From Gloeomargaritales cyanobacterium VI4D9 (GTDB taxonomy: Bacteria; Cyanobacteriota; Cyanobacteriia; Gloeomargaritales; Gloeomargaritaceae): DNA of 64,000 bases. Numbering within the stretch: position 1 is the stretch's first letter; each line of letters begins with the position of its first letter. The translations under genes and the position numbers were made by a program. The stretch is from positions 657,157-721,156 of the forward strand of contig OV696605.1 of NCBI GenBank assembly GCA_927797885.1. The letters are read 5' to 3'. The notes below the pieces were generated by a model that did no database searches, was not told the origin of the DNA, and was given only the letters and a program-made list of their open reading frames with translations. Shown here one piece after another: positions 1 through 64,000 of this stretch.

Positions 1-420
1 GAAAAATACGCCATGCGGGTGGGGGGGGGCATCAACCATCGGTTGGGTTTGGACGATGCGGTGCTGGTCAAGGAAAATCACATTGCCGCCGCCGGGGGCA
101 TTACCCAAGCGGTGCAAGCCATTCGCCAACGGGTTCCCCATCCTTTGGGGTTGGAAATTGAGGTGGAAACCCTGTCCCAAATTCCCGAAGCCCTCGCCTG
201 CGAACCCCAACGGATTTTGCTGGATAATATGTCCCCGGAATTGTTGACCCAGGCGGTGCAACTCATTCGCGCCACCCATCCCCATATCAAAATTGAAGCC
301 TCGGGGAATATCACCTTAGAGAATTTGTTAACTGTAGCCGCCACCGGGGTGGATTACATTGCCACCAGTGCCCCGATTACCCAGTCCCGTTGGTTGGATT
401 TAAGTATGCGGATTGCCTAG
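1..420 (+). CDS. nadC: Quinolinate phosphoribosyltransferase, 3' part
   Basis: The first 139 codons of the window, open at the left edge, are the C-terminal half of nicotinate-nucleotide pyrophosphorylase (carboxylating). This enzyme joins quinolinate to PRPP and releases CO2 to give nicotinate mononucleotide in de novo NAD synthesis. Visible family marks are the RVGGGxNHRLGL stretch at the left edge, the LVKENH lysine and histidine, the EIEVET acidic strand, ILLDN, and the final EASGNIT and GVDYIATSA phosphate-binding region. The frame runs from base 1 to a TAG at 418-420. The small membrane-protein gene starts 10 bases later, so the two may be co-transcribed. The family assignment is firm; the start lies outside the window. 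Confidence 0.95.
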   Translation, partial: EKYAMRVGGGINHRLGLDDAVLVKENHIAAAGGITQAVQAIRQRVPHPLGLEIEVETLSQIPEALACEPQRILLDNMSPELLTQAVQLIRATHPHIKIEASGNITLENLLTVAATGVDYIATSAPITQSRWLDLSMRIA

Positions 421-430
421 TGGTTTGATC

Positions 431-718
431 ATGGCTATTTTGGCAGAACGATTACTGTTTTTGGGGGTGGGCGGCTTGTTGATCTTCTGGCTCTGGCAAC
501 GCTACCTCTGGCAACGACAACAGGAGCAATTAGAAACCACTTTTTATGACCTCCTGGAACACCAAAAGGGAAAAATTACCCTGATCCAATTGGTCGCCAA
601 AAGTCGGATTGATCCGGAAGTTGCCCGGTCATTTCTCAGGGAAAAAGCCCAACTGTTTGGCGCAGTGATTGAGAGCGATCCCCAGGGGCATGATTATTAT
701 CAATTTCCCCCCATTTGA
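431..718 (+). CDS. Small membrane-anchored protein of unknown function
   Basis: A 95-residue protein. I chose the ATG at 431 over the in-frame TTG at 413, which would overlap nadC. Residues about 5-22 form one hydrophobic helix, followed by a basic and glutamine-rich stretch (WQRYLWQRQQEQ) that probably faces the cytoplasm. The remainder, with KITLIQLVAKSRIDPEVARSF, resembles a small winged-helix-like fold of the kind seen in cyanobacterial membrane-anchored proteins. I do not recognise a named family. It sits 10 bases after nadC and is followed by a repeat element that begins directly at its stop codon. Confidence 0.6.
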   Translation: MAILAERLLFLGVGGLLIFWLWQRYLWQRQQEQLETTFYDLLEHQKGKITLIQLVAKSRIDPEVARSFLREKAQLFGAVIESDPQGHDYYQFPPI

Positions 719-858
719 GGGCACCTCTATTGATTTGCACCCATTGAAGGTTATCCCGCTGACATACCTGTACTCATGGCTACGCCACGCAGGCTATCGA
801 GAACTAAAGCCGGGGGCGATGCCCTTGCGACCTATTTTTAGAATTTTTAGAAGTGCCC
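719..858. repeat. R4-like terminal-inverted-repeat element (variant)
   Basis: It begins GGGCACCTCTATT directly after the preceding stop codon and ends TAGAAGTGCCC, an inverted match. Inside is a copy of the shared GC-rich core (GAGAAC, then GGGGGCGATGCCC, then TTGCGACC) and a short piece also found near 24413 and 32783. No gene is seen between 719 and 984; a short frame through this repeat is not credible. Confidence 0.55.
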
Positions 859-984
859 GGTCTCCGGGTGCAACCCCCGGGCTGGATTTTTCTGAACCTT
901 TGCCCGCCAACTCGGTGAGATTGCTATATTGTCAATAGGTTTTGCGTACCTAAAACCAAGTCAAACCCTGGAAACGTTCAGACT

Positions 985-1800
985 GTGGGTGAAAAACGGC
1001 GATTACTAGGTTTACGGGCAGAGCAATTCCGCCACCCTTGGGATCGGGATGCGACGCAGGCGTTACAACAAGTTCCCGGTCTAGATGGGTTAATACGGTT
1101 GACCCTGGGGACAGCGGCACAGGAATGGTTTTACCTGGAAAATATGGCGACTGGGGTGCAGGTGGGGTGGAATCAACTGCCCTGGCTGTACGAATTATTA
1201 CAGGAAGCCTGCCAAATTTTAGATATGGATGTGCCCTATTTGTACTTACGGCAAAATCCCCAGCCCAACGCCTACACCCTCGCCATTCGGGGGGATAAAC
1301 CCTTTATCGTCTTGCATACCAGCCTGATGGAATTGCTCACGCCTGCCGAAATCCAAGCGGTGATTGCCCATGAATTAGGGCATTTGAAGTGCGAACACGG
1401 GGTGTATTTGACCCTCGCTAACCTGTTGGTTTTAGGGGTCGCCCAGATTCCCACCTGGGGGCTGTGGTTGGCGCAAGGTTTACAGACATCGTTATTACAA
1501 TGGTTACGCTGTGCCGAATTGAGTTGTGACCGAGCCGCCTTATTGGTCGCCCAGGAACCCCAGGTGGTGGTGCAGGTATTGATGAAACTGGCTGGGGGTT
1601 CTCCCTCATTGGCGCGACAATTAGATGGGCAGGCATTTCTCGCTCAAGCCCGTGCCTACGACCAGCGGGGTTGGGGTTGGCTGAAAACCCCCCGCACCTT
1701 GCCCCTGACCCATCCCCTGCCGGTATTGCGGGCGCAGGAGATTGACCGTTGGAGCCAAAGCCCCGCCTATCAACGGTTGGTGGCAGGGCAGGAAAATTAA
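985..1800 (+). CDS. M48-family zinc metallopeptidase
   Basis: A 271-residue protein starting at GTG 985. The zinc-binding HELGH is at residues about 129-133, preceded by TPAEIQAVIA, which is typical of the M48 (HtpX/Ste24) family. A second helix with AELSCDRAAL near residue 177 supplies the third zinc ligand, Glu. The segment between them (LTLANLLVLGVAQIPTWGLWL) is hydrophobic and may be membrane-embedded or membrane-associated. Family members degrade misfolded membrane proteins or process substrates at the membrane. The substrate here cannot be told. It lies 47 bases upstream of hemH on the same strand. Confidence 0.88.
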   Translation: MGEKRRLLGLRAEQFRHPWDRDATQALQQVPGLDGLIRLTLGTAAQEWFYLENMATGVQVGWNQLPWLYELLQEACQILDMDVPYLYLRQNPQPNAYTLAIRGDKPFIVLHTSLMELLTPAEIQAVIAHELGHLKCEHGVYLTLANLLVLGVAQIPTWGLWLAQGLQTSLLQWLRCAELSCDRAALLVAQEPQVVVQVLMKLAGGSPSLARQLDGQAFLAQARAYDQRGWGWLKTPRTLPLTHPLPVLRAQEIDRWSQSPAYQRLVAGQEN

Positions 1801-1847
1801 GCTAAACTTAAATAAATGTAAAAATTGTCAGGACAGGGGAAGGGGTC

Positions 1848-3014
1848 GTGAGCCAACGCCTAGGGGTGCTGTTACTGAATTTGGGGGGACCCGAGCGGTT
1901 GGAGGATGTGCGACCGTTCCTTTACAATTTGTTTGCCGACCCGGAGATTATCCGCTTGCCCCTGCCCTGGTTGCAAAAACCCTTGGCTTGGTTGATTGCC
2001 ACCATGCGTCACCGGCGTTCCCGGGAAAATTATCGGCAAATTGGGGGCGGCTCTCCCATCCGGCAGATTACCGAACAGCAGGCACAGGCGCTGGCGCAAC
2101 AATTGCAGCAGATGGGGCAGTCGGTGCGGATTTATGTGGGTATGCGCTATTGGCATCCCTTTACCGAGGAAGCCATTGCCCAAATTGAACGGGATGGGGT
2201 GGAAAAACTGGTGATTTTACCGCTTTATCCCCAGTACTCCATTAGTACGAGTGGTTCCAGTTTGCGCCTGTTGGAACGGTTGCGGCAGGCGGGGACTTAT
2301 CTGGCGCAGATTGAGCATACGGTGATTCCCTACTGGTATCAGCGACCTGGGTACATTGAGGCGATGGTGGATTTGATCCGCCAAACCCTGGACCATCTGC
2401 CCGCCCCCGACCATGTGCATTTACTGTTTAGTGCCCACGGGGTGCCCCGCAGTTATGTGGAAAAGGACGGCGACCCCTACCAGGAACAGATTGAAACCGG
2501 GGTGGCACTGATTATCAAAGCCCTCAATCGTCCCAACGCCCATACCCTCGCCTACCAAAGCCGGGTGGGTCCGGTGGAATGGTTGCAACCTTACACGGAG
2601 GATGTGATCCCCGAGTTAGGGGCGCGGGGAGTGCGGGATTTGCTGGTAATTCCCATCAGTTTCGTTTCGGAACACATCGAAACCCTGCAAGAAATTGACA
2701 TGGAATATCGGGAACTTGCCCATCAGAGCGGGATTATCAATTTCCATCGGGTACCGGCTTTGAACACCCACCCCCGGTTTATCCAGGATTTAGCCGAGGC
2801 GGTGATCCAGGCGAGTATGGCACCACCCGTGCCCCTCAATCAGGTGATTAACATTCAAAAACCAGTGAAAATTTATCCCCAAGAGCGTTGGCAATGGGGT
2901 TTAACGCCTACCGCCGAAGTGTGGAATGGTCGGTTGGCAATGGTAGGTTTTATGTTTTTGTTAGTCGAAATGATTACGGGCTGGGGACCTCTACATTTGG
3001 TGGGTTTGATGTAA
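1848..3014 (+). CDS. hemH: Ferrochelatase with chlorophyll-binding-like tail
   Basis: A 388-residue ferrochelatase that inserts Fe2+ into protoporphyrin IX, the last step of protoheme synthesis. The start is GTG 1848 ([15 protein letters not shown]). The catalytic His lies in FSAHGVP near residue 196 and the conserved Glu in SEHIETL near 274. The last ~45 residues form a linker plus a single transmembrane segment with [14 protein letters not shown], the E-x-x-N-x-R-x-A-M-x-G-F motif of the chlorophyll a/b-binding (LHC/HLIP) family. Such a tail is known in plastid and cyanobacterial FeCh and is absent from most other bacteria. It likely anchors the enzyme in thylakoids and links it to pigment metabolism. 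It is followed by the coiled-coil gene after a short gap. Confidence 0.97.
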
Positions 3015-3083
3015 TCGGTGCGTAATTCTGAGGGGATGGCATCTAGGGTTGCGTTAAGATGGGCATCATACCAGGCTGAACCC

Positions 3084-3554
3084 ATGAGTACACCGGTTAC
3101 GTTAGAAAGCATCGCTGAGAGTGTTGCCCAAAACGCCCAGCGGATTGAGCAGGTAGCGGAAAACGTTGCCCAAAACACCCGGCGCATTGAGCAGGTGGCG
3201 GAAAACGTCGCCCAAAATACCCGGCGCATTGAGCAGGTGGCGGAAAACGTTGCCCAAAACACCCGGCGCATTGAACAACTCGCAGAAAATGTTGCCCAAA
3301 ATACCCAGAGCCTTGCCCAGACCAACCAACGGGTCGAGGACATTGCCCACAGCCTTACCCAGACCAACCAGCGGGTGGAGGCGATTGGTCATGATTTATC
3401 CCAGTTGCGGATTGAAGTCACCAAATTTAACGACCGCATGGAAACCTATCAACGGGCGAATGACCGTTTGGTGAATTTAGCCCTTTCGATCATCACTGGC
3501 GGAACAGTAGCGTTGATTGTGGGGATGATTTTACTAATCGTGCGGGAAGTTTAA
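3084..3554 (+). CDS. Repeat coiled-coil protein with C-terminal membrane anchor
   Basis: A 156-residue protein from ATG 3084; the GTG at 3018 would add 22 residues without coiled-coil character. Residues about 5-100 are tandem 14-residue units (IEQVAENVAQNTRR and close variants). They are encoded by nearly identical 42-bp DNA repeats between about 3135 and 3300, and then by TNQRVEDIAHSLTQ-type units. The pattern predicts a long parallel coiled coil. The final ~27 residues (LALSIITGGTVALIVGMILL) form a transmembrane helix ending in REV. The overall plan resembles cyanobacterial small proteins described as apolipoprotein-like or DUF1640-like, but I cannot assign a function. The repeat number may vary between strains because the DNA itself is repetitive. 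Confidence 0.75.
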   Translation: MSTPVTLESIAESVAQNAQRIEQVAENVAQNTRRIEQVAENVAQNTRRIEQVAENVAQNTRRIEQLAENVAQNTQSLAQTNQRVEDIAHSLTQTNQRVEAIGHDLSQLRIEVTKFNDRMETYQRANDRLVNLALSIITGGTVALIVGMILLIVREV

Positions 3555-3597
3555 GGGATGACCGCCCTAAAATAAAAATCCCTGCCCTTTGCGAGTT

Positions 3598-6500
3598 ATG
3601 GTCTGCGCTTCCCTCTGCCAATACCTGGCGCAATTGCCCCTTGTCCAACAGTGGGCACAAAAAATTCACCCCAGTCACCCCCTGGTACTCTCCGGTCTGC
3701 CCCGGTTTGGCAAGGTACTGCTGGTGAATGCCCTGGCGCACATCCGGGCGCAACCCCTCCTGGTGATCACCCCCAATTTAGAAGAAGCGGCGCAATGGAC
3801 AGCTTTGACGGAACAAACGGGCTGGTCGCAGGTAGCTTGTTATCCCACCGCCGAAGCCTCCCCCTACGAACCCTTTGACCCGGAACCAGAAACCCTCTGG
3901 GCGCAGTGGCAGGTACTTAATGATTTACAAAGTCCTAACCCGCCCCAGGTGATCATTACCACCGACCGGGCATTGCAACCCCACCTCCCCCCGCCAGAAT
4001 CCTTTGCGGAACTATGTATCAAAATTAATCTCCAAGATTATCCGACCCTGGCGACGCTGGTGCAAACCTTAACCGCCCTGGGCTACGAACGGGTGGAACA
4101 GGTGAACGCCGAAGCCGAATTCAGCCAGCGGGGGGACATTCTGGACGTGTACCCGGTTGCGAATGAATTGCCGGTGCGCCTGGAATGGTTTGGGGATACC
4201 CTGGAATCCCTGCGGGAACTCGACCCCCTCACCCAACGGGCGTTGGAACCCCTGACCGAAGTGCGCCTCACGCCGGTGGATTACCGAGCCTTGGTACTGC
4301 CCCGTCTGCCTCACTTAGAACCCCATTTGACCGGCTACCGGCGGTTTCTCCCCCAAGCCTTTCCCCAGGTGGCTTCCCTGTTGAACTATCTCCCCAGCAA
4401 CCCATTACTCGTCATTGATGAACCCCAGCAATGTCGCCTGCACCATCAACGCTGGTGGGAACACGCCCAGGAACAATGGGAACGTTTGGCGCAATCCGAG
4501 GGGATTTCCCCCGTGCATGACACCTGGGAAACGATACAAAATCAGTTGGTGAACCAGCCGCAAATTCACTGCCACGAGTGGAGTACCGGGGAGGGCATCA
4601 ACCTCAATCCCCGTCCGATTCCCAGCACCCCGCACCAGTTTGCCCCCCTCGCCGAACTGATCCGCCAGCATCGCTCCCAGTGCCGCACCTGGATTTTCTC
4701 GGCGCAACCCTCCCGCTGTGTCGCCGTACTCCAAGAGCATGACTGTCCCGCCCAATTTGTCCCCAACCCCCAAGACCTGAATGCCCTCCAACGGCTGGGG
4801 CAGGAACACACCCCCATCGCCCTCAAATACACGGGCTTGGGGGAATTGCAGGGTCTGTGGTTGCCCCCCTTGAGCCTGCTGGTACTCACGGATCGGGAAT
4901 TATTCGGTCAACACCATCTCGGCACCCCTACAACGAACCGCCGTCGCCGCCTAGCCCAATCGCTTCAAGTTGACCCCAACCGCCTGCAACCGGGGGATTA
5001 TGTGATCCATCGGCATCACGGGTGTGGGCAGTTTTTACGATTGGATAAATTGGAAATTGACGGGCAAATTCGGGAATATCTGGTTTTACAATATGCTGAT
5101 GGTTTACTGCAAGTGGCGGTGGATCAGGTGGGTAGCCTGTCCCGGTATCGGGGGGGCGGAACCCAGAAACCCGAACTCCATCGGTTGGCAAATAAAACCT
5201 GGGAAAAAAACCGGGAAAAAGTCCGCAAAAATCTGAAAAAATTAGCCGTTAATTTATTAGAATTATACGCCAAACGGGCGGAACAAACCCGACCTCCCTA
5301 TCCCCCAGATAGTCCCTGGCAGAAGGAATTAGAGGATTCTTTTCCCTATGCCCTCACCCCGGATCAAGCCAAAGCCATTCAAGCGGTGAAAGCGGATTTA
5401 GAAGCCCCCCGTCCTATGGATCGTTTGGTGTGCGGGGATGTGGGTTTTGGCAAAACCGAAGTGGCAATTCGAGCCATTTTCAAAGTGTTACTTGCGGGCA
5501 GACAGGTGGCGTTCCTTGCCCCCACAACGGTCTTGGCGCAACAGCATTATCACACCCTCAAAGAGCGATTTGCCCCCTATCCCATTCAGATTGCTTTGCT
5601 CAATCGGTTTCGCAGTCCCCAGGAGCGCAAACAGATTCTTGCCAAACTCAAAACCGGGGAATTGGACTGTGTGGTGGGCACCCATCAATTATTAAGTAAT
5701 AAGGTGACATTCCGGGATTTAGGATTATTAGTCGTGGATGAGGAACAGCGGTTTGGGGTCAATCATAAGGAAAAAATCAAAGCCTTAAAAACCACCGTAG
5801 ATGTATTAACCTTAACTGCTACCCCTATTCCCCGCACCTTGTCTATGGCTCTATCGGGATTGCGGGAAATGAGTCTGATTACCACCCCGCCCCCCTCCCG
5901 CCGTCCCATTAAAACCCATTTAATTCCGTACCACCCGGAGACGATTCGTGCCGCCATTGCCCAGGAATTGGATCGGGGGGGACAGGTGTTTTATGTTTTA
6001 CCCAAAATTGCGGGGATGGAAGCCGCCATTGCCCAAATTCAACAGATGATCCCCACTGCTAAAATTATGTTGGCGCACGGACAATTAGCCCCCGAAGAAT
6101 TAGAAGTTGCCATGCTGGCATTTAGTAACGGGGAAGCGGATATTTTAGTTTGCACAACCATTGTGGAATCCGGGTTAGATATTCCCCGGGTGAATACGAT
6201 TATTATCGAAGATGCCCATCGGTTTGGTCTGGCGCAACTCTATCAACTGCGGGGACGGGTGGGGCGAGCGGGGATACAGGCGTACGCTTGGTTGACCTAC
6301 CCGAGCGAGGAATTGCTCACGGAGGAAGCGAAAGCCCGTCTGCGTGCCATTCAGGAGTTTACGCACCTGGGTTCCGGCTACCAATTGGCACTGCGGGATT
6401 TGGACATCCGGGGGGCGGGGGATATTTTGGGAGCCGAGCAGTCGGGGCAGGTCGCCGCCGTTGGATTAGACCTGTATTTGGAAATGTTACAAGAGGCGAT

Positions 6501-6984
6501 TCAAGAGGTACGGGGGCAGGAAATTCCTAGCGTGGATGACACCCAAATTGACCTGAATTTAACCGCCTTTATTCCCGCCAATTATATGCCCAATTTAGAA
6601 CAAAAATTAAGTGCCTATCGTACCCTAGCTACCGCAGAAACCCCCCAGGAATTAACCAAAATTGCCCAGGAATGGGTGAATTCTTACGGTGAGTTGCCAG
6701 TGCCAGTAGTGCAGTTGATTTCAGTCATGCGGGTGAAATTACTTGCCAAAAAATTAGGCATCAGCCGCATTCGCCCCAGTAAACCCAATGTCATTTTAGA
6801 AACGGCGATGGCGGCACCCGCTTGGCAACAATTGCTGGCAGGATTATCCCCAAAACTCCATTCCCGGTTTGTCCACACCCCAGGCAAAATCACCGTGCGG
6901 GGATTGGCAACCATTCCACCGGGTCAGCAGTTAGCCCAATTGCATCACTGGTTCCAGGCGATGGTGCAATGGCGGTCGGGATGA
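3598..6984 (+). CDS. mfd: Transcription-repair coupling factor
   Basis: A 1128-residue Mfd that removes RNA polymerase stalled at DNA lesions and recruits UvrA. I prefer ATG 3598 over TTG 3589. The N-terminal UvrB-homology region (GLPRFGKVLLVNAL, then the GDILDVYP strand) is followed by the CarD-like RNA-polymerase interaction domain (GDYVIHRHHGCGQF, residues about 465-540). Then comes the RecG-like translocase: Walker A GDVGFGKTEV near residue 613, DEEQRFGV near 712, TATPIPRTL, and the TRG region with QLRGRVGRAG. The C-terminal domain that contacts UvrA is present, so the gene is full length. Its last ~95 bases overlap a small gene on the opposite strand. Confidence 0.98.
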   Translation: MVCASLCQYLAQLPLVQQWAQKIHPSHPLVLSGLPRFGKVLLVNALAHIRAQPLLVITPNLEEAAQWTALTEQTGWSQVACYPTAEASPYEPFDPEPETLWAQWQVLNDLQSPNPPQVIITTDRALQPHLPPPESFAELCIKINLQDYPTLATLVQTLTALGYERVEQVNAEAEFSQRGDILDVYPVANELPVRLEWFGDTLESLRELDPLTQRALEPLTEVRLTPVDYRALVLPRLPHLEPHLTGYRRFLPQAFPQVASLLNYLPSNPLLVIDEPQQCRLHHQRWWEHAQEQWERLAQSEGISPVHDTWETIQNQLVNQPQIHCHEWSTGEGINLNPRPIPSTPHQFAPLAELIRQHRSQCRTWIFSAQPSRCVAVLQEHDCPAQFVPNPQDLNALQRLGQEHTPIALKYTGLGELQGLWLPPLSLLVLTDRELFGQHHLGTPTTNRRRRLAQSLQVDPNRLQPGDYVIHRHHGCGQFLRLDKLEIDGQIREYLVLQYADGLLQVAVDQVGSLSRYRGGGTQKPELHRLANKTWEKNREKVRKNLKKLAVNLLELYAKRAEQTRPPYPPDSPWQKELEDSFPYALTPDQAKAIQAVKADLEAPRPMDRLVCGDVGFGKTEVAIRAIFKVLLAGRQVAFLAPTTVLAQQHYHTLKERFAPYPIQIALLNRFRSPQERKQILAKLKTGELDCVVGTHQLLSNKVTFRDLGLLVVDEEQRFGVNHKEKIKALKTTVDVLTLTATPIPRTLSMALSGLREMSLITTPPPSRRPIKTHLIPYHPETIRAAIAQELDRGGQVFYVLPKIAGMEAAIAQIQQMIPTAKIMLAHGQLAPEELEVAMLAFSNGEADILVCTTIVESGLDIPRVNTIIIEDAHRFGLAQLYQLRGRVGRAGIQAYAWLTYPSEELLTEEAKARLRAIQEFTHLGSGYQLALRDLDIRGAGDILGAEQSGQVAAVGLDLYLEMLQEAIQEVRGQEIPSVDDTQIDLNLTAFIPANYMPNLEQKLSAYRTLATAETPQELTKIAQEWVNSYGELPVPVVQLISVMRVKLLAKKLGISRIRPSKPNVILETAMAAPAWQQLLAGLSPKLHSRFVHTPGKITVRGLATIPPGQQLAQLHHWFQAMVQWRSG

Positions 6985-7111
6985 CCACCCCAGGGGGCGC
7001 AGGCTCAGCCATATCTCCCGGCAAAAAGGAACGGGCGGTGACGGCGACCAAAGCCACCCCAAAGGTGAGTACCAGCAAAAATGGCAAAATCAAACGGGTA
7101 AACCACGTCAT
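6890..7111 (-). CDS. Small single-span membrane protein overlapping mfd
   Basis: A 73-residue protein if translation starts at ATG 7111, which has AGGAG at a good distance upstream; the ATG at 7117 is only 3 bases from the same site. Residues 2-25 (TWFTRLILPFLLVLTFGVAL) form a hydrophobic helix followed by TARSFLPGD and a proline/alanine-rich tail. Short cyanobacterial membrane proteins of this plan are common, but I cannot name a family. The last ~95 bases lie under the 3' end of mfd on the opposite strand, so the C-terminal third may reflect mfd codon composition. A real gene is plausible because of the ribosome-binding site and the clean helix. Confidence 0.45.
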   Translation of the reverse strand: MTWFTRLILPFLLVLTFGVALVAVTARSFLPGDMAEPAPPGVVIPTAIAPSPGTSDAIGLTADPVEWLPIPAR

Positions 7112-7180
7112 AGCCATCCACTCCTGAACGGGGGCAAAAACACTGTTTTCAAAATCTTAACAAATCTTAAATCGTAGGTA

Positions 7181-7434
7181 TATAGCAATCCTACTTGATT
7201 TATAGTCATTTCAAACAAGTTTGCGACATTTGCCTTTACCTGCAAACCCTGTCCTAGCAGGGGACACAGTGATTACCAGTGCCTCAAAGTGTTGGATTTT
7301 CTTGTGAAACGACTATACATTAGCTTGCGTGCCGTAGGCATACAAAAATTTTCCAGAACCATACACCGCAGGTGCTTCTTTTACAGGGGCGGTGCCCTGG
7401 GACCCCTGTGCCATTCTCATTTAGGATTGCTATA
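7181..7434. repeat. R1 element interrupted by an R2 element
   Basis: R1 termini are TATAGCAATCCT (7181) and AGGATTGCTATA (ending 7434). The interior carries the R1 consensus (TTGCGTGCCGTAGGCATAC, then the GGGGCGGTGCCC core). The element is split after TTGATT by R2 at 7201-7317. A second partial terminus (GGATTGCTAT) directly follows. The rest of the 6985-7675 spacer, downstream of 7447, shows no gene that I can support. Confidence 0.8.
7201..7317. repeat. R2 element nested in R1
   Basis: It starts TATAGTCATTTCAAAC and ends GTGAAACGACTATA, imperfect inverted repeats with TA at each extremity. Compared with uninterrupted R1 copies, the TA at the join is duplicated, as expected for an IS630/Tc1-type mobilised MITE. 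A second copy with the same ends lies at 51484-51610. Confidence 0.75.
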
Positions 7435-7675
7435 GGATTGCTATGTGAAATCCACGGTAATGATGGCTGAGGTCTGCTGTATTGGCGAGCTTTTTCAAAT
7501 TAAGATGTTCAGCAATCATCCACAGGTTCAGCAACGCCAGCGATGGAATTGCTCTGCCCAATGGTAGCCTTTACCGGGTGCCGCTCCATGCGGCTTCGTG
7601 AAAAATTCGGAAAAATGGCATTTATGCCACCCTTTAGCGCCAATGGTTAAGCAACCAGCCATGACGGTGGGGATT

Positions 7676-9256
7676 TCAGAGATTGACCACATAGGCATCC
7701 TGAATCCCCTGAATCTGCACCACCTCGCTCACCACCCCGTCCGGCAGGGGGTCATCAATGCTCAGCACCATCACCGCATCCCCCCGCACCAGTTTCCGCC
7801 CCACCTGCATACTGGCAATGTTCACATTAAAACTGCCGAGTAGAGAGCCAATTTTGCCGATAATCCCCGGCATATCCTGGTGCAAGGTAATCAGCATATA
7901 GCGGGTGGGGGCGACGCTGATGGGAAAACCGTCAATGCTGGTGATCCGCAGTTCCCCCGTTCCTAACAAGGCACCGGCGACGCTGTGTTCCCCCTGGGTG
8001 CCCTGGGCGGTGACCACCAAAGAACCGCTGTAGTCCCGCACCGATTCATCCCGGGTTTCCACCACCCGAATCCCCCGTTCCTTGGCTTCTAGGGCGGCAT
8101 TGACGTAATTCACCCGCTCCTGTAGTGCAGGACCCAACAAACCCTTGATGGCGGCAATCACCACCGGCTGGCTGGCATTGTTCGCCAATTCCCCCTGCAA
8201 CCGTACGCCCAGGGTTTCCACCCGTCCCCCCGCCAACTGCCCCGCCAAATTGCCTAGAAGTTCCGCCAGTTCTAAGTAGGGTTTTAGGCGGGTGAGCACC
8301 TCTGCACTCAAACCGGGGATATTCACCGCCGAGCGTGCTGGTAAACCGAGTAGAACGTCCCGGATTTGCTCCGCCACGTCCGTTGCCACGTTGCTCTGGG
8401 CTTCAATGGTCGAAGCTCCCAAATGGGGTGTGAGGACAACTTCTTTACCCAGTAATAACAGGGGGCTGTTGGTAGGCGGTTCCTGCTCAAACACATCCAA
8501 GGCGGCTCCGGCAATCCGCCCCGCTTTGATGGCATCCACGAGAGCCACTTCGTCAATCAGTCCCCCCCGGGCGCAGTTGATGATCCGGGTGGTGGGTTTC
8601 ATTTTTTTGAAACTTTCCCGGTTGATCAGATGGGTGGTGTCCGGGGTTTTGGGAATGTGCAGGGTGATGTAGTCCGCCTCCCGCAAGAGAACCTCCAACT
8701 CCACGAGCGTACAGCCCAACTGTTCCGCCCGTTCCTGGGAGATAAACGGGTCATAGGCTAATAGGCGCATTCCCATCGCCCGGGCAATGGTCGCCACATG
8801 GGAGCCGATTTTGCCCAAACCCACGATCCCCAGGGTTTTTTTGTAAACCTCTACCCCCAAAAATTCCTTGCGGTTCCACTCCCCCGCTTTAACCAGCTGG
8901 TTCGCTTGAGGAATGTAGCGGGAAAGCGCCAGCATCAGGGCAATGGTGTGCTCGGCGGCGGCGATGGTGTTGCCCTCCGGGGAATTGACCACCACAATCC
9001 CTTGGCGGGTAGCCGCTGGGACATCAATGTTGTCCACCCCCACCCCGGCTCGACCAATGATTTTCAGGTTCTGCCCCGCCGTGATCACCTCCTGGGTAAC
9101 TTTGGTAGCGGAACGCACCAGCAGACCATCGTACGCGCCGATACAGGCTTTAAGTTCCTCGGGGGTGAGGTTGTGGCGTTGATCCACCTGGGCGACCTGG
9201 GAGAGGATGGCGACCCCTGCCGGGTCAATGGGCTCCGTCACCAATACACGGGGCAT
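7676..9256 (-). CDS. serA: D-3-phosphoglycerate dehydrogenase
   Basis: A 526-residue enzyme that oxidises 3-phosphoglycerate to 3-phosphohydroxypyruvate with NAD+, the first step of the phosphorylated serine pathway. The Rossmann motif GLGKIG is at residues 146-151. The catalytic Arg is in NCARGG near 235, followed by a Glu and the His in PHLGAS near 287. After an intervening (ASB) domain the C-terminal ~75 residues (TLHQDMPGIIGKIGSLLG) form an ACT domain that usually binds serine for feedback control. The long form (~525 aa) matches other cyanobacterial SerA proteins. It is divergent from the ABC permease gene at 9325, with only 68 bases between them that probably hold both promoters. Confidence 0.97.
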   Translation of the reverse strand: MPRVLVTEPIDPAGVAILSQVAQVDQRHNLTPEELKACIGAYDGLLVRSATKVTQEVITAGQNLKIIGRAGVGVDNIDVPAATRQGIVVVNSPEGNTIAAAEHTIALMLALSRYIPQANQLVKAGEWNRKEFLGVEVYKKTLGIVGLGKIGSHVATIARAMGMRLLAYDPFISQERAEQLGCTLVELEVLLREADYITLHIPKTPDTTHLINRESFKKMKPTTRIINCARGGLIDEVALVDAIKAGRIAGAALDVFEQEPPTNSPLLLLGKEVVLTPHLGASTIEAQSNVATDVAEQIRDVLLGLPARSAVNIPGLSAEVLTRLKPYLELAELLGNLAGQLAGGRVETLGVRLQGELANNASQPVVIAAIKGLLGPALQERVNYVNAALEAKERGIRVVETRDESVRDYSGSLVVTAQGTQGEHSVAGALLGTGELRITSIDGFPISVAPTRYMLITLHQDMPGIIGKIGSLLGSFNVNIASMQVGRKLVRGDAVMVLSIDDPLPDGVVSEVVQIQGIQDAYVVNL

Positions 9257-9324
9257 AGCAGTTCACATTAAACAATTGCCCTTTAATTTACCCTGTTTGG
9301 TAGGGATTCGGATAGGATTTTTTT

Positions 9325-10428
9325 ATGAATTGGTGGCACCATCCCCTGGCTCGTTGGGGGGCAATGATTCTCTTGGTACTGTATCTAGGGATGTTGGGGG
9401 CGGATTTTTTGGCTCCCTACGACCCCTACGCCAGCCAGGAAAACGGGGCACTACTCCCCCCCACCCAGATATACTGGCAACCGTGGCCGCACGTTTATCC
9501 CACCACTCAAGGTCCTTTGGATTTAGAAACCGGGGAGCGGGAATTGCGGGTGGATCGCACCCAACCTACGCCAGTGCGGTTTTTCGTGCGGGGTTATGCC
9601 TACCGTTGGTTGGAATTGACCGTGCCTGTGCCCCGCCGGACGCAACGGGGTTGGCAGGTGACGGATTGGCGGGTGTTTCCCGGTATCCCCAGCGATTGGC
9701 ATCTGTTTGGGGTGGCGGCACCGGCGCATCTCAATCTCTTGGGCACCGATGACCAGGGACGGGACCAGTTCAGCCGGTTACTGCTGGGGAGCCGGATTAG
9801 TTTGTCGGTGGGTTTAGTGGGAATTCTCATCACGTTTCCCATCGGCATTCTCCTAGGGGGGGTGGCGGGTTATGCGGGGGGGTGGGTGGATGCCCTGCTG
9901 ATGCGCCTGGTGGAGGTGTTGATGACCATTCCCAGCATTTATCTTTTGGTGGCGTTGGCGGCGGTTTTGCCCCCCGGTTTGACCAGCAGTCAACGGTTTT
10001 TGTTAATTGTATTCATTACCTCGTTTATCAATTGGGCGGGGTTGGCACGGGTGATTCGGGGGCAGGTGTTGAGTATCAAAGAGCAGGGTTTTGTCCAGGC
10101 GGCGCGGGTGTTGGGGGCGAGACCCTTGGGGATTTTGTGGCGGCACATTTTGCCCCAGACCACGACCTATGTGATCATTTCTGCTACCCTGACGGTGCCG
10201 GGATTTATTGTGGCGGAATCGGTGTTGAGTTTGATTGGATTAGGGATTGAACAGCCGGATGCGTCTTGGGGGAATATGCTCTCTCTGGCGACGAACGTAT
10301 CGATCATGTTATTACACCCCTGGTTGGTGTGGCCCCCGGCGCTGATGATTGTCCTGGCGGTATTGGGCTTTAATCTCCTGGGGGATGGTCTGCGGGATAG
10401 TCTGGACCCCCGGCAGAAAGGGCGTTGA
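9325..10428 (+). CDS. Oligopeptide-type ABC transporter permease (DppC/OppC-like)
   Basis: A 367-residue inner-membrane permease. The first helix (residues 10-28) is followed by an unusually long extracytoplasmic segment of about 110 residues, rich in proline and tryptophan. Then comes LGTDDQGRDQFSRLL, the standard OppC entry to the five-helix core. The EAA loop that docks the ATPase is visible as EQGFVQAARVLGARPLGILW. The C-terminal LSLIGLGIEQPDASWGNML is characteristic of the DppC subfamily. No partner permease, binding protein or ATPase is adjacent, so the substrate cannot be inferred from context. In cyanobacteria such subunits are often scattered around the chromosome. Confidence 0.92.
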   Translation: MNWWHHPLARWGAMILLVLYLGMLGADFLAPYDPYASQENGALLPPTQIYWQPWPHVYPTTQGPLDLETGERELRVDRTQPTPVRFFVRGYAYRWLELTVPVPRRTQRGWQVTDWRVFPGIPSDWHLFGVAAPAHLNLLGTDDQGRDQFSRLLLGSRISLSVGLVGILITFPIGILLGGVAGYAGGWVDALLMRLVEVLMTIPSIYLLVALAAVLPPGLTSSQRFLLIVFITSFINWAGLARVIRGQVLSIKEQGFVQAARVLGARPLGILWRHILPQTTTYVIISATLTVPGFIVAESVLSLIGLGIEQPDASWGNMLSLATNVSIMLLHPWLVWPPALMIVLAVLGFNLLGDGLRDSLDPRQKGR

Positions 10429-10481
10429 TCGGGGGATTGATATAGTAAAAATAGTCTTTGCATGTCCAGCCAGTTGCCACC

Positions 10482-10766
10482 GTGACTCCCCCTCTGGAAT
10501 CGGATGAATTTTTGGCTCGTTATGCGGAGGGGGAACGGGATTTTAGTGGTAGCAATTTAACCAAACTCATGCTTGTCCAAGCGCACGTGCCGGGGTTAAA
10601 TTTAACCAATGCGGATTTGACCGGAGCTATTTTTTATATGGGGAATCTCGCTGGTTCCTGTTTCCAGGGGGCTTGTTTACGGAATGGTAATTTTTACCGC
10701 GCCCAGATGTACCGGAGTGACTTTACGGAAGCGGTAGGTTTTGAAGAATCGCCGGGGGAGATTTAG
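10482..10766 (+). CDS. Small pentapeptide-repeat protein
   Basis: About 94 residues from GTG 10482; an in-frame TTG at 10458 would add eight. The centre holds A(D/N)LxX-type pentapeptides (SGSNLTKLMLVQAHV, LNLTNADLTGAIFY, ACLRNGNF), enough for roughly two turns of a right-handed beta-helix. No signal peptide is visible. The function is unknown. The C-terminus FEESPGEI and the bases after it recur at the end of the next gene (see the direct repeat at 10740 and 11511), so the original 3' end may have been altered. Confidence 0.7.
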   Translation: MTPPLESDEFLARYAEGERDFSGSNLTKLMLVQAHVPGLNLTNADLTGAIFYMGNLAGSCFQGACLRNGNFYRAQMYRSDFTEAVGFEESPGEI

Positions 10767-10772
10767 GGTGAT
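10740..10772 (+). repeat. Direct repeat, left copy
   Basis: The 19 bases TTTGAAGAATCGCCGGGGG are identical to 11511-11529, followed by a near match (agatttagggtgat against tagattagggtgat). In both places it encodes FEESPG and then a stop, at the end of two unrelated genes. Confidence 0.7.
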
Positions 10773-10799
10773 AAATTCTCTGCCTCATAATTCTCTATA

Positions 10800-10944
10800 G
10801 GGCACCTCTAAAAATAGGTCGCAGGGGCACCGCCCTTCTGGTTCTCCTGAATATAAGGGTTCCAGTGAAATAATTTTGTATCGTTGCGAATAAATAGAAG
10901 TGTCCTATAATTACCACTAAAAGTACCACTCATTAGAAGTGCCC
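10800..10944. repeat. R4-like element with shared core
   Basis: Starts GGGCACCTCTA and ends TAGAAGTGCCC. Near the left end is the shared core in reverse (GGTCGCAGGGGCACCGCCC, then GGTTCT). An internal TAGAAGTGTCCTA near 10893 suggests a partial second end, so two elements may be fused. It occupies nearly the whole spacer before the Uma2 gene. Confidence 0.55.
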
Positions 10945-10949
10945 TAGCT

Positions 10950-11537
10950 ATGATCGCCGTACCCAATAACGATAGTTATTTTTCGCCAGAGGAGTATTTT
11001 GCTTGGGAAGCACAGCAATTAGAAAAATATGAGCTAATCAATGGTCGAGTGTATGCCATGACTGGTGGCACTCAAAATCATAGTGCGATTAAATTAAATC
11101 TTGCCAGTTTAATCAGAGGATACTTGCGAGGAAAAACTTGTCGTGTTTTTAACTCTGATTTGAAGGTTAACATTCTTTACACGTCTAACTATACCTATCC
11201 TGATTTGAGCGTGACCTGCGACCCCCGAGATAGGGAGCATTCTTTGTATATCACCTATCCCTGTTTGATTGTGGAGGTCTTATCCCCAACCACCGAAGCC
11301 TACGACCGGGGTAAAAAGTTTGCGAGATACCGCCGCAATCCTAACTTAATTGATTATGTTTTAGTCAGTTCTGAAGAGATGGCAATTGATATTTATCACA
11401 AAAATGAGGCGGGGGATTGGTTGATTTTGAGCTATCGGGCGGGAGATACGGTGGAATTTAAGAGTATTAACTTAAAAGTGCCGATTGAACAAATTTACGA
11501 GGAAATCATTTTTGAAGAATCGCCGGGGGTAGATTAG
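10950..11537 (+). CDS. Uma2-family endonuclease-like protein
   Basis: A 195-residue protein of the Uma2 (DUF820) family, a PD-(D/E)XK-like fold strongly expanded in cyanobacteria. The family pattern is clear: SPEEYFAWE at the start, then YELINGRVYAMTGGT, NSDLKVNI, TYPDLSVTCDP with the acidic site, and IVEVLSPTTEAYDRGKKFARYR with the catalytic-type Glu. Nuclease activity is assumed from the fold; the real role of these proteins is not settled. The gene is AT-richer than its neighbours, is preceded by a repeat element and ends in a sequence duplicated from the gene before it, which suggests that it was inserted here. Confidence 0.9.
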   Translation: MIAVPNNDSYFSPEEYFAWEAQQLEKYELINGRVYAMTGGTQNHSAIKLNLASLIRGYLRGKTCRVFNSDLKVNILYTSNYTYPDLSVTCDPRDREHSLYITYPCLIVEVLSPTTEAYDRGKKFARYRRNPNLIDYVLVSSEEMAIDIYHKNEAGDWLILSYRAGDTVEFKSINLKVPIEQIYEEIIFEESPGVD

Positions 11538-11543
11538 GGTGAT
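11511..11543 (+). repeat. Direct repeat, right copy
   Basis: Second copy of the 10740-10772 repeat, covering the last codons and stop of the Uma2 gene. Together the two copies bracket the R4-like element and the Uma2 gene, about 770 bases apart. Confidence 0.7.
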
Positions 11544-11603
11544 GATTTTTTCATAACCAGCCATGATTTAATAGTGGCTCAGCCCCTTTGTGGTCATTGT
11601 CCC

Positions 11604-12398
11604 ATGCCGATTGCCGTTTCTGAGCAATTTCGCCGTCTGCAAGCCCAGTCCCGCTGTGCCCTGATTCCCTTTATTACCGCCGGTGACCCGGATTTACCAA
11701 CCACCGCCCAAGCCCTGGAAACCCTGGCGCACGCCGGAGCCGACATCATTGAACTGGGGGTGCCCTACTCTGACCCCTTGGCGGATGGACCGGTGATTCA
11801 AGCGGCGGCGACCCGAGCCTTGCAACGGGGAACTAACCTACCGCAGGTTTTAGAATTAGTACAAACAATATCAAAGCAAATTACTGCACCTATTGTTTTA
11901 TTTAGTTATTACAATCCGATTCTCAACCGGGGTGTAGAACCCTTCCTAAAAGACATTGCCCAGGCGGGGGTGCGGGGGTTGGTGGTGCCGGATTTGCCCC
12001 TGGAGGAAGCCCACGTTCTCGCCCAGCCTGCCCAGGATTACGGGGTCGAACTTACCCTGCTGGCGGCTCCCACCAGTCCCCCGGAGCGGTTGGCGGCAAT
12101 TGCCCAAGCATCCCAGGGGTTTGTCTATCTGGTGAGTGTGACGGGGGTGACGGGGGCACGGCAGGCGGTGTCGGAGAAAATTCCCCGCTTGTTGACCCAA
12201 CTGCATCAAGTCACGGATAAACCGATTGGGGTGGGGTTTGGGGTGTCCCAGCCGGAACAGGCGCAACAAATTCGGGATTGGGGTGCGGATGGGGTGATCG
12301 TTGGCAGTGCTTTTGTACAGCGGTTGTCTAAACAAGGTATCCCGGCAGTGCAAACCTTTTGCCAACAGTTGCGTCAAGCCTTAGATAGTAAAGATTGA
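11604..12398 (+). CDS. trpA: Tryptophan synthase alpha subunit
   Basis: A 264-residue TIM-barrel subunit that cleaves indole-3-glycerol phosphate to indole and glyceraldehyde-3-phosphate and channels indole to TrpB. I favour ATG 11604 (MPIAVSEQF) over GTG 11574, because family members begin close to the [12 protein letters not shown] strand. The catalytic Glu is in [11 protein letters not shown] and the Asp in LADGPVIQ. The phosphate-binding glycines near [11 protein letters not shown] and GVIVGSAFV are present. No other trp gene is adjacent, as is usual in cyanobacteria. The 3' end overlaps the convergent glycosyltransferase gene by 25 bases. Confidence 0.97.
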
Positions 12399-13474
12399 TA
12401 TAGGTTGGCTGTGCGCTCCACCATTTTGGCGACGGTAAATTCCTGCACCAGGCGGGCGTAACCAGCGGCTCCCATGCGGGCACGTTGTTCCGGGTTGGTT
12501 AATAATTGAATTACCGCTTGTGCCAGTAATTCTGGTTGTTCTGGCGGTATCAATAATCCAGTTTGTCCATCTAAAACAATTTCGGGAATGGCACTGACTC
12601 GGGTGGCGACAATCGGTAAGCGGGCAGCCATCGCTTCCAACAAAACCAGACCAAAACCCTCATGCTGGGAGGGGTGAACCAGTAGGTCAAACTGGCGCAT
12701 CCATTCCCCAGCCTGGGGTTGATAGCCCACAAATTCCACATGGGAGGTGAGATGTAATTCCTTGGTAAGAGCCATCAATGGTTCCCGCAAGGGCCCATCC
12801 CCCAAAATCACCAGTCGCACCTGCGGAACCCGTTTTAAGATGAGCGGTAATGCCTGTATGGCGGTGGCGTGGGACTTTTGGGGCACCAACCGCCCGACCA
12901 TCCCCAAAGTAAAAGAGTCAGAGGATTTGGGGGCAACGCTGGATTCCTGAGCAGGCGGGTCATAGCCGTAGGGAATCACGGTGATTTTATCCTCCGGCAC
13001 CCGCTGGTAGTGCTGGTTAAACCGCTTGATATGTTCCGAAATGGCAATCACATGGTGAAAGCAACGGGTATTCCAGGTGATCAGGGGACGCATGGGCCAC
13101 CGCTGGCGATACCGGTTATCGTTGTGCCGGGTACACAGGACTTTCACGCCGGGGAGACACCGGGCGGCTAACCCCCCATACAGGTCGGCATAGAGTAAAT
13201 GGGTATGCACAATGTCATAATTACCCTGGCGCAGGATGTGGATGAGTTTGGGAACCATTTCCGGTTGCCATTCCGACGCTACCCGCTGGTCAATCACGGG
13301 GATGCCCCGGCTGTGCAGGGCTTGGGCAAAGGGGCTGGGGGCTTCCTGGGGTTTGGTGAGGGCTAAAAAAGTTACGTCATAACCCCGCTGGCGCAACCCC
13401 GGCAGTAAGTGCAGGAGGTGGTTTTCCGCCCCGGCAATGTCACCCGCCCGTTGGATGTGCAAAATTTTGACCAT
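12374..13474 (-). CDS. GT4-type glycosyltransferase
   Basis: A 366-residue GT-B fold glycosyltransferase, started here at the ATG in [19 protein letters not shown] (13474). The upstream TTG at 13495 would add only seven residues. The N-terminal acceptor domain ends near VIPYGYDPP. The nucleotide-sugar domain shows [27 protein letters not shown] and the [20 protein letters not shown] stretch with the E-x7-E pair that marks family GT4. It probably transfers a sugar to a lipid or polysaccharide in envelope synthesis. Donor and acceptor cannot be read from sequence, and no other polysaccharide gene lies nearby. Confidence 0.9.
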
Positions 13475-13560
13475 AGGGGAGAAATCTGTTTGCAAAAGTT
13501 TACACTAGGTTACGATAGGAATAATTATTTCATTGGCTCAACGTTCGTAAACCTTTGCCT

Positions 13561-14496
13561 ATGCATCCCCTGTGGTTGGTCAGTCCATTTTTCTTTTGGG
13601 GTACAGCCATGATCGTCATGAAGGCGATCCTACCCCAGACGGCTCCCCTGTTTTTGGGGGCGTTTCGTTTGATCCCGGCGGGGCTGTTGGTGTTGGCGGC
13701 GGCGGTGGTGCTGGGGCGTTCCCAACCCCGTTCCTGGCGGGCGTGGGGCGCAATTCTCCTGTTTGCCCTGGTGGATGGCACCCTATTCCAGGGGTTTTTG
13801 GTCACTGGGTTGGCACGGACTCAGGCGGGGTTGGGTTCGGTGATGATCGATTCCCAACCGTTGGTGGTGGCGCTGTTAGCCTGGTGGCTGTACGGGGAAG
13901 TGATTGGTCTGTGGGGCTGGCTGGGATTGGCTCTGGGTTTGACGGGGATTGCCATGATTGCCCTGCCCCCCCAGGAGTGGGCGCATCTGGGGGACTATTG
14001 GGCGCAGGTGGCTGGGCATGGGGAATGGTGGATGTTGTTGGCGGCGGTGGCGATGGCGTTGGGGACGGTGATGATGCGCTGGTTGAGCCGTTGGGTTGAC
14101 CCCCTGGTGGCGACGGGCTGGCATCTGGTGTTGGGGGGCATTCCCCTGCTGGCGCTGTCCGGGCTGTGGGAAGGGGCGGCGTGGAGCCAGGTGAATGGCT
14201 GGGGCTGGCTGGGCATGGCGTACAGTGCGGTGTTGGGCAGTGCCGCTTCCTACGGGTTGTTTTTCTACCTCGCCGCCCAGGGGAATCTTACCAGTTTGAG
14301 TGCATTAACCTTTTTAACGCCGGTGTTTGCCCTCACCTTTGGGGCGTTATTTTTGGGCGAAACCCTGACCCTGTGGCAGTTGAGCGGCGTGATTTTGACC
14401 CTGATCAGCATTACGTTGATCAACCAACGGCATCGCTTGCAATCCCCAGTGGCGCAACCCGTCCCTATCCCCGTATCCGTAAAACCCAGCCCTTGA
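13561..14496 (+). CDS. EamA/DMT-family membrane transporter
   Basis: A 311-residue protein with ten predicted transmembrane helices in two EamA repeats. The first begins WLVSPFFFWGTAMIVMKAILP and the second lies near LLAAVAMALGTVMMRWLSR. The ATG at 13561 is preferred to the TTG two codons earlier. Members of the drug/metabolite transporter superfamily export amino acids, nucleobases or other metabolites; specificity is not readable. The last ~15 residues are proline-rich and cytoplasmic. It is divergent from the glycosyltransferase gene and lies 29 bases upstream of dnaX, probably in one transcript with it. Confidence 0.9.
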   Translation: MHPLWLVSPFFFWGTAMIVMKAILPQTAPLFLGAFRLIPAGLLVLAAAVVLGRSQPRSWRAWGAILLFALVDGTLFQGFLVTGLARTQAGLGSVMIDSQPLVVALLAWWLYGEVIGLWGWLGLALGLTGIAMIALPPQEWAHLGDYWAQVAGHGEWWMLLAAVAMALGTVMMRWLSRWVDPLVATGWHLVLGGIPLLALSGLWEGAAWSQVNGWGWLGMAYSAVLGSAASYGLFFYLAAQGNLTSLSALTFLTPVFALTFGALFLGETLTLWQLSGVILTLISITLINQRHRLQSPVAQPVPIPVSVKPSP

Positions 14497-14525
14497 GATA
14501 ATGGGATTACTTCCGGGCACTGGCT

Positions 14526-16505
14526 GTGTACATTCCCTTACATCACAAATATCGCCCCCAGACCTTTCAGCAATTGGTGGGTCAGGCGGTCATCGCCACC
14601 ACCCTGAGTAACGGGGTACGCACGGGACGGATTGCCCCAGCCTATATGTTCACGGGTCCCAGGGGGACGGGGAAAACCTCCTCCGCCCGGATTCTCGCCA
14701 AGGCATTGAACTGCCAAAGTACGGACAAACCCACCCCGGAGCCTTGCGGGGTCTGCGCTCTCTGCCAAGCCATTACCCAAGGGAATGCCCTGGACATCAT
14801 CGAGATTGATGCCGCCAGCCATACGGGGGTGGACAATGTGCGGGAGATGATTGAAAAAGCCCAGTTTGCCCCCGTCCAAGCCCGGTACAAAGTCTTTATC
14901 ATTGACGAATGCCATATGCTCTCCGGGGCGGCGTTTAATGCCCTGTTGAAAACCCTGGAAGAACCGCCGGAGCGGGTGGTGTTTGTCCTGGCGACGACCG
15001 ACCCCCAACGGGTGCCCGCTACGATTATTTCCCGGTGTCAGCGGTTTGATTTTCGCCGCATTGCCCAGGCGGACATGGAAGCTCATTTGCGGCAGATTGC
15101 CGAGCAGGAGGGGATTGCGATTACCCCGGCGGCGTTGACCTTGGTGGCGCAGTTGGCACAGGGGGGGATGCGGGATGCGGAAAGCCTGCTGGATCAACTG
15201 AGTTTACTGCCCCCGCCGATTCAGCCGGAACAGGTATGGCAGTTGGCGGGACGGGTGCCGGAACGGGATTTGTGGGAACTGGTGCAGGGAATTTATACCG
15301 AACCTTTGATGGCGGTGTTGCAACGGGGGCGGGCACTGCTGGAACGGGGCTGGGAACCCCTGCCACTGTACCAACAATTAGTGGGGTTTGTCCGGGATGG
15401 GTTGATCGCCCTCACTGCCCCGACGGAACGGCATTTAACGACCCTCATGCCCGATACCTGGCAGGCTTGGCAGACCTTGGGGGAACGGGTGACGGCGACG
15501 GATTTGCTCCACGCCCAGGAGTATTTGCGCCAAAGCGAACCCCAGCTTCGCCATACGACCCAGCCCCACCTGTGGTTGGAGGTGACGTTGTTGGGATGGT
15601 GGCATCTGTGGCAGGAGAAAACCGCCTCGGCAACACCTGCGCCTGCTTCAGCAATAAATTCATCTTCAATAGCTAAGGCATCACCTGCTCCGGCAAGTCA
15701 TTCATCTACCCCGGCAATCACTTCATCTACTCCGGCGATTAATTCATCTGAACCGGCAATACCTTCGCCTACTTCGGCAAATAATTCATCTCTAATCGCT
15801 AAGACTTCACCTGCTCCGGCAATCCCTTCATCACCCTTGCCAACGCCGCCGCCTACTCCGGTCGTTAAATCATCGCAACCCGCAATAACTTCCTCCAGTT
15901 CAACAATTGATTCATCTCCAGCGGCAACAACTTCGCCTAGTTCTGAGGTGAGATCACCATCTCAGGCAAACCCTTCAGTTAAACCAGCAGTAAATTCATC
16001 CCCAACGGCAACAGGGACTACTTTAGAAACCCAGGATTTAGCCACCCTTTGGGCACAGGTGGTAGCACATATCAAAAAACCGCCCGCCCGTTCCCTATTT
16101 CAAGAAGCGAGCCTGGTGAAATTAGCAAACCAACACGCTGAAATTGCCCTCAAAACCCCAGCCTTACTGCGAAATGCCGAGGGAAAAATCAAGGAGGTGC
16201 AGGCGGCTTTCCAGAAGGTGCTTGCCCAACCCATCACCATTACGCTGACGGTACCCAAGGGAAACGCTCCTCCCATAAGCGATCCGCCGGTTAGCAATAC
16301 GGTTAGTCATAGCAGTAATAATAATAGTAATAACAATGCCCATCATGTCTCAGTTCAGGCACCGGTTCCAGCCACGCCCCCAGAACGCCCGTCTTTACCT
16401 GCCATGCCCAGCGAGGACGGGGTGATGGTTGCCGCCCGCCGGTTGGCCGACTTTTTCCAGGGGGAGGTGATTGTGCCTGTTGCGGAGGAAGGCGAGGATT
16501 TCTAA
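14526..16505 (+). CDS. dnaX: DNA polymerase III subunits gamma and tau
   Basis: A 659-residue clamp-loader ATPase, starting at GTG 14526 (YIPLHHKYRPQTFQQLVGQ). Walker A GPRGTGKT is at residues 44-51, the zinc module is CGVCALC after ALNC, Walker B is VFIIDECHML and the SRC motif is SRCQRFDF. Residues about 370-495 are a low-complexity linker of Ser/Pro/Ala repeats (units such as PAINSSEPAIPSP). After this comes a conserved ~110-residue C-terminal domain (LATLWAQVVAHIKKPPARSL), probably the tau-type region that binds the polymerase or helicase. A further Ser/Asn tract (HSSNNNSNNN) follows. Some cyanobacterial dnaX genes carry inteins; none is present here. Confidence 0.97.
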   Translation: MYIPLHHKYRPQTFQQLVGQAVIATTLSNGVRTGRIAPAYMFTGPRGTGKTSSARILAKALNCQSTDKPTPEPCGVCALCQAITQGNALDIIEIDAASHTGVDNVREMIEKAQFAPVQARYKVFIIDECHMLSGAAFNALLKTLEEPPERVVFVLATTDPQRVPATIISRCQRFDFRRIAQADMEAHLRQIAEQEGIAITPAALTLVAQLAQGGMRDAESLLDQLSLLPPPIQPEQVWQLAGRVPERDLWELVQGIYTEPLMAVLQRGRALLERGWEPLPLYQQLVGFVRDGLIALTAPTERHLTTLMPDTWQAWQTLGERVTATDLLHAQEYLRQSEPQLRHTTQPHLWLEVTLLGWWHLWQEKTASATPAPASAINSSSIAKASPAPASHSSTPAITSSTPAINSSEPAIPSPTSANNSSLIAKTSPAPAIPSSPLPTPPPTPVVKSSQPAITSSSSTIDSSPAATTSPSSEVRSPSQANPSVKPAVNSSPTATGTTLETQDLATLWAQVVAHIKKPPARSLFQEASLVKLANQHAEIALKTPALLRNAEGKIKEVQAAFQKVLAQPITITLTVPKGNAPPISDPPVSNTVSHSSNNNSNNNAHHVSVQAPVPATPPERPSLPAMPSEDGVMVAARRLADFFQGEVIVPVAEEGEDF

Positions 16506-16517
16506 CCAACTCAGTGC

Positions 16518-16630
16518 GAGAGTTTCAAGTAAATAATGATGTTGTATGATGATAAACACCCAAAATCCTTTCAGGGAGAGAGGTTCGCTAGAATTACGTC
16601 CCGTGCCAGCATTAGTAAAGTGAAACTCTC
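16518..16630. repeat. R5 element, simple copy
   Basis: 113 bp with ends GAGAGTTTCAAGTAAATAATGA and TGAAACTCTC, inverted repeats. This copy lacks the R4 insertions found in the R5 copies at 49323 and 59454, so it serves as the empty reference. No clear target duplication remains. Confidence 0.75.
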
Positions 16631-16648
16631 TTATTGAGAACCAAGAAT

Positions 16649-16770
16649 GGGTACCTCTATTTATTAATTTTTGTACTTACACAGCAGAGATGGAAGCCCC
16701 ATTCTCTCGTTAGCAATTATCAATAACTCAGGGGTCATTCGCAACAGCCGTGAATTAATAGAGGTGCCCC
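16649..16770. repeat. R4 element
   Basis: 122 bp with ends GGGTACCTCTATTTATTAAT and TAATAGAGGTGCCCC. The interior carries TTTGTACTTACAC, GAAGCCCCATTCTCTC and CAATTATCAATA, all shared in order with the R4 copies at 25283, 49334, 49471 and 59548. Confidence 0.75.
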
Positions 16771-16793
16771 TATTTTTATAGGTGTCCCTCAGA

Positions 16794-18035
16794 TCAATCA
16801 TTAACTGGGGGATTAACTGCATCCCGTTTGAGTAAAAAATGGGCAACTATAATGCCAACTATGGCTAAAAAGGCCATCGGGTAAAACACATAAACGTATG
16901 TCCCAAAAAAATCACGCACCCGACCAACTACTAGGGTTCCGACTAACGCCCCAACCCCATAAGCGGTAAAAATAATGCCATAGTTTTGGGCGTATTGATC
17001 GGGGTTAAAAAAACGCAGGGTTATGGTCGGAGCCATTGCCAGCCAACCCCCAAGACAAAACCAAAACAGGCAGAAGGCAATCAGATAGGTGGTGATGTGA
17101 CCGGCGGTTGCCTTCATCATTAAAATACAGGCGATCAAGGTCAAAACGTAGGATAACATCGCAATATGGTGGGGTTTAAATCGATCCGCTAAATAGCCAA
17201 ATAAGGGGCGGCTGATGCCATTAAAGAGTGCAAATAGGGAAACACTATTTGCCGCCAATGTGGCATTAATTTCAATGATTTCTTGACCCACCGGGCTGGA
17301 AATACCAATCGCACTCAAGCCCAACATGGTGCCGATGGCATAGCATATCCACAACCCATAAAAGGAGCGACTTTGCCACAGGTTTTTGGGGTAGGAATTA
17401 GCCAAACTGACCAGGGCAGGGGCGGTCTGCGGATGCCAACCCTGGGGGGGAAATTTCATCATCAGTGCCGCCGTGATAATTACAACCATGAGGACAATCC
17501 CAAATAGCCGCAACGTCGGTCGCACCGTGTAGAGATTGATCAGTTGGTTGGCTAAGGGAGCCGTCACCAGGGGGGAAAGCCCAAATCCGACTACAGTTAA
17601 CCCCACCGCCAAGCCCTTCTGCTCCGGGAACCAACGGGAGACCACCGCCATCGGCACCCCATAGGCAATGCCAATGCCCATCCCCCCCATCACCCCATAG
17701 GTCAGCACCAGGGTGCCAATGTGGGTTGCGAAACTGGATAGGAGGTAGCCCATACCGATAATCACGCCACCAATCATGGTGACGACCCGGGGACCTAAAC
17801 GGGGAATGTAAAAACCGGCAACCGGCATCAAAGCGGCGTAAAAGACCAAGACAAGAGTGTAAGGCAGGAGGCTCTCGGTGGCATTAATTCCTAGTTCCCG
17901 CTCTAAGGGGGTTCTAAAAATACTCCAGGAATAAACACTCCCCAAACAGAGGAGAATGAGCATCCCCAAGGGAATTAAAAACCATCTGCCCTGTTGGGCG
18001 GGTCTGCCCAGAATTGTGATCGGGTTTTGGGTCAT
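16794..18035 (-). CDS. MFS transporter of the oxalate/formate antiporter (OFA) type
   Basis: A 413-residue, 12-helix major facilitator. The opening LCLGSVYSWSIFRTPLEREL and the GIAYGVPMAVVSRWFPEQKGLAVGL stretch are hallmarks of the OFA group, which exchanges or transports small carboxylates such as oxalate and formate. The second half shows NGISRPLFGYLADRF, the conserved helix 8-9 loop. Substrate identity is inferred from the group only; related proteins with other monocarboxylate substrates exist. It lies downstream of fba on the same strand, but a strong terminator separates them. Confidence 0.88.
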   Translation of the reverse strand: MTQNPITILGRPAQQGRWFLIPLGMLILLCLGSVYSWSIFRTPLERELGINATESLLPYTLVLVFYAALMPVAGFYIPRLGPRVVTMIGGVIIGMGYLLSSFATHIGTLVLTYGVMGGMGIGIAYGVPMAVVSRWFPEQKGLAVGLTVVGFGLSPLVTAPLANQLINLYTVRPTLRLFGIVLMVVIITAALMMKFPPQGWHPQTAPALVSLANSYPKNLWQSRSFYGLWICYAIGTMLGLSAIGISSPVGQEIIEINATLAANSVSLFALFNGISRPLFGYLADRFKPHHIAMLSYVLTLIACILMMKATAGHITTYLIAFCLFWFCLGGWLAMAPTITLRFFNPDQYAQNYGIIFTAYGVGALVGTLVVGRVRDFFGTYVYVFYPMAFLAIVGIIVAHFLLKRDAVNPPVND

Positions 18036-18064
18036 GTTTTGTTGCTGAATGGGCGGCTGGGCAC

Positions 18065-18091
18065 AAAAAACCCCTCTCCGGGGGAAAGGGG
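18065..18091 (-). terminator. Rho-independent terminator after fba
   Basis: On the minus strand CCCCTTTCC and GGAGAGGGG (one T-G wobble) form a 9-bp stem with a CCC loop, followed by TTTTTT. It lies 24 bases after the fba stop codon. Confidence 0.85.
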
Positions 18092-18114
18092 CGATGGATG
18101 CAAGTTAGGAAAAT

Positions 18115-19194
18115 TTACGCAGACACCAAACTGCGGGTGACCGCTTTCAGTTCCCCTTTGGCGTATTTCACAGCGTATTCGTCGCAGGTCATTTGCTTGA
18201 TTTTGCTGGCATTGCCCGCCGTCCAAAACTGTTGGTAACGGTCGGCACACACCTTTTGCATATATTTGATCGAGGGCTTCAGGAAATGGCGGGGGTCAAA
18301 TTCCTTGGCATCCTTCGCCAGGGCTTCCCGTACGGCGGCGGTAATCGCCAACCGGTTGTCTGTATCAATGTTTACTTTGCGAACCCCGTTTTTGATCCCC
18401 CGTTGGATTTCTTCCACCGGCACCCCGTAGGTTTCCGGGATGGTGCCACCGTAGGCATTAATCAGATCGAGCAATTCCTTGGGCACCGAGGAGGAACCGT
18501 GCATCACCAGGTGGGTGTTGGGCAGACGGCGGTGCAATTCCTCAATCCGGTCCATCCGCAGGACTTCCCCTTCCGGTTTGCGGCTGAATTTGTACGCCCC
18601 GTGACTGGTACCAATCGCCACCGCCAGGGCATCCAGGTCGGTTTTTTCCACAAAATCCACCGCCTGATCCGGGTCGGTCAAGAGCTGGTCGTGGGACAGC
18701 ACCCCTTCGGCACCATGACCGTCTTCCGCTTCCCCCATGCCGGTTTCCAGGGAACCCAAACAGCCCAGTTCCCCTTCCACGCTCACCCCCAACCCGTGGG
18801 CGACTTTCACCACCTCGGCGGTAACGGCAACGTTGTACTCATAGCTGGCGGGGGTTTTGGCATCCTCCAGCAGGGAACCGTCCATCATCACGCTGGTAAA
18901 CCCGTTGCGAATAGCGGAATAGCAGGTGGCGGGGCTGTTGCCGTGATCCTGGTGCATGGCGACGGGAATGTGGGGGTAGGTTTCCACAGCGGCTAAAATC
19001 AGATGGCGCAGGAAATTCTCCCCGGCATATTTGCGGGCACCCCGGGAGGCTTGTAAAATCACCGGGCTGTCGGTTTCATGGGCGGCCTGCATGATCGCCT
19101 GGATTTGCTCCATGTTGTTCACGTTAAAGGCGGGAATGCCGTAGTCATGCTCAGCGGCGTGATCCAGCAATAGCCGCATGGGAACCAGTGCCAT
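18115..19194 (-). CDS. fba: Class II fructose-1,6-bisphosphate aldolase
   Basis: A 359-residue zinc aldolase acting on fructose-1,6-bisphosphate and, in the Calvin cycle, on sedoheptulose-1,7-bisphosphate. AGGAGGAC lies just upstream of the ATG at 19194. Motifs in order are [16 protein letters not shown] with the catalytic Asp and zinc His, [11 protein letters not shown] with a zinc Glu, [10 protein letters not shown], and [10 protein letters not shown] with the phosphate-binding residues. The length and the long C-terminal helix place it in the CbbA-like subtype of class II. It is transcribed alone, with its own terminator. Confidence 0.97.
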
Positions 19195-19279
19195 AATGTC
19201 CTCCTGATGTTTGGTGCATACCGATGGTCTTTACATTATTTTTAACATCTTCTGCCCCCACTGGGGACATTTCCTTTTT

Positions 19280-19771
19280 TCAGGGGGTCGGATGTTGCCA
19301 TTGGGCAAGGTCGGTTAAAACCTGCTGGGCGTGGGTTTCCGGTTTCACTTGGCGGTAGATTTGGGCGATTTTACCCTGGGGATCAAGGATAAAGGTATGG
19401 CGAAATACGCCCTCGTAGGTTTTGCCCATGAATTTTTTGGAGCCATAACTGCCATAGGCACGGGCGACCTGTCCCTCCGTGTCCGCTAGAAGTAAAAAAG
19501 GTAAATTGTACTTACGAATAAATTTCCCATGACTGGCGACGGAATCGGTACTGATGCCCAGGATGACCGCCTGCGCCTGTTGGAATTGGACGTAGGCATC
19601 CCGAAACCCGCAGGCTTCCTTGGTACAGCCGGGGGTGTTGTCCCGGGGATAGAAGTACAGCACTACCCATTGCCCCTGGAATTGCGCTAAGCTAATAGAC
19701 TGCCCGTCGCCACTGGGGAGGGTGAATGGGGGTGCCGGTTGGCCGATTGCTACTGCCGAGAGGTCGTTCAT
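19280..19771 (-). CDS. bcp: Thioredoxin-dependent peroxiredoxin, Bcp/PrxQ type
   Basis: A 163-residue peroxidase. The start is ATG 19771 (MNDLSAVAIG), which overlaps the stop of the upstream gene as ATGA; the longer open frame upstream is out-of-frame reading of that gene. The peroxidatic Cys is C49 in NTPGCTKEAC, with the resolving Cys five residues later (C54) as in PrxQ. TDSVASHGKFIRKYNLPF and the conserved Arg in GVFRHTFI complete the active site. It reduces hydrogen peroxide and alkyl hydroperoxides using thioredoxin. Translational coupling to a secreted glycosidase-like protein is odd but probably only operonic. Confidence 0.95.
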   Translation of the reverse strand: MNDLSAVAIGQPAPPFTLPSGDGQSISLAQFQGQWVVLYFYPRDNTPGCTKEACGFRDAYVQFQQAQAVILGISTDSVASHGKFIRKYNLPFLLLADTEGQVARAYGSYGSKKFMGKTYEGVFRHTFILDPQGKIAQIYRQVKPETHAQQVLTDLAQWQHPTP

Positions 19772-21636
19772 GGTCGTTCGGAGATGGGATTGGGGGTAAC
19801 CACTGGGCGGGGACGGGGCAGGCTGGGCAGGGGTTGACTGAGGGCGGTGGCGGGAATGCGGAGGTGTACCCGCGCGCCGTACAAAAGTAATTCCTCCAGG
19901 GTTTGCAGGCGGGCGCGCCAGGTGGCAGTGCGGGTGAGGGTCTGCCAGGGTTGGGGGTGTTGCCAGTTGTCCAAATCCCCCTCCAACTTTTTCAGGGCAC
20001 TGCGGGCGGTGTGCCAGTGGTCTTCGCTGGGGGTGTGCGCCAGTTGGGTCAGAGCCGCCATCACCTGGGGTAGGGTTTCGGGGTTGGGGATGGTCAACCG
20101 CCCCTGTTGGCTTAAAAACTGCCATTCCCGTTCCTGGGCTTGGTAGCGGTGTAGGGCGTTGAGAAAGGGTTGCCGGTGGGGGAGGGGCACCGCCGGTTGT
20201 TGCAATCGGGGTTCCAAGTCCCCGTTGAGATGGGACATGGCGAACAAGACGTAACCGGAACCCAGGCCGCTGTTGCGGGTGGCTTGCACCTGGTCTAAAA
20301 CGGCGGTGGGGGTCGTCCGCACCAGGGAAATCCCCGGTAAAAACAGCACGGGAGCCGATACGGGCAGAGCCGGTTTCAGCAAATCCTGCAACCCCTGGGT
20401 ATCCTCAGCGTAGGACATCAGCACCACCATATCCACCGCCCCGGTCACCGCCCAGGTTTCCCAATCCTGTTGCAGGCGGTAGAGGCGGGAGGGGCGGGAA
20501 TAGGCAAACACGGCGGTTGATAAAACCAATTCCGGGCGGTGTTGTTTCAGACGTTGGTTCACTGTGGTAACAAAATCCGTCACCTGCTGAGTGCGCCACG
20601 CCGTCCAGTCCTGCCATGCCGGTTGGTTGGGGGTCAGGGTCAGGGGGTCTATGCCGGTCAGTTGTTGATAGATTTGCCGGGAAGCCGCCCCGTAGCCGTA
20701 ATGCACCCCGCCGCTTTGGAAAGGATAACGGATGTAATCCAGGTGCAGTCCATCCACCTCGTAGCGGGTGACAATTTCCTCAAACAACCGCAGGAGGTAC
20801 GCCCGTGCCTGGGGGTGGGCATGATCCAAAAACGGCTTGTCCTGGCGGGGGGGAATCACATTACCCCGGTTGTCCCGGTTCGCCCACTCCGGGTACGCCG
20901 TCAGCACCGGCCCCAGGTAGTTGGCAGGCTGTCCCAAAATCGCATTGTGCCGTTGATTGCCCACCGCAAACACCCACACCCAGGGGTGCAGTTCCATTTG
21001 CCGTTCCTTTGCCAATTTCACCGCCGCCGCCAAAGGGTCCCAGCCCCGGGTCAAGGGGTTTTGTGCCGGTGCCACCCGACTGGGGTAGATGGGATAACCC
21101 GCATTCACTGTCTCAAAAAACACCAGATTCACCCCCGCCGCCCGCAGACGGTCAAAAATCGGCAGTAGCCCCGCCTCCGAACCCGCTTTCACAATCGTTT
21201 CCCGGTCGAGCCAGATCGCCCGTACCTCCGGTTTGGTCTGCGCCGCCAGTGCCGGATAATTTTGCCAGAGCAGAGCCTGCGCCTGTAACCACTGACTCCG
21301 TGCCCATTCTCCCTGCCCCTGGGCGATCCAGCCGTCCAGTTGTCCTAGCACCGACTCCGCAAACACAATCGCCTGCACCGCTCCCGCCACCTGTTGCTCC
21401 TGTTTTTGCATCTGCGCCAGGATGACAATCGCCTGCACCCGTTCCACCAGTTCCCCCAACTGTTGCTTCATACGACGTAATTGAAACGTATTGACAGACC
21501 GGGGAATCGGACGGGCGGGCAGGACAAAATTGGTAGGGTCTTGGGATTCCAACGGGAGACCCCCATCCTGAGCAAATGCCAAAGGCGGCCAGGTCAACGT
21601 GGTACCAGCGATGATCAAACTGAGGAGCCGTCGCAC
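19768..21636 (-). CDS. Secreted glycoside-hydrolase-like protein (GHL10 type)
   Basis: A 622-residue protein. Residues 1-22 are a signal peptide (LLSLIIAGTTLTWPPLAFA). A helical region follows, and from about residue 165 there is a TIM-barrel of the GHL10 (DUF187/YngK-like) family. Marks are EVRAIWLDRETIV, GVNLVFFETVNAGYPIYPS, LHPWVWVFAVGN, then FLDHAHPQARAYL and VDGLHLDYIRYPF, where the Asp and Glu/Asp of the putative active site sit. The last ~150 residues are helical. Family members are thought to act on cell-wall or extracellular glycans, but the reaction is not established. The final four bases overlap the bcp start. Confidence 0.87.
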   Translation of the reverse strand: MRRLLSLIIAGTTLTWPPLAFAQDGGLPLESQDPTNFVLPARPIPRSVNTFQLRRMKQQLGELVERVQAIVILAQMQKQEQQVAGAVQAIVFAESVLGQLDGWIAQGQGEWARSQWLQAQALLWQNYPALAAQTKPEVRAIWLDRETIVKAGSEAGLLPIFDRLRAAGVNLVFFETVNAGYPIYPSRVAPAQNPLTRGWDPLAAAVKLAKERQMELHPWVWVFAVGNQRHNAILGQPANYLGPVLTAYPEWANRDNRGNVIPPRQDKPFLDHAHPQARAYLLRLFEEIVTRYEVDGLHLDYIRYPFQSGGVHYGYGAASRQIYQQLTGIDPLTLTPNQPAWQDWTAWRTQQVTDFVTTVNQRLKQHRPELVLSTAVFAYSRPSRLYRLQQDWETWAVTGAVDMVVLMSYAEDTQGLQDLLKPALPVSAPVLFLPGISLVRTTPTAVLDQVQATRNSGLGSGYVLFAMSHLNGDLEPRLQQPAVPLPHRQPFLNALHRYQAQEREWQFLSQQGRLTIPNPETLPQVMAALTQLAHTPSEDHWHTARSALKKLEGDLDNWQHPQPWQTLTRTATWRARLQTLEELLLYGARVHLRIPATALSQPLPSLPRPRPVVTPNPISERP

Positions 21637-21811
21637 GGGAAATCACTCCATAATATGCAAACCCTTTGTGATTGTACGGTGTACATTGGGGGCAAGGCAA
21701 ATCCCCTGTGGCATATTGACAGCTTTGGTACACTGAAAACGGAAACTTTTTGCTTACATAATGACTAATTAGCAAAAATAATCCCATCCCATTTCTGGCA
21801 GGTAAAAATCT

Positions 21812-23053
21812 ATGGAAAGTCTTTACATTTTGGTCTTAAATGCCGGTTCCAGTAGTCAAAAAAGCTGTCTTTACCAACTACCTTTTGACCGCTTACCGGA
21901 GCATCCCCCAACCCCCCTATGGCAAGCCCATATTGACTGGGGAAAAATTCCGGGGCAGGCGGCTATTAAAATTAAAGCGAACCAGCACATTCACACCCAG
22001 GAACTACCACTTACCTCCCGCCCGGAGGTGATGCGTTCAGTGCTTCATACCCTCATCTCCGGGGAATTAGCGGTGATCGAACATTTCTCACAAATTAGCA
22101 TCGCTGGACATCGGATTGTGCATGGGGGAACCAAATATCATTTACCCACCCTGATTACCCCTGAAGTTAAACAGGATATTACGGATTTGATTTCTCTTGC
22201 CCCTGCCCATCATCCTGCCCATTTAGAGGGAATTACCGTGCTAGAAGAATTGCTCCCCAATTGTCAACAAATTGCGGTTTTCGATACGGCTTTTCACCAC
22301 GATTTGCCCCTGTACGCCCAAGTGTATCCCATTCCCTATCAATGGTATGAAAAAGGAATTCGCCGTTATGGATTTCACGGAATTAACCATGAATACTGCG
22401 CCCAACGATCAGCCCAACTTTTAGGGCGACCATTGCAGGAATTAAAATTAGTGTGTTGTCACTTAGGAAATGGGGCTTCCCTATGTGCCATTGCCGAAGG
22501 AAAAAGTGTGGATACCACGATGGGATTTACCCCCTTGGAAGGGTTGATGATGGGCAGTCGTTCGGGTTCGATTGACCCCGGCATTATCCTGCATTGGTTG
22601 CGCCGTGAATCCCTGAATGGGGAGCAAATCAATCATCTCCTCAATCAGGAATCCGGGTTAAAAGGAGTATCAGAACTTACGGGGGATATGCGGCAGATTT
22701 TAGAAGCGAGATCCCAGGGACACCCGGGGGCAACCTTAGCCTTTGATGTGTACATTCATCGGTTAACCCAATGCGTGGGAGCAATGGTGGCGAGTTTGGG
22801 CGGTTGTGATGCCCTAATTTTCACCGGTGGGGTGGGGGAAAATGCGACACCCGTGCGAGCTGAATTGTGTAAAAAATTACGGTTTTTGGGCGTGGATTAT
22901 GACCCGGAAAAGAATCAAATGCGGGGTGAAGATCGGGATATTAGCACACCTAATTCCCTAATCCGAATTTTAGTCATTGCCGCTGAAGAAGACTGGGCGA
23001 TTGCTCAAACCTGTTGGCGGTTGATGACTAAACATAAAGATTTTTCGAGATAA
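21812..23053 (+). CDS. ackA: Acetate kinase
   Basis: A 413-residue ASKHA-fold kinase interconverting acetate plus ATP and acetyl phosphate plus ADP. VLNAGSSSQK is the N-terminal phosphate loop. GHRIVHGGTKY, HNPAHLEGI-like HHPAHLEGI, FDTAFH and YGFHGINHEY are all present. The adenosine region is seen in CHLGNGASLCAI, TMGFTPLEGLMMGSRSGSIDP and FTGGVGENATPVR. No pta gene is adjacent in this window. The 3' spacer carries an R1 half element followed by an IS4-type element. Confidence 0.96.
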   Translation: MESLYILVLNAGSSSQKSCLYQLPFDRLPEHPPTPLWQAHIDWGKIPGQAAIKIKANQHIHTQELPLTSRPEVMRSVLHTLISGELAVIEHFSQISIAGHRIVHGGTKYHLPTLITPEVKQDITDLISLAPAHHPAHLEGITVLEELLPNCQQIAVFDTAFHHDLPLYAQVYPIPYQWYEKGIRRYGFHGINHEYCAQRSAQLLGRPLQELKLVCCHLGNGASLCAIAEGKSVDTTMGFTPLEGLMMGSRSGSIDPGIILHWLRRESLNGEQINHLLNQESGLKGVSELTGDMRQILEARSQGHPGATLAFDVYIHRLTQCVGAMVASLGGCDALIFTGGVGENATPVRAELCKKLRFLGVDYDPEKNQMRGEDRDISTPNSLIRILVIAAEEDWAIAQTCWRLMTKHKDFSR

Positions 23054-23148
23054 TCCCAATCACATTCTATAGGTTTTCAAACGAGATATTTATTTTCTCA
23101 TGCAAATCACAGACTTTCCCAGTGGTGATCACCCGCTCCAATCCCTAC

Positions 23149-23192
23149 TATAGCAATCCTACTTAATTAACGAATGGGAATTACTTAGAACC
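23149..23192. repeat. R1 element, left half (other half at 46060)
   Basis: Begins TATAGCAATCCTACTTAATTAACGA and ends with CTTAGAACC, where the IS4-type element starts. The missing right half is found in reverse at 46060-46116. The 44 bases here plus those 57 make 101, the exact size of complete R1 copies at 32648 and 35856. Confidence 0.85.
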
Positions 23193-24300
23193 CACAAGTG
23201 TTGAATCCTGCAATAAAACTTTACATATTTAGGCGTGGGACGACCCGATTGAGCCAATGGACAAAATTCCACTCCTGCCGTATTAAGATTTGTATATATC
23301 GGAACTTATCTGCCAATTTACTTCCGTACATCCGTGGAACTTTTAACAGTTGCAATATCAAGTAAACTATTAAAATTACATAAATTTGAATGGTAATTCC
23401 ATTCAAATTTTTACTCATCATTTTATCGAGCTTTAAGTTCATCTTTAGAAATTTCCATAGTACCTCTATCGCCCAGCGTTGTCTATAGGCTTCCCCTATC
23501 TCTTCATTACTCATTACATCCTCAGGAATATTGGTAGCTAAATAATAGTCTACTTTCTGTTGAACATTGCCAAAACAAACTACTCTCGCCTTACCTCGTT
23601 CTGTGGTGATATGATAGTTTTCATCCCATTTCCAATTCGACTTAATACGGATAATAAAAAGGGCATCATTTTCGATAAATTGTTCAAATACTTTGTGACT
23701 GCAAAACCCTCTATCCCCGACTGCGACTCCATTTTCCGGTAGCATTTTCACAATATCTTCACCAAAATTAATCTCATGTGCCTGTCCAGGACTAACAATT
23801 AAATGACCAGTAGATTTCGTATCTTGATTCAAAGTGGTTATTAACTTTACTTGGCGATAGCCTTGGAGCCAAAATAACTTACTCATCAGCGGTATTACGG
23901 TAGCATCAAAAGGACATAAAACCAACCTCTTTTCAGGATGAGCTTCCTCAATATAATGCAATAATTTATGATAAAGATGCATAAAAATTTGTGGGTCTCT
24001 TGTCTTGTTCGCCTTAGAAAACGTGGATAAGTCAACCTTAATGCCCGCATGATTTAATTGGTAAAATAAGTCCCGTAAACTGTTGATTCCTTTGTCTAAA
24101 ATGCCAGCAAACCAGATTGAACAAAATAAGCGAGAATTTAGAACTGGATAATCATTAGTTGGCAGGTCTTTGAGTAAAAATTTGACAATCCCGGGAAAAG
24201 AATTGAATTTCATAGTTGTTTCATGTTTTGGTTTATATGAATTAGAATACCATATTTTGACCCCTCTTTTTCTGCCTTTACCTACCTTTCAACACTTCTG
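23193..24300 (-). mobile_element. IS4-type insertion sequence, copy 1
   Basis: 1108 bp with inverted ends CACAAGTGTTGAA and (reverse) CAGAAGTGTTGAA. Its flanking 9-mers do not match each other (cttagaacc on the left, atctaaagc on the right), unlike copies 3 and 4. The left 9-mer is instead the exact reverse complement of the 9-mer left of copy 2, indicating recombination between the two copies. Confidence 0.92.
23221..24213 (-). CDS. IS4-family DDE transposase, copy 1
   Basis: A 330-residue transposase. The DDE triad is visible as the Asp in PFDATVIPL, the Asp in VAVGDRGFCS and the Glu in YRQRWAIEVLWKFLKMNLKLD. That last stretch is the Y-x2-R-x3-E-x6-K signature of the IS4 family. The N-terminus (FPGIVKFLLKDLPTND) is typical of one cyanobacterial IS4 subgroup. 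The protein is identical to those encoded at 46213, 57112 and 62361, so all copies are recent and probably active. The gene is AT-rich compared with the host genes. Confidence 0.95.
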   Translation of the reverse strand: MKFNSFPGIVKFLLKDLPTNDYPVLNSRLFCSIWFAGILDKGINSLRDLFYQLNHAGIKVDLSTFSKANKTRDPQIFMHLYHKLLHYIEEAHPEKRLVLCPFDATVIPLMSKLFWLQGYRQVKLITTLNQDTKSTGHLIVSPGQAHEINFGEDIVKMLPENGVAVGDRGFCSHKVFEQFIENDALFIIRIKSNWKWDENYHITTERGKARVVCFGNVQQKVDYYLATNIPEDVMSNEEIGEAYRQRWAIEVLWKFLKMNLKLDKMMSKNLNGITIQIYVILIVYLILQLLKVPRMYGSKLADKFRYIQILIRQEWNFVHWLNRVVPRLNM

Positions 24301-24412
24301 ATCTAAAGCAATCTATAAAACCCAGTCATCTTAGTACAAAAAAGTACTGAGCAATGCTCTGCCGTTCTTGTGTTTCGTTCTCATGCTTTGAATACATAGA
24401 GGTGCCCTATTT
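24301..24412. repeat. R8 foldback arm, left copy
   Basis: About 110 bases (atctaaagcaatctataaaa ... tagaggtgcccta) nearly identical to 48198-48307. It starts exactly at the end of IS4 copy 1. If the 24301-46125 segment is turned back, the two arms face each other as inverted repeats around the IS4/IS5 pair. The rest of the spacer to 24513 holds no gene. Confidence 0.7.
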
Positions 24413-24516
24413 TAGTTCTCATCGCCTGCGTGGCCTAGCCATATAGCCTTGTTATTCACATAAATCATCAGAGATTGCGATATAATTATACGACAAACGT
24501 TTAACCAAAATGGGTG

Positions 24517-25242
24517 ATGAAGTTTTTAGTTATTAAACACGTATTGGTGGAGGGATTGGGTGCTTTTGCCCCTTGGTGTGAGCGGGCGGGGATCGCAGTA
24601 GATTTTGTGGAATTGGAACGGGGGGAAACCCTACCTAATACCCTAAATTACCAAGCGATTTGGGTCATGGGTGGGCCAATGAATGTAGCAGATGAAGTGG
24701 AGTACCCTTGGTTGCGAACAGAAAAGCAATGGATTCGTCAGGTGGTGCAGGATTTGCAGATTCCTTACATGGGCGTGTGTTTGGGGGCGCAACTCCTAGC
24801 GGATGCTTGCGGGGGGCAGGTGGGAGCGATGTCGGCACCAGAGGTGGGTTTGGGGTCAGTGTATTTGACCAAATTGGCGGCGGAACATCCATTGTTACGG
24901 GGATTACCGGAGCGGTTCCTAGCGTTGCATTGGCATGGGCAGGAGGTGAAAACATTACCGGCACAGGGTTTGTTGTTGGCTTCTTCGGATCACTGCCGGG
25001 TACAAGCCTATGCGGTGGGAGCTTACGCTTTTGGGATTCAGTTTCATTCTGAGGTGGAGACCCAAACGGTGACAGACTGGAGCCAATTACCGGAGTATCA
25101 ATTGGCGTTGGATCAGGCCTTGGGAGAAACGGGATGTGAAACCTTGGCAGAGGCAGTAGCCGCCGCATTGCCTGTCATGACCCCAATTGCCGAGCAGTTG
25201 TTTGATAATTTTTGCGCCATTGTCCAACAACGGTGGAGATAG
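24517..25242 (+). CDS. Class I glutamine amidotransferase-like protein
   Basis: A 241-residue single-domain amidotransferase of the GuaA-N/GATase1 group. I use ATG 24517; a GTG lies one codon upstream. The nucleophile is C88 in PYMGVCLGAQLLA, and the His and Glu are in GIQFHSEVE. WVMGGPMNVADE forms the oxyanion strand and LHWHGQEVKTLP the substrate loop typical of stand-alone members. Such proteins hydrolyse glutamine or gamma-glutamyl compounds, or act as peptidase-like enzymes. No synthetase partner is adjacent, so the acceptor is unknown. Confidence 0.9.
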   Translation: MKFLVIKHVLVEGLGAFAPWCERAGIAVDFVELERGETLPNTLNYQAIWVMGGPMNVADEVEYPWLRTEKQWIRQVVQDLQIPYMGVCLGAQLLADACGGQVGAMSAPEVGLGSVYLTKLAAEHPLLRGLPERFLALHWHGQEVKTLPAQGLLLASSDHCRVQAYAVGAYAFGIQFHSEVETQTVTDWSQLPEYQLALDQALGETGCETLAEAVAAALPVMTPIAEQLFDNFCAIVQQRWR

Positions 25243-25259
25243 GAAGAATATTAAAAAAT

Positions 25260-25282
25260 GAGAGTCTCAAGTAAATAATGAT
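25260..25282. repeat. R5 left end
   Basis: AGAGTCTCAAGTAAATAATGAT matches the left arm of R5. It is joined to an R4 element at the same internal site as in the 49323 copy. The right arm of R5 is missing here. Confidence 0.6.
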
Positions 25283-25404
25283 AGGCACCTCCATTACTTC
25301 ATGACTATTGAGAATGATGCCCCCATTATTGATAATTGCCAACAAGAGAATGGGGCTTCTAAGCCTGCCGTGTACGTACAAAAATCAATAAATAGAGGTT
25401 CCCT
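25283..25404. repeat. R4 element
   Basis: About 122 bp, from GGCACCTCCATTACTTCATG to AAATAGAGGTTCCCT, same family as 49334-49454. Together with R5 and R1 it fills the spacer 25243-25700, where I see no gene. Confidence 0.7.
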
Positions 25405-25437
25405 AATTTTAGTATATACCTACGAAACAGGCTATGA

Positions 25438-25571
25438 TATAGCAATCCTAAATGAGAATGGAACGGCAGGGGCACCGCCCCCGTCAAGGAAGCACCTGCG
25501 GTGTATGGTTCTGGAAAACTTTTGTATGCCTACAGCACGCAAGCTAACGTTAATCAAACAGGATTGCTATA
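25438..25571. repeat. R1 element, 134-bp form
   Basis: Complete, from TATAGCAATCCTAAATGAGA to CAGGATTGCTATA. It is in reverse orientation relative to the 32648 copy and includes the GTATGCCTACAGCACGCAAG segment that is absent from the 101-bp forms. Confidence 0.85.
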
Positions 25572-25700
25572 GTGGTGTCCTTGCCCAAATTATTTTGCAT
25601 TACCTTTTAGTTCTCTTCCACTCCTTCATACGGTTTACCCCGCACCAATTTGGAAAAGGTACTGTACAATAATTAGGATACTCCCACTAATTGCTAACCC

Positions 25701-27422
25701 ATGTCCCAGCACATTTATTATCAAATTTCTGCGCCCCATCCAGCGACCCACTATCTGCAAATTACCATGCGGATTAATTCCTGGGATCAGGATGTCTTAA
25801 ATTTGAAATTGCCCGTGTGGACTCCCGGTTCCTATCTGGTGAGAGAATATGCCCGTCACCTAGAACAATTCCAAGTCAGCGGAGGATTAACCTGGCAAAA
25901 ACTCAGTAAAAATCATTGGCAAATTCAAACCCCAGGCGTAGATAAAATTACAGTTCAATACCAACTTTATGCGAATGAATTATCCGTGCGTACCAATCAT
26001 GTGGATGCAGAACATATTTACATCAATGGGGCGGCAACATTTCTCTATATTCCCCGGTGGCGACATTTACCGAGTGAAGTAGTAATCATTCCCCCCCATC
26101 CCCATTGGCAGGTCACAACGGCATTAAAACCTTGTGAAAATAACCGTTTTCTCGCCCTGGATTACGACACCTTGGTAGATAGTCCCATCGAAGTGGGTTG
26201 CCACCAAGTTTATGAATTTACCGTGCAAGATATTCCCCATCGGTTAGCAGTGTGGGGCAAGTTAAATTGCGATGTGGAACAATTACAAAACGATATAATT
26301 AAAATCATTGAAACCGAAGCCCAATTATTCGGTGGTTTGCCCTATGATAATTATCTATTTCTGCTTCATTTGACCACCCAGGGTTACGGGGGCTTGGAAC
26401 ATAAAAACTGTTGCTCTCTCATCTATAGCAAATCGGGGATGGGATTACTCCCTAAATATCAACGGTTTTTGAATTTGGTTGCCCATGAATTTTTCCATCT
26501 TTGGAATGTGAAACGTTTGAAACCGGCGGAATTTATCCCCTTTGATTATGACCAGGAAAATTATACTTCATCCCTTTGGTTCTGTGAAGGGACAACCAGT
26601 TACTATGATTTAGTCATCCCTTGGCGGGCGGGCATTTATGATGCGAAACAGTTTCTTAAATTATTGGCAGAAGAGATCACCCGTTATTATCAAACCCCAG
26701 GGCGGGAGGTGCAGACTTTAACCGAAGCCAGTTTCGATGCGTGGATTAAATACTACCGGCGGGATGGCAATAGCCCCAATAGCCAAATTTCCTACTATCT
26801 GAAAGGGGCGTTAGTAACCTTATTATTAGATTTACGGATTCGCAAAAAATATCAAAATCAACGCTCGTTTGATGACGTACTACAGAAAATGTGGCAAAAT
26901 TTTGGGCAAGAAGAAATCGGATTTACCCCTGCCCAACTTTATGAAACCATTGAGACTGTCTTGGATGAGGATTTAACCCTATTTTGGCACAACTACATCA
27001 CGGGTTTAACCCCTTTACCCCTGGCGGAAACCTTGCTGGATTTTGGTTTAGAATTGCGCCCCATTCCCGGGAAAATCCCCTTTCTAGGCATCATTTTAGA
27101 AGCTAATCGTAATGTGGTGAAACAGGTTTTGCGCCATTCTCCCGCTTGGTGGGTGGGGATTGACCCAGGGGATGAAATGGTCGCCCTGGGGGGACGGCGG
27201 GTGAAACGGGAACAATGGTCGGAGCAATTGCAGGAATTTGCGGTGGGCGAAACGGTGGAATTAGCCATATTTCGGCAGGATCAGCTACGGTCTTACCCGG
27301 TGACCTTGGGGGCACCCCAACCGGAGGGGTATCAGCTGGAACCGATGACCCAACCCAGCCCAACCCAGCAAGCCCTGGGCACCGGTTGGTTAGGAAATTT
27401 AGCGTTTTGTCCCCAAACGTAA
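25701..27422 (+). CDS. M61-family metallopeptidase with PDZ domain
   Basis: A 573-residue protein of the glycyl aminopeptidase (M61) family. The N-terminal beta domain (LPVWTPGSYLVREYARHLEQF) is typical. The zinc motif HEFFH is at residues about 262-266, followed by WNVKRLKP. The third ligand Glu is in WFCEGTTSYYDLV near 296. A PDZ-like domain covers about residues 455-545 (FLGIILEANRNVVKQVL, GIDPGDEMVALGG). No signal peptide is visible, so it is probably cytoplasmic. The physiological substrate is unknown. Confidence 0.93.
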   Translation: MSQHIYYQISAPHPATHYLQITMRINSWDQDVLNLKLPVWTPGSYLVREYARHLEQFQVSGGLTWQKLSKNHWQIQTPGVDKITVQYQLYANELSVRTNHVDAEHIYINGAATFLYIPRWRHLPSEVVIIPPHPHWQVTTALKPCENNRFLALDYDTLVDSPIEVGCHQVYEFTVQDIPHRLAVWGKLNCDVEQLQNDIIKIIETEAQLFGGLPYDNYLFLLHLTTQGYGGLEHKNCCSLIYSKSGMGLLPKYQRFLNLVAHEFFHLWNVKRLKPAEFIPFDYDQENYTSSLWFCEGTTSYYDLVIPWRAGIYDAKQFLKLLAEEITRYYQTPGREVQTLTEASFDAWIKYYRRDGNSPNSQISYYLKGALVTLLLDLRIRKKYQNQRSFDDVLQKMWQNFGQEEIGFTPAQLYETIETVLDEDLTLFWHNYITGLTPLPLAETLLDFGLELRPIPGKIPFLGIILEANRNVVKQVLRHSPAWWVGIDPGDEMVALGGRRVKREQWSEQLQEFAVGETVELAIFRQDQLRSYPVTLGAPQPEGYQLEPMTQPSPTQQALGTGWLGNLAFCPQT

Positions 27423-27482
27423 AGTTCAAATTCAGTACAATAAGAATTGCGGGGAAATGATGCCGTTGCAAGGAGGGTGGCA

Positions 27483-27707
27483 ATGTTGCAGGACACACGG
27501 GCGATTCGTTTTTATCAGCGCTTAACGGATGCGTTGGTGGAGTTGCGCCAGCGTGGCTATTCCCTGGATGAACTGCGTTTGTACTTAGATGGTTATCTAG
27601 CCGCCCTCCGTCATGGCAGTGAATTGGAACCCTATTTGGTACACCGTTTGGAAGAGGATGTGGTGCGGTTCATGTACGACCCGTCCAATTTAACGGGGGT
27701 CTCCTAA
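27483..27707 (+). CDS. Small conserved cyanobacterial protein (DUF6761-like)
   Basis: A 74-residue protein from ATG 27483, chosen because AAGGAGGG lies just upstream; the 27447 frame opening has no such site. MLQDTRAIRFYQRLTDALVE, RGYSLDELRLYLDGYLAAL and VHRLEEDVVRFMYDPS match what I remember of the short cyanobacterial DUF6761 family. It is all-helical and soluble, with no known function. Its TAA overlaps the ATG of the following FAD oxidase (TAATG), so the two are translationally coupled. Confidence 0.75.
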   Translation: MLQDTRAIRFYQRLTDALVELRQRGYSLDELRLYLDGYLAALRHGSELEPYLVHRLEEDVVRFMYDPSNLTGVS

Positions 27708-29152
27708 TGGTGGACTGGGGGCAGGTGGCGGAGGAATTTGCCCGTTGTCTGGAACCCCGGCGGGTGGTGCGGCGGCGCGAGGAATTGTTGGTGTATGAAT
27801 GCGACGGGCTGACCAGCTATCGCCAGCGACCGGCATTGGTGGTTTTGCCGAAAACAACCCAGGAAGTGCAACGTGCCATCCATATTTGCCGTAAGTACCA
27901 TATCCCCTTTGTGCCCCGGGGGGCGGGAACGGGCTTGTCCGGGGGGGCACTGCCGGAGGAGGAGGCGGTGCTGATTGTTACGGCGATGATGCGGCAAATT
28001 TTGGCGGTGGATGTACCCAATCGCCGGGTGGTGGTGCAACCGGGGGTGATTAACACCTGGGTGACGCAGGCGGTGAGCGGCAAGGGGTTTTACTATGCCC
28101 CGGACCCGTCGAGCCAGACCGTGTGTTCCGTCGGGGGGAATGTGGCGGAAAATTCCGGCGGGGTGCATTGCCTGAAGTACGGCGTGACCACGAACCATGT
28201 GCTGGGCTTGAAAATGGTGACTGCCCTGGGGGAGGTGGTGGAACTGGGGGGCATGGTGCCGGAACTGCCCGGTTATGACCTGACCGGCGTGGTGGTGGGT
28301 TCGGAAGGCACCCTGGGGATTGTCACCGAAGTCACCCTGAATATCCTCAAAACCCCAGAAGTGGTGCAGGTATTGTGTGCGGATTTTGCTACGGTGGCGC
28401 AGGCGGGGGCGGCGGTGTCAGCGATTATTGCGGCGGGCATCATTCCCGGCGGTATGGAAATCATGGACAATTTGAGCATCAATGCGGTGGAAAACGTGGT
28501 GGCGACCGGCTGTTATCCCCGGGATGCGGGGGCAATTTTGTTAGTAGAAATCGATGGCTTACCCGCCGAGGTGGCGGAGGCGATGGGGCAGGTGCAGGCG
28601 ATATGTAAAACCCAGGGGGCACGGGGGATTCAGGTGGCGACCGACCCCCAGGAGCGGTACAAACTCTGGCAGGGGCGCAAGGCGGCTTTTGCGGCGATGG
28701 GCAAGATCAGCCGGGATTATTATGTGCAGGATGGGGTGGTGCCCCGCAGTCAACTGCCCTGGATTTTGCAGGAAATTGAACGGTTGAGCCAAGCCTCGGG
28801 CTATCGGATTGCCAATGTCTTTCATGCGGGGGATGGAAATTTACATCCTTTGATTTTGTTTGATGAATCGGTGCCGGGAGCCTTGGAAGAAGTGGAGCAT
28901 TTGGGGGGGGAAATTCTCAAACTGTGTATTCAGGCGGGGGGTAGCATTTCGGGGGAACATGGGGTGGGGGCGGAAAAACGTTGTTACATGAGTGATTTAT
29001 TTTCCCCTACGGATTTGGAAACCATGCAGTTACTCCGGCGGGCATTTGACCCTGACCATTTAGCCAATCCCAGTAAAATATTTCCTACCCCCCGCACCTG
29101 TGGCGAACGGGCACAAGTGGCGCAAAAATTTCCGCAATTGCAGGTGTATTAG
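27707..29152 (+). CDS. glcD: FAD-linked glycolate/lactate dehydrogenase subunit
   Basis: A 481-residue PCMH-type flavoprotein. The FAD-binding half shows FVPRGAGTGLSGGALP, DPSSQTVCSVGGNVAENSGG and VVGSEGTLGIVTEV. The C-terminal cap has NVFHAGDGNLHPLILFD and GGSISGEHGVGAEK, strong marks of the GlcD/D-lactate dehydrogenase group. In cyanobacteria GlcD oxidises glycolate formed by RuBisCO oxygenation to glyoxylate in photorespiration. Without glcE or glcF nearby, D-lactate oxidation is the main alternative. It is coupled to the small upstream gene by a one-base overlap. Confidence 0.93.
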   Translation: MVDWGQVAEEFARCLEPRRVVRRREELLVYECDGLTSYRQRPALVVLPKTTQEVQRAIHICRKYHIPFVPRGAGTGLSGGALPEEEAVLIVTAMMRQILAVDVPNRRVVVQPGVINTWVTQAVSGKGFYYAPDPSSQTVCSVGGNVAENSGGVHCLKYGVTTNHVLGLKMVTALGEVVELGGMVPELPGYDLTGVVVGSEGTLGIVTEVTLNILKTPEVVQVLCADFATVAQAGAAVSAIIAAGIIPGGMEIMDNLSINAVENVVATGCYPRDAGAILLVEIDGLPAEVAEAMGQVQAICKTQGARGIQVATDPQERYKLWQGRKAAFAAMGKISRDYYVQDGVVPRSQLPWILQEIERLSQASGYRIANVFHAGDGNLHPLILFDESVPGALEEVEHLGGEILKLCIQAGGSISGEHGVGAEKRCYMSDLFSPTDLETMQLLRRAFDPDHLANPSKIFPTPRTCGERAQVAQKFPQLQVY

Positions 29153-29434
29153 AGTCAAGTGGCATTGCGGGTCTCCATCTCTTCAGTACAGATAATGTCT
29201 AGGGTCATTGCTCCCGTTTCTGGATAATATGGGCGTTCCAGCGAGATAATTTTTAGGGGTGCAAATAGAGCTTGCTAACCATCATGTTAAAATTATTACC
29301 AGTACAATAAAGTATCATCCTAGCGTTTGTGTTCCTCACAAACTTAACGGCCTCCCCGCACCGAAGGCTGACTTTTAACCATCAATGCTGATGCGCCCCA
29401 ACCCTGACAGTGATGATTGGTGAGTAATGTGTCC

Positions 29435-31549
29435 ATGAAACGGTTAGGTATCGTAGCAGGCGTGGTTGCCCTCCTGGTCATGGGGGGTTGGCTCTGGCGG
29501 AATGGACGGCACTCTGAATCGGTATCCCAGACTCGTCCTGCCCCGGATTTGGGAGCGTTGACCCCCCTGGTACAGCAGTCCCCCCCTGCTCGGCAACGGG
29601 CATTGACCCATCTAACGAAGCAGGGGAACGGGGCAGAGCGGTATCGAGCCAAATATCTGCTGGCGGTGGATTCCCTGGCGCAGGGGAACCCCAAACAGGC
29701 TTTGGCGTTATTGGCGGATTTGGAGCGGGATTATCCCGTCCTGTCGGCGCAAATTCTTTGGCAAGAGGCACGGGCGTATCAGAAAAAAGGGAATCTGGCG
29801 GCGGCTCAGAGCCGGTGGCAAAAAATTGTTGACCAGTACCCGGATCAGGAATTGGCGGCTGAAGCCCTGATCGCCCTGGGGCGCCCCGAGGAAGCCCAAA
29901 AACGCTATCCCGCCCATCCCCAAACCGTCGCCTGGGTGCAAAACCTCCTGGAACGTCAGCCGAATAATCGGGATTTGCTGGTGCATTTGGCTCGCTACGG
30001 TCTGCATTTGCCCAATTTGACGGTATATCTCGACCGTCTCGTCAACTTGCACCGCCCGCAACTCACTCCAGAGGAATGGCAGGCGATTGCCTTTGCCTAC
30101 TGGGAAAAACAGAGCTACCTGAAGGCGGGGCGCGCCTATCTGCTGGCTCCCTTGACGGCGGAAAACCTCTACCGGGTGGCACGGGGGCATCAGTTGGGGG
30201 GGAAAACCACCGAGGCGGTTGGCTATTACCAAGACTTACTGCAGCAGTACAGCGAAACCCCGCAGGGTGTACTGGCTTTGTACTATCTTTCCATCCTGGC
30301 ACCTGCCCCCCAACGGGAGCAGTATTTTCAGCAGTTGCGCCAACGGGACGGGGAGCGGGCGGCACGGGTGCTGTGGGAGCGGTTACCCCTGTGGGAACAG
30401 GCGGGGCAGACCCAGCGGGTGAGCCAAACCCGGACGGAACTGCTTTCCCGTTATGCCCAGACCGAGGCGGCGGCGAATCTGCGTTGGGAATTGGCGCAGG
30501 GCGAACAGCAACGGGGCAATCTCCGCCAAGCCATGCACTATGCCGAGGGGATTTTTCAGCACAATCCCACCAGCCAAGTCGCCCCGAAAGCCGGGTTTTG
30601 GTTGGGGGAATGGGCAGGGCAGTTGGGGCAAAAGGAGCGGGCGCAGGATACTTATGCCCAGGTGGTGCGCCGGTATCCCCATTCCTACTATGCGTGGCGT
30701 TCAGCGGTGCGGTTGGGCTGGCCGGTGGGGGATTTTACGGGCATCCTCCAGGCGCAACCGGCGGTGCGAACTCAACGGGCGACGTTGAATTTGTTGGCTG
30801 GCTCGCCCACCTTGCAGGAACTCTACCACCTGGGGGAATACCAGGATGCCTGGGAGCAGTGGCAGTTGGAATTTTCCGAGCGGCAACAGCCTACCCTGGC
30901 GGAACAACTCACGGACGGACTCCTGCGGGTGGGGGTGGGGGAACGGTTGGACGGGTTATTTATGCTGGCGACCCTGGAACGGCGGGTACAAACAGAAACC
31001 GAACGAAAGCAGTACATTCAAGTCCAGCGGGAACCGGCCTATTGGCAAGCCCTCTACCCCTTAGCCTATTGGCCGGAGGTGCCCACGGCGGCGGCGCAGT
31101 ATGGGTTAAACCCCCTGCTGGTGACGGCGCTGATCCGGCAGGAATCCCGTTTTCAACCGGAGATTGTCTCCAGTGCCGGGGCGGTGGGGCTGATGCAGGT
31201 ACTCCCGGAAACCGGGGATTGGATTGCCCAAAAATTGCAACGCCCCCCCTTCCAACTCCGTCAACCGGAGGATAATTTGCGGGCAGGCACTTGGTTTTTG
31301 CAGTACACGGATGGCTTATACAACCAAAATACTCTGTTGGCGGTCGCCAGTTACAATGCCGGGCCGGGGAATGTGGATGAATGGCTTAAACGGGAGGGAG
31401 AAGGGGATTGGGATCGGTTTGTGGAGCGGATTCCCTTCCCGGAAACCCAGGATTATGTCCGGCAGGTCTTTGGCAACTACTGGAATTATTTGCGTTTGTA
31501 CAATCCCGAGGTGTGCGAACGGGTCAACCCCCACCTGTGCCTGTCGTGA
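29435..31549 (+). CDS. Soluble-type lytic murein transglycosylase with TPR region
   Basis: A 704-residue envelope protein, starting at ATG 29435 rather than TTG 29417. Residues 4-21 (LGIVAGVVALLVMGGWLW) form a signal anchor. The large middle part (about 30-530) is a superhelix of TPR-like units (NLAAAQSRWQKIVDQYPDQ, RQAMHYAEGIFQHNP). The C-terminal SLT domain has the catalytic Glu in ALIRQESRFQPEI near residue 570, SSAGAVGLMQVLPETG, and VASYNAGPGNVDEWL. It cleaves peptidoglycan glycan strands with formation of 1,6-anhydro-muropeptides. The stop overlaps the GTG of the next gene. Confidence 0.94.
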   Translation: MKRLGIVAGVVALLVMGGWLWRNGRHSESVSQTRPAPDLGALTPLVQQSPPARQRALTHLTKQGNGAERYRAKYLLAVDSLAQGNPKQALALLADLERDYPVLSAQILWQEARAYQKKGNLAAAQSRWQKIVDQYPDQELAAEALIALGRPEEAQKRYPAHPQTVAWVQNLLERQPNNRDLLVHLARYGLHLPNLTVYLDRLVNLHRPQLTPEEWQAIAFAYWEKQSYLKAGRAYLLAPLTAENLYRVARGHQLGGKTTEAVGYYQDLLQQYSETPQGVLALYYLSILAPAPQREQYFQQLRQRDGERAARVLWERLPLWEQAGQTQRVSQTRTELLSRYAQTEAAANLRWELAQGEQQRGNLRQAMHYAEGIFQHNPTSQVAPKAGFWLGEWAGQLGQKERAQDTYAQVVRRYPHSYYAWRSAVRLGWPVGDFTGILQAQPAVRTQRATLNLLAGSPTLQELYHLGEYQDAWEQWQLEFSERQQPTLAEQLTDGLLRVGVGERLDGLFMLATLERRVQTETERKQYIQVQREPAYWQALYPLAYWPEVPTAAAQYGLNPLLVTALIRQESRFQPEIVSSAGAVGLMQVLPETGDWIAQKLQRPPFQLRQPEDNLRAGTWFLQYTDGLYNQNTLLAVASYNAGPGNVDEWLKREGEGDWDRFVERIPFPETQDYVRQVFGNYWNYLRLYNPEVCERVNPHLCLS

Positions 31550-32412
31550 ACCAACAGCGATACTGGTTTTGGCGGGGCTATCGGGTGCGGTATGGCTACC
31601 AGGGCAGTCACCACCAGGGGGTGCCGCTTCTGCTGTTGCATGGGTTTGGGGCGGCGTTAGAACATTGGCGGTACAATGCCCCGGTGTTGGGGGAACATCA
31701 TCCCGTGTATGCCCTGGATTTGTTGGGGTTTGGGGATTCCCAGAAAGCGGCGGCGCAGTACGGGGTGCGGCTGTGGGTGGCGCAGGTGTACGAATTTTGG
31801 CGTAGATTTATCGGTGAACCGGTCTGTTTGGTCGGGCATTCCCTGGGGGCTTTGGTGAGTTTGACCGCCGCCGTTGCCCACCCGGATATGGTGCGGGGGC
31901 TGGTGCTGGTGAGTTTGCCGGAGGGACGACCGACCCTGCAACCGGCTTGGGTGAATGCCTGGGTGGGGGGGCTGGAGCGGCTGTTGATCCCGGTGGTGAC
32001 GTTACCCCTTTTCTCGATCCTGCGTCAACCGGGGGTGATTCGCTGGGTGTGCCGTTCCCAGGTGTATCACGACCCCAGTGCAGTCAATACAGAATTAGTG
32101 CAGATGTTTGCCCGCCCTGCCCAGGAACCGGGGGCTGGGTTGACCCTCTGTCGCATGGCACAGTCCAGTAGTCGTCCCGGTTATGCCCCACGGGTGGCTC
32201 CCCTCTTGGCGGCTTTGAGTGTCCCCGTCCTGCTGATTTGGGGGGAACATGACCGGTTGATCCCGGTGCGCCAGGGGCGTAAATGGGTGCAACAATTTCC
32301 CCATATCCGTTGGGCGGTGGTACCTGCTGGGCATTGTCCCCAGGATGAGGAACCGGTGCAGGTGAATCAATTGCTGGATGAATGGCTGAACCAATGGGGC
32401 AGTGGGGCGTAA
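31546..32412 (+). CDS. Alpha/beta-fold hydrolase
   Basis: A 288-residue hydrolase. The GTG start at 31546 overlaps the stop of the transglycosylase gene; the open frame upstream is only a shadow of that gene. The oxyanion motif is LLLHGFGAALEHW. The nucleophile is S99 in CLVGHSLGALVSL, the acid is near LLIWGEHDRLIP and the base is the His in VPAGHCPQDEEP. This is the general cyanobacterial pattern seen in epoxide-hydrolase or haloalkane-dehalogenase relatives. The substrate cannot be inferred. The coupling suggests co-expression with cell-wall turnover. Confidence 0.9.
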   Translation: MNQQRYWFWRGYRVRYGYQGSHHQGVPLLLLHGFGAALEHWRYNAPVLGEHHPVYALDLLGFGDSQKAAAQYGVRLWVAQVYEFWRRFIGEPVCLVGHSLGALVSLTAAVAHPDMVRGLVLVSLPEGRPTLQPAWVNAWVGGLERLLIPVVTLPLFSILRQPGVIRWVCRSQVYHDPSAVNTELVQMFARPAQEPGAGLTLCRMAQSSSRPGYAPRVAPLLAALSVPVLLIWGEHDRLIPVRQGRKWVQQFPHIRWAVVPAGHCPQDEEPVQVNQLLDEWLNQWGSGA

Positions 32413-32509
32413 TTTTGGCTTGTAATGTAGCAATCTCACCTAAATTGCAAGTGAAAAAAATTTATATTTAGAAAGTCTAGGTTGGCAGGGTGTAGCCCCG
32501 TTTTGGTTC

Positions 32510-32614
32510 TATAGCTAAACACGCAAAGGTTGACATAGATATGGGTCGCAGGGCGTAGCCGCGCACTAGTTCTCCAGAATTTTTGAGGCGACAACCTAAC
32601 CGTACTTAGCTATA
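32510..32614. repeat. R3 element
   Basis: 105 bp with ends TATAGCTAAAC and GTACTTAGCTATA. The interior has GGTTGACATA, GGGTCGCAGGGCGTAGCC and GGCGACAACCTAACC. The second copy is at 49503-49605. Upstream 32485-32510 holds another shared-core fragment (GGTTGGCAGGGTGTAGCCCC). Confidence 0.8.
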
Positions 32615-32647
32615 TGGTAATCTCACTTGAATTGTGAAAAGTTTTCC

Positions 32648-32748
32648 TATAGCAATCCTATTTGATTAACGAACACAAATCTCCCAGAACCAGGGACGGG
32701 GGCGGTGCCCCTGCGACCCCTGTTCCATTCTCATTTAGGATTGCTATA
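32648..32748. repeat. R1 element, 101-bp form
   Basis: Complete, TATAGCAATCCTATTTGATT to ATTTAGGATTGCTATA. The spacer 32413-32835 contains only repeat material (R3, R1 and a TTAGTTCTCATCGCCTGCGT piece at 32783) and no gene. Confidence 0.88.
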
Positions 32749-32835
32749 TCTACAGAGCCTGGGGTTACAGGGCACAGCCCCATTTTAGTTCTCATCGCCT
32801 GCGTGATGTAGCCATACTCAGTTGGGATTGCCGTA

Positions 32836-33207
32836 TCACAGTTGCTCCAACTCCCGCAAGTGGGTGAGAACCGTTTCATAAATGGTCAATACATGGTCAT
32901 CGTGGAGTTGATAAATCACGTGTCTGCCCTGCCGATGCCCCTGCACCAATCCCATAACCCGCAATGCCCGCAGTTGATGGGAAACCGCTGATTGACTCAT
33001 TTGGAGTAAATTCACCAAATCCCCGACACAATGGGGTTTTACCGCTAGGATGGATAAAATTCGCAGGCGGTTCGGGTCCGCCAAAAAACCCAACCAATGC
33101 GCCATCCGTTGCGCCGTGGCAGGGTCTAAAATGGCAACACTTGGGGGTTCTGGGTGATCGGATGTACTACAAACTTCCGCTGGCACGGAGGTCACTGCTG
33201 GGGTCAT
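32836..33207 (-). CDS. smtB: SmtB/ArsR-family zinc-responsive repressor
   Basis: A 123-residue winged-helix repressor closely resembling Synechococcus SmtB. The DNA-reading helix is [19 protein letters not shown]. The alpha-5 zinc site is conserved: D103 and H105 in LHDDHVL, H116 and E119 in LTHLREL. They match SmtB D104, H106, H117 and E120. The alpha-3N Cys (C60 in PHCVGDL) and an N-terminal Cys-His pair (C13, H18) are also kept. It should release DNA when zinc is high and so control zinc efflux or storage genes. No metallothionein or efflux gene is adjacent. The ATG overlaps the fbp stop (ATGA). Confidence 0.88.
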
Positions 33208-34229
33208 GATTCCCTGGGGTTTTGGATAAATGATTCCACTAACGCCACATCCTCTGGACTCCCCACAATGATGGGACTGCGTTGATGGAGCGAGGTTGGT
33301 ACCAAGTCTAGTATAGGTTGGGTGCCGGTGGAAGCCCGTCCCCCCGCTTGTTCAGCGATGAAGCTTAGGGGTGCGGTTTCGTATAACAAACGCAATTTCC
33401 CCTCCGGTTTTTTGCGGGTACCAGGGTAGAGAAAAACCCCGCCTTCTAACAAAATCCGGTGAAAATCTCCCACCAATGCGCCACTGTAGCGCGCCGTATA
33501 ACCTTCGTGCCGATGCACATAACGCACATAGTCCCGAATCGGGTCTTCCCACTGCCAAAAATTTCCCTCGTTAGTGCTGTAAACCGGCCCGTGTTCAGGA
33601 ATGCGGACATTTTCTTGAGCAAGAATAAACTCGCCCAAACTGGGGTCTAACGTGAAAATATGTACCCCTTTACCGAGGGAATAAACCAGTACCGTCGCCG
33701 GACCATATAGGATATAACCCGCCAGAATTTGTTGCCGACCATTTTGGAGTAAATCCGCCCCGGTTTGCTCCCGGTCATCCCCCTGTTGCACCCGTACTGA
33801 AAAAATCGAACCCACATTCAAATTCACATCAATATTGCTGGAGCCATCAATCGGGTCATAAAGCAGGGTATAACGACCAATGGGACAATTTTCGGGGATA
33901 TAGTAGGGCTTTTCCATCTCCTCGGAAGCCAAACGACAGACCAACCCACTTTTTTCAAAAACGGAGATAAATACCTGATTAGCAAATACGTCCATTTTTT
34001 TGACCGCTTCCCCTTGAACGTTTGTGTTCCCCGCAAAACCAAGCACGTTTTCCATTAAACCGGCTCGACTCAGGCGGCGGGCAATCAGTTTTCCCGCCAG
34101 ACCAATCCGACTCATCAAAGCGCTTAAATCCTGGGCTTGGGCACCAAAACTTTCGCATTGCTCCAGGACATGCCGAGATGGGGTCAAACAATCCCGTTGT
34201 AGTTCAGGTAAAGCCGTTTTGCTCAACAT
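33204..34229 (-). CDS. fbp: Class I fructose-1,6-bisphosphatase
   Basis: A 341-residue phosphatase removing the 1-phosphate of fructose-1,6-bisphosphate for gluconeogenesis and the Calvin cycle. The metal site is seen in ASEEMEKP and [16 protein letters not shown], and the substrate site in [31 protein letters not shown] and [13 protein letters not shown]. It is a class I enzyme, distinct from the bifunctional FBP/SBPase (GlpX type) that most cyanobacteria also have. Its stop codon overlaps the start of smtB, implying a joint transcript that ends with the zinc sensor. Confidence 0.96.
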
Positions 34230-34380
34230 GATTGAGTTACCTCTGGATGGGAACTACCCTCAATTTTAGGGGTGAAGCGTACTGCATCCGGCAAATCTAA
34301 AGATGAGATACAGATGCTTTCTAGCGTTGCGTCCGATTCGCTATCCTAGAAATACCCTTTGACGTTCTCCTCACCCGATT

Positions 34381-34869
34381 ATGGCGGCATCCCTATTTTC
34401 AGACGATTTGGACTTCATGAACTGGGCAAGTGAATCGACTCCGGCGGTGGAGTCTCCTACCGAGGATATGTGGGGGGAACTGGAGAATTTACTGACTGAG
34501 CCTGGGGATGCAGATTTAGATGCAGACATGGGGGAGTCGGAATTGCCGCTACCGAGTGTGGAATCTCTGTTTGGGGAACCGGAAGTTGCCCCGCCTGGCG
34601 CGGCGGTATCTCCCGCTAGAGAATTGACCCTGCCTCCTCCCCTGTGGGCAGAAATTGGACATCTATTTCAAACCCCCGCCTTCAGCGAAGTTGCCCCCGC
34701 CGAACCCGCCAACCCCAGCATCGAGTCGGAAATTGATACCCTCAGCCAGGCGATGTTAGCCAATGACAGGGACACGATTCAAGCCCTGGTACAGCAGATT
34801 CAGCAAACCTACGATGACCTAAAAAGTATTGAGATTTTTTTGGCCGCTACCCGGAATTTGTGTTATTGA
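34381..34869 (+). CDS. Acidic protein of unknown function
   Basis: A 162-residue, strongly acidic protein with no cysteine before the C-terminal LCY, no signal peptide and no membrane segment. Residues 1-110 are low in complexity, rich in Asp, Glu, Pro and Ala, and probably disordered (short motifs such as DMWGELENLLTE and SVESLFGEPE). The last ~50 residues (SEIDTLSQAMLANDRDTIQ) are helical and resemble a small protein-binding domain. I do not recognise a family. It stands alone, divergent from fbp. Confidence 0.65.
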   Translation: MAASLFSDDLDFMNWASESTPAVESPTEDMWGELENLLTEPGDADLDADMGESELPLPSVESLFGEPEVAPPGAAVSPARELTLPPPLWAEIGHLFQTPAFSEVAPAEPANPSIESEIDTLSQAMLANDRDTIQALVQQIQQTYDDLKSIEIFLAATRNLCY

Positions 34870-35058
34870 ACGGCAACTCGCAAAGGCATTGTTGACTAGT
34901 GCTATAAAATTCACCTCAAAGGCGACTGAAACCCCTTATGCCTGCGGGCTTTTCCAAACTAAAATTTTCGGTAACCATACACAGATTCAGCAACGCTACC
35001 TTCCAGCGGTGTAAATCAATAGAGATGCCCTAAATTAAAGGATGGAAACCAAATTAAA

Positions 35059-35132
35059 TCGGGATGGCGGGATTCGAACCCACGGCCCCTTCGTCCCGAA
35101 CGAAGTGCGCTACCAAGCTGCGCTACATCCCG
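35059..35132 (-). tRNA. tRNA-Pro (anticodon CGG)
   Basis: Read on the minus strand. The acceptor CGGGATG pairs with CATCCCG, the D stem is GCGC/GCGC around AGCTTGGTA, the anticodon stem is CTTCG/CGAAG with loop TTCGGGA, and the T arm is GTGGG TTCGAAT CCCGC. The discriminator is A. The anticodon CGG reads CCG proline codons. No CCA is encoded. It is divergent from the next gene by 14 bases. Confidence 0.96.
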
Positions 35133-35146
35133 CTGTCGTAAATTTT

Positions 35147-35818
35147 ATGACTTATTTTACTTTAACATCATCCGTGCCCTGGATTTCGTTACCCCTAACC
35201 GTAGGGTCGGGGCAACAGCAGATGCAAACGGACCTTGACCTCCTGACGGCTCACCAACGGGGGGAATTTCGGGGAGCCCTGCGTTTCTATCTTTGGCAAC
35301 CGGCGGCGGTCTCCCTGGGGTATCACCAGCATCATTGGCCGGAACATTGGCAACAGTGTTATTACCAAGGTCAGCCGCTAGAGGTGGTGCGCCGTCCGTC
35401 CGGGGGAGCCGCTGTTTTGCATCAAGGGGACTTGTGTTACGCTTTGGTGACGGGGATGGTGCCTGGGGGCTGTCGCCAACAGTACCAGCGGTTGCAGGAC
35501 TGGTTAATTCACGGGTGGCGCACCCTGGGGGTCAATCTGCACCGGGGGCAACAACCCCCATCCCGAGGGCAGGTCAGTTGTTTTGCCACAGCCACCCCAG
35601 CGGATTTGGTGACTGAGACGGGGCATAAATTCATTGGCAGTGCCCAACTACGGCGGGGGCGTAGCATTCTCTACCAGGGTTCGATGCAACTCCATCCTGA
35701 CCCGGATTTGTGGGTACAGGTTTTTGGCAGTGTGGCTCCCCCACCCGTACTGATCCCTTCGTTGGGGGCAGTGGTGGCGCATCTGGGGGCTACCGTTTGG
35801 GATTACTTTTCGGTCTGA
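35147..35818 (+). CDS. Lipoate-protein ligase A-like protein
   Basis: A 223-residue protein of the BPL/LplA/LipB family. I start it at ATG 35147 (MTYFTLTSS), since the open frame further upstream runs through the tRNA. The conserved core is LEVVRRPSGGAAVLHQGDLCYAL, the RRxxGG(G/A)AVxH signature, with the lysine in HKFIGSAQLRRGRSILYQGS binding the lipoyl or octanoyl adenylate. It likely transfers lipoate or octanoate to the E2 or GcvH lysine. A close alternative is the cyanobacterial octanoyl-transferase branch of the same family. Confidence 0.85.
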   Translation: MTYFTLTSSVPWISLPLTVGSGQQQMQTDLDLLTAHQRGEFRGALRFYLWQPAAVSLGYHQHHWPEHWQQCYYQGQPLEVVRRPSGGAAVLHQGDLCYALVTGMVPGGCRQQYQRLQDWLIHGWRTLGVNLHRGQQPPSRGQVSCFATATPADLVTETGHKFIGSAQLRRGRSILYQGSMQLHPDPDLWVQVFGSVAPPPVLIPSLGAVVAHLGATVWDYFSV

Positions 35819-35855
35819 GATAAATTTAAGGGCACTTCTAAACATCTGCCCATCC

Positions 35856-35956
35856 TATAGCAATCCTATTTGATTAACGAACACAAATTTCCCAGAACCA
35901 GGGACGGGGGCGGTGCCCCTGCGACCCCTATTCCATTCTTATTTAGGATTGCTATA
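35856..35956. repeat. R1 element, 101-bp form
   Basis: Complete, almost identical to 32648-32748. It is the first of a chain of repeats filling 35819-36490, where there is no gene. Confidence 0.88.
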
Positions 35957-36083
35957 TTTAATTAACGTTAGCTTGTGTGCCGTAGGCATACAGAAATTTC
36001 CTAGAACCCTACACCGCAGGTGCTTCTTTGACGGGGGCGGTGCCCCTGTGACCCCTGTTCTAAGATTATTTAGGATTGCTATA
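35953..36083. repeat. R1 element, long form, joined to the previous copy
   Basis: Starts from the TATA shared with the preceding R1 and lacks its own AGCAATCC. It then has ATTAACGTTAGCTTGTGTGC, CGCAGGTGCTTCTTTGACGG and the GGGGGCGGTGCCCC core, and ends AGGATTGCTATA. Confidence 0.75.
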
Positions 36084-36087
36084 GTCA

Positions 36088-36328
36088 TACAGTCTTTTGA
36101 GTGGTTATGGGATACGATTGAACCCCACTCGCTGTAGGTCAATCATGCTAAGCCTTTAGAATCATCGAGGCTTTTTGTATTCTTTCAGGGCACCTCTATT
36201 TATTAGAACCAACGAAAAATCTCATCCTCAGAATGCCCATCTTTCCCAGAACCAAGGGCGGGGGGTGCCCCCCTGCGACCGCTAATTTCTCATTTATAGA
36301 GGTTCCCTTAATTGATAAATAGACTGTA
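36088..36328. repeat. R6 element interrupted by an R4-ended element
   Basis: R6 ends are TACAGTCTTTTGAGTGGTTA and GATAAATAGACTGTA. The interior (GGTTCAA/TTGAACCCCACT, AAGCCT...CGAGGCTTTTTGTA) matches 49878-49994 and 59339-59445 in reverse. The join CTTTCA/TTAATTG is split by the element at 36188-36308. Confidence 0.75.
36188..36308. repeat. Chimeric element: R4 ends with an R1-type core
   Basis: Ends GGGCACCTCTATTTATT and TATAGAGGTTCCC are R4-like. The centre (CCCAGAACCAAGGGCGGGGG, CCTGCGACC, TTTCTCATTTA) is that of R1. It is inserted in R6. Confidence 0.7.
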
Positions 36329-36358
36329 TAATCGCAATTTGCACAGTAAATCTGGTAC

Positions 36359-36481
36359 TATAGCGATCCTACTTGATTTGCATTAGCTTGCGTGCCGTAG
36401 GCATACAAAAATTTTTTAGAACCAAATGCGGGGGCGGTGCCCCTGCGACCCCTTGTTTCATTCTCATTTAGGATTGCTATA
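36359..36481. repeat. R1 element directly upstream of the PLP lyase gene
   Basis: 123 bp, from TATAGCGATCCTACTTGATT to ATTTAGGATTGCTATA. It ends 9 bases before the ATG at 36491, so it supplies the entire leader region of that gene. Confidence 0.85.
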
Positions 36482-36490
36482 ACTTCATGA

Positions 36491-37744
36491 ATGATTATGA
36501 ATGAATCCCTCACCAATCATCCCCTGCTAAGCCAAATTATTGATGAATTAACCAATGATTTTCGGCGCATTGATCGACTGGTTAAATACAATTTCAGTCG
36601 AGTTGTTTCAGCCATGAATGCCTATCGGGTAGGAGTGCATCATTTTCAGTCCACCACTGGCTATGGTCATGGGGATCAGGGGCGAGAGGTTTTAGAACAG
36701 GTATTCGCTCACCTCATGGGTGCGGAAATGGCACTTGTGCGTCCCCAATTTTTCTCCGGTACCCATGCCATTGCCTGCGCCTTGTACGGTGTCCTCCGAC
36801 CGGGCGATGAACTGTTGTCCGTAGTCGGCGCCCCCTACGATACCCTAGAGCCGGTGTTGGGGATACGCGAATCGGGTAGCGGTTCGTTGCAGGATTTTGG
36901 CATTACCTACCGGCAATTAGATTTAACCCCAACGGGGGAGATTGACTGGGTAAAATTACCCCAAATGGTTCATAGTAAAACCCGGGTGGCTTTTATTCAG
37001 CGTTCCTGTGGTTATTCCTGGCGACCAAGTTTAACGATTGCCCAACTGGAGAAGGTTATTTATGAGATAAAAAACGTTAATCCTGAGGTGATTTGCGTTG
37101 TGGATAATTGCTATGGTGAATTTGCCGAAATCCAGGAACCGACTATGGTTGGAGCCGATTTAATCGCCGGTTCTTTGATTAAAAATCCTGGGGGTACCAT
37201 TGCTCCCTGTGGGGGTTATGTGGCAGGGAAAAAAACATATGTTGAACTCGCCGCTAACCGTTTAAGTGCCCCTGGTATTGGGGTGGAAGCGGGCGCATCC
37301 TTGGGGTTCAATCGGTTATTTTTTCAGGGCTTATTTTTAGCACCGCAAATGGTGGGGGAAGCCCTCAAATCAGGACTCTTGTTGGCGGCAACCTTTACTC
37401 AATTAGGCTACCCGGTACAACCTCGCTTAGATGCCCCTCGCACGGATACGATTCAGGCCATTCAGTTGGGCAATCCCGACCGTTTAACCCGTTTTTGTCG
37501 TCTCTTGCAACGCTTGAGTCCGGTGGGAAGTTACCTCGACCCGGTTCCCGCTTCCACGCCCGGTTATGAAAGCCAGTTAATTATGGCAGGCGGCACATTT
37601 ATTGACGGCAGTACCAGCGAATTTTCCGCCGATGGTCCTTTGCGTCCACCCTACATTGTTTTCTGTCAGGGGGGAACTACCTGGCTCCATTGGCTGTGGG
37701 CGTTAGAGCAACTGTTACCCGAATTGGAACCAATTGGAGCCTAA
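36491..37744 (+). CDS. PLP-dependent methionine gamma-lyase-like (aluminium-resistance family)
   Basis: A 417-residue protein of the family annotated as methionine gamma-lyase or aluminium resistance protein (PF06838). The N-terminal helix (IIDELTNDFRRIDRLVKYNFSRV) is followed by HHFQSTTGYGHGDQGREVLE and VRPQFFSGTHAIA. The cofactor region has VVDNCYGEF, and the PLP Lys is in LIAGSLIKNPGGTIAP. The C-terminal PPYIVFCQGG is also conserved. Family members are cystathionine-lyase-like enzymes of unclear substrate. The start is ATG 36491; an ATG two codons later is also possible. A repeat element abuts the start. Confidence 0.92.
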   Translation: MIMNESLTNHPLLSQIIDELTNDFRRIDRLVKYNFSRVVSAMNAYRVGVHHFQSTTGYGHGDQGREVLEQVFAHLMGAEMALVRPQFFSGTHAIACALYGVLRPGDELLSVVGAPYDTLEPVLGIRESGSGSLQDFGITYRQLDLTPTGEIDWVKLPQMVHSKTRVAFIQRSCGYSWRPSLTIAQLEKVIYEIKNVNPEVICVVDNCYGEFAEIQEPTMVGADLIAGSLIKNPGGTIAPCGGYVAGKKTYVELAANRLSAPGIGVEAGASLGFNRLFFQGLFLAPQMVGEALKSGLLLAATFTQLGYPVQPRLDAPRTDTIQAIQLGNPDRLTRFCRLLQRLSPVGSYLDPVPASTPGYESQLIMAGGTFIDGSTSEFSADGPLRPPYIVFCQGGTTWLHWLWALEQLLPELEPIGA

Positions 37745-38400
37745 TCCACATACATAAATACATCACTTTTCTCGTAGCGAACTTTCGGGCGTTGGGCATT
37801 TTTATCATCTGCCGCCCGATAGCCCACCGGACACACCACCACCGAGCGATAGGGAGTCGTTTCTAATCCCAAAATTTCATCATATTTAGCAGGAATAAAT
37901 CCCTCCATCGGACAGGTGTCAATGCCCATAAAAGCGGCCACCGTCATGAATTGTCCCAAGGCAAGATACACCTGCCGAGCCGCCCATTCTTCTAAATTCA
38001 ACGGGTAGGGCGGTTGGGTCAAAAAACTCTTAATCAAATTTCCAAAACCCTGGAGGTTTTCTATCGGAGTACCCTGCACTTGGGCAGTACGGGCGAGGTA
38101 ACGATCCACATCTTGGGTGCTGATATTTTTTTGCAATGCCAAAACCACTAGATGCGACGCATCAACCACTTGTTTTTGCCCCCAGGAATGTTCTACCAAT
38201 TGGGCACGGATGGCCGGATTATTCACCACGATAAATCGCCAAGGTTGCAGACCAAAAGAAGAAGGGGCTAGGCGTAAACTTTCTTCTAACACTGCCCAAA
38301 CTTCTGGAGATATTTTCCGAGTCGGGTCAAATTTTTTGGTGGCATAACGCCAATTCAACTGCTGTTGGACTAAATCCGTAGATACATAATCGAAAGCCAT
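37741..38400 (-). CDS. NAD(P)H nitroreductase family flavoprotein
   Basis: A 219-residue FMN oxidoreductase, started at the ATG of MAFDYVSTDLV (38400). LNWRYATKKFDPTRKIS is the FMN-binding N-terminus. LRLAPSSFGLQPWRFIVV and GIDTCPMEGFIPAKYDEILGL match the NfsB-like subgroup. VVVCPVGYRAADDKNAQRPKVR contributes the C-terminal flavin contacts. It reduces nitroaromatics, quinones or flavins in vitro; its natural role is open. It converges with the PLP lyase gene, overlapping it by four bases at the 3' ends. Confidence 0.92.
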   Translation of the reverse strand: MAFDYVSTDLVQQQLNWRYATKKFDPTRKISPEVWAVLEESLRLAPSSFGLQPWRFIVVNNPAIRAQLVEHSWGQKQVVDASHLVVLALQKNISTQDVDRYLARTAQVQGTPIENLQGFGNLIKSFLTQPPYPLNLEEWAARQVYLALGQFMTVAAFMGIDTCPMEGFIPAKYDEILGLETTPYRSVVVCPVGYRAADDKNAQRPKVRYEKSDVFMYVD

Positions 38401-38660
38401 TGACCCACACCTCATTTATTGTTCCAACTACACTATAGCGAAAGGATACTTTTAGCCATTGGCGTATCCCCACCCTGCGGTCTATGCCGCTTGAGGTGAT
38501 AGGGCTGACATGGCCTATCTTTGTGATATTCTGACCAGTGACCTCTTTTGAGAGGTGTTGATCTTTTATTGACTCCTTTCCCACTCAAAAATTAGAAATT
38601 TTGAAATGGATGAACATCCATTCCGATGGCAAGCTAACCGTCTGCCCCGGGGGAGCGAGC

Positions 38661-39974
38661 CTAGCGATAATCAGGGGTCTGGATATAGCTCAGCCGTGCC
38701 GCATCCCGTATGCCATATTCCGGGCGACAGAAGCGATCCAGTTGGGCTTCAAAAAAGCGGCGATTGGCTAATAAATGCCGGGGATTCGGGTCATCCAAAG
38801 GATACAACAAAGCCGCCCGCAACGCCTGAAACACCGCCGAGGTCACGCAATACATGGAACGTTGAAAACTAATTGCCAACTGTATCAACATATCCCCCTC
38901 CTTCCGACAATGTTTCCGGTAATAATCCAGCAAATAATCCGGCAAAAAGTGAAACATATCCTGCGCCAGCAACGTAGGGGGAATCCCCGCCGTCCCCACC
39001 GGAAACTTGTCCGCATAGAGCACCCCGTAGTGGAAATCCTCCTGCTTATCCGGCACCATCCCCGCCTGGGCATTGTAGGACTTCGTACCCCGGAACGGTG
39101 ACGTGCGATAAAACACCGCCTCCACATAGGGCAACGCCGCCTCGTACAACCACATGAAACCTTTGGATTTGGGAATAACTTCGTAGCATTCCCCCCGAAT
39201 GTAAACGTGATGGTAAATCGGGCGACCGGCAATCGCAAAAATCCCATTCACGATAAAATTCATGGCATCCTTGACCGTGGCGATCTTCCCTTCCAGATAT
39301 TGGTCATGGATTTCAAAAAATACCGGAGCCATGATCTCCCAAAACAGCCCCAAATTGGCATAGTAGGAAGCCTGCCGACACTGCTCCAAAAACATCTCCG
39401 GGAATAGGCGATACAGCCCCAACATCAGCGGGTTGCCTTGGAAATACGCCCGAATCGCTCGGTCTGCATTCTGTTTATATTCCTCACTGTCTAAATAGGG
39501 GTCAAACTGACCGCCCATCCCCCGGTGCCAGAGCATCGCCCGCATACATTCTTCCGCAAATTCCATATTGATCCGGTCATGCCACAGGTGATGCAACCAA
39601 CGGGGCAGGGGACGGGTTTCTCCTTGCCGGATGAATTTCAATAACTCAGGATGCGCCGTCGCTTCCCCCCGCCAAATCCGCAAATCCGCATCATCCCCCG
39701 CATAGTGATTGTGCCGGTTCAGATATTCCTCAGAAATAAAAAACTTGCGGAACGCCAACGGGTTCAAAAACACCTGCTCGCCAATGTACAACAAATCCCG
39801 CCAATAAAAATCCATCGGCACCGCATAGGCATACCAAATTCCCACAATTTGCATCAGATTTTCCGGGGTATCCGGCACCATCGCCCCCCCCGCCTCCAAC
39901 CGATGCACCACCTCCGCAAATTCATGCTGGGAAGGGGGTAATTTCGTCCGAGGTTCTAAAGTTGCCGTCGTCAT
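38661..39974 (-). CDS. CO2 hydration protein of NDH-1 (CupA/CupB, ChpX/ChpY family)
   Basis: A 437-residue protein unique to cyanobacterial CO2-uptake NDH-1 complexes. AGGAGG lies six bases before the ATG at 39974. It sits on the cytoplasmic side of the NdhD/NdhF membrane arm and converts CO2 to bicarbonate using redox energy. RPLPRWLHHLWHDRINMEFA holds H129 and R134, which by spacing probably correspond to the zinc-binding His and Arg reported for CupA; this match is inferred by eye. It is the last gene of ndhF-ndhD-cup. No CupS-like gene follows, which favours the constitutive CupB/D4/F4 type over the inducible CupA/D3/F3 type, but does not prove it. Confidence 0.9.
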   Translation of the reverse strand: MTTATLEPRTKLPPSQHEFAEVVHRLEAGGAMVPDTPENLMQIVGIWYAYAVPMDFYWRDLLYIGEQVFLNPLAFRKFFISEEYLNRHNHYAGDDADLRIWRGEATAHPELLKFIRQGETRPLPRWLHHLWHDRINMEFAEECMRAMLWHRGMGGQFDPYLDSEEYKQNADRAIRAYFQGNPLMLGLYRLFPEMFLEQCRQASYYANLGLFWEIMAPVFFEIHDQYLEGKIATVKDAMNFIVNGIFAIAGRPIYHHVYIRGECYEVIPKSKGFMWLYEAALPYVEAVFYRTSPFRGTKSYNAQAGMVPDKQEDFHYGVLYADKFPVGTAGIPPTLLAQDMFHFLPDYLLDYYRKHCRKEGDMLIQLAISFQRSMYCVTSAVFQALRAALLYPLDDPNPRHLLANRRFFEAQLDRFCRPEYGIRDAARLSYIQTPDYR

Positions 39975-39991
39975 AGGTATCCTCCTGGTAA

Positions 39992-41485
39992 CTATTCGGG
40001 TAATAAACGGGAGACTTGCGGTGCCACCGCCACCGTCGTCAGCGACAAACTCTGTGCCGTTTGCTCACTCCACTGCACCAACCAATGGGGTTGAATCCCC
40101 AAGAATAAAATCAAACCCGCCAGCACCAACGCCGGAATTTTCTCCGCCGCCCACACCGGGGGATAATACGCCGTGCGGTTGTCCAGCTTGCCAAAACAGG
40201 TGCGGTTGAGCAAAATCACAAAATACACCGCCGTTAACCCGGTGCCCAACACACACAGCAACGTCAGCAGGGGAAACACCTGGTAACTGCCCTGAAAGAC
40301 CAGAAATTCCGCCACAAAGCCCACCATCCCCGGAATCCCCGCACTCGCCATCCCCCCCAACACCAGCAGGGAACTCACCGTCGGCAACCCCCGCAACGGA
40401 TTCATCAGCCCATTCAACACATCCAACTCCCGGGTACCCACCTTGGCTTCGACCACCCCCACCAGATGGAACAAAATCGCCAAAATCAACCCGTGACTCA
40501 CCATCTGGCTAATCGCCCCCACCAAGGATAAAGGTGTCGCCGTCGCACATCCCAGCATCACATAGCCCATGTGCCCAATCGAACTGTACGCCACCATACG
40601 CTTAATATCCTTTTGGGCAATCGCCGTCAACGCCCCAAACAACACCCCCGCCGTTCCCCAAACCGCCAGACCCGGCGATAACTGCAACCACAAATCCGGG
40701 AACAACTGCACCCCAAACCGCACCAGCCCGTAGGTGCCCAACTTCGCCAAAATCCCCCCCAACAGAATCGCAATCGGCGGGGACGCCTCCACATAAGCAT
40801 CCGGCAACCAGGTGTGCAAGGGCACCAACGGGGTTTTGATCCCAAACCCCAGCAGTAGGGTCAACAACAGCGTCCACTGCACCGCCAGCGGCAATCCCGC
40901 CACCGTCCCCCGGATATGCCCGTAGTCAAAATCCGCTTGCCCACTCAGCCAACCCAGCGCCAGGATTCCCCCCAACAACAAAATCCCGGACACCGCCGTA
41001 TAGAGGAGAAACTTCAACGCCGCATATTCCTTGCGTGCCCCCCCCCAAATGCCAATCAAAAAATAAATGGGAATCAACTCCAAATCATAAAACAGGGCAA
41101 ACAACAGGGCATTCTGCGCCGCAAACGCCCCCGCCAACCCGCCGCTGACCCACAACACCAAACCGTAGTACAACTGGGGACGCACCACCCCCACCGGCGT
41201 ACTATAGACCACAATCCAGGTAATGATGGCGTTCAACGCCAACAGGGACACACTCAAACCATCACAGCCCAGGTGATAATTCAGCCCCAAATTCGGCAAC
41301 CAGGGCATAAATTCCGTCAACTGTATCCCCGGCACCGCCACATCAAACCGAGCCAACACCACCCCCATCCAAACCACCATCAACCCCGCCAACACCAGCG
41401 CCAGGGTCTTCGCCTGCCGTCCATCCCTCAGGAGAAAGACCACCAAACCCGCTACCAGGGGACCGAAAATCAAAACACTGAGCAT
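39992..41485 (-). CDS. ndhD: NDH-1 membrane subunit NdhD (CO2-uptake type)
   Basis: A 497-residue antiporter-like subunit. I start it at the ATG of MLSVLIFGPLVAG (41485), 17 bases after ndhF; the longer frame overlaps ndhF. About 14 helices are predicted. Family marks are ALFYDLELIPIYFLIGIWGG with the conserved Glu, FGIKTPLVPLHTWLPDAYVEA with the Lys and His of the proton channel, and AQKDIKRMVAYSSIGHMGYV. Within NDH-1MS complexes NdhD3 or NdhD4 replaces the respiratory NdhD1/D2 and pairs with NdhF3 or F4 and the CO2 hydration protein. Confidence 0.94.
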   Translation of the reverse strand: MLSVLIFGPLVAGLVVFLLRDGRQAKTLALVLAGLMVVWMGVVLARFDVAVPGIQLTEFMPWLPNLGLNYHLGCDGLSVSLLALNAIITWIVVYSTPVGVVRPQLYYGLVLWVSGGLAGAFAAQNALLFALFYDLELIPIYFLIGIWGGARKEYAALKFLLYTAVSGILLLGGILALGWLSGQADFDYGHIRGTVAGLPLAVQWTLLLTLLLGFGIKTPLVPLHTWLPDAYVEASPPIAILLGGILAKLGTYGLVRFGVQLFPDLWLQLSPGLAVWGTAGVLFGALTAIAQKDIKRMVAYSSIGHMGYVMLGCATATPLSLVGAISQMVSHGLILAILFHLVGVVEAKVGTRELDVLNGLMNPLRGLPTVSSLLVLGGMASAGIPGMVGFVAEFLVFQGSYQVFPLLTLLCVLGTGLTAVYFVILLNRTCFGKLDNRTAYYPPVWAAEKIPALVLAGLILFLGIQPHWLVQWSEQTAQSLSLTTVAVAPQVSRLLPE

Positions 41486-41502
41486 GGTTACGCCTCGTTT
41501 GA

Positions 41503-43350
41503 TTAATTCAAAAACGTCATCACCGCCAATCCCACCACCAGTGCCATGCCCACCAAAATGGTGAACAAATACCACTGAAACTTCCCGGACGTACTGTACT
41601 TAAGCGTCTCGCCCCCAAACACCGTCACCACCCCCACCAAATTCACCAACCCATCCACCAGATACCGGTCCAACACATCCGAAATCCGGGACACCAAGTC
41701 CACCAATCCCACCACCGTCAGCCGGTAAATTTTTGGCGTGTAGAGGTCGTAAGCCAGCAAATCCTGGAGACTCGCCACCGGCAACCGCACCGGCTTGGGA
41801 ATCCCCGGACTCAGATACACCAGCGCCGCCAAACTCGCCCCCGATAGGGTACTCAGGGTCAACAACAGCCCCCAATCCCGTTGCCAAGCGGGCAACAACC
41901 CCGTCACCGCCAGCAGATGGGGCACGTGTAAAACCATCCCCGCCAACACCGTCATCGGCAGGATAAACGGCCAATGCAGTTCCGGCGACCGCTCACTCAT
42001 CGGCTGGGGACGGTTGCCAAAAATCAAACACACCACCCGCACCAACCCAAAGGTCAACAACCCATTCACCAGCAACACCACCGCCACCAACCCCGGCGAT
42101 TGCTCCGCCAAATCCGTCACCAACTGCAACCAACTCCAAAACCCTCCCAACGGCGGGACTGCCACCACCCCAGCGATCCCCACCGACCAACACAACAAAG
42201 TCACAGGTCGCCGTGCCGCCAGCCCCCCCAACAACCGCACATCCTGGGTAATACTGTTCCACAGCACATTCCCCGCCGCCATCACCGGCAACCCCATCGC
42301 CACCGCGTAGGTCAACATCATCAGCAACGCCGTTTGCGGGTGTCCCGTCCCCACCGCCACAAACACCAGCCCCAAGTAGGCACTCACCGGATAGGACAAC
42401 GTGCGCTTCACACAAATCTGAGCAATGGCAATCAACGCCGCCCCCAACGCCGTCGCCACCCCCACCCCCACCGTCACCCCCATCACTCCGGGTGAAAGAG
42501 CTAAAATCGGGGTCAATTTCACCAGCACCCAACTCCCCGTCAACACCACCACCGCATTCCGCAAAATCGTTGCCGGTAGGGGACCCTCCATCGCCTCATC
42601 CAACCACAGATGGAAGGGAAACTGGGCACATTTCCCCAACGGCCCCGCCAGCAGTGCCAGCCCAAGCAAAAAGAACACCTGCGGATGCGCCTCGGCATAA
42701 GCCAACGTGTCCCGTTGCGTCGCCCATTGCGCCAATTCCGTAAAATTCCACGTATGGGATAGGGGCCACAGGGACAACACCCCCATCAACAGCAACAAAT
42801 CCCCCACCCGCTTGGTCAAAAACGCATCCCGTGCCCCCGTCACCACCAGCGGTTGGTTGAGCCAGAACCCCACCAGCAGATAGGTACCCAGGGTCAGCAC
42901 CTCCAAAATCATGTAGCTGAAAAACAGGGAATCACACAGCACCAGGGCAGACATCCCCACCTCAAAAAACGCCAGCAGGGAGAAAAACCTCGCCCACCCC
43001 CAATCCATTTCCAAATAGCCAAACGCATACACCTGCGCCAAAAAATTCACCCCAAAAATGACCGCCATCGCCGCCAAGGACACCGGCGACACCAGCAACG
43101 GCAGGGACAAATCCAACCCCGCCACCTGCAACCAGGGCAGGGAATAACCTAAAGGCTCCCGTCCCCCCAGGGCAACGAATGCCAACAGCGTATGCCCTAA
43201 AGCCACCAAGGTCATCAGCGCATTGATATACCCCGCCGGACGTGGCCCCGTACGCCGAATGATCCCCGGAAACCAAAGTGCCGCTACCACCGTCCCCACC
43301 AACGGATAAAGGGGAATTAGCCAGACCGACTCCAAAAACCAGGACAACAT
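41503..43350 (-). CDS. ndhF: NDH-1 membrane subunit NdhF (CO2-uptake type)
   Basis: A 615-residue distal antiporter-like subunit of NDH-1, started at ATG 43350 (MLSWFLESVWLIPLYPLVG). Conserved features are ALVLCDSLFFSYMILEVLTLGTYLLVGFW, AGPLGKCAQFPFHLWLDEAMEGPLPATIL with channel Lys and His, and CVKRTLSYPVSAYLG. The C-terminal region contains the long lateral helix. EAMEGP in place of the DAMEGP of respiratory NdhF1 is in line with the D3/D4-associated branch as far as I recall. It opens the ndhF-ndhD-cup operon. Confidence 0.94.
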   Translation of the reverse strand: MLSWFLESVWLIPLYPLVGTVVAALWFPGIIRRTGPRPAGYINALMTLVALGHTLLAFVALGGREPLGYSLPWLQVAGLDLSLPLLVSPVSLAAMAVIFGVNFLAQVYAFGYLEMDWGWARFFSLLAFFEVGMSALVLCDSLFFSYMILEVLTLGTYLLVGFWLNQPLVVTGARDAFLTKRVGDLLLLMGVLSLWPLSHTWNFTELAQWATQRDTLAYAEAHPQVFFLLGLALLAGPLGKCAQFPFHLWLDEAMEGPLPATILRNAVVVLTGSWVLVKLTPILALSPGVMGVTVGVGVATALGAALIAIAQICVKRTLSYPVSAYLGLVFVAVGTGHPQTALLMMLTYAVAMGLPVMAAGNVLWNSITQDVRLLGGLAARRPVTLLCWSVGIAGVVAVPPLGGFWSWLQLVTDLAEQSPGLVAVVLLVNGLLTFGLVRVVCLIFGNRPQPMSERSPELHWPFILPMTVLAGMVLHVPHLLAVTGLLPAWQRDWGLLLTLSTLSGASLAALVYLSPGIPKPVRLPVASLQDLLAYDLYTPKIYRLTVVGLVDLVSRISDVLDRYLVDGLVNLVGVVTVFGGETLKYSTSGKFQWYLFTILVGMALVVGLAVMTFLN

Positions 43351-43568
43351 GACGACCTCAGATGAACACAACAGGGATCACACAAAAACCTAGACGGACA
43401 CGGAAGCAACACCATGTGTTACTCACCCTAAAACCTACCATAACGACCCCCGCTCCAAAACGGAAGGGAATGACCGCTTAAGATATGTAATCAATCCTGT
43501 TAATTTTCCTTATCAATTTTTAACTCCACCCCAAGGTCTAAACTAGAAACCAGTGAACCCCGCCCCCT

Positions 43569-44369
43569 ATGGAACCCAGTTCCCATCGCATTCCTGAACA
43601 TTTAGCCACCGCCGTCTTCACCCGGGCGGCACGCCTCCACCTGCAATCCCAGGGACGGTTGGACAGCTACTCCCTCACGGAATTGCTCGAAGCCGGTCAG
43701 GCGGCGAATATCCCCCCGGAATTTATCCACCAAGCCCTGCACGAACTCCATCACCCCCAACCCAACCGCTGGCGACCCCTGGCGTTTGCCCTGATCACCA
43801 TAACCTTGGGTTTCGGCACCTGGCATTACCTTTCCCGCCCGCCCGTCTTACCTCCCTCCCAACCAGATTTGGAAACCCTCCTGCGCCAAAAAAACTGCAA
43901 TCAATGCACCTTAAATGGCGTTGATTTACGGGGCAAAAATTTAAGCCATGTTAATTTAGAAGGGGCGAATTTGCGGGGAGCTAATTTAACGGGTGTTAAT
44001 CTCAGCAATGCTAATCTCCAAGGAGCCGATTTGAGCGGGGCAATCCTGGAGGATACCAATTTAGCAAACGCCAATTTAAGCGGGGCAAATTTAAGTGGGG
44101 CAAAAATCAATCGAGCCAATTTAATTGCCGCCAATCTACAAGGCGCACTTGCCAATGGGACGGAAATCCGAGCCGCCAATTTAACCGCCGCCGACCTGAA
44201 AGCCACCCGTTTGCAAGGGAGTGATTTAACCGGCACTGATTTGACACAAACTACTTTTCAAGGTGCGGATTTGGCGCAAGTAAATATGAGCGGTACTGTC
44301 CTCAAAAATACGGATTTTACCCAAGTAAAACATCTGGAAACCGTTGATTTTTCTGGGGCAAAACGATGA
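43569..44369 (+). CDS. Membrane-anchored pentapeptide-repeat protein
   Basis: A 266-residue protein. Residues 1-68 form a helical N-terminal module (LTELLEAGQAANIPPEFIHQAL). A single transmembrane helix follows (PLAFALITITLGFGTWHYL, about 71-89), then a linker with CNQC. Residues ~115-262 are about 28 pentapeptide repeats of the A(N/D)LxX type (LEGANLRGANLTGVNL), forming a seven-turn right-handed beta-helix. Function is unknown. The stop overlaps the start of the methyltransferase gene (ATGA), so the two are coupled. Confidence 0.88.
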   Translation: MEPSSHRIPEHLATAVFTRAARLHLQSQGRLDSYSLTELLEAGQAANIPPEFIHQALHELHHPQPNRWRPLAFALITITLGFGTWHYLSRPPVLPPSQPDLETLLRQKNCNQCTLNGVDLRGKNLSHVNLEGANLRGANLTGVNLSNANLQGADLSGAILEDTNLANANLSGANLSGAKINRANLIAANLQGALANGTEIRAANLTAADLKATRLQGSDLTGTDLTQTTFQGADLAQVNMSGTVLKNTDFTQVKHLETVDFSGAKR

Positions 44370-45160
44370 CAGAAACAACTAAAAAATCCTTTAGCGAAAT
44401 TCGAGATGATTACGCTTTTTTTGAAAACCATACCACAGAATTTGACCAGGATTTATACCACTATAAGCAAACCCTTGCCAAATTTACTCCCCCTGAGAAA
44501 CCCCTCAAATTTTTAGATTTTGGCTGTGGCACCGGTGTATTTACCTCCCGATTTATCAAACTATTTTATTTGTTTCATCCCCCGGTTGAAGAATTAGAAA
44601 TTACCCTGATTGAACCCGATGAATCCTATCGCCACAATGCGGTTCATCTGCTCAGCCAACATACCCGTTCACCCATCCAAAGTTTTCCATATCTTAACCC
44701 CGATATTAGCGATCAATTTCACCTCATCCTCAGCAATCATGTTTTATACTATGTGCCCGATTTACGAGCCACAATCACCTGGCTACTCCAACGACGGCAT
44801 CCCCAGGGCATGATGTTAGTGACAATGGCAGGTAAAGATAATATCATTAGTCAGTTTTGGCGTACCTGTTTTGATTTTTTAGGGCAAGCAATTCCCTACC
44901 ACTTAGCGGAAGATTTGATCCCGATTATTCATCACTTATACCCCACTTACCAGCGCCGAACCGTGACCTATACCCTGCGGTTTCCCGACACTTTTGATAA
45001 CCGCTGGAAACTCCTGCGATTCATGCTGGGCGAGCATTTAGCGCAACTCAAAGCATACGATTTACCCAGTTTGTTCGACCCCTACAGTTCCCAGGGGCAG
45101 ATCGACATTACCACATCCCATGACCAATTTATTTTTGCACCTGCTCATAGGCATCTCTAG
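44366..45160 (+). CDS. Class I SAM-dependent methyltransferase
   Basis: A 264-residue methyltransferase. Motif I is FLDFGCGTGVFTSRF, the acidic end of strand 2 lies in ITLIEPDESYR, and motif IV is HLILSNHVLYYVPDLRATI. The C-terminal third (LAEDLIPIIHHLYPTYQRRT) is helical and may form the acceptor pocket. The acceptor is unknown; small-molecule methylation is more likely than RNA from the layout. It is translationally coupled to the upstream pentapeptide-repeat gene. Confidence 0.88.
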   Translation: MTETTKKSFSEIRDDYAFFENHTTEFDQDLYHYKQTLAKFTPPEKPLKFLDFGCGTGVFTSRFIKLFYLFHPPVEELEITLIEPDESYRHNAVHLLSQHTRSPIQSFPYLNPDISDQFHLILSNHVLYYVPDLRATITWLLQRRHPQGMMLVTMAGKDNIISQFWRTCFDFLGQAIPYHLAEDLIPIIHHLYPTYQRRTVTYTLRFPDTFDNRWKLLRFMLGEHLAQLKAYDLPSLFDPYSSQGQIDITTSHDQFIFAPAHRHL

Positions 45161-45382
45161 TGATTTATTTTTATAAATTCACATAATTCAAAAATATACG
45201 GTCACAGCCCCCGTCTCTAGTTTTTGATAATAGGGGCATTTTAGCAAAATGACTTTTTGCAAGTGTCCGGAGATAGAAGTGTCCTAGTGGGTAGCCTGGA
45301 TTGGAGAAGATATGGTATCGTAAATTTACAAATATATTCTCTAATATCCGTCACAACATCAACTCATTTTCCCGTAGCCACC

Positions 45383-46018
45383 ATGAGTGATAATGCCGTT
45401 GTTGATTTTGGACATAGTGAACTCTGGCTCCGAGGCTTATTAACCGTGGCCTGGGCGGATGGAGCCTATACGGCTGAGGAAAAAGCCCTGGTTAAGGATT
45501 TACTGGGGAACAGTGAGATAGATGATTTTGAACCTCTAAAACCTCAGCAATTGGCAGATATTTTTAGCCCAAATGATCCCAAGGCTGATGATTTTTTAAG
45601 AACTGCTGTGATGGTGGCTATTGCCGATGGCACTTACTCGGAATCTGAAGATCAGTTGCTACAGGAATTTTGCCAAGCACTGGGGCGTTCTAGTGGGATT
45701 TTATCCGGCTTGAAGGCAACATTAGTTAAACGGGAAGGGGAACAATGTGTTCCTAGTGCAGAAGCACACCATGACCTCCTTGATCCCGTGCGAACATGGC
45801 TCGATCAAATGCAAATTCATGACCCCAAAATTGCCCGTTTTCTCTGTCGGATGATTCCAGCGCAATGTCCTTTTGAGCGGGATGTGGTTTTATTTGGTCG
45901 TAAAATTGTTCACATTCCCCCCATGTGCAAACTCAATCCCCTTTATGAACAATTGGTCGGTTTGCGATTTCGTGCCCTTTCCTATTTGGCAGAGCAGGGA
46001 GAAGACGTACCCAACTGA
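45383..46018 (+). CDS. TerB-like plus Mo-dependent nitrogenase C-terminal domain protein
   Basis: A 211-residue protein from ATG 45383; the frame opens upstream at 45257 but that part is repeat-like. Residues 10-110 have TerB-type repeats (LLTVAWADGAYTAEEKALVK and MVAIADGTYSESEDQLLQEF) that resemble metal-sensing helical bundles. Residues ~130-205 (VRTWLDQMQIHDPKIARFLC, then PAQCPFERDV, IVHIPPMCKLNPLYEQLVGL) match the cyanobacterial Mo-nitro_C family. Despite its name, that family occurs in organisms without nitrogenase, and no nif gene is here. Function unknown; two conserved Cys and a His suggest metal binding. Confidence 0.85.
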   Translation: MSDNAVVDFGHSELWLRGLLTVAWADGAYTAEEKALVKDLLGNSEIDDFEPLKPQQLADIFSPNDPKADDFLRTAVMVAIADGTYSESEDQLLQEFCQALGRSSGILSGLKATLVKREGEQCVPSAEAHHDLLDPVRTWLDQMQIHDPKIARFLCRMIPAQCPFERDVVLFGRKIVHIPPMCKLNPLYEQLVGLRFRALSYLAEQGEDVPN

Positions 46019-46059
46019 GACTTATTGATGAGATAAAACCGGCAAATTAGAAACAGTTC

Positions 46060-46116
46060 TATAGCAATCCAAAATGAGTTTAGAACAGGGGTTGCAGGGG
46101 CACCGCCCCCATATTT
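46060..46116. repeat. R1 element, right half in reverse
   Basis: TATAGCAATCC to CCATATTT, ending at the 9-mer GGTTCTAAG that touches IS4 copy 2. Reverse-complemented, it continues the half element at 23149-23192 without gap or overlap. Confidence 0.85.
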
Positions 46117-46125
46117 GGTTCTAAG

Positions 46126-47233
46126 CAGAAGTGTTGAAAGGTAGGTAAAGGCAGAAAAAGAGGGGTCAAAATATGGTATTCTAATTCATATAAACCAAAA
46201 CATGAAACAACTATGAAATTCAATTCTTTTCCCGGGATTGTCAAATTTTTACTCAAAGACCTGCCAACTAATGATTATCCAGTTCTAAATTCTCGCTTAT
46301 TTTGTTCAATCTGGTTTGCTGGCATTTTAGACAAAGGAATCAACAGTTTACGGGACTTATTTTACCAATTAAATCATGCGGGCATTAAGGTTGACTTATC
46401 CACGTTTTCTAAGGCGAACAAGACAAGAGACCCACAAATTTTTATGCATCTTTATCATAAATTATTGCATTATATTGAGGAAGCTCATCCTGAAAAGAGG
46501 TTGGTTTTATGTCCTTTTGATGCTACCGTAATACCGCTGATGAGTAAGTTATTTTGGCTCCAAGGCTATCGCCAAGTAAAGTTAATAACCACTTTGAATC
46601 AAGATACGAAATCTACTGGTCATTTAATTGTTAGTCCTGGACAGGCACATGAGATTAATTTTGGTGAAGATATTGTGAAAATGCTACCGGAAAATGGAGT
46701 CGCAGTCGGGGATAGAGGGTTTTGCAGTCACAAAGTATTTGAACAATTTATCGAAAATGATGCCCTTTTTATTATCCGTATTAAGTCGAATTGGAAATGG
46801 GATGAAAACTATCATATCACCACAGAACGAGGTAAGGCGAGAGTAGTTTGTTTTGGCAATGTTCAACAGAAAGTAGACTATTATTTAGCTACCAATATTC
46901 CTGAGGATGTAATGAGTAATGAAGAGATAGGGGAAGCCTATAGACAACGCTGGGCGATAGAGGTACTATGGAAATTTCTAAAGATGAACTTAAAGCTCGA
47001 TAAAATGATGAGTAAAAATTTGAATGGAATTACCATTCAAATTTATGTAATTTTAATAGTTTACTTGATATTGCAACTGTTAAAAGTTCCACGGATGTAC
47101 GGAAGTAAATTGGCAGATAAGTTCCGATATATACAAATCTTAATACGGCAGGAGTGGAATTTTGTCCATTGGCTCAATCGGGTCGTCCCACGCCTAAATA
47201 TGTAAAGTTTTATTGCAGGATTCAACACTTGTG
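46126..47233 (+). mobile_element. IS4-type insertion sequence, copy 2
   Basis: 1108 bp, the same element as copies 1, 3 and 4 but in the opposite orientation. Flanking 9-mers are ggttctaag on the left and ttccgaccc on the right, which do not match. On the right it is fused to a truncated IS5-type transposase gene whose first codons come from the IS4 end. Confidence 0.92.
46213..47205 (+). CDS. IS4-family DDE transposase, copy 2
   Basis: 330 residues, identical in sequence to copy 1 (see 23221). Intact, with its own ATG. Confidence 0.95.
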   Translation: MKFNSFPGIVKFLLKDLPTNDYPVLNSRLFCSIWFAGILDKGINSLRDLFYQLNHAGIKVDLSTFSKANKTRDPQIFMHLYHKLLHYIEEAHPEKRLVLCPFDATVIPLMSKLFWLQGYRQVKLITTLNQDTKSTGHLIVSPGQAHEINFGEDIVKMLPENGVAVGDRGFCSHKVFEQFIENDALFIIRIKSNWKWDENYHITTERGKARVVCFGNVQQKVDYYLATNIPEDVMSNEEIGEAYRQRWAIEVLWKFLKMNLKLDKMMSKNLNGITIQIYVILIVYLILQLLKVPRMYGSKLADKFRYIQILIRQEWNFVHWLNRVVPRLNM

Positions 47234-48163
47234 TTCCGACCCATATTAGAAACCATATATGACAAGGAAAGAAAGAGTAATGCGGGTCGAAAACCCACCG
47301 ACGTCATTGTGATGTTTAAATTGTTGATTCTCCAACAAATGTATGCCCTTAGTGACGATGAACTCGAGTTTCAAGTGAATGACCGTATCTCGTTCATGGA
47401 ATTCCTAGGATTGGGTATCGAAGACGCTATCCCTGATGCCAAAACGGTCTGGCTATTTCGGGATAATCTCGCCAAGCACGATCTAGTCAAAGAAGTATTT
47501 GCTCACTTTGATAATTACCTGAGAGAAAAAGGATATATTGTCGAAGTTGGTCAGATTGTGGATGCCACTCTCATTCCCGTGCCAGTCCAACGAAATACTC
47601 GGCAAGAAAATCAAGAAGTAAAGGAAGGGAAAATTCCTAAGCAATGGGAGGAAAAACCCCAGGTTTTACGGCAAAAGGATAGAGATGCCCGTTGGGTAAA
47701 GAAAAATGGTGTCAGCTATTTTGGCTATAAAAATCATATCAGTGTGGATGTAAAATATGGTTTTGTGCGTCATTATGTGGTCACGGATGCCTCCGTGCAT
47801 GACTCACAAGTATTCAGTCAACTGGTGGATATTGATGGGTCGGAAATCTGGGGAGATAGTGCCTATCACAGCACGGATTTAGAATGGACGTTAGCCAGGA
47901 TTGGATTTACCAGTCACATCCATGAAAAAGGCTACCGAAATCAGCCCCTAACCGCAGAGCAAAATGAAAAGAATCGCATCAAATCTAAAGTGAGAGCCAA
48001 GGTGGAACACGTATTTGGTCAGTGGGTGATGTGTCTTGGGGGTAAATTCATGCGTCTGATTGGTAAAACCAGAGTAGAAGCGGCAATTGGGTTGAAAAAT
48101 TTGGCTTATAATTTCCGCCGTTATGCGTTTTGGGAGCGGCAGTCCCTGGCCGATAATCTGTGA
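47234..48163 (+). pseudogene. IS5-type transposase, N-terminus lost
   Basis: About 310 residues remain. The DDE triad is complete: the Asp in QIVDATLIPVP, the Asp in WGDSAYHS and the Glu in RAKVEHVFGQ. The fold and spacing match the IS5-family branch whose full proteins begin with ~45 residues of an FGDPLE-type N-terminal segment before the FRPILE strand. Here FRPILETIYDKERKSNAGRKP follows directly after the end of IS4 copy 2, and an apparent TTG start at 47213 lies inside that IS4 end. The left inverted repeat is gone. The element is probably dead, although the catalytic domain is intact. Confidence 0.85.
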
Positions 48164-48197
48164 GTTTTGACCCCCTACTAAGTCTCTTTTCAATCAT

Positions 48198-48307
48198 ATC
48201 TACAGCAATCTATAAAACCCAGTCATCTTAGTACAAAAAAGTACTGAGCAATGCTATGCTGTTTTTGTGTTTCGTTCTCATATTTTGAATAAATAGAGGT
48301 GCCCTAA
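48198..48307. repeat. R8 foldback arm, right copy
   Basis: Nearly identical to 24301-24412 (shared ACTTTTTTGTACTAAGATGA in reverse, and the TAGAGGTGCCCTA end). It truncates the 3' end of the VWA gene, whose last codons (LLGHLYLFKI) are read from this arm. Confidence 0.7.
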
Positions 48308-49190
48308 TAGAATTTGCCACCAAAGTTGTCCCCACAAATAACCATTGACCAAGCAAACTTCACCACCACCTGGCTTCGGGGTACAAAATTCTTGTACAGT
48401 AGGTGGAATGTCTACGACTGTAAGCTGAAAGTTGCCGGGCTGAATGCTTTTTTGGGTCATAGGTAAGGCTTTCATCCACTGAGTCCGCTCCGTAGCGATA
48501 GGGCTGTCCTTGAGACCACAGGGGCTAGCGGGAACCTCAATCCACTGATGAGCTTCACCCTGAGGAAGGTTAAGAGGAGCGTCTGTCAACCAGATTACTG
48601 ACTGGGCTTTAATGGGGGATTGGGCTTGTAATCGGTTTTGATTCTGTTGCGCAAGATACCGATAGACGTAGAGTTCAGCACATTGAATATCGGTTCCCAG
48701 AAGTGTTGAATCTTAAGATTTTGAGGGTTTGTGCCAAAATGTGCATCTAACCTGATGATACAAAACATTGTCATTTAGGGGCTAGATTCTCATTTATAAC
48801 AAAAAATTTTCTCATTAAGTGTTTTGCCTGGCTCGAATTTATGAACTTTTGTTGCAGGGTTCAACACTACTGATCGGTTCCCTGTTCTGACCCAGGGTTT
48901 TGGGGAATGGCTTGCAGGATTTGAGGGATGTCATTTACCCCTTTGTAATCGAAAGAAACTGGCTTTTGTGTTGTAGTCGCAAAAGAGATAATATGTAATG
49001 TGTCGCCCTTAACAAGACTTTTCTCAACAATCTGTCTCAGGTGTAAGCGTCCTGGATCGCTCAGTCCAACACTTTCCGTTAAGTCAATAGCTAAAACTAC
49101 GTCTCGTCCACCCCAACGTGCAATCCAGTTTAGAGCAGCGTTTTGTAGGGGGGAAAGGGAACGGTTCCCGGGGACAGTTAGGGTAGTCAT
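48278..49190 (-). pseudogene. VWA-domain protein gene split by a mini-IS4 element
   Basis: The N-terminal part (49190 down to 48873) encodes a von Willebrand A fold with the MIDAS-like DVVLAIDLTESVG and GDTLHIISFATTT. It is interrupted at 48698-48872 by R7. Removing R7 and one copy of its 9-bp duplication rejoins the frame exactly: ...EQGT-DIQCAELYVYRYLAQQ...VIWLTDAPLNL, continuing to the stop at 48278. The 3' end is also cut by a repeat arm near 48307, so the natural C-terminus is missing. Cyanobacterial relatives are larger surface or membrane proteins. Two separate short frames are what remains readable. Confidence 0.8.
48698..48872. mobile_element. R7: 175-bp mini-element derived from the IS4 type
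   Basis: Ends CAGAAGTGTTGAA and (reverse) CAGTAGTGTTGAA, the same terminal repeat as the 1108-bp IS4 element. It is bordered by a 9-bp duplication ATCGGTTCC at 48689-48697 and 48873-48881, the same duplication length as IS4 copies 3 and 4. It has no coding capacity, so it was presumably moved by the IS4 transposase. Confidence 0.88.
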
Positions 49191-49333
49191 TCAATGCGTG
49201 TGAGTATCAAGTCCGACTGCCTGCAATTGTAGACACTAATTCTGATGGGTGTAAAGAGTAATTGTTAAGGTAAGGGTAACATCACTCCGTTTGCTACCAT
49301 AGCAGTTCTAAATGAATTTATGGAGAGTCTCAA

Positions 49334-49454
49334 GGGCACCTCTATTAATTCATGGCTATTGAGAATGACCCCTGCATTATTGATAATTGCCAACGAGAGA
49401 ATGGGGCTTCCAGACTCTCTGTGTCAGTACAAAAAACAATAAATAGAGGTTCCC
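49334..49454. repeat. R4 element in R5, first
   Basis: GGGCACCTCTATTAATTCAT to AATAGAGGTTCCC, bounded by a TCAA(G) duplication of R5 sequence. Confidence 0.78.
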
Positions 49455-49470
49455 TCAAGTAAATAATGAT

Positions 49471-49691
49471 GGGCACCTCCATTAGTTCATGACTATTGAG
49501 AATATAGCTAAGCATACAAAGGTTGACATGATATGGGTCGCTGGGCGTAGCCCCGCATTGGTTTCCCAGAATCTTAAGGCGACAACCTAACCGTACTTAG
49601 CTATAACACCCCCATTATTGATAATTACCAACGAGAGAATAGGGCTTCCAAGCCTGCCGTGTAAGTACAAAAATCAATCGGTGGGAGTGCC
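49471..49691. repeat. R4 element in R5, second, holding R3
   Basis: GGGCACCTCCATTAGTTCAT to GGTGGGAGTGCC, bounded by TGAT on both sides. It is split by R3 at 49503-49605. Confidence 0.78.
49503..49605. repeat. R3 element, innermost
   Basis: 103 bp, TATAGCTAAGCATAC to GTACTTAGCTATA, the same family as 32510-32614. It interrupts the R4 sequence GAGAAT/CACCCCCATTATTG at a TA. Confidence 0.8.
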
Positions 49692-49877
49692 TGATATTGT
49701 ACTGCGATAAACGCTCAAAATCCTGCGACAGCGAGAGGTTTGCTAAAATTATGTCCCATGCCATCATTAGTAAATTGAAACTCTCAATTTATGAATTTAG
49801 AATATCGGTCGCAGGGACACTGCCCCTGTCCTTGGTTCTGGAAAATTTTTGTTTGTAAATCAAGTAGGATTGCTATA

Positions 49878-49994
49878 TACAGTCTATTTATCAATTAAAG
49901 GGTACAAAAAGCCTCGATCATCCTAAAGGCTTACCAACATTGACCTACGGTAAGTGGGGTTCAACTGTATCCCATAACCCCTCAAAAGACTGTA
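49878..49994. repeat. R6 element
   Basis: TACAGTCTATTTATCAATTA to CTCAAAAGACTGTA, uninterrupted. It abuts the right end of R1 at 49877. Together these elements fill 49298-49994; 49191-49297 holds nothing recognisable. Confidence 0.75.
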
Positions 49995-50068
49995 ATCGCA
50001 TGGGAAGTTTGCTGGAAACTGATTTCTGTAAATGCCTGTTGCGTAATCATGGCGGAACGTCTCCAAAA

Positions 50069-50254
50069 TTAGCCACCAAGTGCTGTATCATCCCGGATCA
50101 CGACGGCTTCAAGGCTCAACTGCCGCCCGTGCACCGCTGTAATCGCCCAGCGCAGGGGGGTGCCGTAGGTTTGTAAATGCCCCTGAATTTGGGAAATTAA
50201 TGTGGGCAAATGCCCGTCCCAGTCGAGGGTGGTGGTGATCAAAGCCAGGGTCAT
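50069..50254 (-). CDS. Small protein of unknown function
   Basis: A 61-residue protein from ATG 50254 (MTLALITTTLDWDGHLPTLI). The pattern of a short beta strand, then an amphipathic helix (ISQIQGHLQTYG), then LRWAITAVHGRQLSLEAVVI suggests a small alpha/beta fold that I believe recurs in cyanobacteria but cannot name. The ATG is preceded by a weak ribosome-binding site. It is divergent from the ABC-2 permease gene, with 66 bases between. Confidence 0.5.
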   Translation of the reverse strand: MTLALITTTLDWDGHLPTLISQIQGHLQTYGTPLRWAITAVHGRQLSLEAVVIRDDTALGG

Positions 50255-50320
50255 GGGTGGAAGAATGCCGGGGGGATGCGTTAGCCTAATTTTAGCAATG
50301 CTTATCCAACCGATATTCCT

Positions 50321-51181
50321 ATGAGTTCTACTGTCACTTCCCCTCCTTGGCAACTCGAGACGACCGCTCATCCCACTGCGGAACTCATCCAGGAAACCTG
50401 GGCTTTGACCCGGCGGTTACTGATTCAACTACAACGCCGTCCGTCAACTTTGGTGGCGGGAATTATTCAGCCCTTGATGTGGTTGATTTTATTCGGAGCT
50501 TTATTTCAAAATGCCCCCAGTGGTTTTTTTAGTGACGGGGTGAATTATGCCCAATTTTTGAGTGCGGGAATTATTGTATTCACCGCATTTTCGGGAGCAT
50601 TGAATGCGGGCTTGCCGGTGATGTTTGACCGGGAATTTGGCTTTTTGAATCGCTTTTTGGTGGCGCCTTTGGTGTCCCGTTTTTCCATCGTTTTAGCCTC
50701 CACGATTTTTATTACCCTCCTGAGTTTGGTGCAGACGGTGGCGGTGATGTTGACTAGCTATCTGCTAGGGGGTGGTCTGCCGGGGGTCGGCGGCTTTTTC
50801 CTGGTGGTGGGGATTGTGATGCTGTTGGTCTTGGGCATGACCGCTTTGAGTTTGGGGCTGACCTTTACCCTGCCGGGGCACGTGGAATTGCTGGCGGTGA
50901 TTTTTGTGGTGAATCTGCCCCTTTTGTTTGCCAGTACGGCGTTGGCTCCCCTGGCGTTTATGCCGAAGTGGTTGCAGGCGATTGCCAGTATCAATCCCCT
51001 CAGCTACGCCATCGAGCCGATTCGTTACCTCTATTTGCACCCGGATTGGCAGTGGTCGGGGACGGTGATGGCGACCCCCTGGGGGAATTTGTCCCTGGGC
51101 GGCTGTTTGCTGATTTTGACCCTGTTTGACGGGTTGATTATCCTGAGCGTTCGCAAATCATTGCACCGGAAATTGAGTTAG
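50321..51181 (+). CDS. ABC-2 type transporter permease
   Basis: A 286-residue membrane protein with six predicted helices. An N-terminal amphipathic stretch (LIQETWALTRRLLIQLQRRP) is followed by IIQPLMWLILFGALFQ and the conserved MFDREFGFLNRFLVAPLVSR loop. NPLSYAIEPIRYLYL near the C-terminus is the ABC-2 signature. Such permeases pair with a separate DrrA-like ATPase, usually encoded just upstream. None is present here, so the partner is elsewhere. Export of a lipid, drug or glycan is likely. Confidence 0.92.
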   Translation: MSSTVTSPPWQLETTAHPTAELIQETWALTRRLLIQLQRRPSTLVAGIIQPLMWLILFGALFQNAPSGFFSDGVNYAQFLSAGIIVFTAFSGALNAGLPVMFDREFGFLNRFLVAPLVSRFSIVLASTIFITLLSLVQTVAVMLTSYLLGGGLPGVGGFFLVVGIVMLLVLGMTALSLGLTFTLPGHVELLAVIFVVNLPLLFASTALAPLAFMPKWLQAIASINPLSYAIEPIRYLYLHPDWQWSGTVMATPWGNLSLGGCLLILTLFDGLIILSVRKSLHRKLS

Positions 51182-51483
51182 GCGGGGGCAGGTGGGATTG
51201 GCGTTGTCCCCCAGTCAGGGAACCCTTGTACCTGCATTGGGTGAGGGTATCGATGAAGAGAATACCAAAAATCTGTTTATTGAGGGCGTTGACACCGCCT
51301 TAGATGGCAGAGAGAAGTTCATGTTAGCCGATGGTTCTTGTAATGTCAAAACAATTTAGGAGAAAATTTGGTAGTGCTATCCAAGTAATTGTTTATTATT
51401 ACAATTTTATTACAATTAGTATCATGTCTTCCCAAAGGAGTGGATGCCATTCCAGACGATAGGCTCTCTAAGTTCTCGGTAGT

Positions 51484-51610
51484 TATAGTCATTTCAAACA
51501 AGTTTGCAACATTCGCCTTCACCTAAACCCTCTCCTGGAAAGGAATAGAGCGGTTGCAAATACCTAAAAAGTGTCGCAAAAGTGTCGCATTCTAAAACGG
51601 AATGACTATA
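51484..51610. repeat. R2 element
   Basis: 127 bp, TATAGTCATTTCAAACAAGT to AACGGAATGACTATA, the same family as 7201-7317. It abuts an IS5 remnant. The spacer 51182-51483 otherwise shows only a short coding-like stretch near 51250-51360 without a start. Confidence 0.75.
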
Positions 51611-51798
51611 TTCCGTCTGAAAAGAATAGAAAAACACAGCGACATTATGATAAACATTTATACAAAGAAAGGCATTTAATCGAATGCTTTTTTCACAGGT
51701 TAAAGCAGTACCGACATCTATTTTCTCGTTGTGATAAATTGGCCAGAAACTTCTTGAGCTTTCTCTACTTTGTCGGTGCCCTCTTCTGGCTTAAATAA
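51599..51798 (+). pseudogene. IS5-family transposase C-terminal remnant
   Basis: YIPSEKNRKTQRHYDKHLYK, then RHLIECFFHRLKQYR and LARNFLSFLYFVGALFWLK are the C-terminal end of an IS5-family (IS427-like) second reading frame, with the Glu of the DDE triad in LIECFF. The front of the gene is lost at the R2 junction. Confidence 0.85.
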
Positions 51799-51813
51799 AA
51801 GATCAACACAACC

Positions 51814-51915
51814 TATAGCAATCCTATTTGATTAACAAACATAAATTCCTCAGAACCAAGGACGGGGGCGGTGCCCCTGCGACCCCCTGTTCCATTCTCA
51901 TTTAGGATTGCTATA
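51814..51915. repeat. R1 element next to the HAD gene stop
   Basis: 102 bp, complete. It ends two bases before the stop codon of the HAD gene on the opposite strand and may therefore serve as its 3' hairpin. Confidence 0.87.
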
Positions 51916-51917
51916 GA

Positions 51918-52616
51918 TCAGGTCAAGATCAGGTCAGTCAAGGTCGTCACCCGGTCAGGCATGGGGGTTCCCCCCGTCCGGCACAGGTGAATCCCCCGCC
52001 AACCCATTCCCCTGGCTCCCAACACATCCGCCGTCCAACTGTCCCCGATGTGCCAGATGGGGGGTTCGGGTTCCCCTTGGGCGTGCCAGGCGGACTGAAA
52101 AATCTCCCCCTGGGGTTTGGCGGCTCCCACCCGGCTGGAAATGGTCACGGTGCGGAACCAGGGGCTTAACCCCAACGCATCCAGTACATCATACAAACGA
52201 CCATCAAAATTGGAAATCACCCCCAGGGGAATCCCCAGCCCGTGCCAGTGCTGTAAAACCGGCAGGACATCCGGGTACAATTCCCAGGGGTCGGCGGTGG
52301 CAAAGGTGGCATACACCTGGGGGAAAAAAGCGGCAAAATCCCCAATTTCCGCCAATCCCCCCGCCTGGGCAAAGGTCTGATGGGTAATCCGATACCAATA
52401 GTCATACTCCACCTGGGGGATGTCCTGGGGGGCAACTCCGGGAAACGCTGGGGGCGGGGCACTGGCAAAGCACTGCTGGAATGCCCGTTGCAAGTCCGCT
52501 GGCGGCACAATGACCCCCACCCGGCGGGCACATGCGCTGTAGATGTCCCCCACTGAACCCCGCACGTCAAACAGGGTTCCCACCGCATCCAGGAAGATGG
52601 CTCCCGGTCGTCCCAT
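51918..52616 (-). CDS. HAD-superfamily hydrolase (REG-2-like)
   Basis: A 232-residue phosphatase-like protein. Motif I is IFLDAVGTLFDVRG, where the usual second Asp is replaced by Val, as in the REG-2-like (HAD-IA) subgroup. Motif II is GVISNFDGRL, the motif III Lys is in GAAKPQGEIF and motif IV is WHIGDSWTADVLGAR. The helical cap between motifs I and II fits subclass I. The substrate is unknown. Its ATG overlaps the stop of the upstream gene (TGATG), so the two are translated together. Confidence 0.9.
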   Translation of the reverse strand: MGRPGAIFLDAVGTLFDVRGSVGDIYSACARRVGVIVPPADLQRAFQQCFASAPPPAFPGVAPQDIPQVEYDYWYRITHQTFAQAGGLAEIGDFAAFFPQVYATFATADPWELYPDVLPVLQHWHGLGIPLGVISNFDGRLYDVLDALGLSPWFRTVTISSRVGAAKPQGEIFQSAWHAQGEPEPPIWHIGDSWTADVLGARGMGWRGIHLCRTGGTPMPDRVTTLTDLILT

Positions 52617-53032
52617 CAGGATTCCCGCACCGTCTGCACCTGCGCCAGGGTACGCAATCGCTGGTACTGGGGTTCCGTCACCGCCGCCGGGAGGAGGGGC
52701 AAGGGGGAACGGGGCAGTACCCGGGGCAAAGGACTGCTCAAGCGTGGGGCGGGGGAGCGGCTCACCAACCGTTCAAAATCCCCGGAATAGTGGGGATGGG
52801 GACGACCTTGCCGTTGCCAAAGATTCAAGACCTGTTCTACGGAAATGGTTTTATAGCGGGCTTGATAAAGGGTTTCCACCACCGCCGGGCGCACCCATTC
52901 CGCTGGATATTGCTCCGCCCAAGCCTGGGCAATCAACGTCGCCTGTGTCTCATCGGGTTCATAACGGTAGCGCACCAGCAAGGGCACCACCTCCGCCACC
53001 ACACGGGAAATGGGAGACACGGGGGAGAGCAT
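52616..53032 (-). CDS. Conserved-looking protein of unknown function
   Basis: A 138-residue protein started at the ATG of MLSPVSPISRVVAEVVPLLV (53032). The first ~95 residues are helical (YEPDETQATLIAQAWAEQYP, VVETLYQARYKTISVEQVLN) and look like a compact DNA- or protein-binding domain. The remainder is proline and arginine rich (SSPLPRVLPRSPLPLLP) and probably disordered. No membrane segment. I do not recognise the family. It is coupled to the HAD gene by a one-base overlap. Confidence 0.65.
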   Translation of the reverse strand: MLSPVSPISRVVAEVVPLLVRYRYEPDETQATLIAQAWAEQYPAEWVRPAVVETLYQARYKTISVEQVLNLWQRQGRPHPHYSGDFERLVSRSPAPRLSSPLPRVLPRSPLPLLPAAVTEPQYQRLRTLAQVQTVRES

Positions 53033-53147
53033 AAATACCACATAGCCCAGTGACGGCACTATACCAAGAGAAACCGGAAATGTCCACTGTTATCAAATTG
53101 GGGTAAAATAAATTCGCCCCGTTTAGGACACTGTACAGGCAAATTTT

Positions 53148-54281
53148 ATGATACCACCCCGAAGTTCATGCCTTTTTCGCCCAGCCATTGGGGCGTTTCT
53201 CCTGGCGGGGACGTTGTGGCTCGGTGGGTATCCCGCCCAAGCCAGCGGCGATTACCTGGTGGTGGATGAATTTGGCAAAAGCCAGTACCGGGTGAATCCC
53301 CAGCAAATTTTTCAGGAGCAACCCCTGCCAGCGGGGAAGGTTACCTTTGACCCCCAGGAATTGTTGATTGTCTTGATCAACACCCGCCGCTATTTTCGGG
53401 AACAGGAACAGCGGGATGCGGTGATCCAACGCCCAGGACTGATGGGGGCACTGGGGGTAGAGGTGGCGGATGTGACCCGTACCTTGGATTTTATGATCGA
53501 GGTGCTCCTGCACGACCTCACCCAAGCCCAGCCGATCCGATTGCACAATCCCGACTTTATCCGCACGCACTTCCGGGGGTGGGGCTGGCGGGCGTATCGT
53601 CCTGAGGGCGGCAGTGCTTCCCAATTGCGGCTCACTAAATATGCCGTGTTTCGCCATGCGGGTACCCGGCAACCCCAGGGGGATTATGTCTATGCGTTGT
53701 ACAGCATTAATGACGCAGAGACGGGGTCAGAATTTTACAAAAAATACACCAAACAGGAGGTGTTGGCGGGTGCCTATGCGCCCGGTCGTCCCGATGCGGG
53801 GAAAGTTACACCCCTGGCTTACCTAACTCGGACGGGGTTGGAAGAGGCATTATTACAAGGTACAATTTTAGTCCAATTTCCCGACCGCAGTACCAGTTAT
53901 TTCAACGTGGACCGGAACAATGGCATTGCCTTTGTGCGGGGGGTTGACCCCTGGGCGCAAAAACGCTACTGGTATTTCCGGGAGGTGAATGCCATCCGGG
54001 GCTATGGCAGTGAGATTGGCAACAAAATCGCCATCCGTCCGGGGGTGACCTTCGCCGGGGATGTGTGGAATGTGGGGCTGGGGCGGATCGTCCTGCTGGA
54101 GCGGGCACCGGGGCAGTGGATGCTGGGGGCGATTGCCGATACGGGGGGTGCTTTTTTGCCCAACCTGGCGCAGTTGGATTACCTGGCAGGGATTTTCCCC
54201 AGCCGTCAGGAATTTTTTGCCTACAACCGCCGTTTACCCGAATATACCCAGGCGTATATTTTAATTAAGAAGGATGAATAG
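53148..54281 (+). CDS. Secreted protein with a possible 3D (MltA-like) domain
   Basis: A 377-residue protein. Residues ~8-33 form a signal peptide (AIGAFLLAGTLWLGGYPAQA). The mature part begins DYLVVDEFGKSQYRVNPQQI. The middle contains HDLTQAQPIRLHNPDF and FRGWGWRAYRPEGG. A C-terminal part has YWYFREVNAIRGYG, IAIRPGVTFAGDVWNVG, then IADTGGAFLPNLAQLDYLAG. The DTGGAF-x-N-x-x-Q-x-DY pattern resembles the three-aspartate region of MltA-type transglycosylases, but this is by eye only. A role in cell-wall turnover is a guess. Confidence 0.7.
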   Translation: MIPPRSSCLFRPAIGAFLLAGTLWLGGYPAQASGDYLVVDEFGKSQYRVNPQQIFQEQPLPAGKVTFDPQELLIVLINTRRYFREQEQRDAVIQRPGLMGALGVEVADVTRTLDFMIEVLLHDLTQAQPIRLHNPDFIRTHFRGWGWRAYRPEGGSASQLRLTKYAVFRHAGTRQPQGDYVYALYSINDAETGSEFYKKYTKQEVLAGAYAPGRPDAGKVTPLAYLTRTGLEEALLQGTILVQFPDRSTSYFNVDRNNGIAFVRGVDPWAQKRYWYFREVNAIRGYGSEIGNKIAIRPGVTFAGDVWNVGLGRIVLLERAPGQWMLGAIADTGGAFLPNLAQLDYLAGIFPSRQEFFAYNRRLPEYTQAYILIKKDE

Positions 54282-54301
54282 CTCAATGAACCGTCTTGGC
54301 G

Positions 54302-55348
54302 GTGCATACGGTGATTTCTACGGCTCCCTCAGCCCAGTTGGTGCGACTCTCCCCGGCGGGCAAACCGGTGGAGACCTTCAGCTTGGTCGGGGGGGGAACC
54401 TGGACGGTGGGACGGAGTGACCGGGCGGCGATTGTCCTGAATAATCCCTGGATTTCCCGGATGCACGCCCTGATCCAACGCTTAGAAGTGGATGAATTTT
54501 ATGTGATTGATTTGGGCAGTCGCAATGGCACTTTTGTGAATGGACGGCGGGTGACGGTGCCAGTCCGTCTGCACCATCGGGATGACCTGATGTTTGGGGA
54601 AACCCGTCTGCAATTTACCTATGACGGGTCGCGGGTGGCGGTGCCCCTGAAACCAGAATTAGCCGCCGAGTGGGATCGGGTCACTTCCCAGATGAAGGTG
54701 CGCTGTTTGATTACGGCGGTGGTGATGGATTTGCGGGACTTTACCCCCCTGGTGCGGCAGGTGCCGGAGGAACTTTTGGCGCAGGTGGTGGGCACTTGGT
54801 TTCGCCAAGCGGGGGATATTTTGCAACGCTACGGCTCCCGGGTGGATAAGTACATTGGCGATGCGGTGATGGCGGTCTGGCTCCACCCCCAAAACACCCC
54901 CCATCCCTACGACCTCCTGCGGATTCTCAAGGCAGTGCTGGCGATCCAAAAAACCACCGCTAATTTACATTTGCAGTACCCTTTACCCTTTCCTTTACGG
55001 ATGGGTAGCGGGATCAATACGGGGTTTGCGATGGTGGGCAATACGGGCAGTGGTCACCGTCCCGAATACACGGCGATTGGGGATACGGTGAATTTGGCGT
55101 TTCAGTTGGAGGCGGCTACCCGCACCCTGGGCTTTGACCTGTTGGTGGGGGGTACCACCCATAGCCATCTGGAGGCGGGCGGTTTGACGGCTTGGCTCAC
55201 CCCTGGGCAGATCACCCTGAAGTATCAACCGGAGCCATTACCCATTTGGGGCAGTACCTATGGGGATTTGCAGGAATTTTTGCACACCTACGGCTTTGCC
55301 GAACCCCCGACGCAAAATCCCCTCTCTGATGGCCGTCGCTTTGTGTAG
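54302..55348 (+). CDS. FHA domain-containing class III adenylate cyclase
   Basis: About 348 residues from GTG 54302; a TTG at 54296 is an alternative and there is no ATG. Residues ~35-110 are a forkhead-associated domain: TVGRSDRAAIVLNNPWISRMHA and VIDLGSRNGTFVNG bind phosphothreonine peptides. Residues ~140-315 are the cyclase: the metal Asp in VMDLRDFTPLV, the second metal Asp in VDKYIGDAVMAVW, and YTAIGDTVNLAFQLEA. It would make cAMP under control of a phosphorylated partner. The Ser/Thr kinase gene 46 bases downstream is an obvious candidate for that partner. Confidence 0.92.
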   Translation: MHTVISTAPSAQLVRLSPAGKPVETFSLVGGGTWTVGRSDRAAIVLNNPWISRMHALIQRLEVDEFYVIDLGSRNGTFVNGRRVTVPVRLHHRDDLMFGETRLQFTYDGSRVAVPLKPELAAEWDRVTSQMKVRCLITAVVMDLRDFTPLVRQVPEELLAQVVGTWFRQAGDILQRYGSRVDKYIGDAVMAVWLHPQNTPHPYDLLRILKAVLAIQKTTANLHLQYPLPFPLRMGSGINTGFAMVGNTGSGHRPEYTAIGDTVNLAFQLEAATRTLGFDLLVGGTTHSHLEAGGLTAWLTPGQITLKYQPEPLPIWGSTYGDLQEFLHTYGFAEPPTQNPLSDGRRFV

Positions 55349-55394
55349 GATAAAGGGAGTGGGACTGAGTCATGGGGCAGATGGGGGGACAGGC

Positions 55395-56912
55395 GTGACA
55401 AAGGTGCAAGACCCCTGGATTGGTCGGTTATTGGCCAAACGGTATAAGTTACAGGCCATTGTCGGTCGGGGCAGTATGGGTAAGGTCTATCAGGCCGCCG
55501 ATACGGTCTTGGGCGGGGTGGCGGTGGCAGTGAAATTCCTCTCCCAAGCCCTGATGGATGAGAAGGGCAAGGAGCGGTTCGCCAGTGAAGCCCGCGCCTG
55601 TGCGCTTTTGGGGAATAAAAGCATTCACATCGTCCGGGTGATGGACTACGGGGTGGACGAGACGGAACTGCCCTTTTACGTGATGGAGTATTTGCAGGGG
55701 GAAAGCCTGCGGGAAATGATTGATGTCCAGCCCTTGACCATAGAGCAGTTTTTGCCTTTGGCGCAACAGATTGCCCGGGGTTTGCAGGCCGCCCACCAGG
55801 GGATTGAAGTGGACGGGCGGATTTGGAGCGTGGTGCATCGGGATATTAAACCCAGCAATATTTTTGTGGTCAGGGACCCGGGGCTGGGGATGCTGGCGAA
55901 AATCCTGGATTTTGGGATTGCCAAGTTTGTCAACGAAAACCCGGAGAGCAACCAAACGTCCCATTTCACCGGCACCTTAGCCTACTGTTCCCCGGAGCAA
56001 CTGGAAGGCCGGAGCCTGGATCAACGCTCGGACATCTACAGCCTGGGGGTGATGATGTTTGAGATGCTCACGGGGCAGGTGCCCATCCAAGCCCCCATCG
56101 AGTCCATTGGTGCCTGGTACCGGGCGCACCACATGCAGGCTCCCCCCTCCCTCCAGGCCATCAACCCCAAACTGCCCCCCAACCCGGAACTGGAACGCCT
56201 GATCCAGCATTGCTTGGCCAAAGACCCCCAGGACCGCCCCGCCAACATGGGGGAAGTCATCCAGGGCTTAGACCGGGTCGAACAAAGCCTCCGCGCCAAA
56301 GCCAGCCCCACCCCCCCATCCGACCAGACCTACCATCCCCAGGTGTCCACCGGCCCAAGTTTAGAGCGCAGTGTGGATTCCTGGGATTTGCTGAGCTGGC
56401 CGAAGGATAAGCCGGTTCAAAAAATTGTCTTTCCCAAGCTGATTCCCGTGGGTACCGCCCAAATCCCCAGCCTATGGGCGATGTTACCCCAGGACGAGAT
56501 TAACGAAAGGGTACTGAATCGCTGCTACAACCAATTTCTCTTCATCTCCTCGCCCCACCCAATGGTACTGTGGATCACCGCCCTGTACCAGGTGAAACAA
56601 GACCCCCGCTGGCTCCCCTGCTACCTGGATTTAAAACGCCCAGAGGGTCAGGAACTCTGCCGCTATCTGGGGGAAATCGGTCATTACTATCTCCTGCTGT
56701 TTAGCCTGGAGGAACCGGGGAAATTTCGCCATCGCCTGGAAGTGTCCATCGCCACCGGCCAACGCCCCCTGCTCCAGGAGTGGGCTGACCAAGGGCAAAT
56801 TTCCCGCCTCGCCGCCGCCCCAGACTTGAGTAAAGACCTGCTCCGCCGGGAATACGAACGGCTCAAACCCCAGATCATTGCCCGCCTGTCCCAACAGGTG
56901 CAAATGTCCTAA
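55395..56912 (+). CDS. Serine/threonine protein kinase with unknown C-terminal domain
   Basis: A 505-residue kinase from GTG 55395 (MTKVQDPWIGRLL); the frame opens earlier inside the cyclase gene. The kinase lobe covers about residues 16-290: glycine loop GRGSMGKVY, the Lys in VAVKFLSQ, catalytic HRDIKPSN, DFGIAKF, and SPEQLEGRSLDQRSDIYSLG in place of APE. A Pro-rich linker follows. The last ~170 residues form a separate domain with no membrane segment (KIVFPKLIPVGTAQIPSLWA, MLPQDEINERVLNRCYNQFL, RPEGQELCRYLGEI) that I do not recognise and that may sense a ligand. Confidence 0.9.
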   Translation: MTKVQDPWIGRLLAKRYKLQAIVGRGSMGKVYQAADTVLGGVAVAVKFLSQALMDEKGKERFASEARACALLGNKSIHIVRVMDYGVDETELPFYVMEYLQGESLREMIDVQPLTIEQFLPLAQQIARGLQAAHQGIEVDGRIWSVVHRDIKPSNIFVVRDPGLGMLAKILDFGIAKFVNENPESNQTSHFTGTLAYCSPEQLEGRSLDQRSDIYSLGVMMFEMLTGQVPIQAPIESIGAWYRAHHMQAPPSLQAINPKLPPNPELERLIQHCLAKDPQDRPANMGEVIQGLDRVEQSLRAKASPTPPSDQTYHPQVSTGPSLERSVDSWDLLSWPKDKPVQKIVFPKLIPVGTAQIPSLWAMLPQDEINERVLNRCYNQFLFISSPHPMVLWITALYQVKQDPRWLPCYLDLKRPEGQELCRYLGEIGHYYLLLFSLEEPGKFRHRLEVSIATGQRPLLQEWADQGQISRLAAAPDLSKDLLRREYERLKPQIIARLSQQVQMS

Positions 56913-56927
56913 GTTTATCCTGTCATT

Positions 56928-57030
56928 ACTTGATTAACCTTAGCTGGCGTGCCGTAGGCATACAAAAATTCTGTAGAACCAGGACGGAGTAGCGCCCCTG
57001 CGACCCCTATTTTCATTTAGGATTGTTATA
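56928..57030. repeat. R1 element, degraded left end
   Basis: ACTTGATTAACCTTAGCTGG, GCCGTAGGCATACAAAAATT and a worn core lead to AGGATTGTTATA. The left terminus is not recognisable. Confidence 0.65.
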
Positions 57031-57083
57031 GTTTCTTTTGTAATAACATCGAAATAGCAAACAATTACTGGATGACCCTACCG

Positions 57084-58191
57084 CACAAGTGTTGAATCCT
57101 GCAATAAAACTTTACATATTTAGGCGTGGGACGACCCGATTGAGCCAATGGACAAAATTCCACTCCTGCCGTATTAAGATTTGTATATATCGGAACTTAT
57201 CTGCCAATTTACTTCCGTACATCCGTGGAACTTTTAACAGTTGCAATATCAAGTAAACTATTAAAATTACATAAATTTGAATGGTAATTCCATTCAAATT
57301 TTTACTCATCATTTTATCGAGCTTTAAGTTCATCTTTAGAAATTTCCATAGTACCTCTATCGCCCAGCGTTGTCTATAGGCTTCCCCTATCTCTTCATTA
57401 CTCATTACATCCTCAGGAATATTGGTAGCTAAATAATAGTCTACTTTCTGTTGAACATTGCCAAAACAAACTACTCTCGCCTTACCTCGTTCTGTGGTGA
57501 TATGATAGTTTTCATCCCATTTCCAATTCGACTTAATACGGATAATAAAAAGGGCATCATTTTCGATAAATTGTTCAAATACTTTGTGACTGCAAAACCC
57601 TCTATCCCCGACTGCGACTCCATTTTCCGGTAGCATTTTCACAATATCTTCACCAAAATTAATCTCATGTGCCTGTCCAGGACTAACAATTAAATGACCA
57701 GTAGATTTCGTATCTTGATTCAAAGTGGTTATTAACTTTACTTGGCGATAGCCTTGGAGCCAAAATAACTTACTCATCAGCGGTATTACGGTAGCATCAA
57801 AAGGACATAAAACCAACCTCTTTTCAGGATGAGCTTCCTCAATATAATGCAATAATTTATGATAAAGATGCATAAAAATTTGTGGGTCTCTTGTCTTGTT
57901 CGCCTTAGAAAACGTGGATAAGTCAACCTTAATGCCCGCATGATTTAATTGGTAAAATAAGTCCCGTAAACTGTTGATTCCTTTGTCTAAAATGCCAGCA
58001 AACCAGATTGAACAAAATAAGCGAGAATTTAGAACTGGATAATCATTAGTTGGCAGGTCTTTGAGTAAAAATTTGACAATCCCGGGAAAAGAATTGAATT
58101 TCATAGTTGTTTCATGTTTTGGTTTATATGAATTAGAATACCATATTTTGACCCCTCTTTTTCTGCCTTTACCTACCTTTCAACACTTCTG
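57084..58191 (-). mobile_element. IS4-type insertion sequence, copy 3
   Basis: 1108 bp with matching 9-bp target duplication ACCCTACCG at 57075-57083 and 58192-58200. It serves as a reference for an undisturbed insertion. Confidence 0.95.
57112..58104 (-). CDS. IS4-family DDE transposase, copy 3
   Basis: 330 residues, identical to copy 1 (see 23221). Confidence 0.95.
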   Translation of the reverse strand: MKFNSFPGIVKFLLKDLPTNDYPVLNSRLFCSIWFAGILDKGINSLRDLFYQLNHAGIKVDLSTFSKANKTRDPQIFMHLYHKLLHYIEEAHPEKRLVLCPFDATVIPLMSKLFWLQGYRQVKLITTLNQDTKSTGHLIVSPGQAHEINFGEDIVKMLPENGVAVGDRGFCSHKVFEQFIENDALFIIRIKSNWKWDENYHITTERGKARVVCFGNVQQKVDYYLATNIPEDVMSNEEIGEAYRQRWAIEVLWKFLKMNLKLDKMMSKNLNGITIQIYVILIVYLILQLLKVPRMYGSKLADKFRYIQILIRQEWNFVHWLNRVVPRLNM

Positions 58192-58398
58192 ACCCTACCG
58201 ATATTTGGGGGCATCCAATAAGGGAGCGTTGCCCTTGGGACTGCTGTTCAAAATTCCCCAAAATTTCCTGGGAATGACTGTACTAGACTTCAGGTTAAAA
58301 TACTTTGATTAGTTGGCATATATGAAACAACGTTTGTGAGGGTTTGCCCAATGACCTATGCAATGATCAGAGGAATTGCGCCATCAGCGGAATAGCCC

Positions 58399-59100
58399 AT
58401 GACCCAGCTAGAGTTTGTCATTCGGCTAGGGGTGGCGTTTTTCCTCGGTTCAGCCCTGGGGTTAGAACGCCAGTGGCGACAGCGCATGGCTGGTTTGCGA
58501 ACCAATACTTTGGTGGCAACGGGGGCGGCTCTGTTTGTCATGCTCTCGGCTCTAACTCCGGGAGATTCCAGCCCAACTCGGGTTGCCGCCCAGGTGGTAT
58601 CTGGCATTGGCTTTTTGGGGGGCGGTGTGATTTTGCGGGAAGGGCTGACGGTACGGGGGTTGAACACAGCCGCAACGTTGTGGTGTGCCGCCGCCATCGG
58701 AGCCTTAGCGGGTGCAGGACTTTTGTTTCACGCCAGCATGGGAGCCGTAGCCGTGCTGGTAGCCAACTTGCTACTGCGTCCCTTGGGCTATCGCATTAAC
58801 CAGCAACCCCTCAAAGGCACGGAATTAGAACTTTGTTACCGCTTTGAGGTGATGTGCCGTGCCGAAGCCGAAGCCCATGTGCGGGTATTGCTCCTGCAAA
58901 CAGCGGCTGGTGGCAAGCTATGGTTGCGCTCCCTTTACAGTGAAGATGTGGAAAACCATCCCGACCGGGTCAGTATCGAAGCGGATTTAATCACCCAGGA
59001 ACGGGATGATGCCCTGGTGGAACAAATTATCAGACGCCTGAGTTTGGAACCGGGCGTGATTGCCACCCACTGGCGCATTATCGAACAGGAATTTGGCTGA
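58399..59100 (+). CDS. MgtC/SapB-family membrane protein
   Basis: A 233-residue protein. Five helices in residues 1-140 carry the MgtC signature: LGSALGLERQWRQRMAGLRT, VSGIGFLGGGVILREG and VRGLNTAATLWCAAAIG. The C-terminal ~85 residues are a soluble ACT-like domain (ELCYRFEVMCRAEAEAHVRV, EQIIRRLSLEPGVIATHW). Family members affect magnesium limitation, membrane potential or ATPase activity; the exact function is not settled. I saw no magnesium riboswitch upstream. The upstream spacer 58201-58398 shows no other gene. Confidence 0.9.
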   Translation: MTQLEFVIRLGVAFFLGSALGLERQWRQRMAGLRTNTLVATGAALFVMLSALTPGDSSPTRVAAQVVSGIGFLGGGVILREGLTVRGLNTAATLWCAAAIGALAGAGLLFHASMGAVAVLVANLLLRPLGYRINQQPLKGTELELCYRFEVMCRAEAEAHVRVLLLQTAAGGKLWLRSLYSEDVENHPDRVSIEADLITQERDDALVEQIIRRLSLEPGVIATHWRIIEQEFG

Positions 59101-59269
59101 AAAATTATGGCTCTCTTAAGTATTTGGTGATAAGCAGAGTTTATACTTAAGCCTGACAAGGGTTTCAGCCCCCCACCCAGAAAAAGCGTATCGTTCTATA
59201 CAATTACAACCGCAAATCTAGGAGAGCCATCGCTTATGGGTCTAATTCCCCGTGGCTTGCCACGCAAAA

Positions 59270-59338
59270 ACTAAATTGCCCAGCAACTTCTTGAGTTTTC
59301 TCTACCTGGTCGGTGCCCTTTTGGGGCTGACAGTTTAT
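59270..59338 (+). pseudogene. IS5-family remnant interrupted by R6 and R5
   Basis: LPSNFLSFLYLVGALLGL matches the C-terminus of the remnant at 51599. Its trailing bases AATAAAAGATCAACACAACC reappear at 59686, after the inserted R6 and R5 elements, just as they follow the other remnant at 51796. Confidence 0.75.
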
Positions 59339-59445
59339 TTATCAATTAAAGGATACAAGAAGCCTCGACTATCCTAAAGGCTTACCGTGATTGACCTACG
59401 GCAAGTGGGGTTCAACTGTATCCTATAACCACTCAAAAGACTGTA
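59339..59445. repeat. R6 element
   Basis: GACAGTTTATTTATCAATTA to CTCAAAAGACTGTA. Same orientation and interior as 49878-49994. It sits inside the IS5 remnant. Confidence 0.75.
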
Positions 59446-59453
59446 AATAAAAC

Positions 59454-59685
59454 GAGAGTTTCAATTTACTCATGATGGCATGGGACATGATTTTAACAAA
59501 CCCCCCTCTGTGAAAGGGTTTTGAGCGTTTATCGCAGTACAACATCAGGCACTCCCACCTGTTAATTTTTGTACTTACACGGCAGGCTTGGAAGCCCCAT
59601 TCTCTCCTGGCGATTATCAATAGTGCGGGTGCTATTCTCAATAGCTCTGAATAGGGGTGCCCATCATTATTTACTTGAGACCCTC
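59454..59685. repeat. R5 element carrying R4
   Basis: GAGAGTTTCAATTTACTCAT to CTTGAGACCCTC, in reverse relative to 49323. R4 is inserted at 59548-59662 at the same R5 site as the second R4 of the 49-kb cluster. Flanks are AATAAAAC and AATAAAAG, a probable 8-bp duplication. The spacer 59101-59823 contains nothing beyond these elements. Confidence 0.75.
59548..59662. repeat. R4 element in R5
   Basis: GGCACTCCCACCTGTTAATT to GAATAGGGGTGCCC. Interior GAAGCCCCATTCTCTC as in the other R4 copies. Confidence 0.75.
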
Positions 59686-59823
59686 AATAAAAGATCAACA
59701 CAACCTAGTAAATTTTCTAACGGTTCACCGGCGGTTGGCAGGGCTAAAATTCCCGTAATGTTATCATTTGCGATTACCATTAAGTTATCATTAGGCGCAA
59801 ATCATAATCACAATGTTGGTGCA

Positions 59824-60969
59824 ATGCCCAAATCTGAACCCAAACCAGACTCCGCCTCTCGTCGCAATGTTACCCAATTGAATGTACATGGGCGCATCCG
59901 TCCCACGCCCTGGTGGCGTTCTCTGCTGTTGGGGGGTGTGCGCCTGGGGGTTTTGGGAGTAGGGCTGGGGGTGTTGGCGGGTACGGGGTTAAATATCTGG
60001 CTCAGTCAAGGGCATGACCACCTGGGGCAGTTGCCTGTCCTAACCCAGGATCGTCCGCCTACCTGGCAAAGTTTTTTCTGGCCGCAAACCCCGGAACAAA
60101 CCGCTTTGATTCCCCAGCCGGTGCGCTCCATGAGTTTAGAAGAACTGCTCCCCCGACGGGCACCGATGCAGGCATTGCAAGCCCAATTATTGCCCCTGAC
60201 CCAGCGGAATCCCAAGGTTACTGCCACCCTCTATGTAGCGGATTTGGACAGCGGCGAATACCTGGATATGGGGGGTACAAAAGCAGTACCGGCGGCGAGT
60301 ACGATCAAATTGCCGATTTTGTTAGCCCTGTTTCAAGATTTGGATCAGGGGAAGGTGCGGTTAGAGGAACGGTTGACCATGACCAAACCCCTGGTGGCGA
60401 GCGGCTCTGGAAATATGCAGTTCCAGCCGGTGGGTACGACCTTTACCCTGCTGGACACGGCGACCCGCATGATTGTGATCAGCGATAACACGGCTACCAA
60501 TATGATTTTGGAGCGGTTGGGGGGCAAGGATGCGGTCAACCAACGGTTTCAGGAGTGGGGGCTGCAGGCGACGGTGGTGCGGAATCTCCTGCCCGACCTC
60601 AAGGGCACTAATACCACCAGTGCCGCCGATTTGGTGCATACCCTGGCGTTGCTCGAACGGGGGGAAACCCTGTCCCGCCGTAGTCGGGATTGGGTATTAC
60701 ATATCCTTCGCAGTACGGAAAACCGGAGTTTACTGCCCGCTGGGTTGGGACCTGGGGCGGTAATTGGGCATAAAACCGGGGATATTGGCTTTATCATCGG
60801 CGATGCGGGGCTGGTGGATACGGCGACGGGTCAGCGTTATTTGATCAGCATTTTTGTCCAAAGTGCTTACAACGACCCCCAAGCGGTGGAATTGCTCCAG
60901 GAACTTTCCCGGAAAAGTTATCAGTATTTGAATCGGGTGCCGTCCACTGCTCCAGCAAGCTCCCGTTAA
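59824..60969 (+). CDS. Membrane-anchored class-A-fold serine hydrolase
   Basis: A 381-residue protein from ATG 59824. A transmembrane helix at about residues 40-60 ([20 protein letters not shown]) anchors it to the membrane. The catalytic domain shows the penicilloyl-serine-transferase motifs: S159 in AASTIKLP, S220 in VISDNTA and K317 in GHKTGDIG. The omega-loop Glu of true class A beta-lactamases is not evident: the region reads [16 protein letters not shown] and is short. A cell-wall peptidase or transpeptidase-like role is therefore as likely as beta-lactam hydrolysis. Its stop overlaps the convergent argG stop. Confidence 0.85.
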
Positions 60970-62216
60970 CCCCGCCCCACCTGGGACCAGACCCGCACCG
61001 GCAACCCCCAAACGTAGATAAACCCCTGCGCCGCCCGGTGGTCAAATGCGTCCTCTGCCGTGTAGGTGGCTAGGTTAGCGTCGTAGAGGGAATAGGGGGA
61101 TTGCCGCCCCACCACCGTCGCCGCGCCCTTAAACAGTTTCACCCGCACCAACCCGGTCACCCGCTGTTGGGTGTGCTGGATAAAGGCATCCAACGCCGCC
61201 TTGAGGGGACTAAACCACAACCCGTTATAGACCAACTGGGCGTAGGTGTCCTCAATCCCCCGCTTGTACTGGGTCACATCCTTGGGCAAGGTCAAACTTT
61301 CCAGGGCTTGGTGCGCTGTAATTAGTACCGACAAACCTGGTACTTCGTAAATCTCGCGGGACTTGATCCCCACCAGCCGGTTCTCGATCATGTCCAGCCG
61401 CCCCACCCCATGCCGCCCCGCCAGCAGGTTCAGTTGCTCAATGAGGGATACGGGAGCCAAATGTTCCCCATTCACCGCCACGGGTTCGCCCTGGTGAAAT
61501 TCCACCGTGACGTACTCTGGCCGCTCCGGAGCCTGTTCCACCGAATGGGTGAGGGTGTAAATCTCCTCCGGTGGTTCAAACCAGGGGTCTTCCAACGGTC
61601 CCGCTTCAATACTTTGCCCCAACAAATTACTGTCAATACTATAGGGGGACGATTTTTTCACCGGAAAGGTGAGGCCAAACCGTTCCCCGTAGGCCATCGT
61701 CTGCTCCCGGCTCATCCCCCACTCCCGGGCGGGTGCCAGCACTTTTAACTTAGGGTTCAGGGCGGCAATGGACACATCAAAGCGCACCTGGTCATTTCCC
61801 TTGCCGGTACAGCCGTGCGCCACCCCATCCGCTCCGTACTCGGCGGCCACCTCCACCAGCAGTTTGGCAATCAAAGGCCGGGCTAAGGCGGTGGACAGGG
61901 GATAACGCCCCTCATACAAGGCATTGGCTTGCAACGCAGGCAGGGCATAATCCCGCACAAATTCCGCCCGGGCATCTTTGACGATGGAAACACTGGCACC
62001 GGCGGCCAAGGCTTTGGCACGAATGGCTTCCAATTCCTGTTGCCGACGGGTTTCGGTTTCCGGGAGTTCTGCCGTCGCCAGGCTCACCCCCTGCCCCACA
62101 TCCACCGCCAGGGTAATCACCTCCTGCACCCCCCATTCCTGGCGTAAGTACGGGATACATACAGTCGTATCCACCCCACCCGAATAGGCCAACACCACCT
62201 TTTCTGCCCGTCCCAT
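60966..62216 (-). CDS. argG: Argininosuccinate synthase
   Basis: A 416-residue ligase that joins citrulline and aspartate with ATP, the penultimate step of arginine synthesis. The P-loop is [11 protein letters not shown], with Val where most have Leu. [20 protein letters not shown] binds citrulline and aspartate. [20 protein letters not shown] and [10 protein letters not shown] are family marks. Full length for the family. Transcribed away from the IS4 copy at 62333. Confidence 0.97.
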
Positions 62217-62332
62217 CTGCTACCCCAAAAGCTGTCCTGAGAGTACCACGATACGATATTTTGCAATCCCAAACCAACATTAAGCCTCATCGGCTGTCTC
62301 CCCCGGCTTGCAGGACATGGATTTGCTGGACT

Positions 62333-63440
62333 CACAAGTGTTGAATCCTGCAATAAAACTTTACATATTTAGGCGTGGGACGACCCGATTGAGCCAATGG
62401 ACAAAATTCCACTCCTGCCGTATTAAGATTTGTATATATCGGAACTTATCTGCCAATTTACTTCCGTACATCCGTGGAACTTTTAACAGTTGCAATATCA
62501 AGTAAACTATTAAAATTACATAAATTTGAATGGTAATTCCATTCAAATTTTTACTCATCATTTTATCGAGCTTTAAGTTCATCTTTAGAAATTTCCATAG
62601 TACCTCTATCGCCCAGCGTTGTCTATAGGCTTCCCCTATCTCTTCATTACTCATTACATCCTCAGGAATATTGGTAGCTAAATAATAGTCTACTTTCTGT
62701 TGAACATTGCCAAAACAAACTACTCTCGCCTTACCTCGTTCTGTGGTGATATGATAGTTTTCATCCCATTTCCAATTCGACTTAATACGGATAATAAAAA
62801 GGGCATCATTTTCGATAAATTGTTCAAATACTTTGTGACTGCAAAACCCTCTATCCCCGACTGCGACTCCATTTTCCGGTAGCATTTTCACAATATCTTC
62901 ACCAAAATTAATCTCATGTGCCTGTCCAGGACTAACAATTAAATGACCAGTAGATTTCGTATCTTGATTCAAAGTGGTTATTAACTTTACTTGGCGATAG
63001 CCTTGGAGCCAAAATAACTTACTCATCAGCGGTATTACGGTAGCATCAAAAGGACATAAAACCAACCTCTTTTCAGGATGAGCTTCCTCAATATAATGCA
63101 ATAATTTATGATAAAGATGCATAAAAATTTGTGGGTCTCTTGTCTTGTTCGCCTTAGAAAACGTGGATAAGTCAACCTTAATGCCCGCATGATTTAATTG
63201 GTAAAATAAGTCCCGTAAACTGTTGATTCCTTTGTCTAAAATGCCAGCAAACCAGATTGAACAAAATAAGCGAGAATTTAGAACTGGATAATCATTAGTT
63301 GGCAGGTCTTTGAGTAAAAATTTGACAATCCCGGGAAAAGAATTGAATTTCATAGTTGTTTCATGTTTTGGTTTATATGAATTAGAATACCATATTTTGA
63401 CCCCTCTTTTTCTGCCTTTACCTACCTTTCAACACTTCTG
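62333..63440 (-). mobile_element. IS4-type insertion sequence, copy 4
   Basis: 1108 bp with matching 9-bp duplication TGCTGGACT at 62324-62332 and 63441-63449. The insertion point is at the edge of an R1 element. Confidence 0.95.
62361..63353 (-). CDS. IS4-family DDE transposase, copy 4
   Basis: 330 residues, identical to copy 1 (see 23221). Confidence 0.95.
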   Translation of the reverse strand: MKFNSFPGIVKFLLKDLPTNDYPVLNSRLFCSIWFAGILDKGINSLRDLFYQLNHAGIKVDLSTFSKANKTRDPQIFMHLYHKLLHYIEEAHPEKRLVLCPFDATVIPLMSKLFWLQGYRQVKLITTLNQDTKSTGHLIVSPGQAHEINFGEDIVKMLPENGVAVGDRGFCSHKVFEQFIENDALFIIRIKSNWKWDENYHITTERGKARVVCFGNVQQKVDYYLATNIPEDVMSNEEIGEAYRQRWAIEVLWKFLKMNLKLDKMMSKNLNGITIQIYVILIVYLILQLLKVPRMYGSKLADKFRYIQILIRQEWNFVHWLNRVVPRLNM

Positions 63441-63448
63441 TGCTGGAC

Positions 63449-63570
63449 TATAGCAATCCTAAATGAGAATAGAACGGGGGTCGCAGGGGCACCGCCCCCG
63501 TCCTTGGTTCTGGAAAATTTTTGTATGCCTACGGCACGCAAGTTAATGTAAATTAACTAGGATTGCTATA
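63449..63570. repeat. R1 element, 122-bp form
   Basis: Complete, TATAGCAATCCTAAATGAGA to ACTAGGATTGCTATA. It is followed directly by an R6 fragment (63571-63612: TTTATCAATTATTATCAATT ... AAAAAGCCTCGAT), which joins an IS5 remnant. Confidence 0.87.
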
Positions 63571-63612
63571 TTTATCAATTATTATCAATTCAAGGATACA
63601 AAAAGCCTCGAT

Positions 63613-63781
63613 GGGGAAATCTCCAGGTAGGTCTCGCCATTGACAGCGATTTTTGAGCTGATACATAATCGCATTCACGATGGCAACTCTCGAAGCCACA
63701 TGCGTTCTGGTCTTAACTCTTTGGTAGATATTGCTCTAAAATAGCAAATTGTGATGCACTCAAATTGGTTGTGTATGTCAT
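63613..63781 (-). pseudogene. IS5-family first-frame remnant
   Basis: On the minus strand an ATG at 63781 opens MTYTTNLSASQFAILEQYLP. After a frame change it continues RTHVASRVAIVNAIMYQLKN and CQWRDLPGDFPI. This is the N-terminus of an IS5/IS427-type OrfA with a frameshift and a truncated end at the R6 fragment. Confidence 0.82.
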
Positions 63782-63822
63782 TACTCTGCCTGTAACTTCT
63801 TTCTCCTCGTAGCAAACAGGTT

Positions 63823-63999
63823 CTATAAGTAAACATTATATTGTAGCGTCAGAATTTGTATAAAAACTTCGTTGTGATCCATGCCAATTGTGTTTAACCT
63901 ATGAGACATGGCTTGTTCTAAACCAGTGCGATTTAGCTTCCTGATGCTGCTTTTGGTCAAGGGCTGTTCGCTCATTCCTGCAAAGGTGCTTAACCTGCT
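63823..63999 (-). CDS. Possible 3' end of a gene running off the right edge
   Basis: A frame of 58 codons open to the right edge, ending in TAG at 63823-63825. The reading (SRLSTFAGMSEQPLTKSSIR, then MSHRLNTIGMDHNEVFIQIL) looks protein-like, with charged and hydrophobic residues alternating, but I do not recognise it. It could be a true gene end or chance reading of repeat flank. Confidence 0.35.
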   Translation of the reverse strand, partial: SRLSTFAGMSEQPLTKSSIRKLNRTGLEQAMSHRLNTIGMDHNEVFIQILTLQYNVYL

Positions 64000-64000
64000 C

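Follow-up and report, generated by a model that had tools for sequence, protein, structure and literature searches.

The window, the whole 64,000-bp stretch of DNA that was analyzed, corresponds to bases 657157-721156 of a 3.16-Mb single-contig genome, the relatives of which are cyanobacteria. A stack of short repeats was found at 49298-49994 (Table 1), upstream of a broken minus-strand gene (48867-49190); a gene for an ABC-2 type transporter (50321-51181) lies on the side opposite the broken gene. No open reading frame of 70 aa or more was present within 49298-49939, and the sole frame reaching the stack (49940-50176) runs from R6 into flanking DNA. A role of the stack as RNA was dropped, as there was no Rfam family match over the region.

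TABLE 1 Repeat elements and target duplications in and next to the stack (window positions)
Feature	Positions	Strand	Terminal inverted repeats (of the family) or ends	Remarks
175-bp element	48698..48872	+	CAGAAGTGTTGAA...TTCAACACTACTG	9-bp duplication ATCGGTTCC; absent from G003; outside the stack
R1, outermost element	49298..49877	+	TATAGCAATCC/GGATTGCTATA	Halves 49298-49322 and 49786-49877, split by the composite
8-bp target duplication AATTTATG, left copy	49315..49322	.		Single copy in G003
8-bp target duplication AATTTATG, right copy	49786..49793	.		
R5 unit (composite: R5 with old R4 inside)	49323..49785	+	GAGAGTYTCA/TGAAACTCTC	Interrupted by R4a and R3
R4a, first R4, in left R5 arm	49334..49454	+	GGGCACCTCT/AGAGGTGCCC	TCAA at 49330-49333 and 49455-49458
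R4b, second R4, ancestral part of composite	49471..49691	+	GGGCACCTCT/AGAGGTGCCC	R3 inside; TGAT at 49467-49470 and 49692-49695
R3, in R4b	49503..49605	+	TATAGCTAA/TTAGCTATA	Flanked on either side by TA; short form of an IS630 element
R6	49878..49994	+	TACAGTCT/AGACTGTA	

A MITE is a short element with terminal inverted repeats that lacks a transposase and is moved in trans. Copies were collected genome-wide from searches and from retrieved stretches of the genome. The elements were found to be 103 to 237 bp long and to occur in many copies, with 42 matches for R4 (from 40 of 282 scored candidates), 37 for R3, approximately 18 for R5 and R5 containing R4 taken together, and many for R6; R1 was inspected in the window and at a few loci. 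The target duplications were constant within each family: 4 bp for R4, TA for R3 and R6, and 8 bp for R5. Eight further R4 copies were flanked by TTCA, TTTA, TTAT, TTTA, TATA, TAAA, TTGA, and TCAA, respectively. The 8-bp duplications of R5 were exact for AATTTATG, TTTATTTG, and AAAATTCT and agreed at seven of eight bases in three more cases, and approximately half of the R5-type copies had no clear 8-bp duplication. All 18 full-length R3 matches obtained by BLAST were bounded by TATAGC...GCTATA. The ends of R1 in the stack are of the TATAGC type, the left one decayed to CATAGC, and the R5 unit in the stack ends in GAGAGTCTCAA and TTGAAACTCTC.

A full-length IS630 element with ends matching those of R3 was found at L097, and seven near-identical IS630 copies had R6-type ends (1029 bp in L099). 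The proteins at L097 and L099-L104 contain a DDE_3 domain (PF13358, above cut-off), and the IS630 ends with the TA target were seen at L097, L099, L103, and L104. No transposase-bearing partner of R5 was found by end patterns with up to three mismatches or when the unpaired R5-type ends at L088-L094 were read, and none turned up for R1 or R4 at the loci that were inspected. Judged by these features, R1, R3, R4, R5, and R6 are ordinary MITE families, and their transposition would take place in trans. The signs of mobility are indirect: four locations hold identical copies of R4, and elements are present or absent between this genome and G003, a genome of the same genus.

R4a and R3 were peeled off together with a single TCAA and a single TA, respectively, and the composite with a single AATTTATG. 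The R1 that was left was 109 bp long and aligned with its ortholog in G003 over all 109 bases without gaps (96.3% identity). The peeled R5 unit with its internal R4 was 237 bp and aligned with the copy at L011 over 237 of 237 bases without gaps (94.1%) and in nearly the same manner with that at L010 (93.7%). R4a was identical over 121 of 121 bases to the copies at L029, L030, and L031, each of which carries its own 4-bp duplication. The closest relatives of the R3 in the stack were two copies in G003 (95.1%), the copies at L028 and L046 of its own genome being 93.2% identical. An earlier note on this DNA had read the locus as nested insertions, with joins collinear with uninterrupted copies. 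Both points held: every join was present with an exact TCAA, TGAT, TA, or AATTTATG duplication, and both peeled units were gapless. R6, said in that note to abut the stack, does so, position 49878 following directly on the end of R1 at 49877, flush with its terminal TATA. These findings show that the nested stack is real, since chance cannot give these joins and alignments.

The genome G003 contains an uninterrupted R1 at the same locus (L061:18536-18644) with one AATTTATG, and the left flank (window 48873-49322, 93.6% identity) continues there directly into the right half of R1 (window 49786-49877, 95.7%). The intermediate state that the earlier note had proposed to look for thus exists. Its reading as nested insertion is right, and for the outer layer this empty R1 rules out tandem recombination, which it had named as the alternative. 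Because G003 shares this R1 at the corresponding position, R1 is placed there before the two genomes parted. Either the composite entered R1 later in the present lineage or it left G003 by clean excision; we infer that the R1 of G003 was never interrupted. A tandem 8-bp repeat, ATGAATTT, lies within this R1 (L061:18536-18570) but in none of the other R1 copies seen, and either slippage or an earlier insertion that left a footprint might explain it. The right edge of R1 in G003 is followed by another R1-like element with its own R3 and not by R6. Gene order relative to G003 is heavily scrambled in small blocks, and the flanks of the stack are 16 kb apart and inverted in L061 relative to the window. 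A simple inversion separating the flanks was rejected, as the intervening G003 DNA corresponds to several distant regions of this genome.

R5 with an R4 at the same base was found to be the common form in this genome, with 16 right arms (L009-L022, the stack, and window 59454-59685), the insertion base of R4b being identical in all composites. In four of the 16 (L012, L014, L015, and L017) a left end of R4 takes the place of the left R5 arm. Intact short R5, without R4, was found twice (window 16518 and L023), and a damaged one at L024. The earlier note had used the R5 at 16518 as its single copy; it is uninterrupted, but it represents the short form, which is the rarer one in this genome. G003 contains at least eight short R5 copies and two composites, one of them clear (L140) and the other decayed (L133), so that the proportions are reversed, with 16 composite right arms to 2 intact short R5 here compared to 2 to 8 in G003. 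Exact 8-bp duplications outside the R5 ends were present at the stack and at L140 (also read as L063), and duplications matching at seven of eight bases lay outside the composites at L013, L016, and window 59454-59685, indicating that the unit would move by its R5 ends. The composite most likely jumped into R1 as one element. A search of a plasmid collection gave no match to the composite, and a genome collection that may leave out the records closest to the window gave none to the exact left end of R5.

In the tree of R5 right arms, the 18 composites (16 from this genome and 2 from G003) were separated from the 10 uninterrupted R5 copies by a branch with support of 100/99. The composite of the stack fell in a group of eight limited to this genome (99/87), and the G003 composites fell in the other group. 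The 121-bp R4 tree had no strongly supported branch and placed the composites in two or more places; it is too short to decide whether R4 was captured once, and that question was read from the right-arm tree. Because the latter separates composites from short R5 in both genomes, R4 was most likely captured by R5 once, before the two genomes parted. Two or more captures at the same TGAT site, through a target preference, would agree with the lack of a single group of internal R4 elements in the R4 tree and with the repeated strikes on the left R5 arm seen at L028 and in L140 of G003, but they are judged unlikely given that all composite right arms lie on one side of the branch from short R5. 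The mixed R4 tree could possibly have arisen by exchange among R4 copies or by a second capture.

A single capture would be the first step of a history that is considered highly probable as a whole. R4 would have entered R5 at TGAT, away from this locus and before the split of the genomes, and the R4-in-R5 unit would then have moved and multiplied as one element via the outer R5 ends. R1 would have arrived at this locus, also before the split, and in the present lineage a copy of the composite would have jumped into it, duplicating AATTTATG. An R4 would then have entered the left R5 arm at TCAA and, separately, an R3 the internal R4 at TA. The R6 at the right edge of R1 stands outside this order. 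R4a sits in one part of the composite and R3 in another, neither interrupting the other, and for that reason the nesting gives no order between them. Its identity with three further copies marks R4a as probably recent, and it is probably younger than R3.

Some features of the repeats point to recombination. Hybrids with a left end of R4 and a right end of R5 are present at L012, L014, L015, and L017, and those with a left end of R5 and a right end of R4 at window 25260-25404, L028, and L134. These hybrids probably arose when R4 copies located at separate sites recombined, and their existence indicates that recombination between repeats also occurs. A mosaic stack, in which the repeats had mainly exchanged sequence by homologous recombination or gene conversion instead of being inserted, would account for such hybrids, for the mixed R4 tree, and for the scrambled gene order near the locus. 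It would not account for exact duplications at all four joins or for the gapless peeling of both units, and for the outer layer it is refuted by the empty R1 in G003; as an explanation of the whole stack it is very improbable. Four successive local insertions in the order R1, R5, both R4 copies, and R3, as the earlier note had proposed, would equally leave a duplication at every join, but this is hardly credible, as the join of R4b with R5 is common to 18 right arms in two genomes that are distinct from those of short R5, as neither R4a nor R3 interrupts the other, and as descent of all other composites from the stack copy is unlikely when both G003 composites fall outside its subgroup.

The history by capture and transfer of a composite thus alters the earlier reading at specific points. 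The four families said to form a four-level stack are all present, but only three levels would have been built locally: R1, the composite, and R4 and R3 side by side. Regarding the two R4 copies described as interrupting R5, R4a (TCAA) landed separately, but R4b (TGAT) would have arrived with the composite and so have been inside R5 before the landing in R1, contrary to the order proposed. That the second R4 jumped into R5 at this locus is likewise contradicted, as numerous other copies, G003 included, have an identical join.

Nesting was frequent among the loci sampled. In 25 of 58 sampled insertions (R3, R4, R6, and the composite) the empty site matched another repeat, in a sample biased by the many loci retrieved for their resemblance to the stack; for R3 alone, 8 of 13 sampled insertions were nested in another repeat. 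On these counts nesting is common in this genome. In another composite (L028), the TCAA/TTAA position holds a second R4, as it does in the stack, and L140 of G003 has a third insertion of R4 type a few bases away, indicating that the left arm of R5 has been hit repeatedly.

Nested small repeats are already known from the pneumococcal BOX, RUP, and SPRITE elements (PMC3049150). For RUP there is a partner of the IS630 type, and the same holds for R3 and R6. The pneumococcal sequences and host are different, and the present case differs in that a sister genome holds the uninterrupted state and a nested pair has spread as a unit. The elements resemble prokaryotic MITEs, including the cyanobacterial Nezha (PMC10969869), in size, inverted repeats, target duplications, absence of genes, and high copy number, the likeness to Nezha being one of general features. 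Some prokaryotic MITEs have a transposase-bearing partner in the genome (PMC10969869), as do R3 and R6; in contrast, none was found for R1, R4, and R5. The TA duplication and inverted ends of the IS630 family are common to R3 and L097 and to R6 and L099-L104; unlike IS630 elements, R3 and R6 are internally deleted and lack a transposase. Elements within elements that are separated layer by layer, as here, correspond to the Russian-doll insertions of annotation pipelines (PMC3852290), but the internal R4 layer in this stack would be inherited and not a local event.

The locus is a base-exact bacterial case of nested MITEs with a natural intermediate in a sister genome, and because of that intermediate its layers can be dated relative to the species split. 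It also exposes a trap: a nested join need not have formed where it is found, since two elements, once nested, can spread together as a single one. The mechanism at the locus is ordinary insertion, and the amplified composite is its most interesting part. The composite and its short parent, with their reversed proportions in two related genomes, offer a usable system for the spread of MITE forms. It is a doubtful suggestion that the capture of R4 gave R5 an advantage by which the composite displaced its parent in this lineage; R4 might, for instance, serve as an improved spacer or, as a hot landing site, protect the R5 ends.

Next door to the stack, the 175-bp element reflects the same process. 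It interrupts a gene that is intact in G003 as a 366-aa frame. Copies with exact 9-bp duplications were also found at L026, L095, and L096, and at least six further copies were 100% identical. Moreover, the element lies inside broken transposase genes at G000:C1:630498-631233 and 1066448-1067183 of this genome, which looks as though an insertion sequence, once disrupted, was copied together with the insert. An insertion sequence of approximately 1.1 kb with the ends CAGAAGTGTTGAA, as in the 175-bp element, and a 330-aa DDE_Tnp_1 transposase is present at window 23193-24311, 46115-47233, 57084-58212, and 62333-63440. Approximately 60 matches in the genome had the same transposase score, which suggests a very recent burst. 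At L042, a copy of R3 was found inside a gene copy of this abundant 330-aa transposase.
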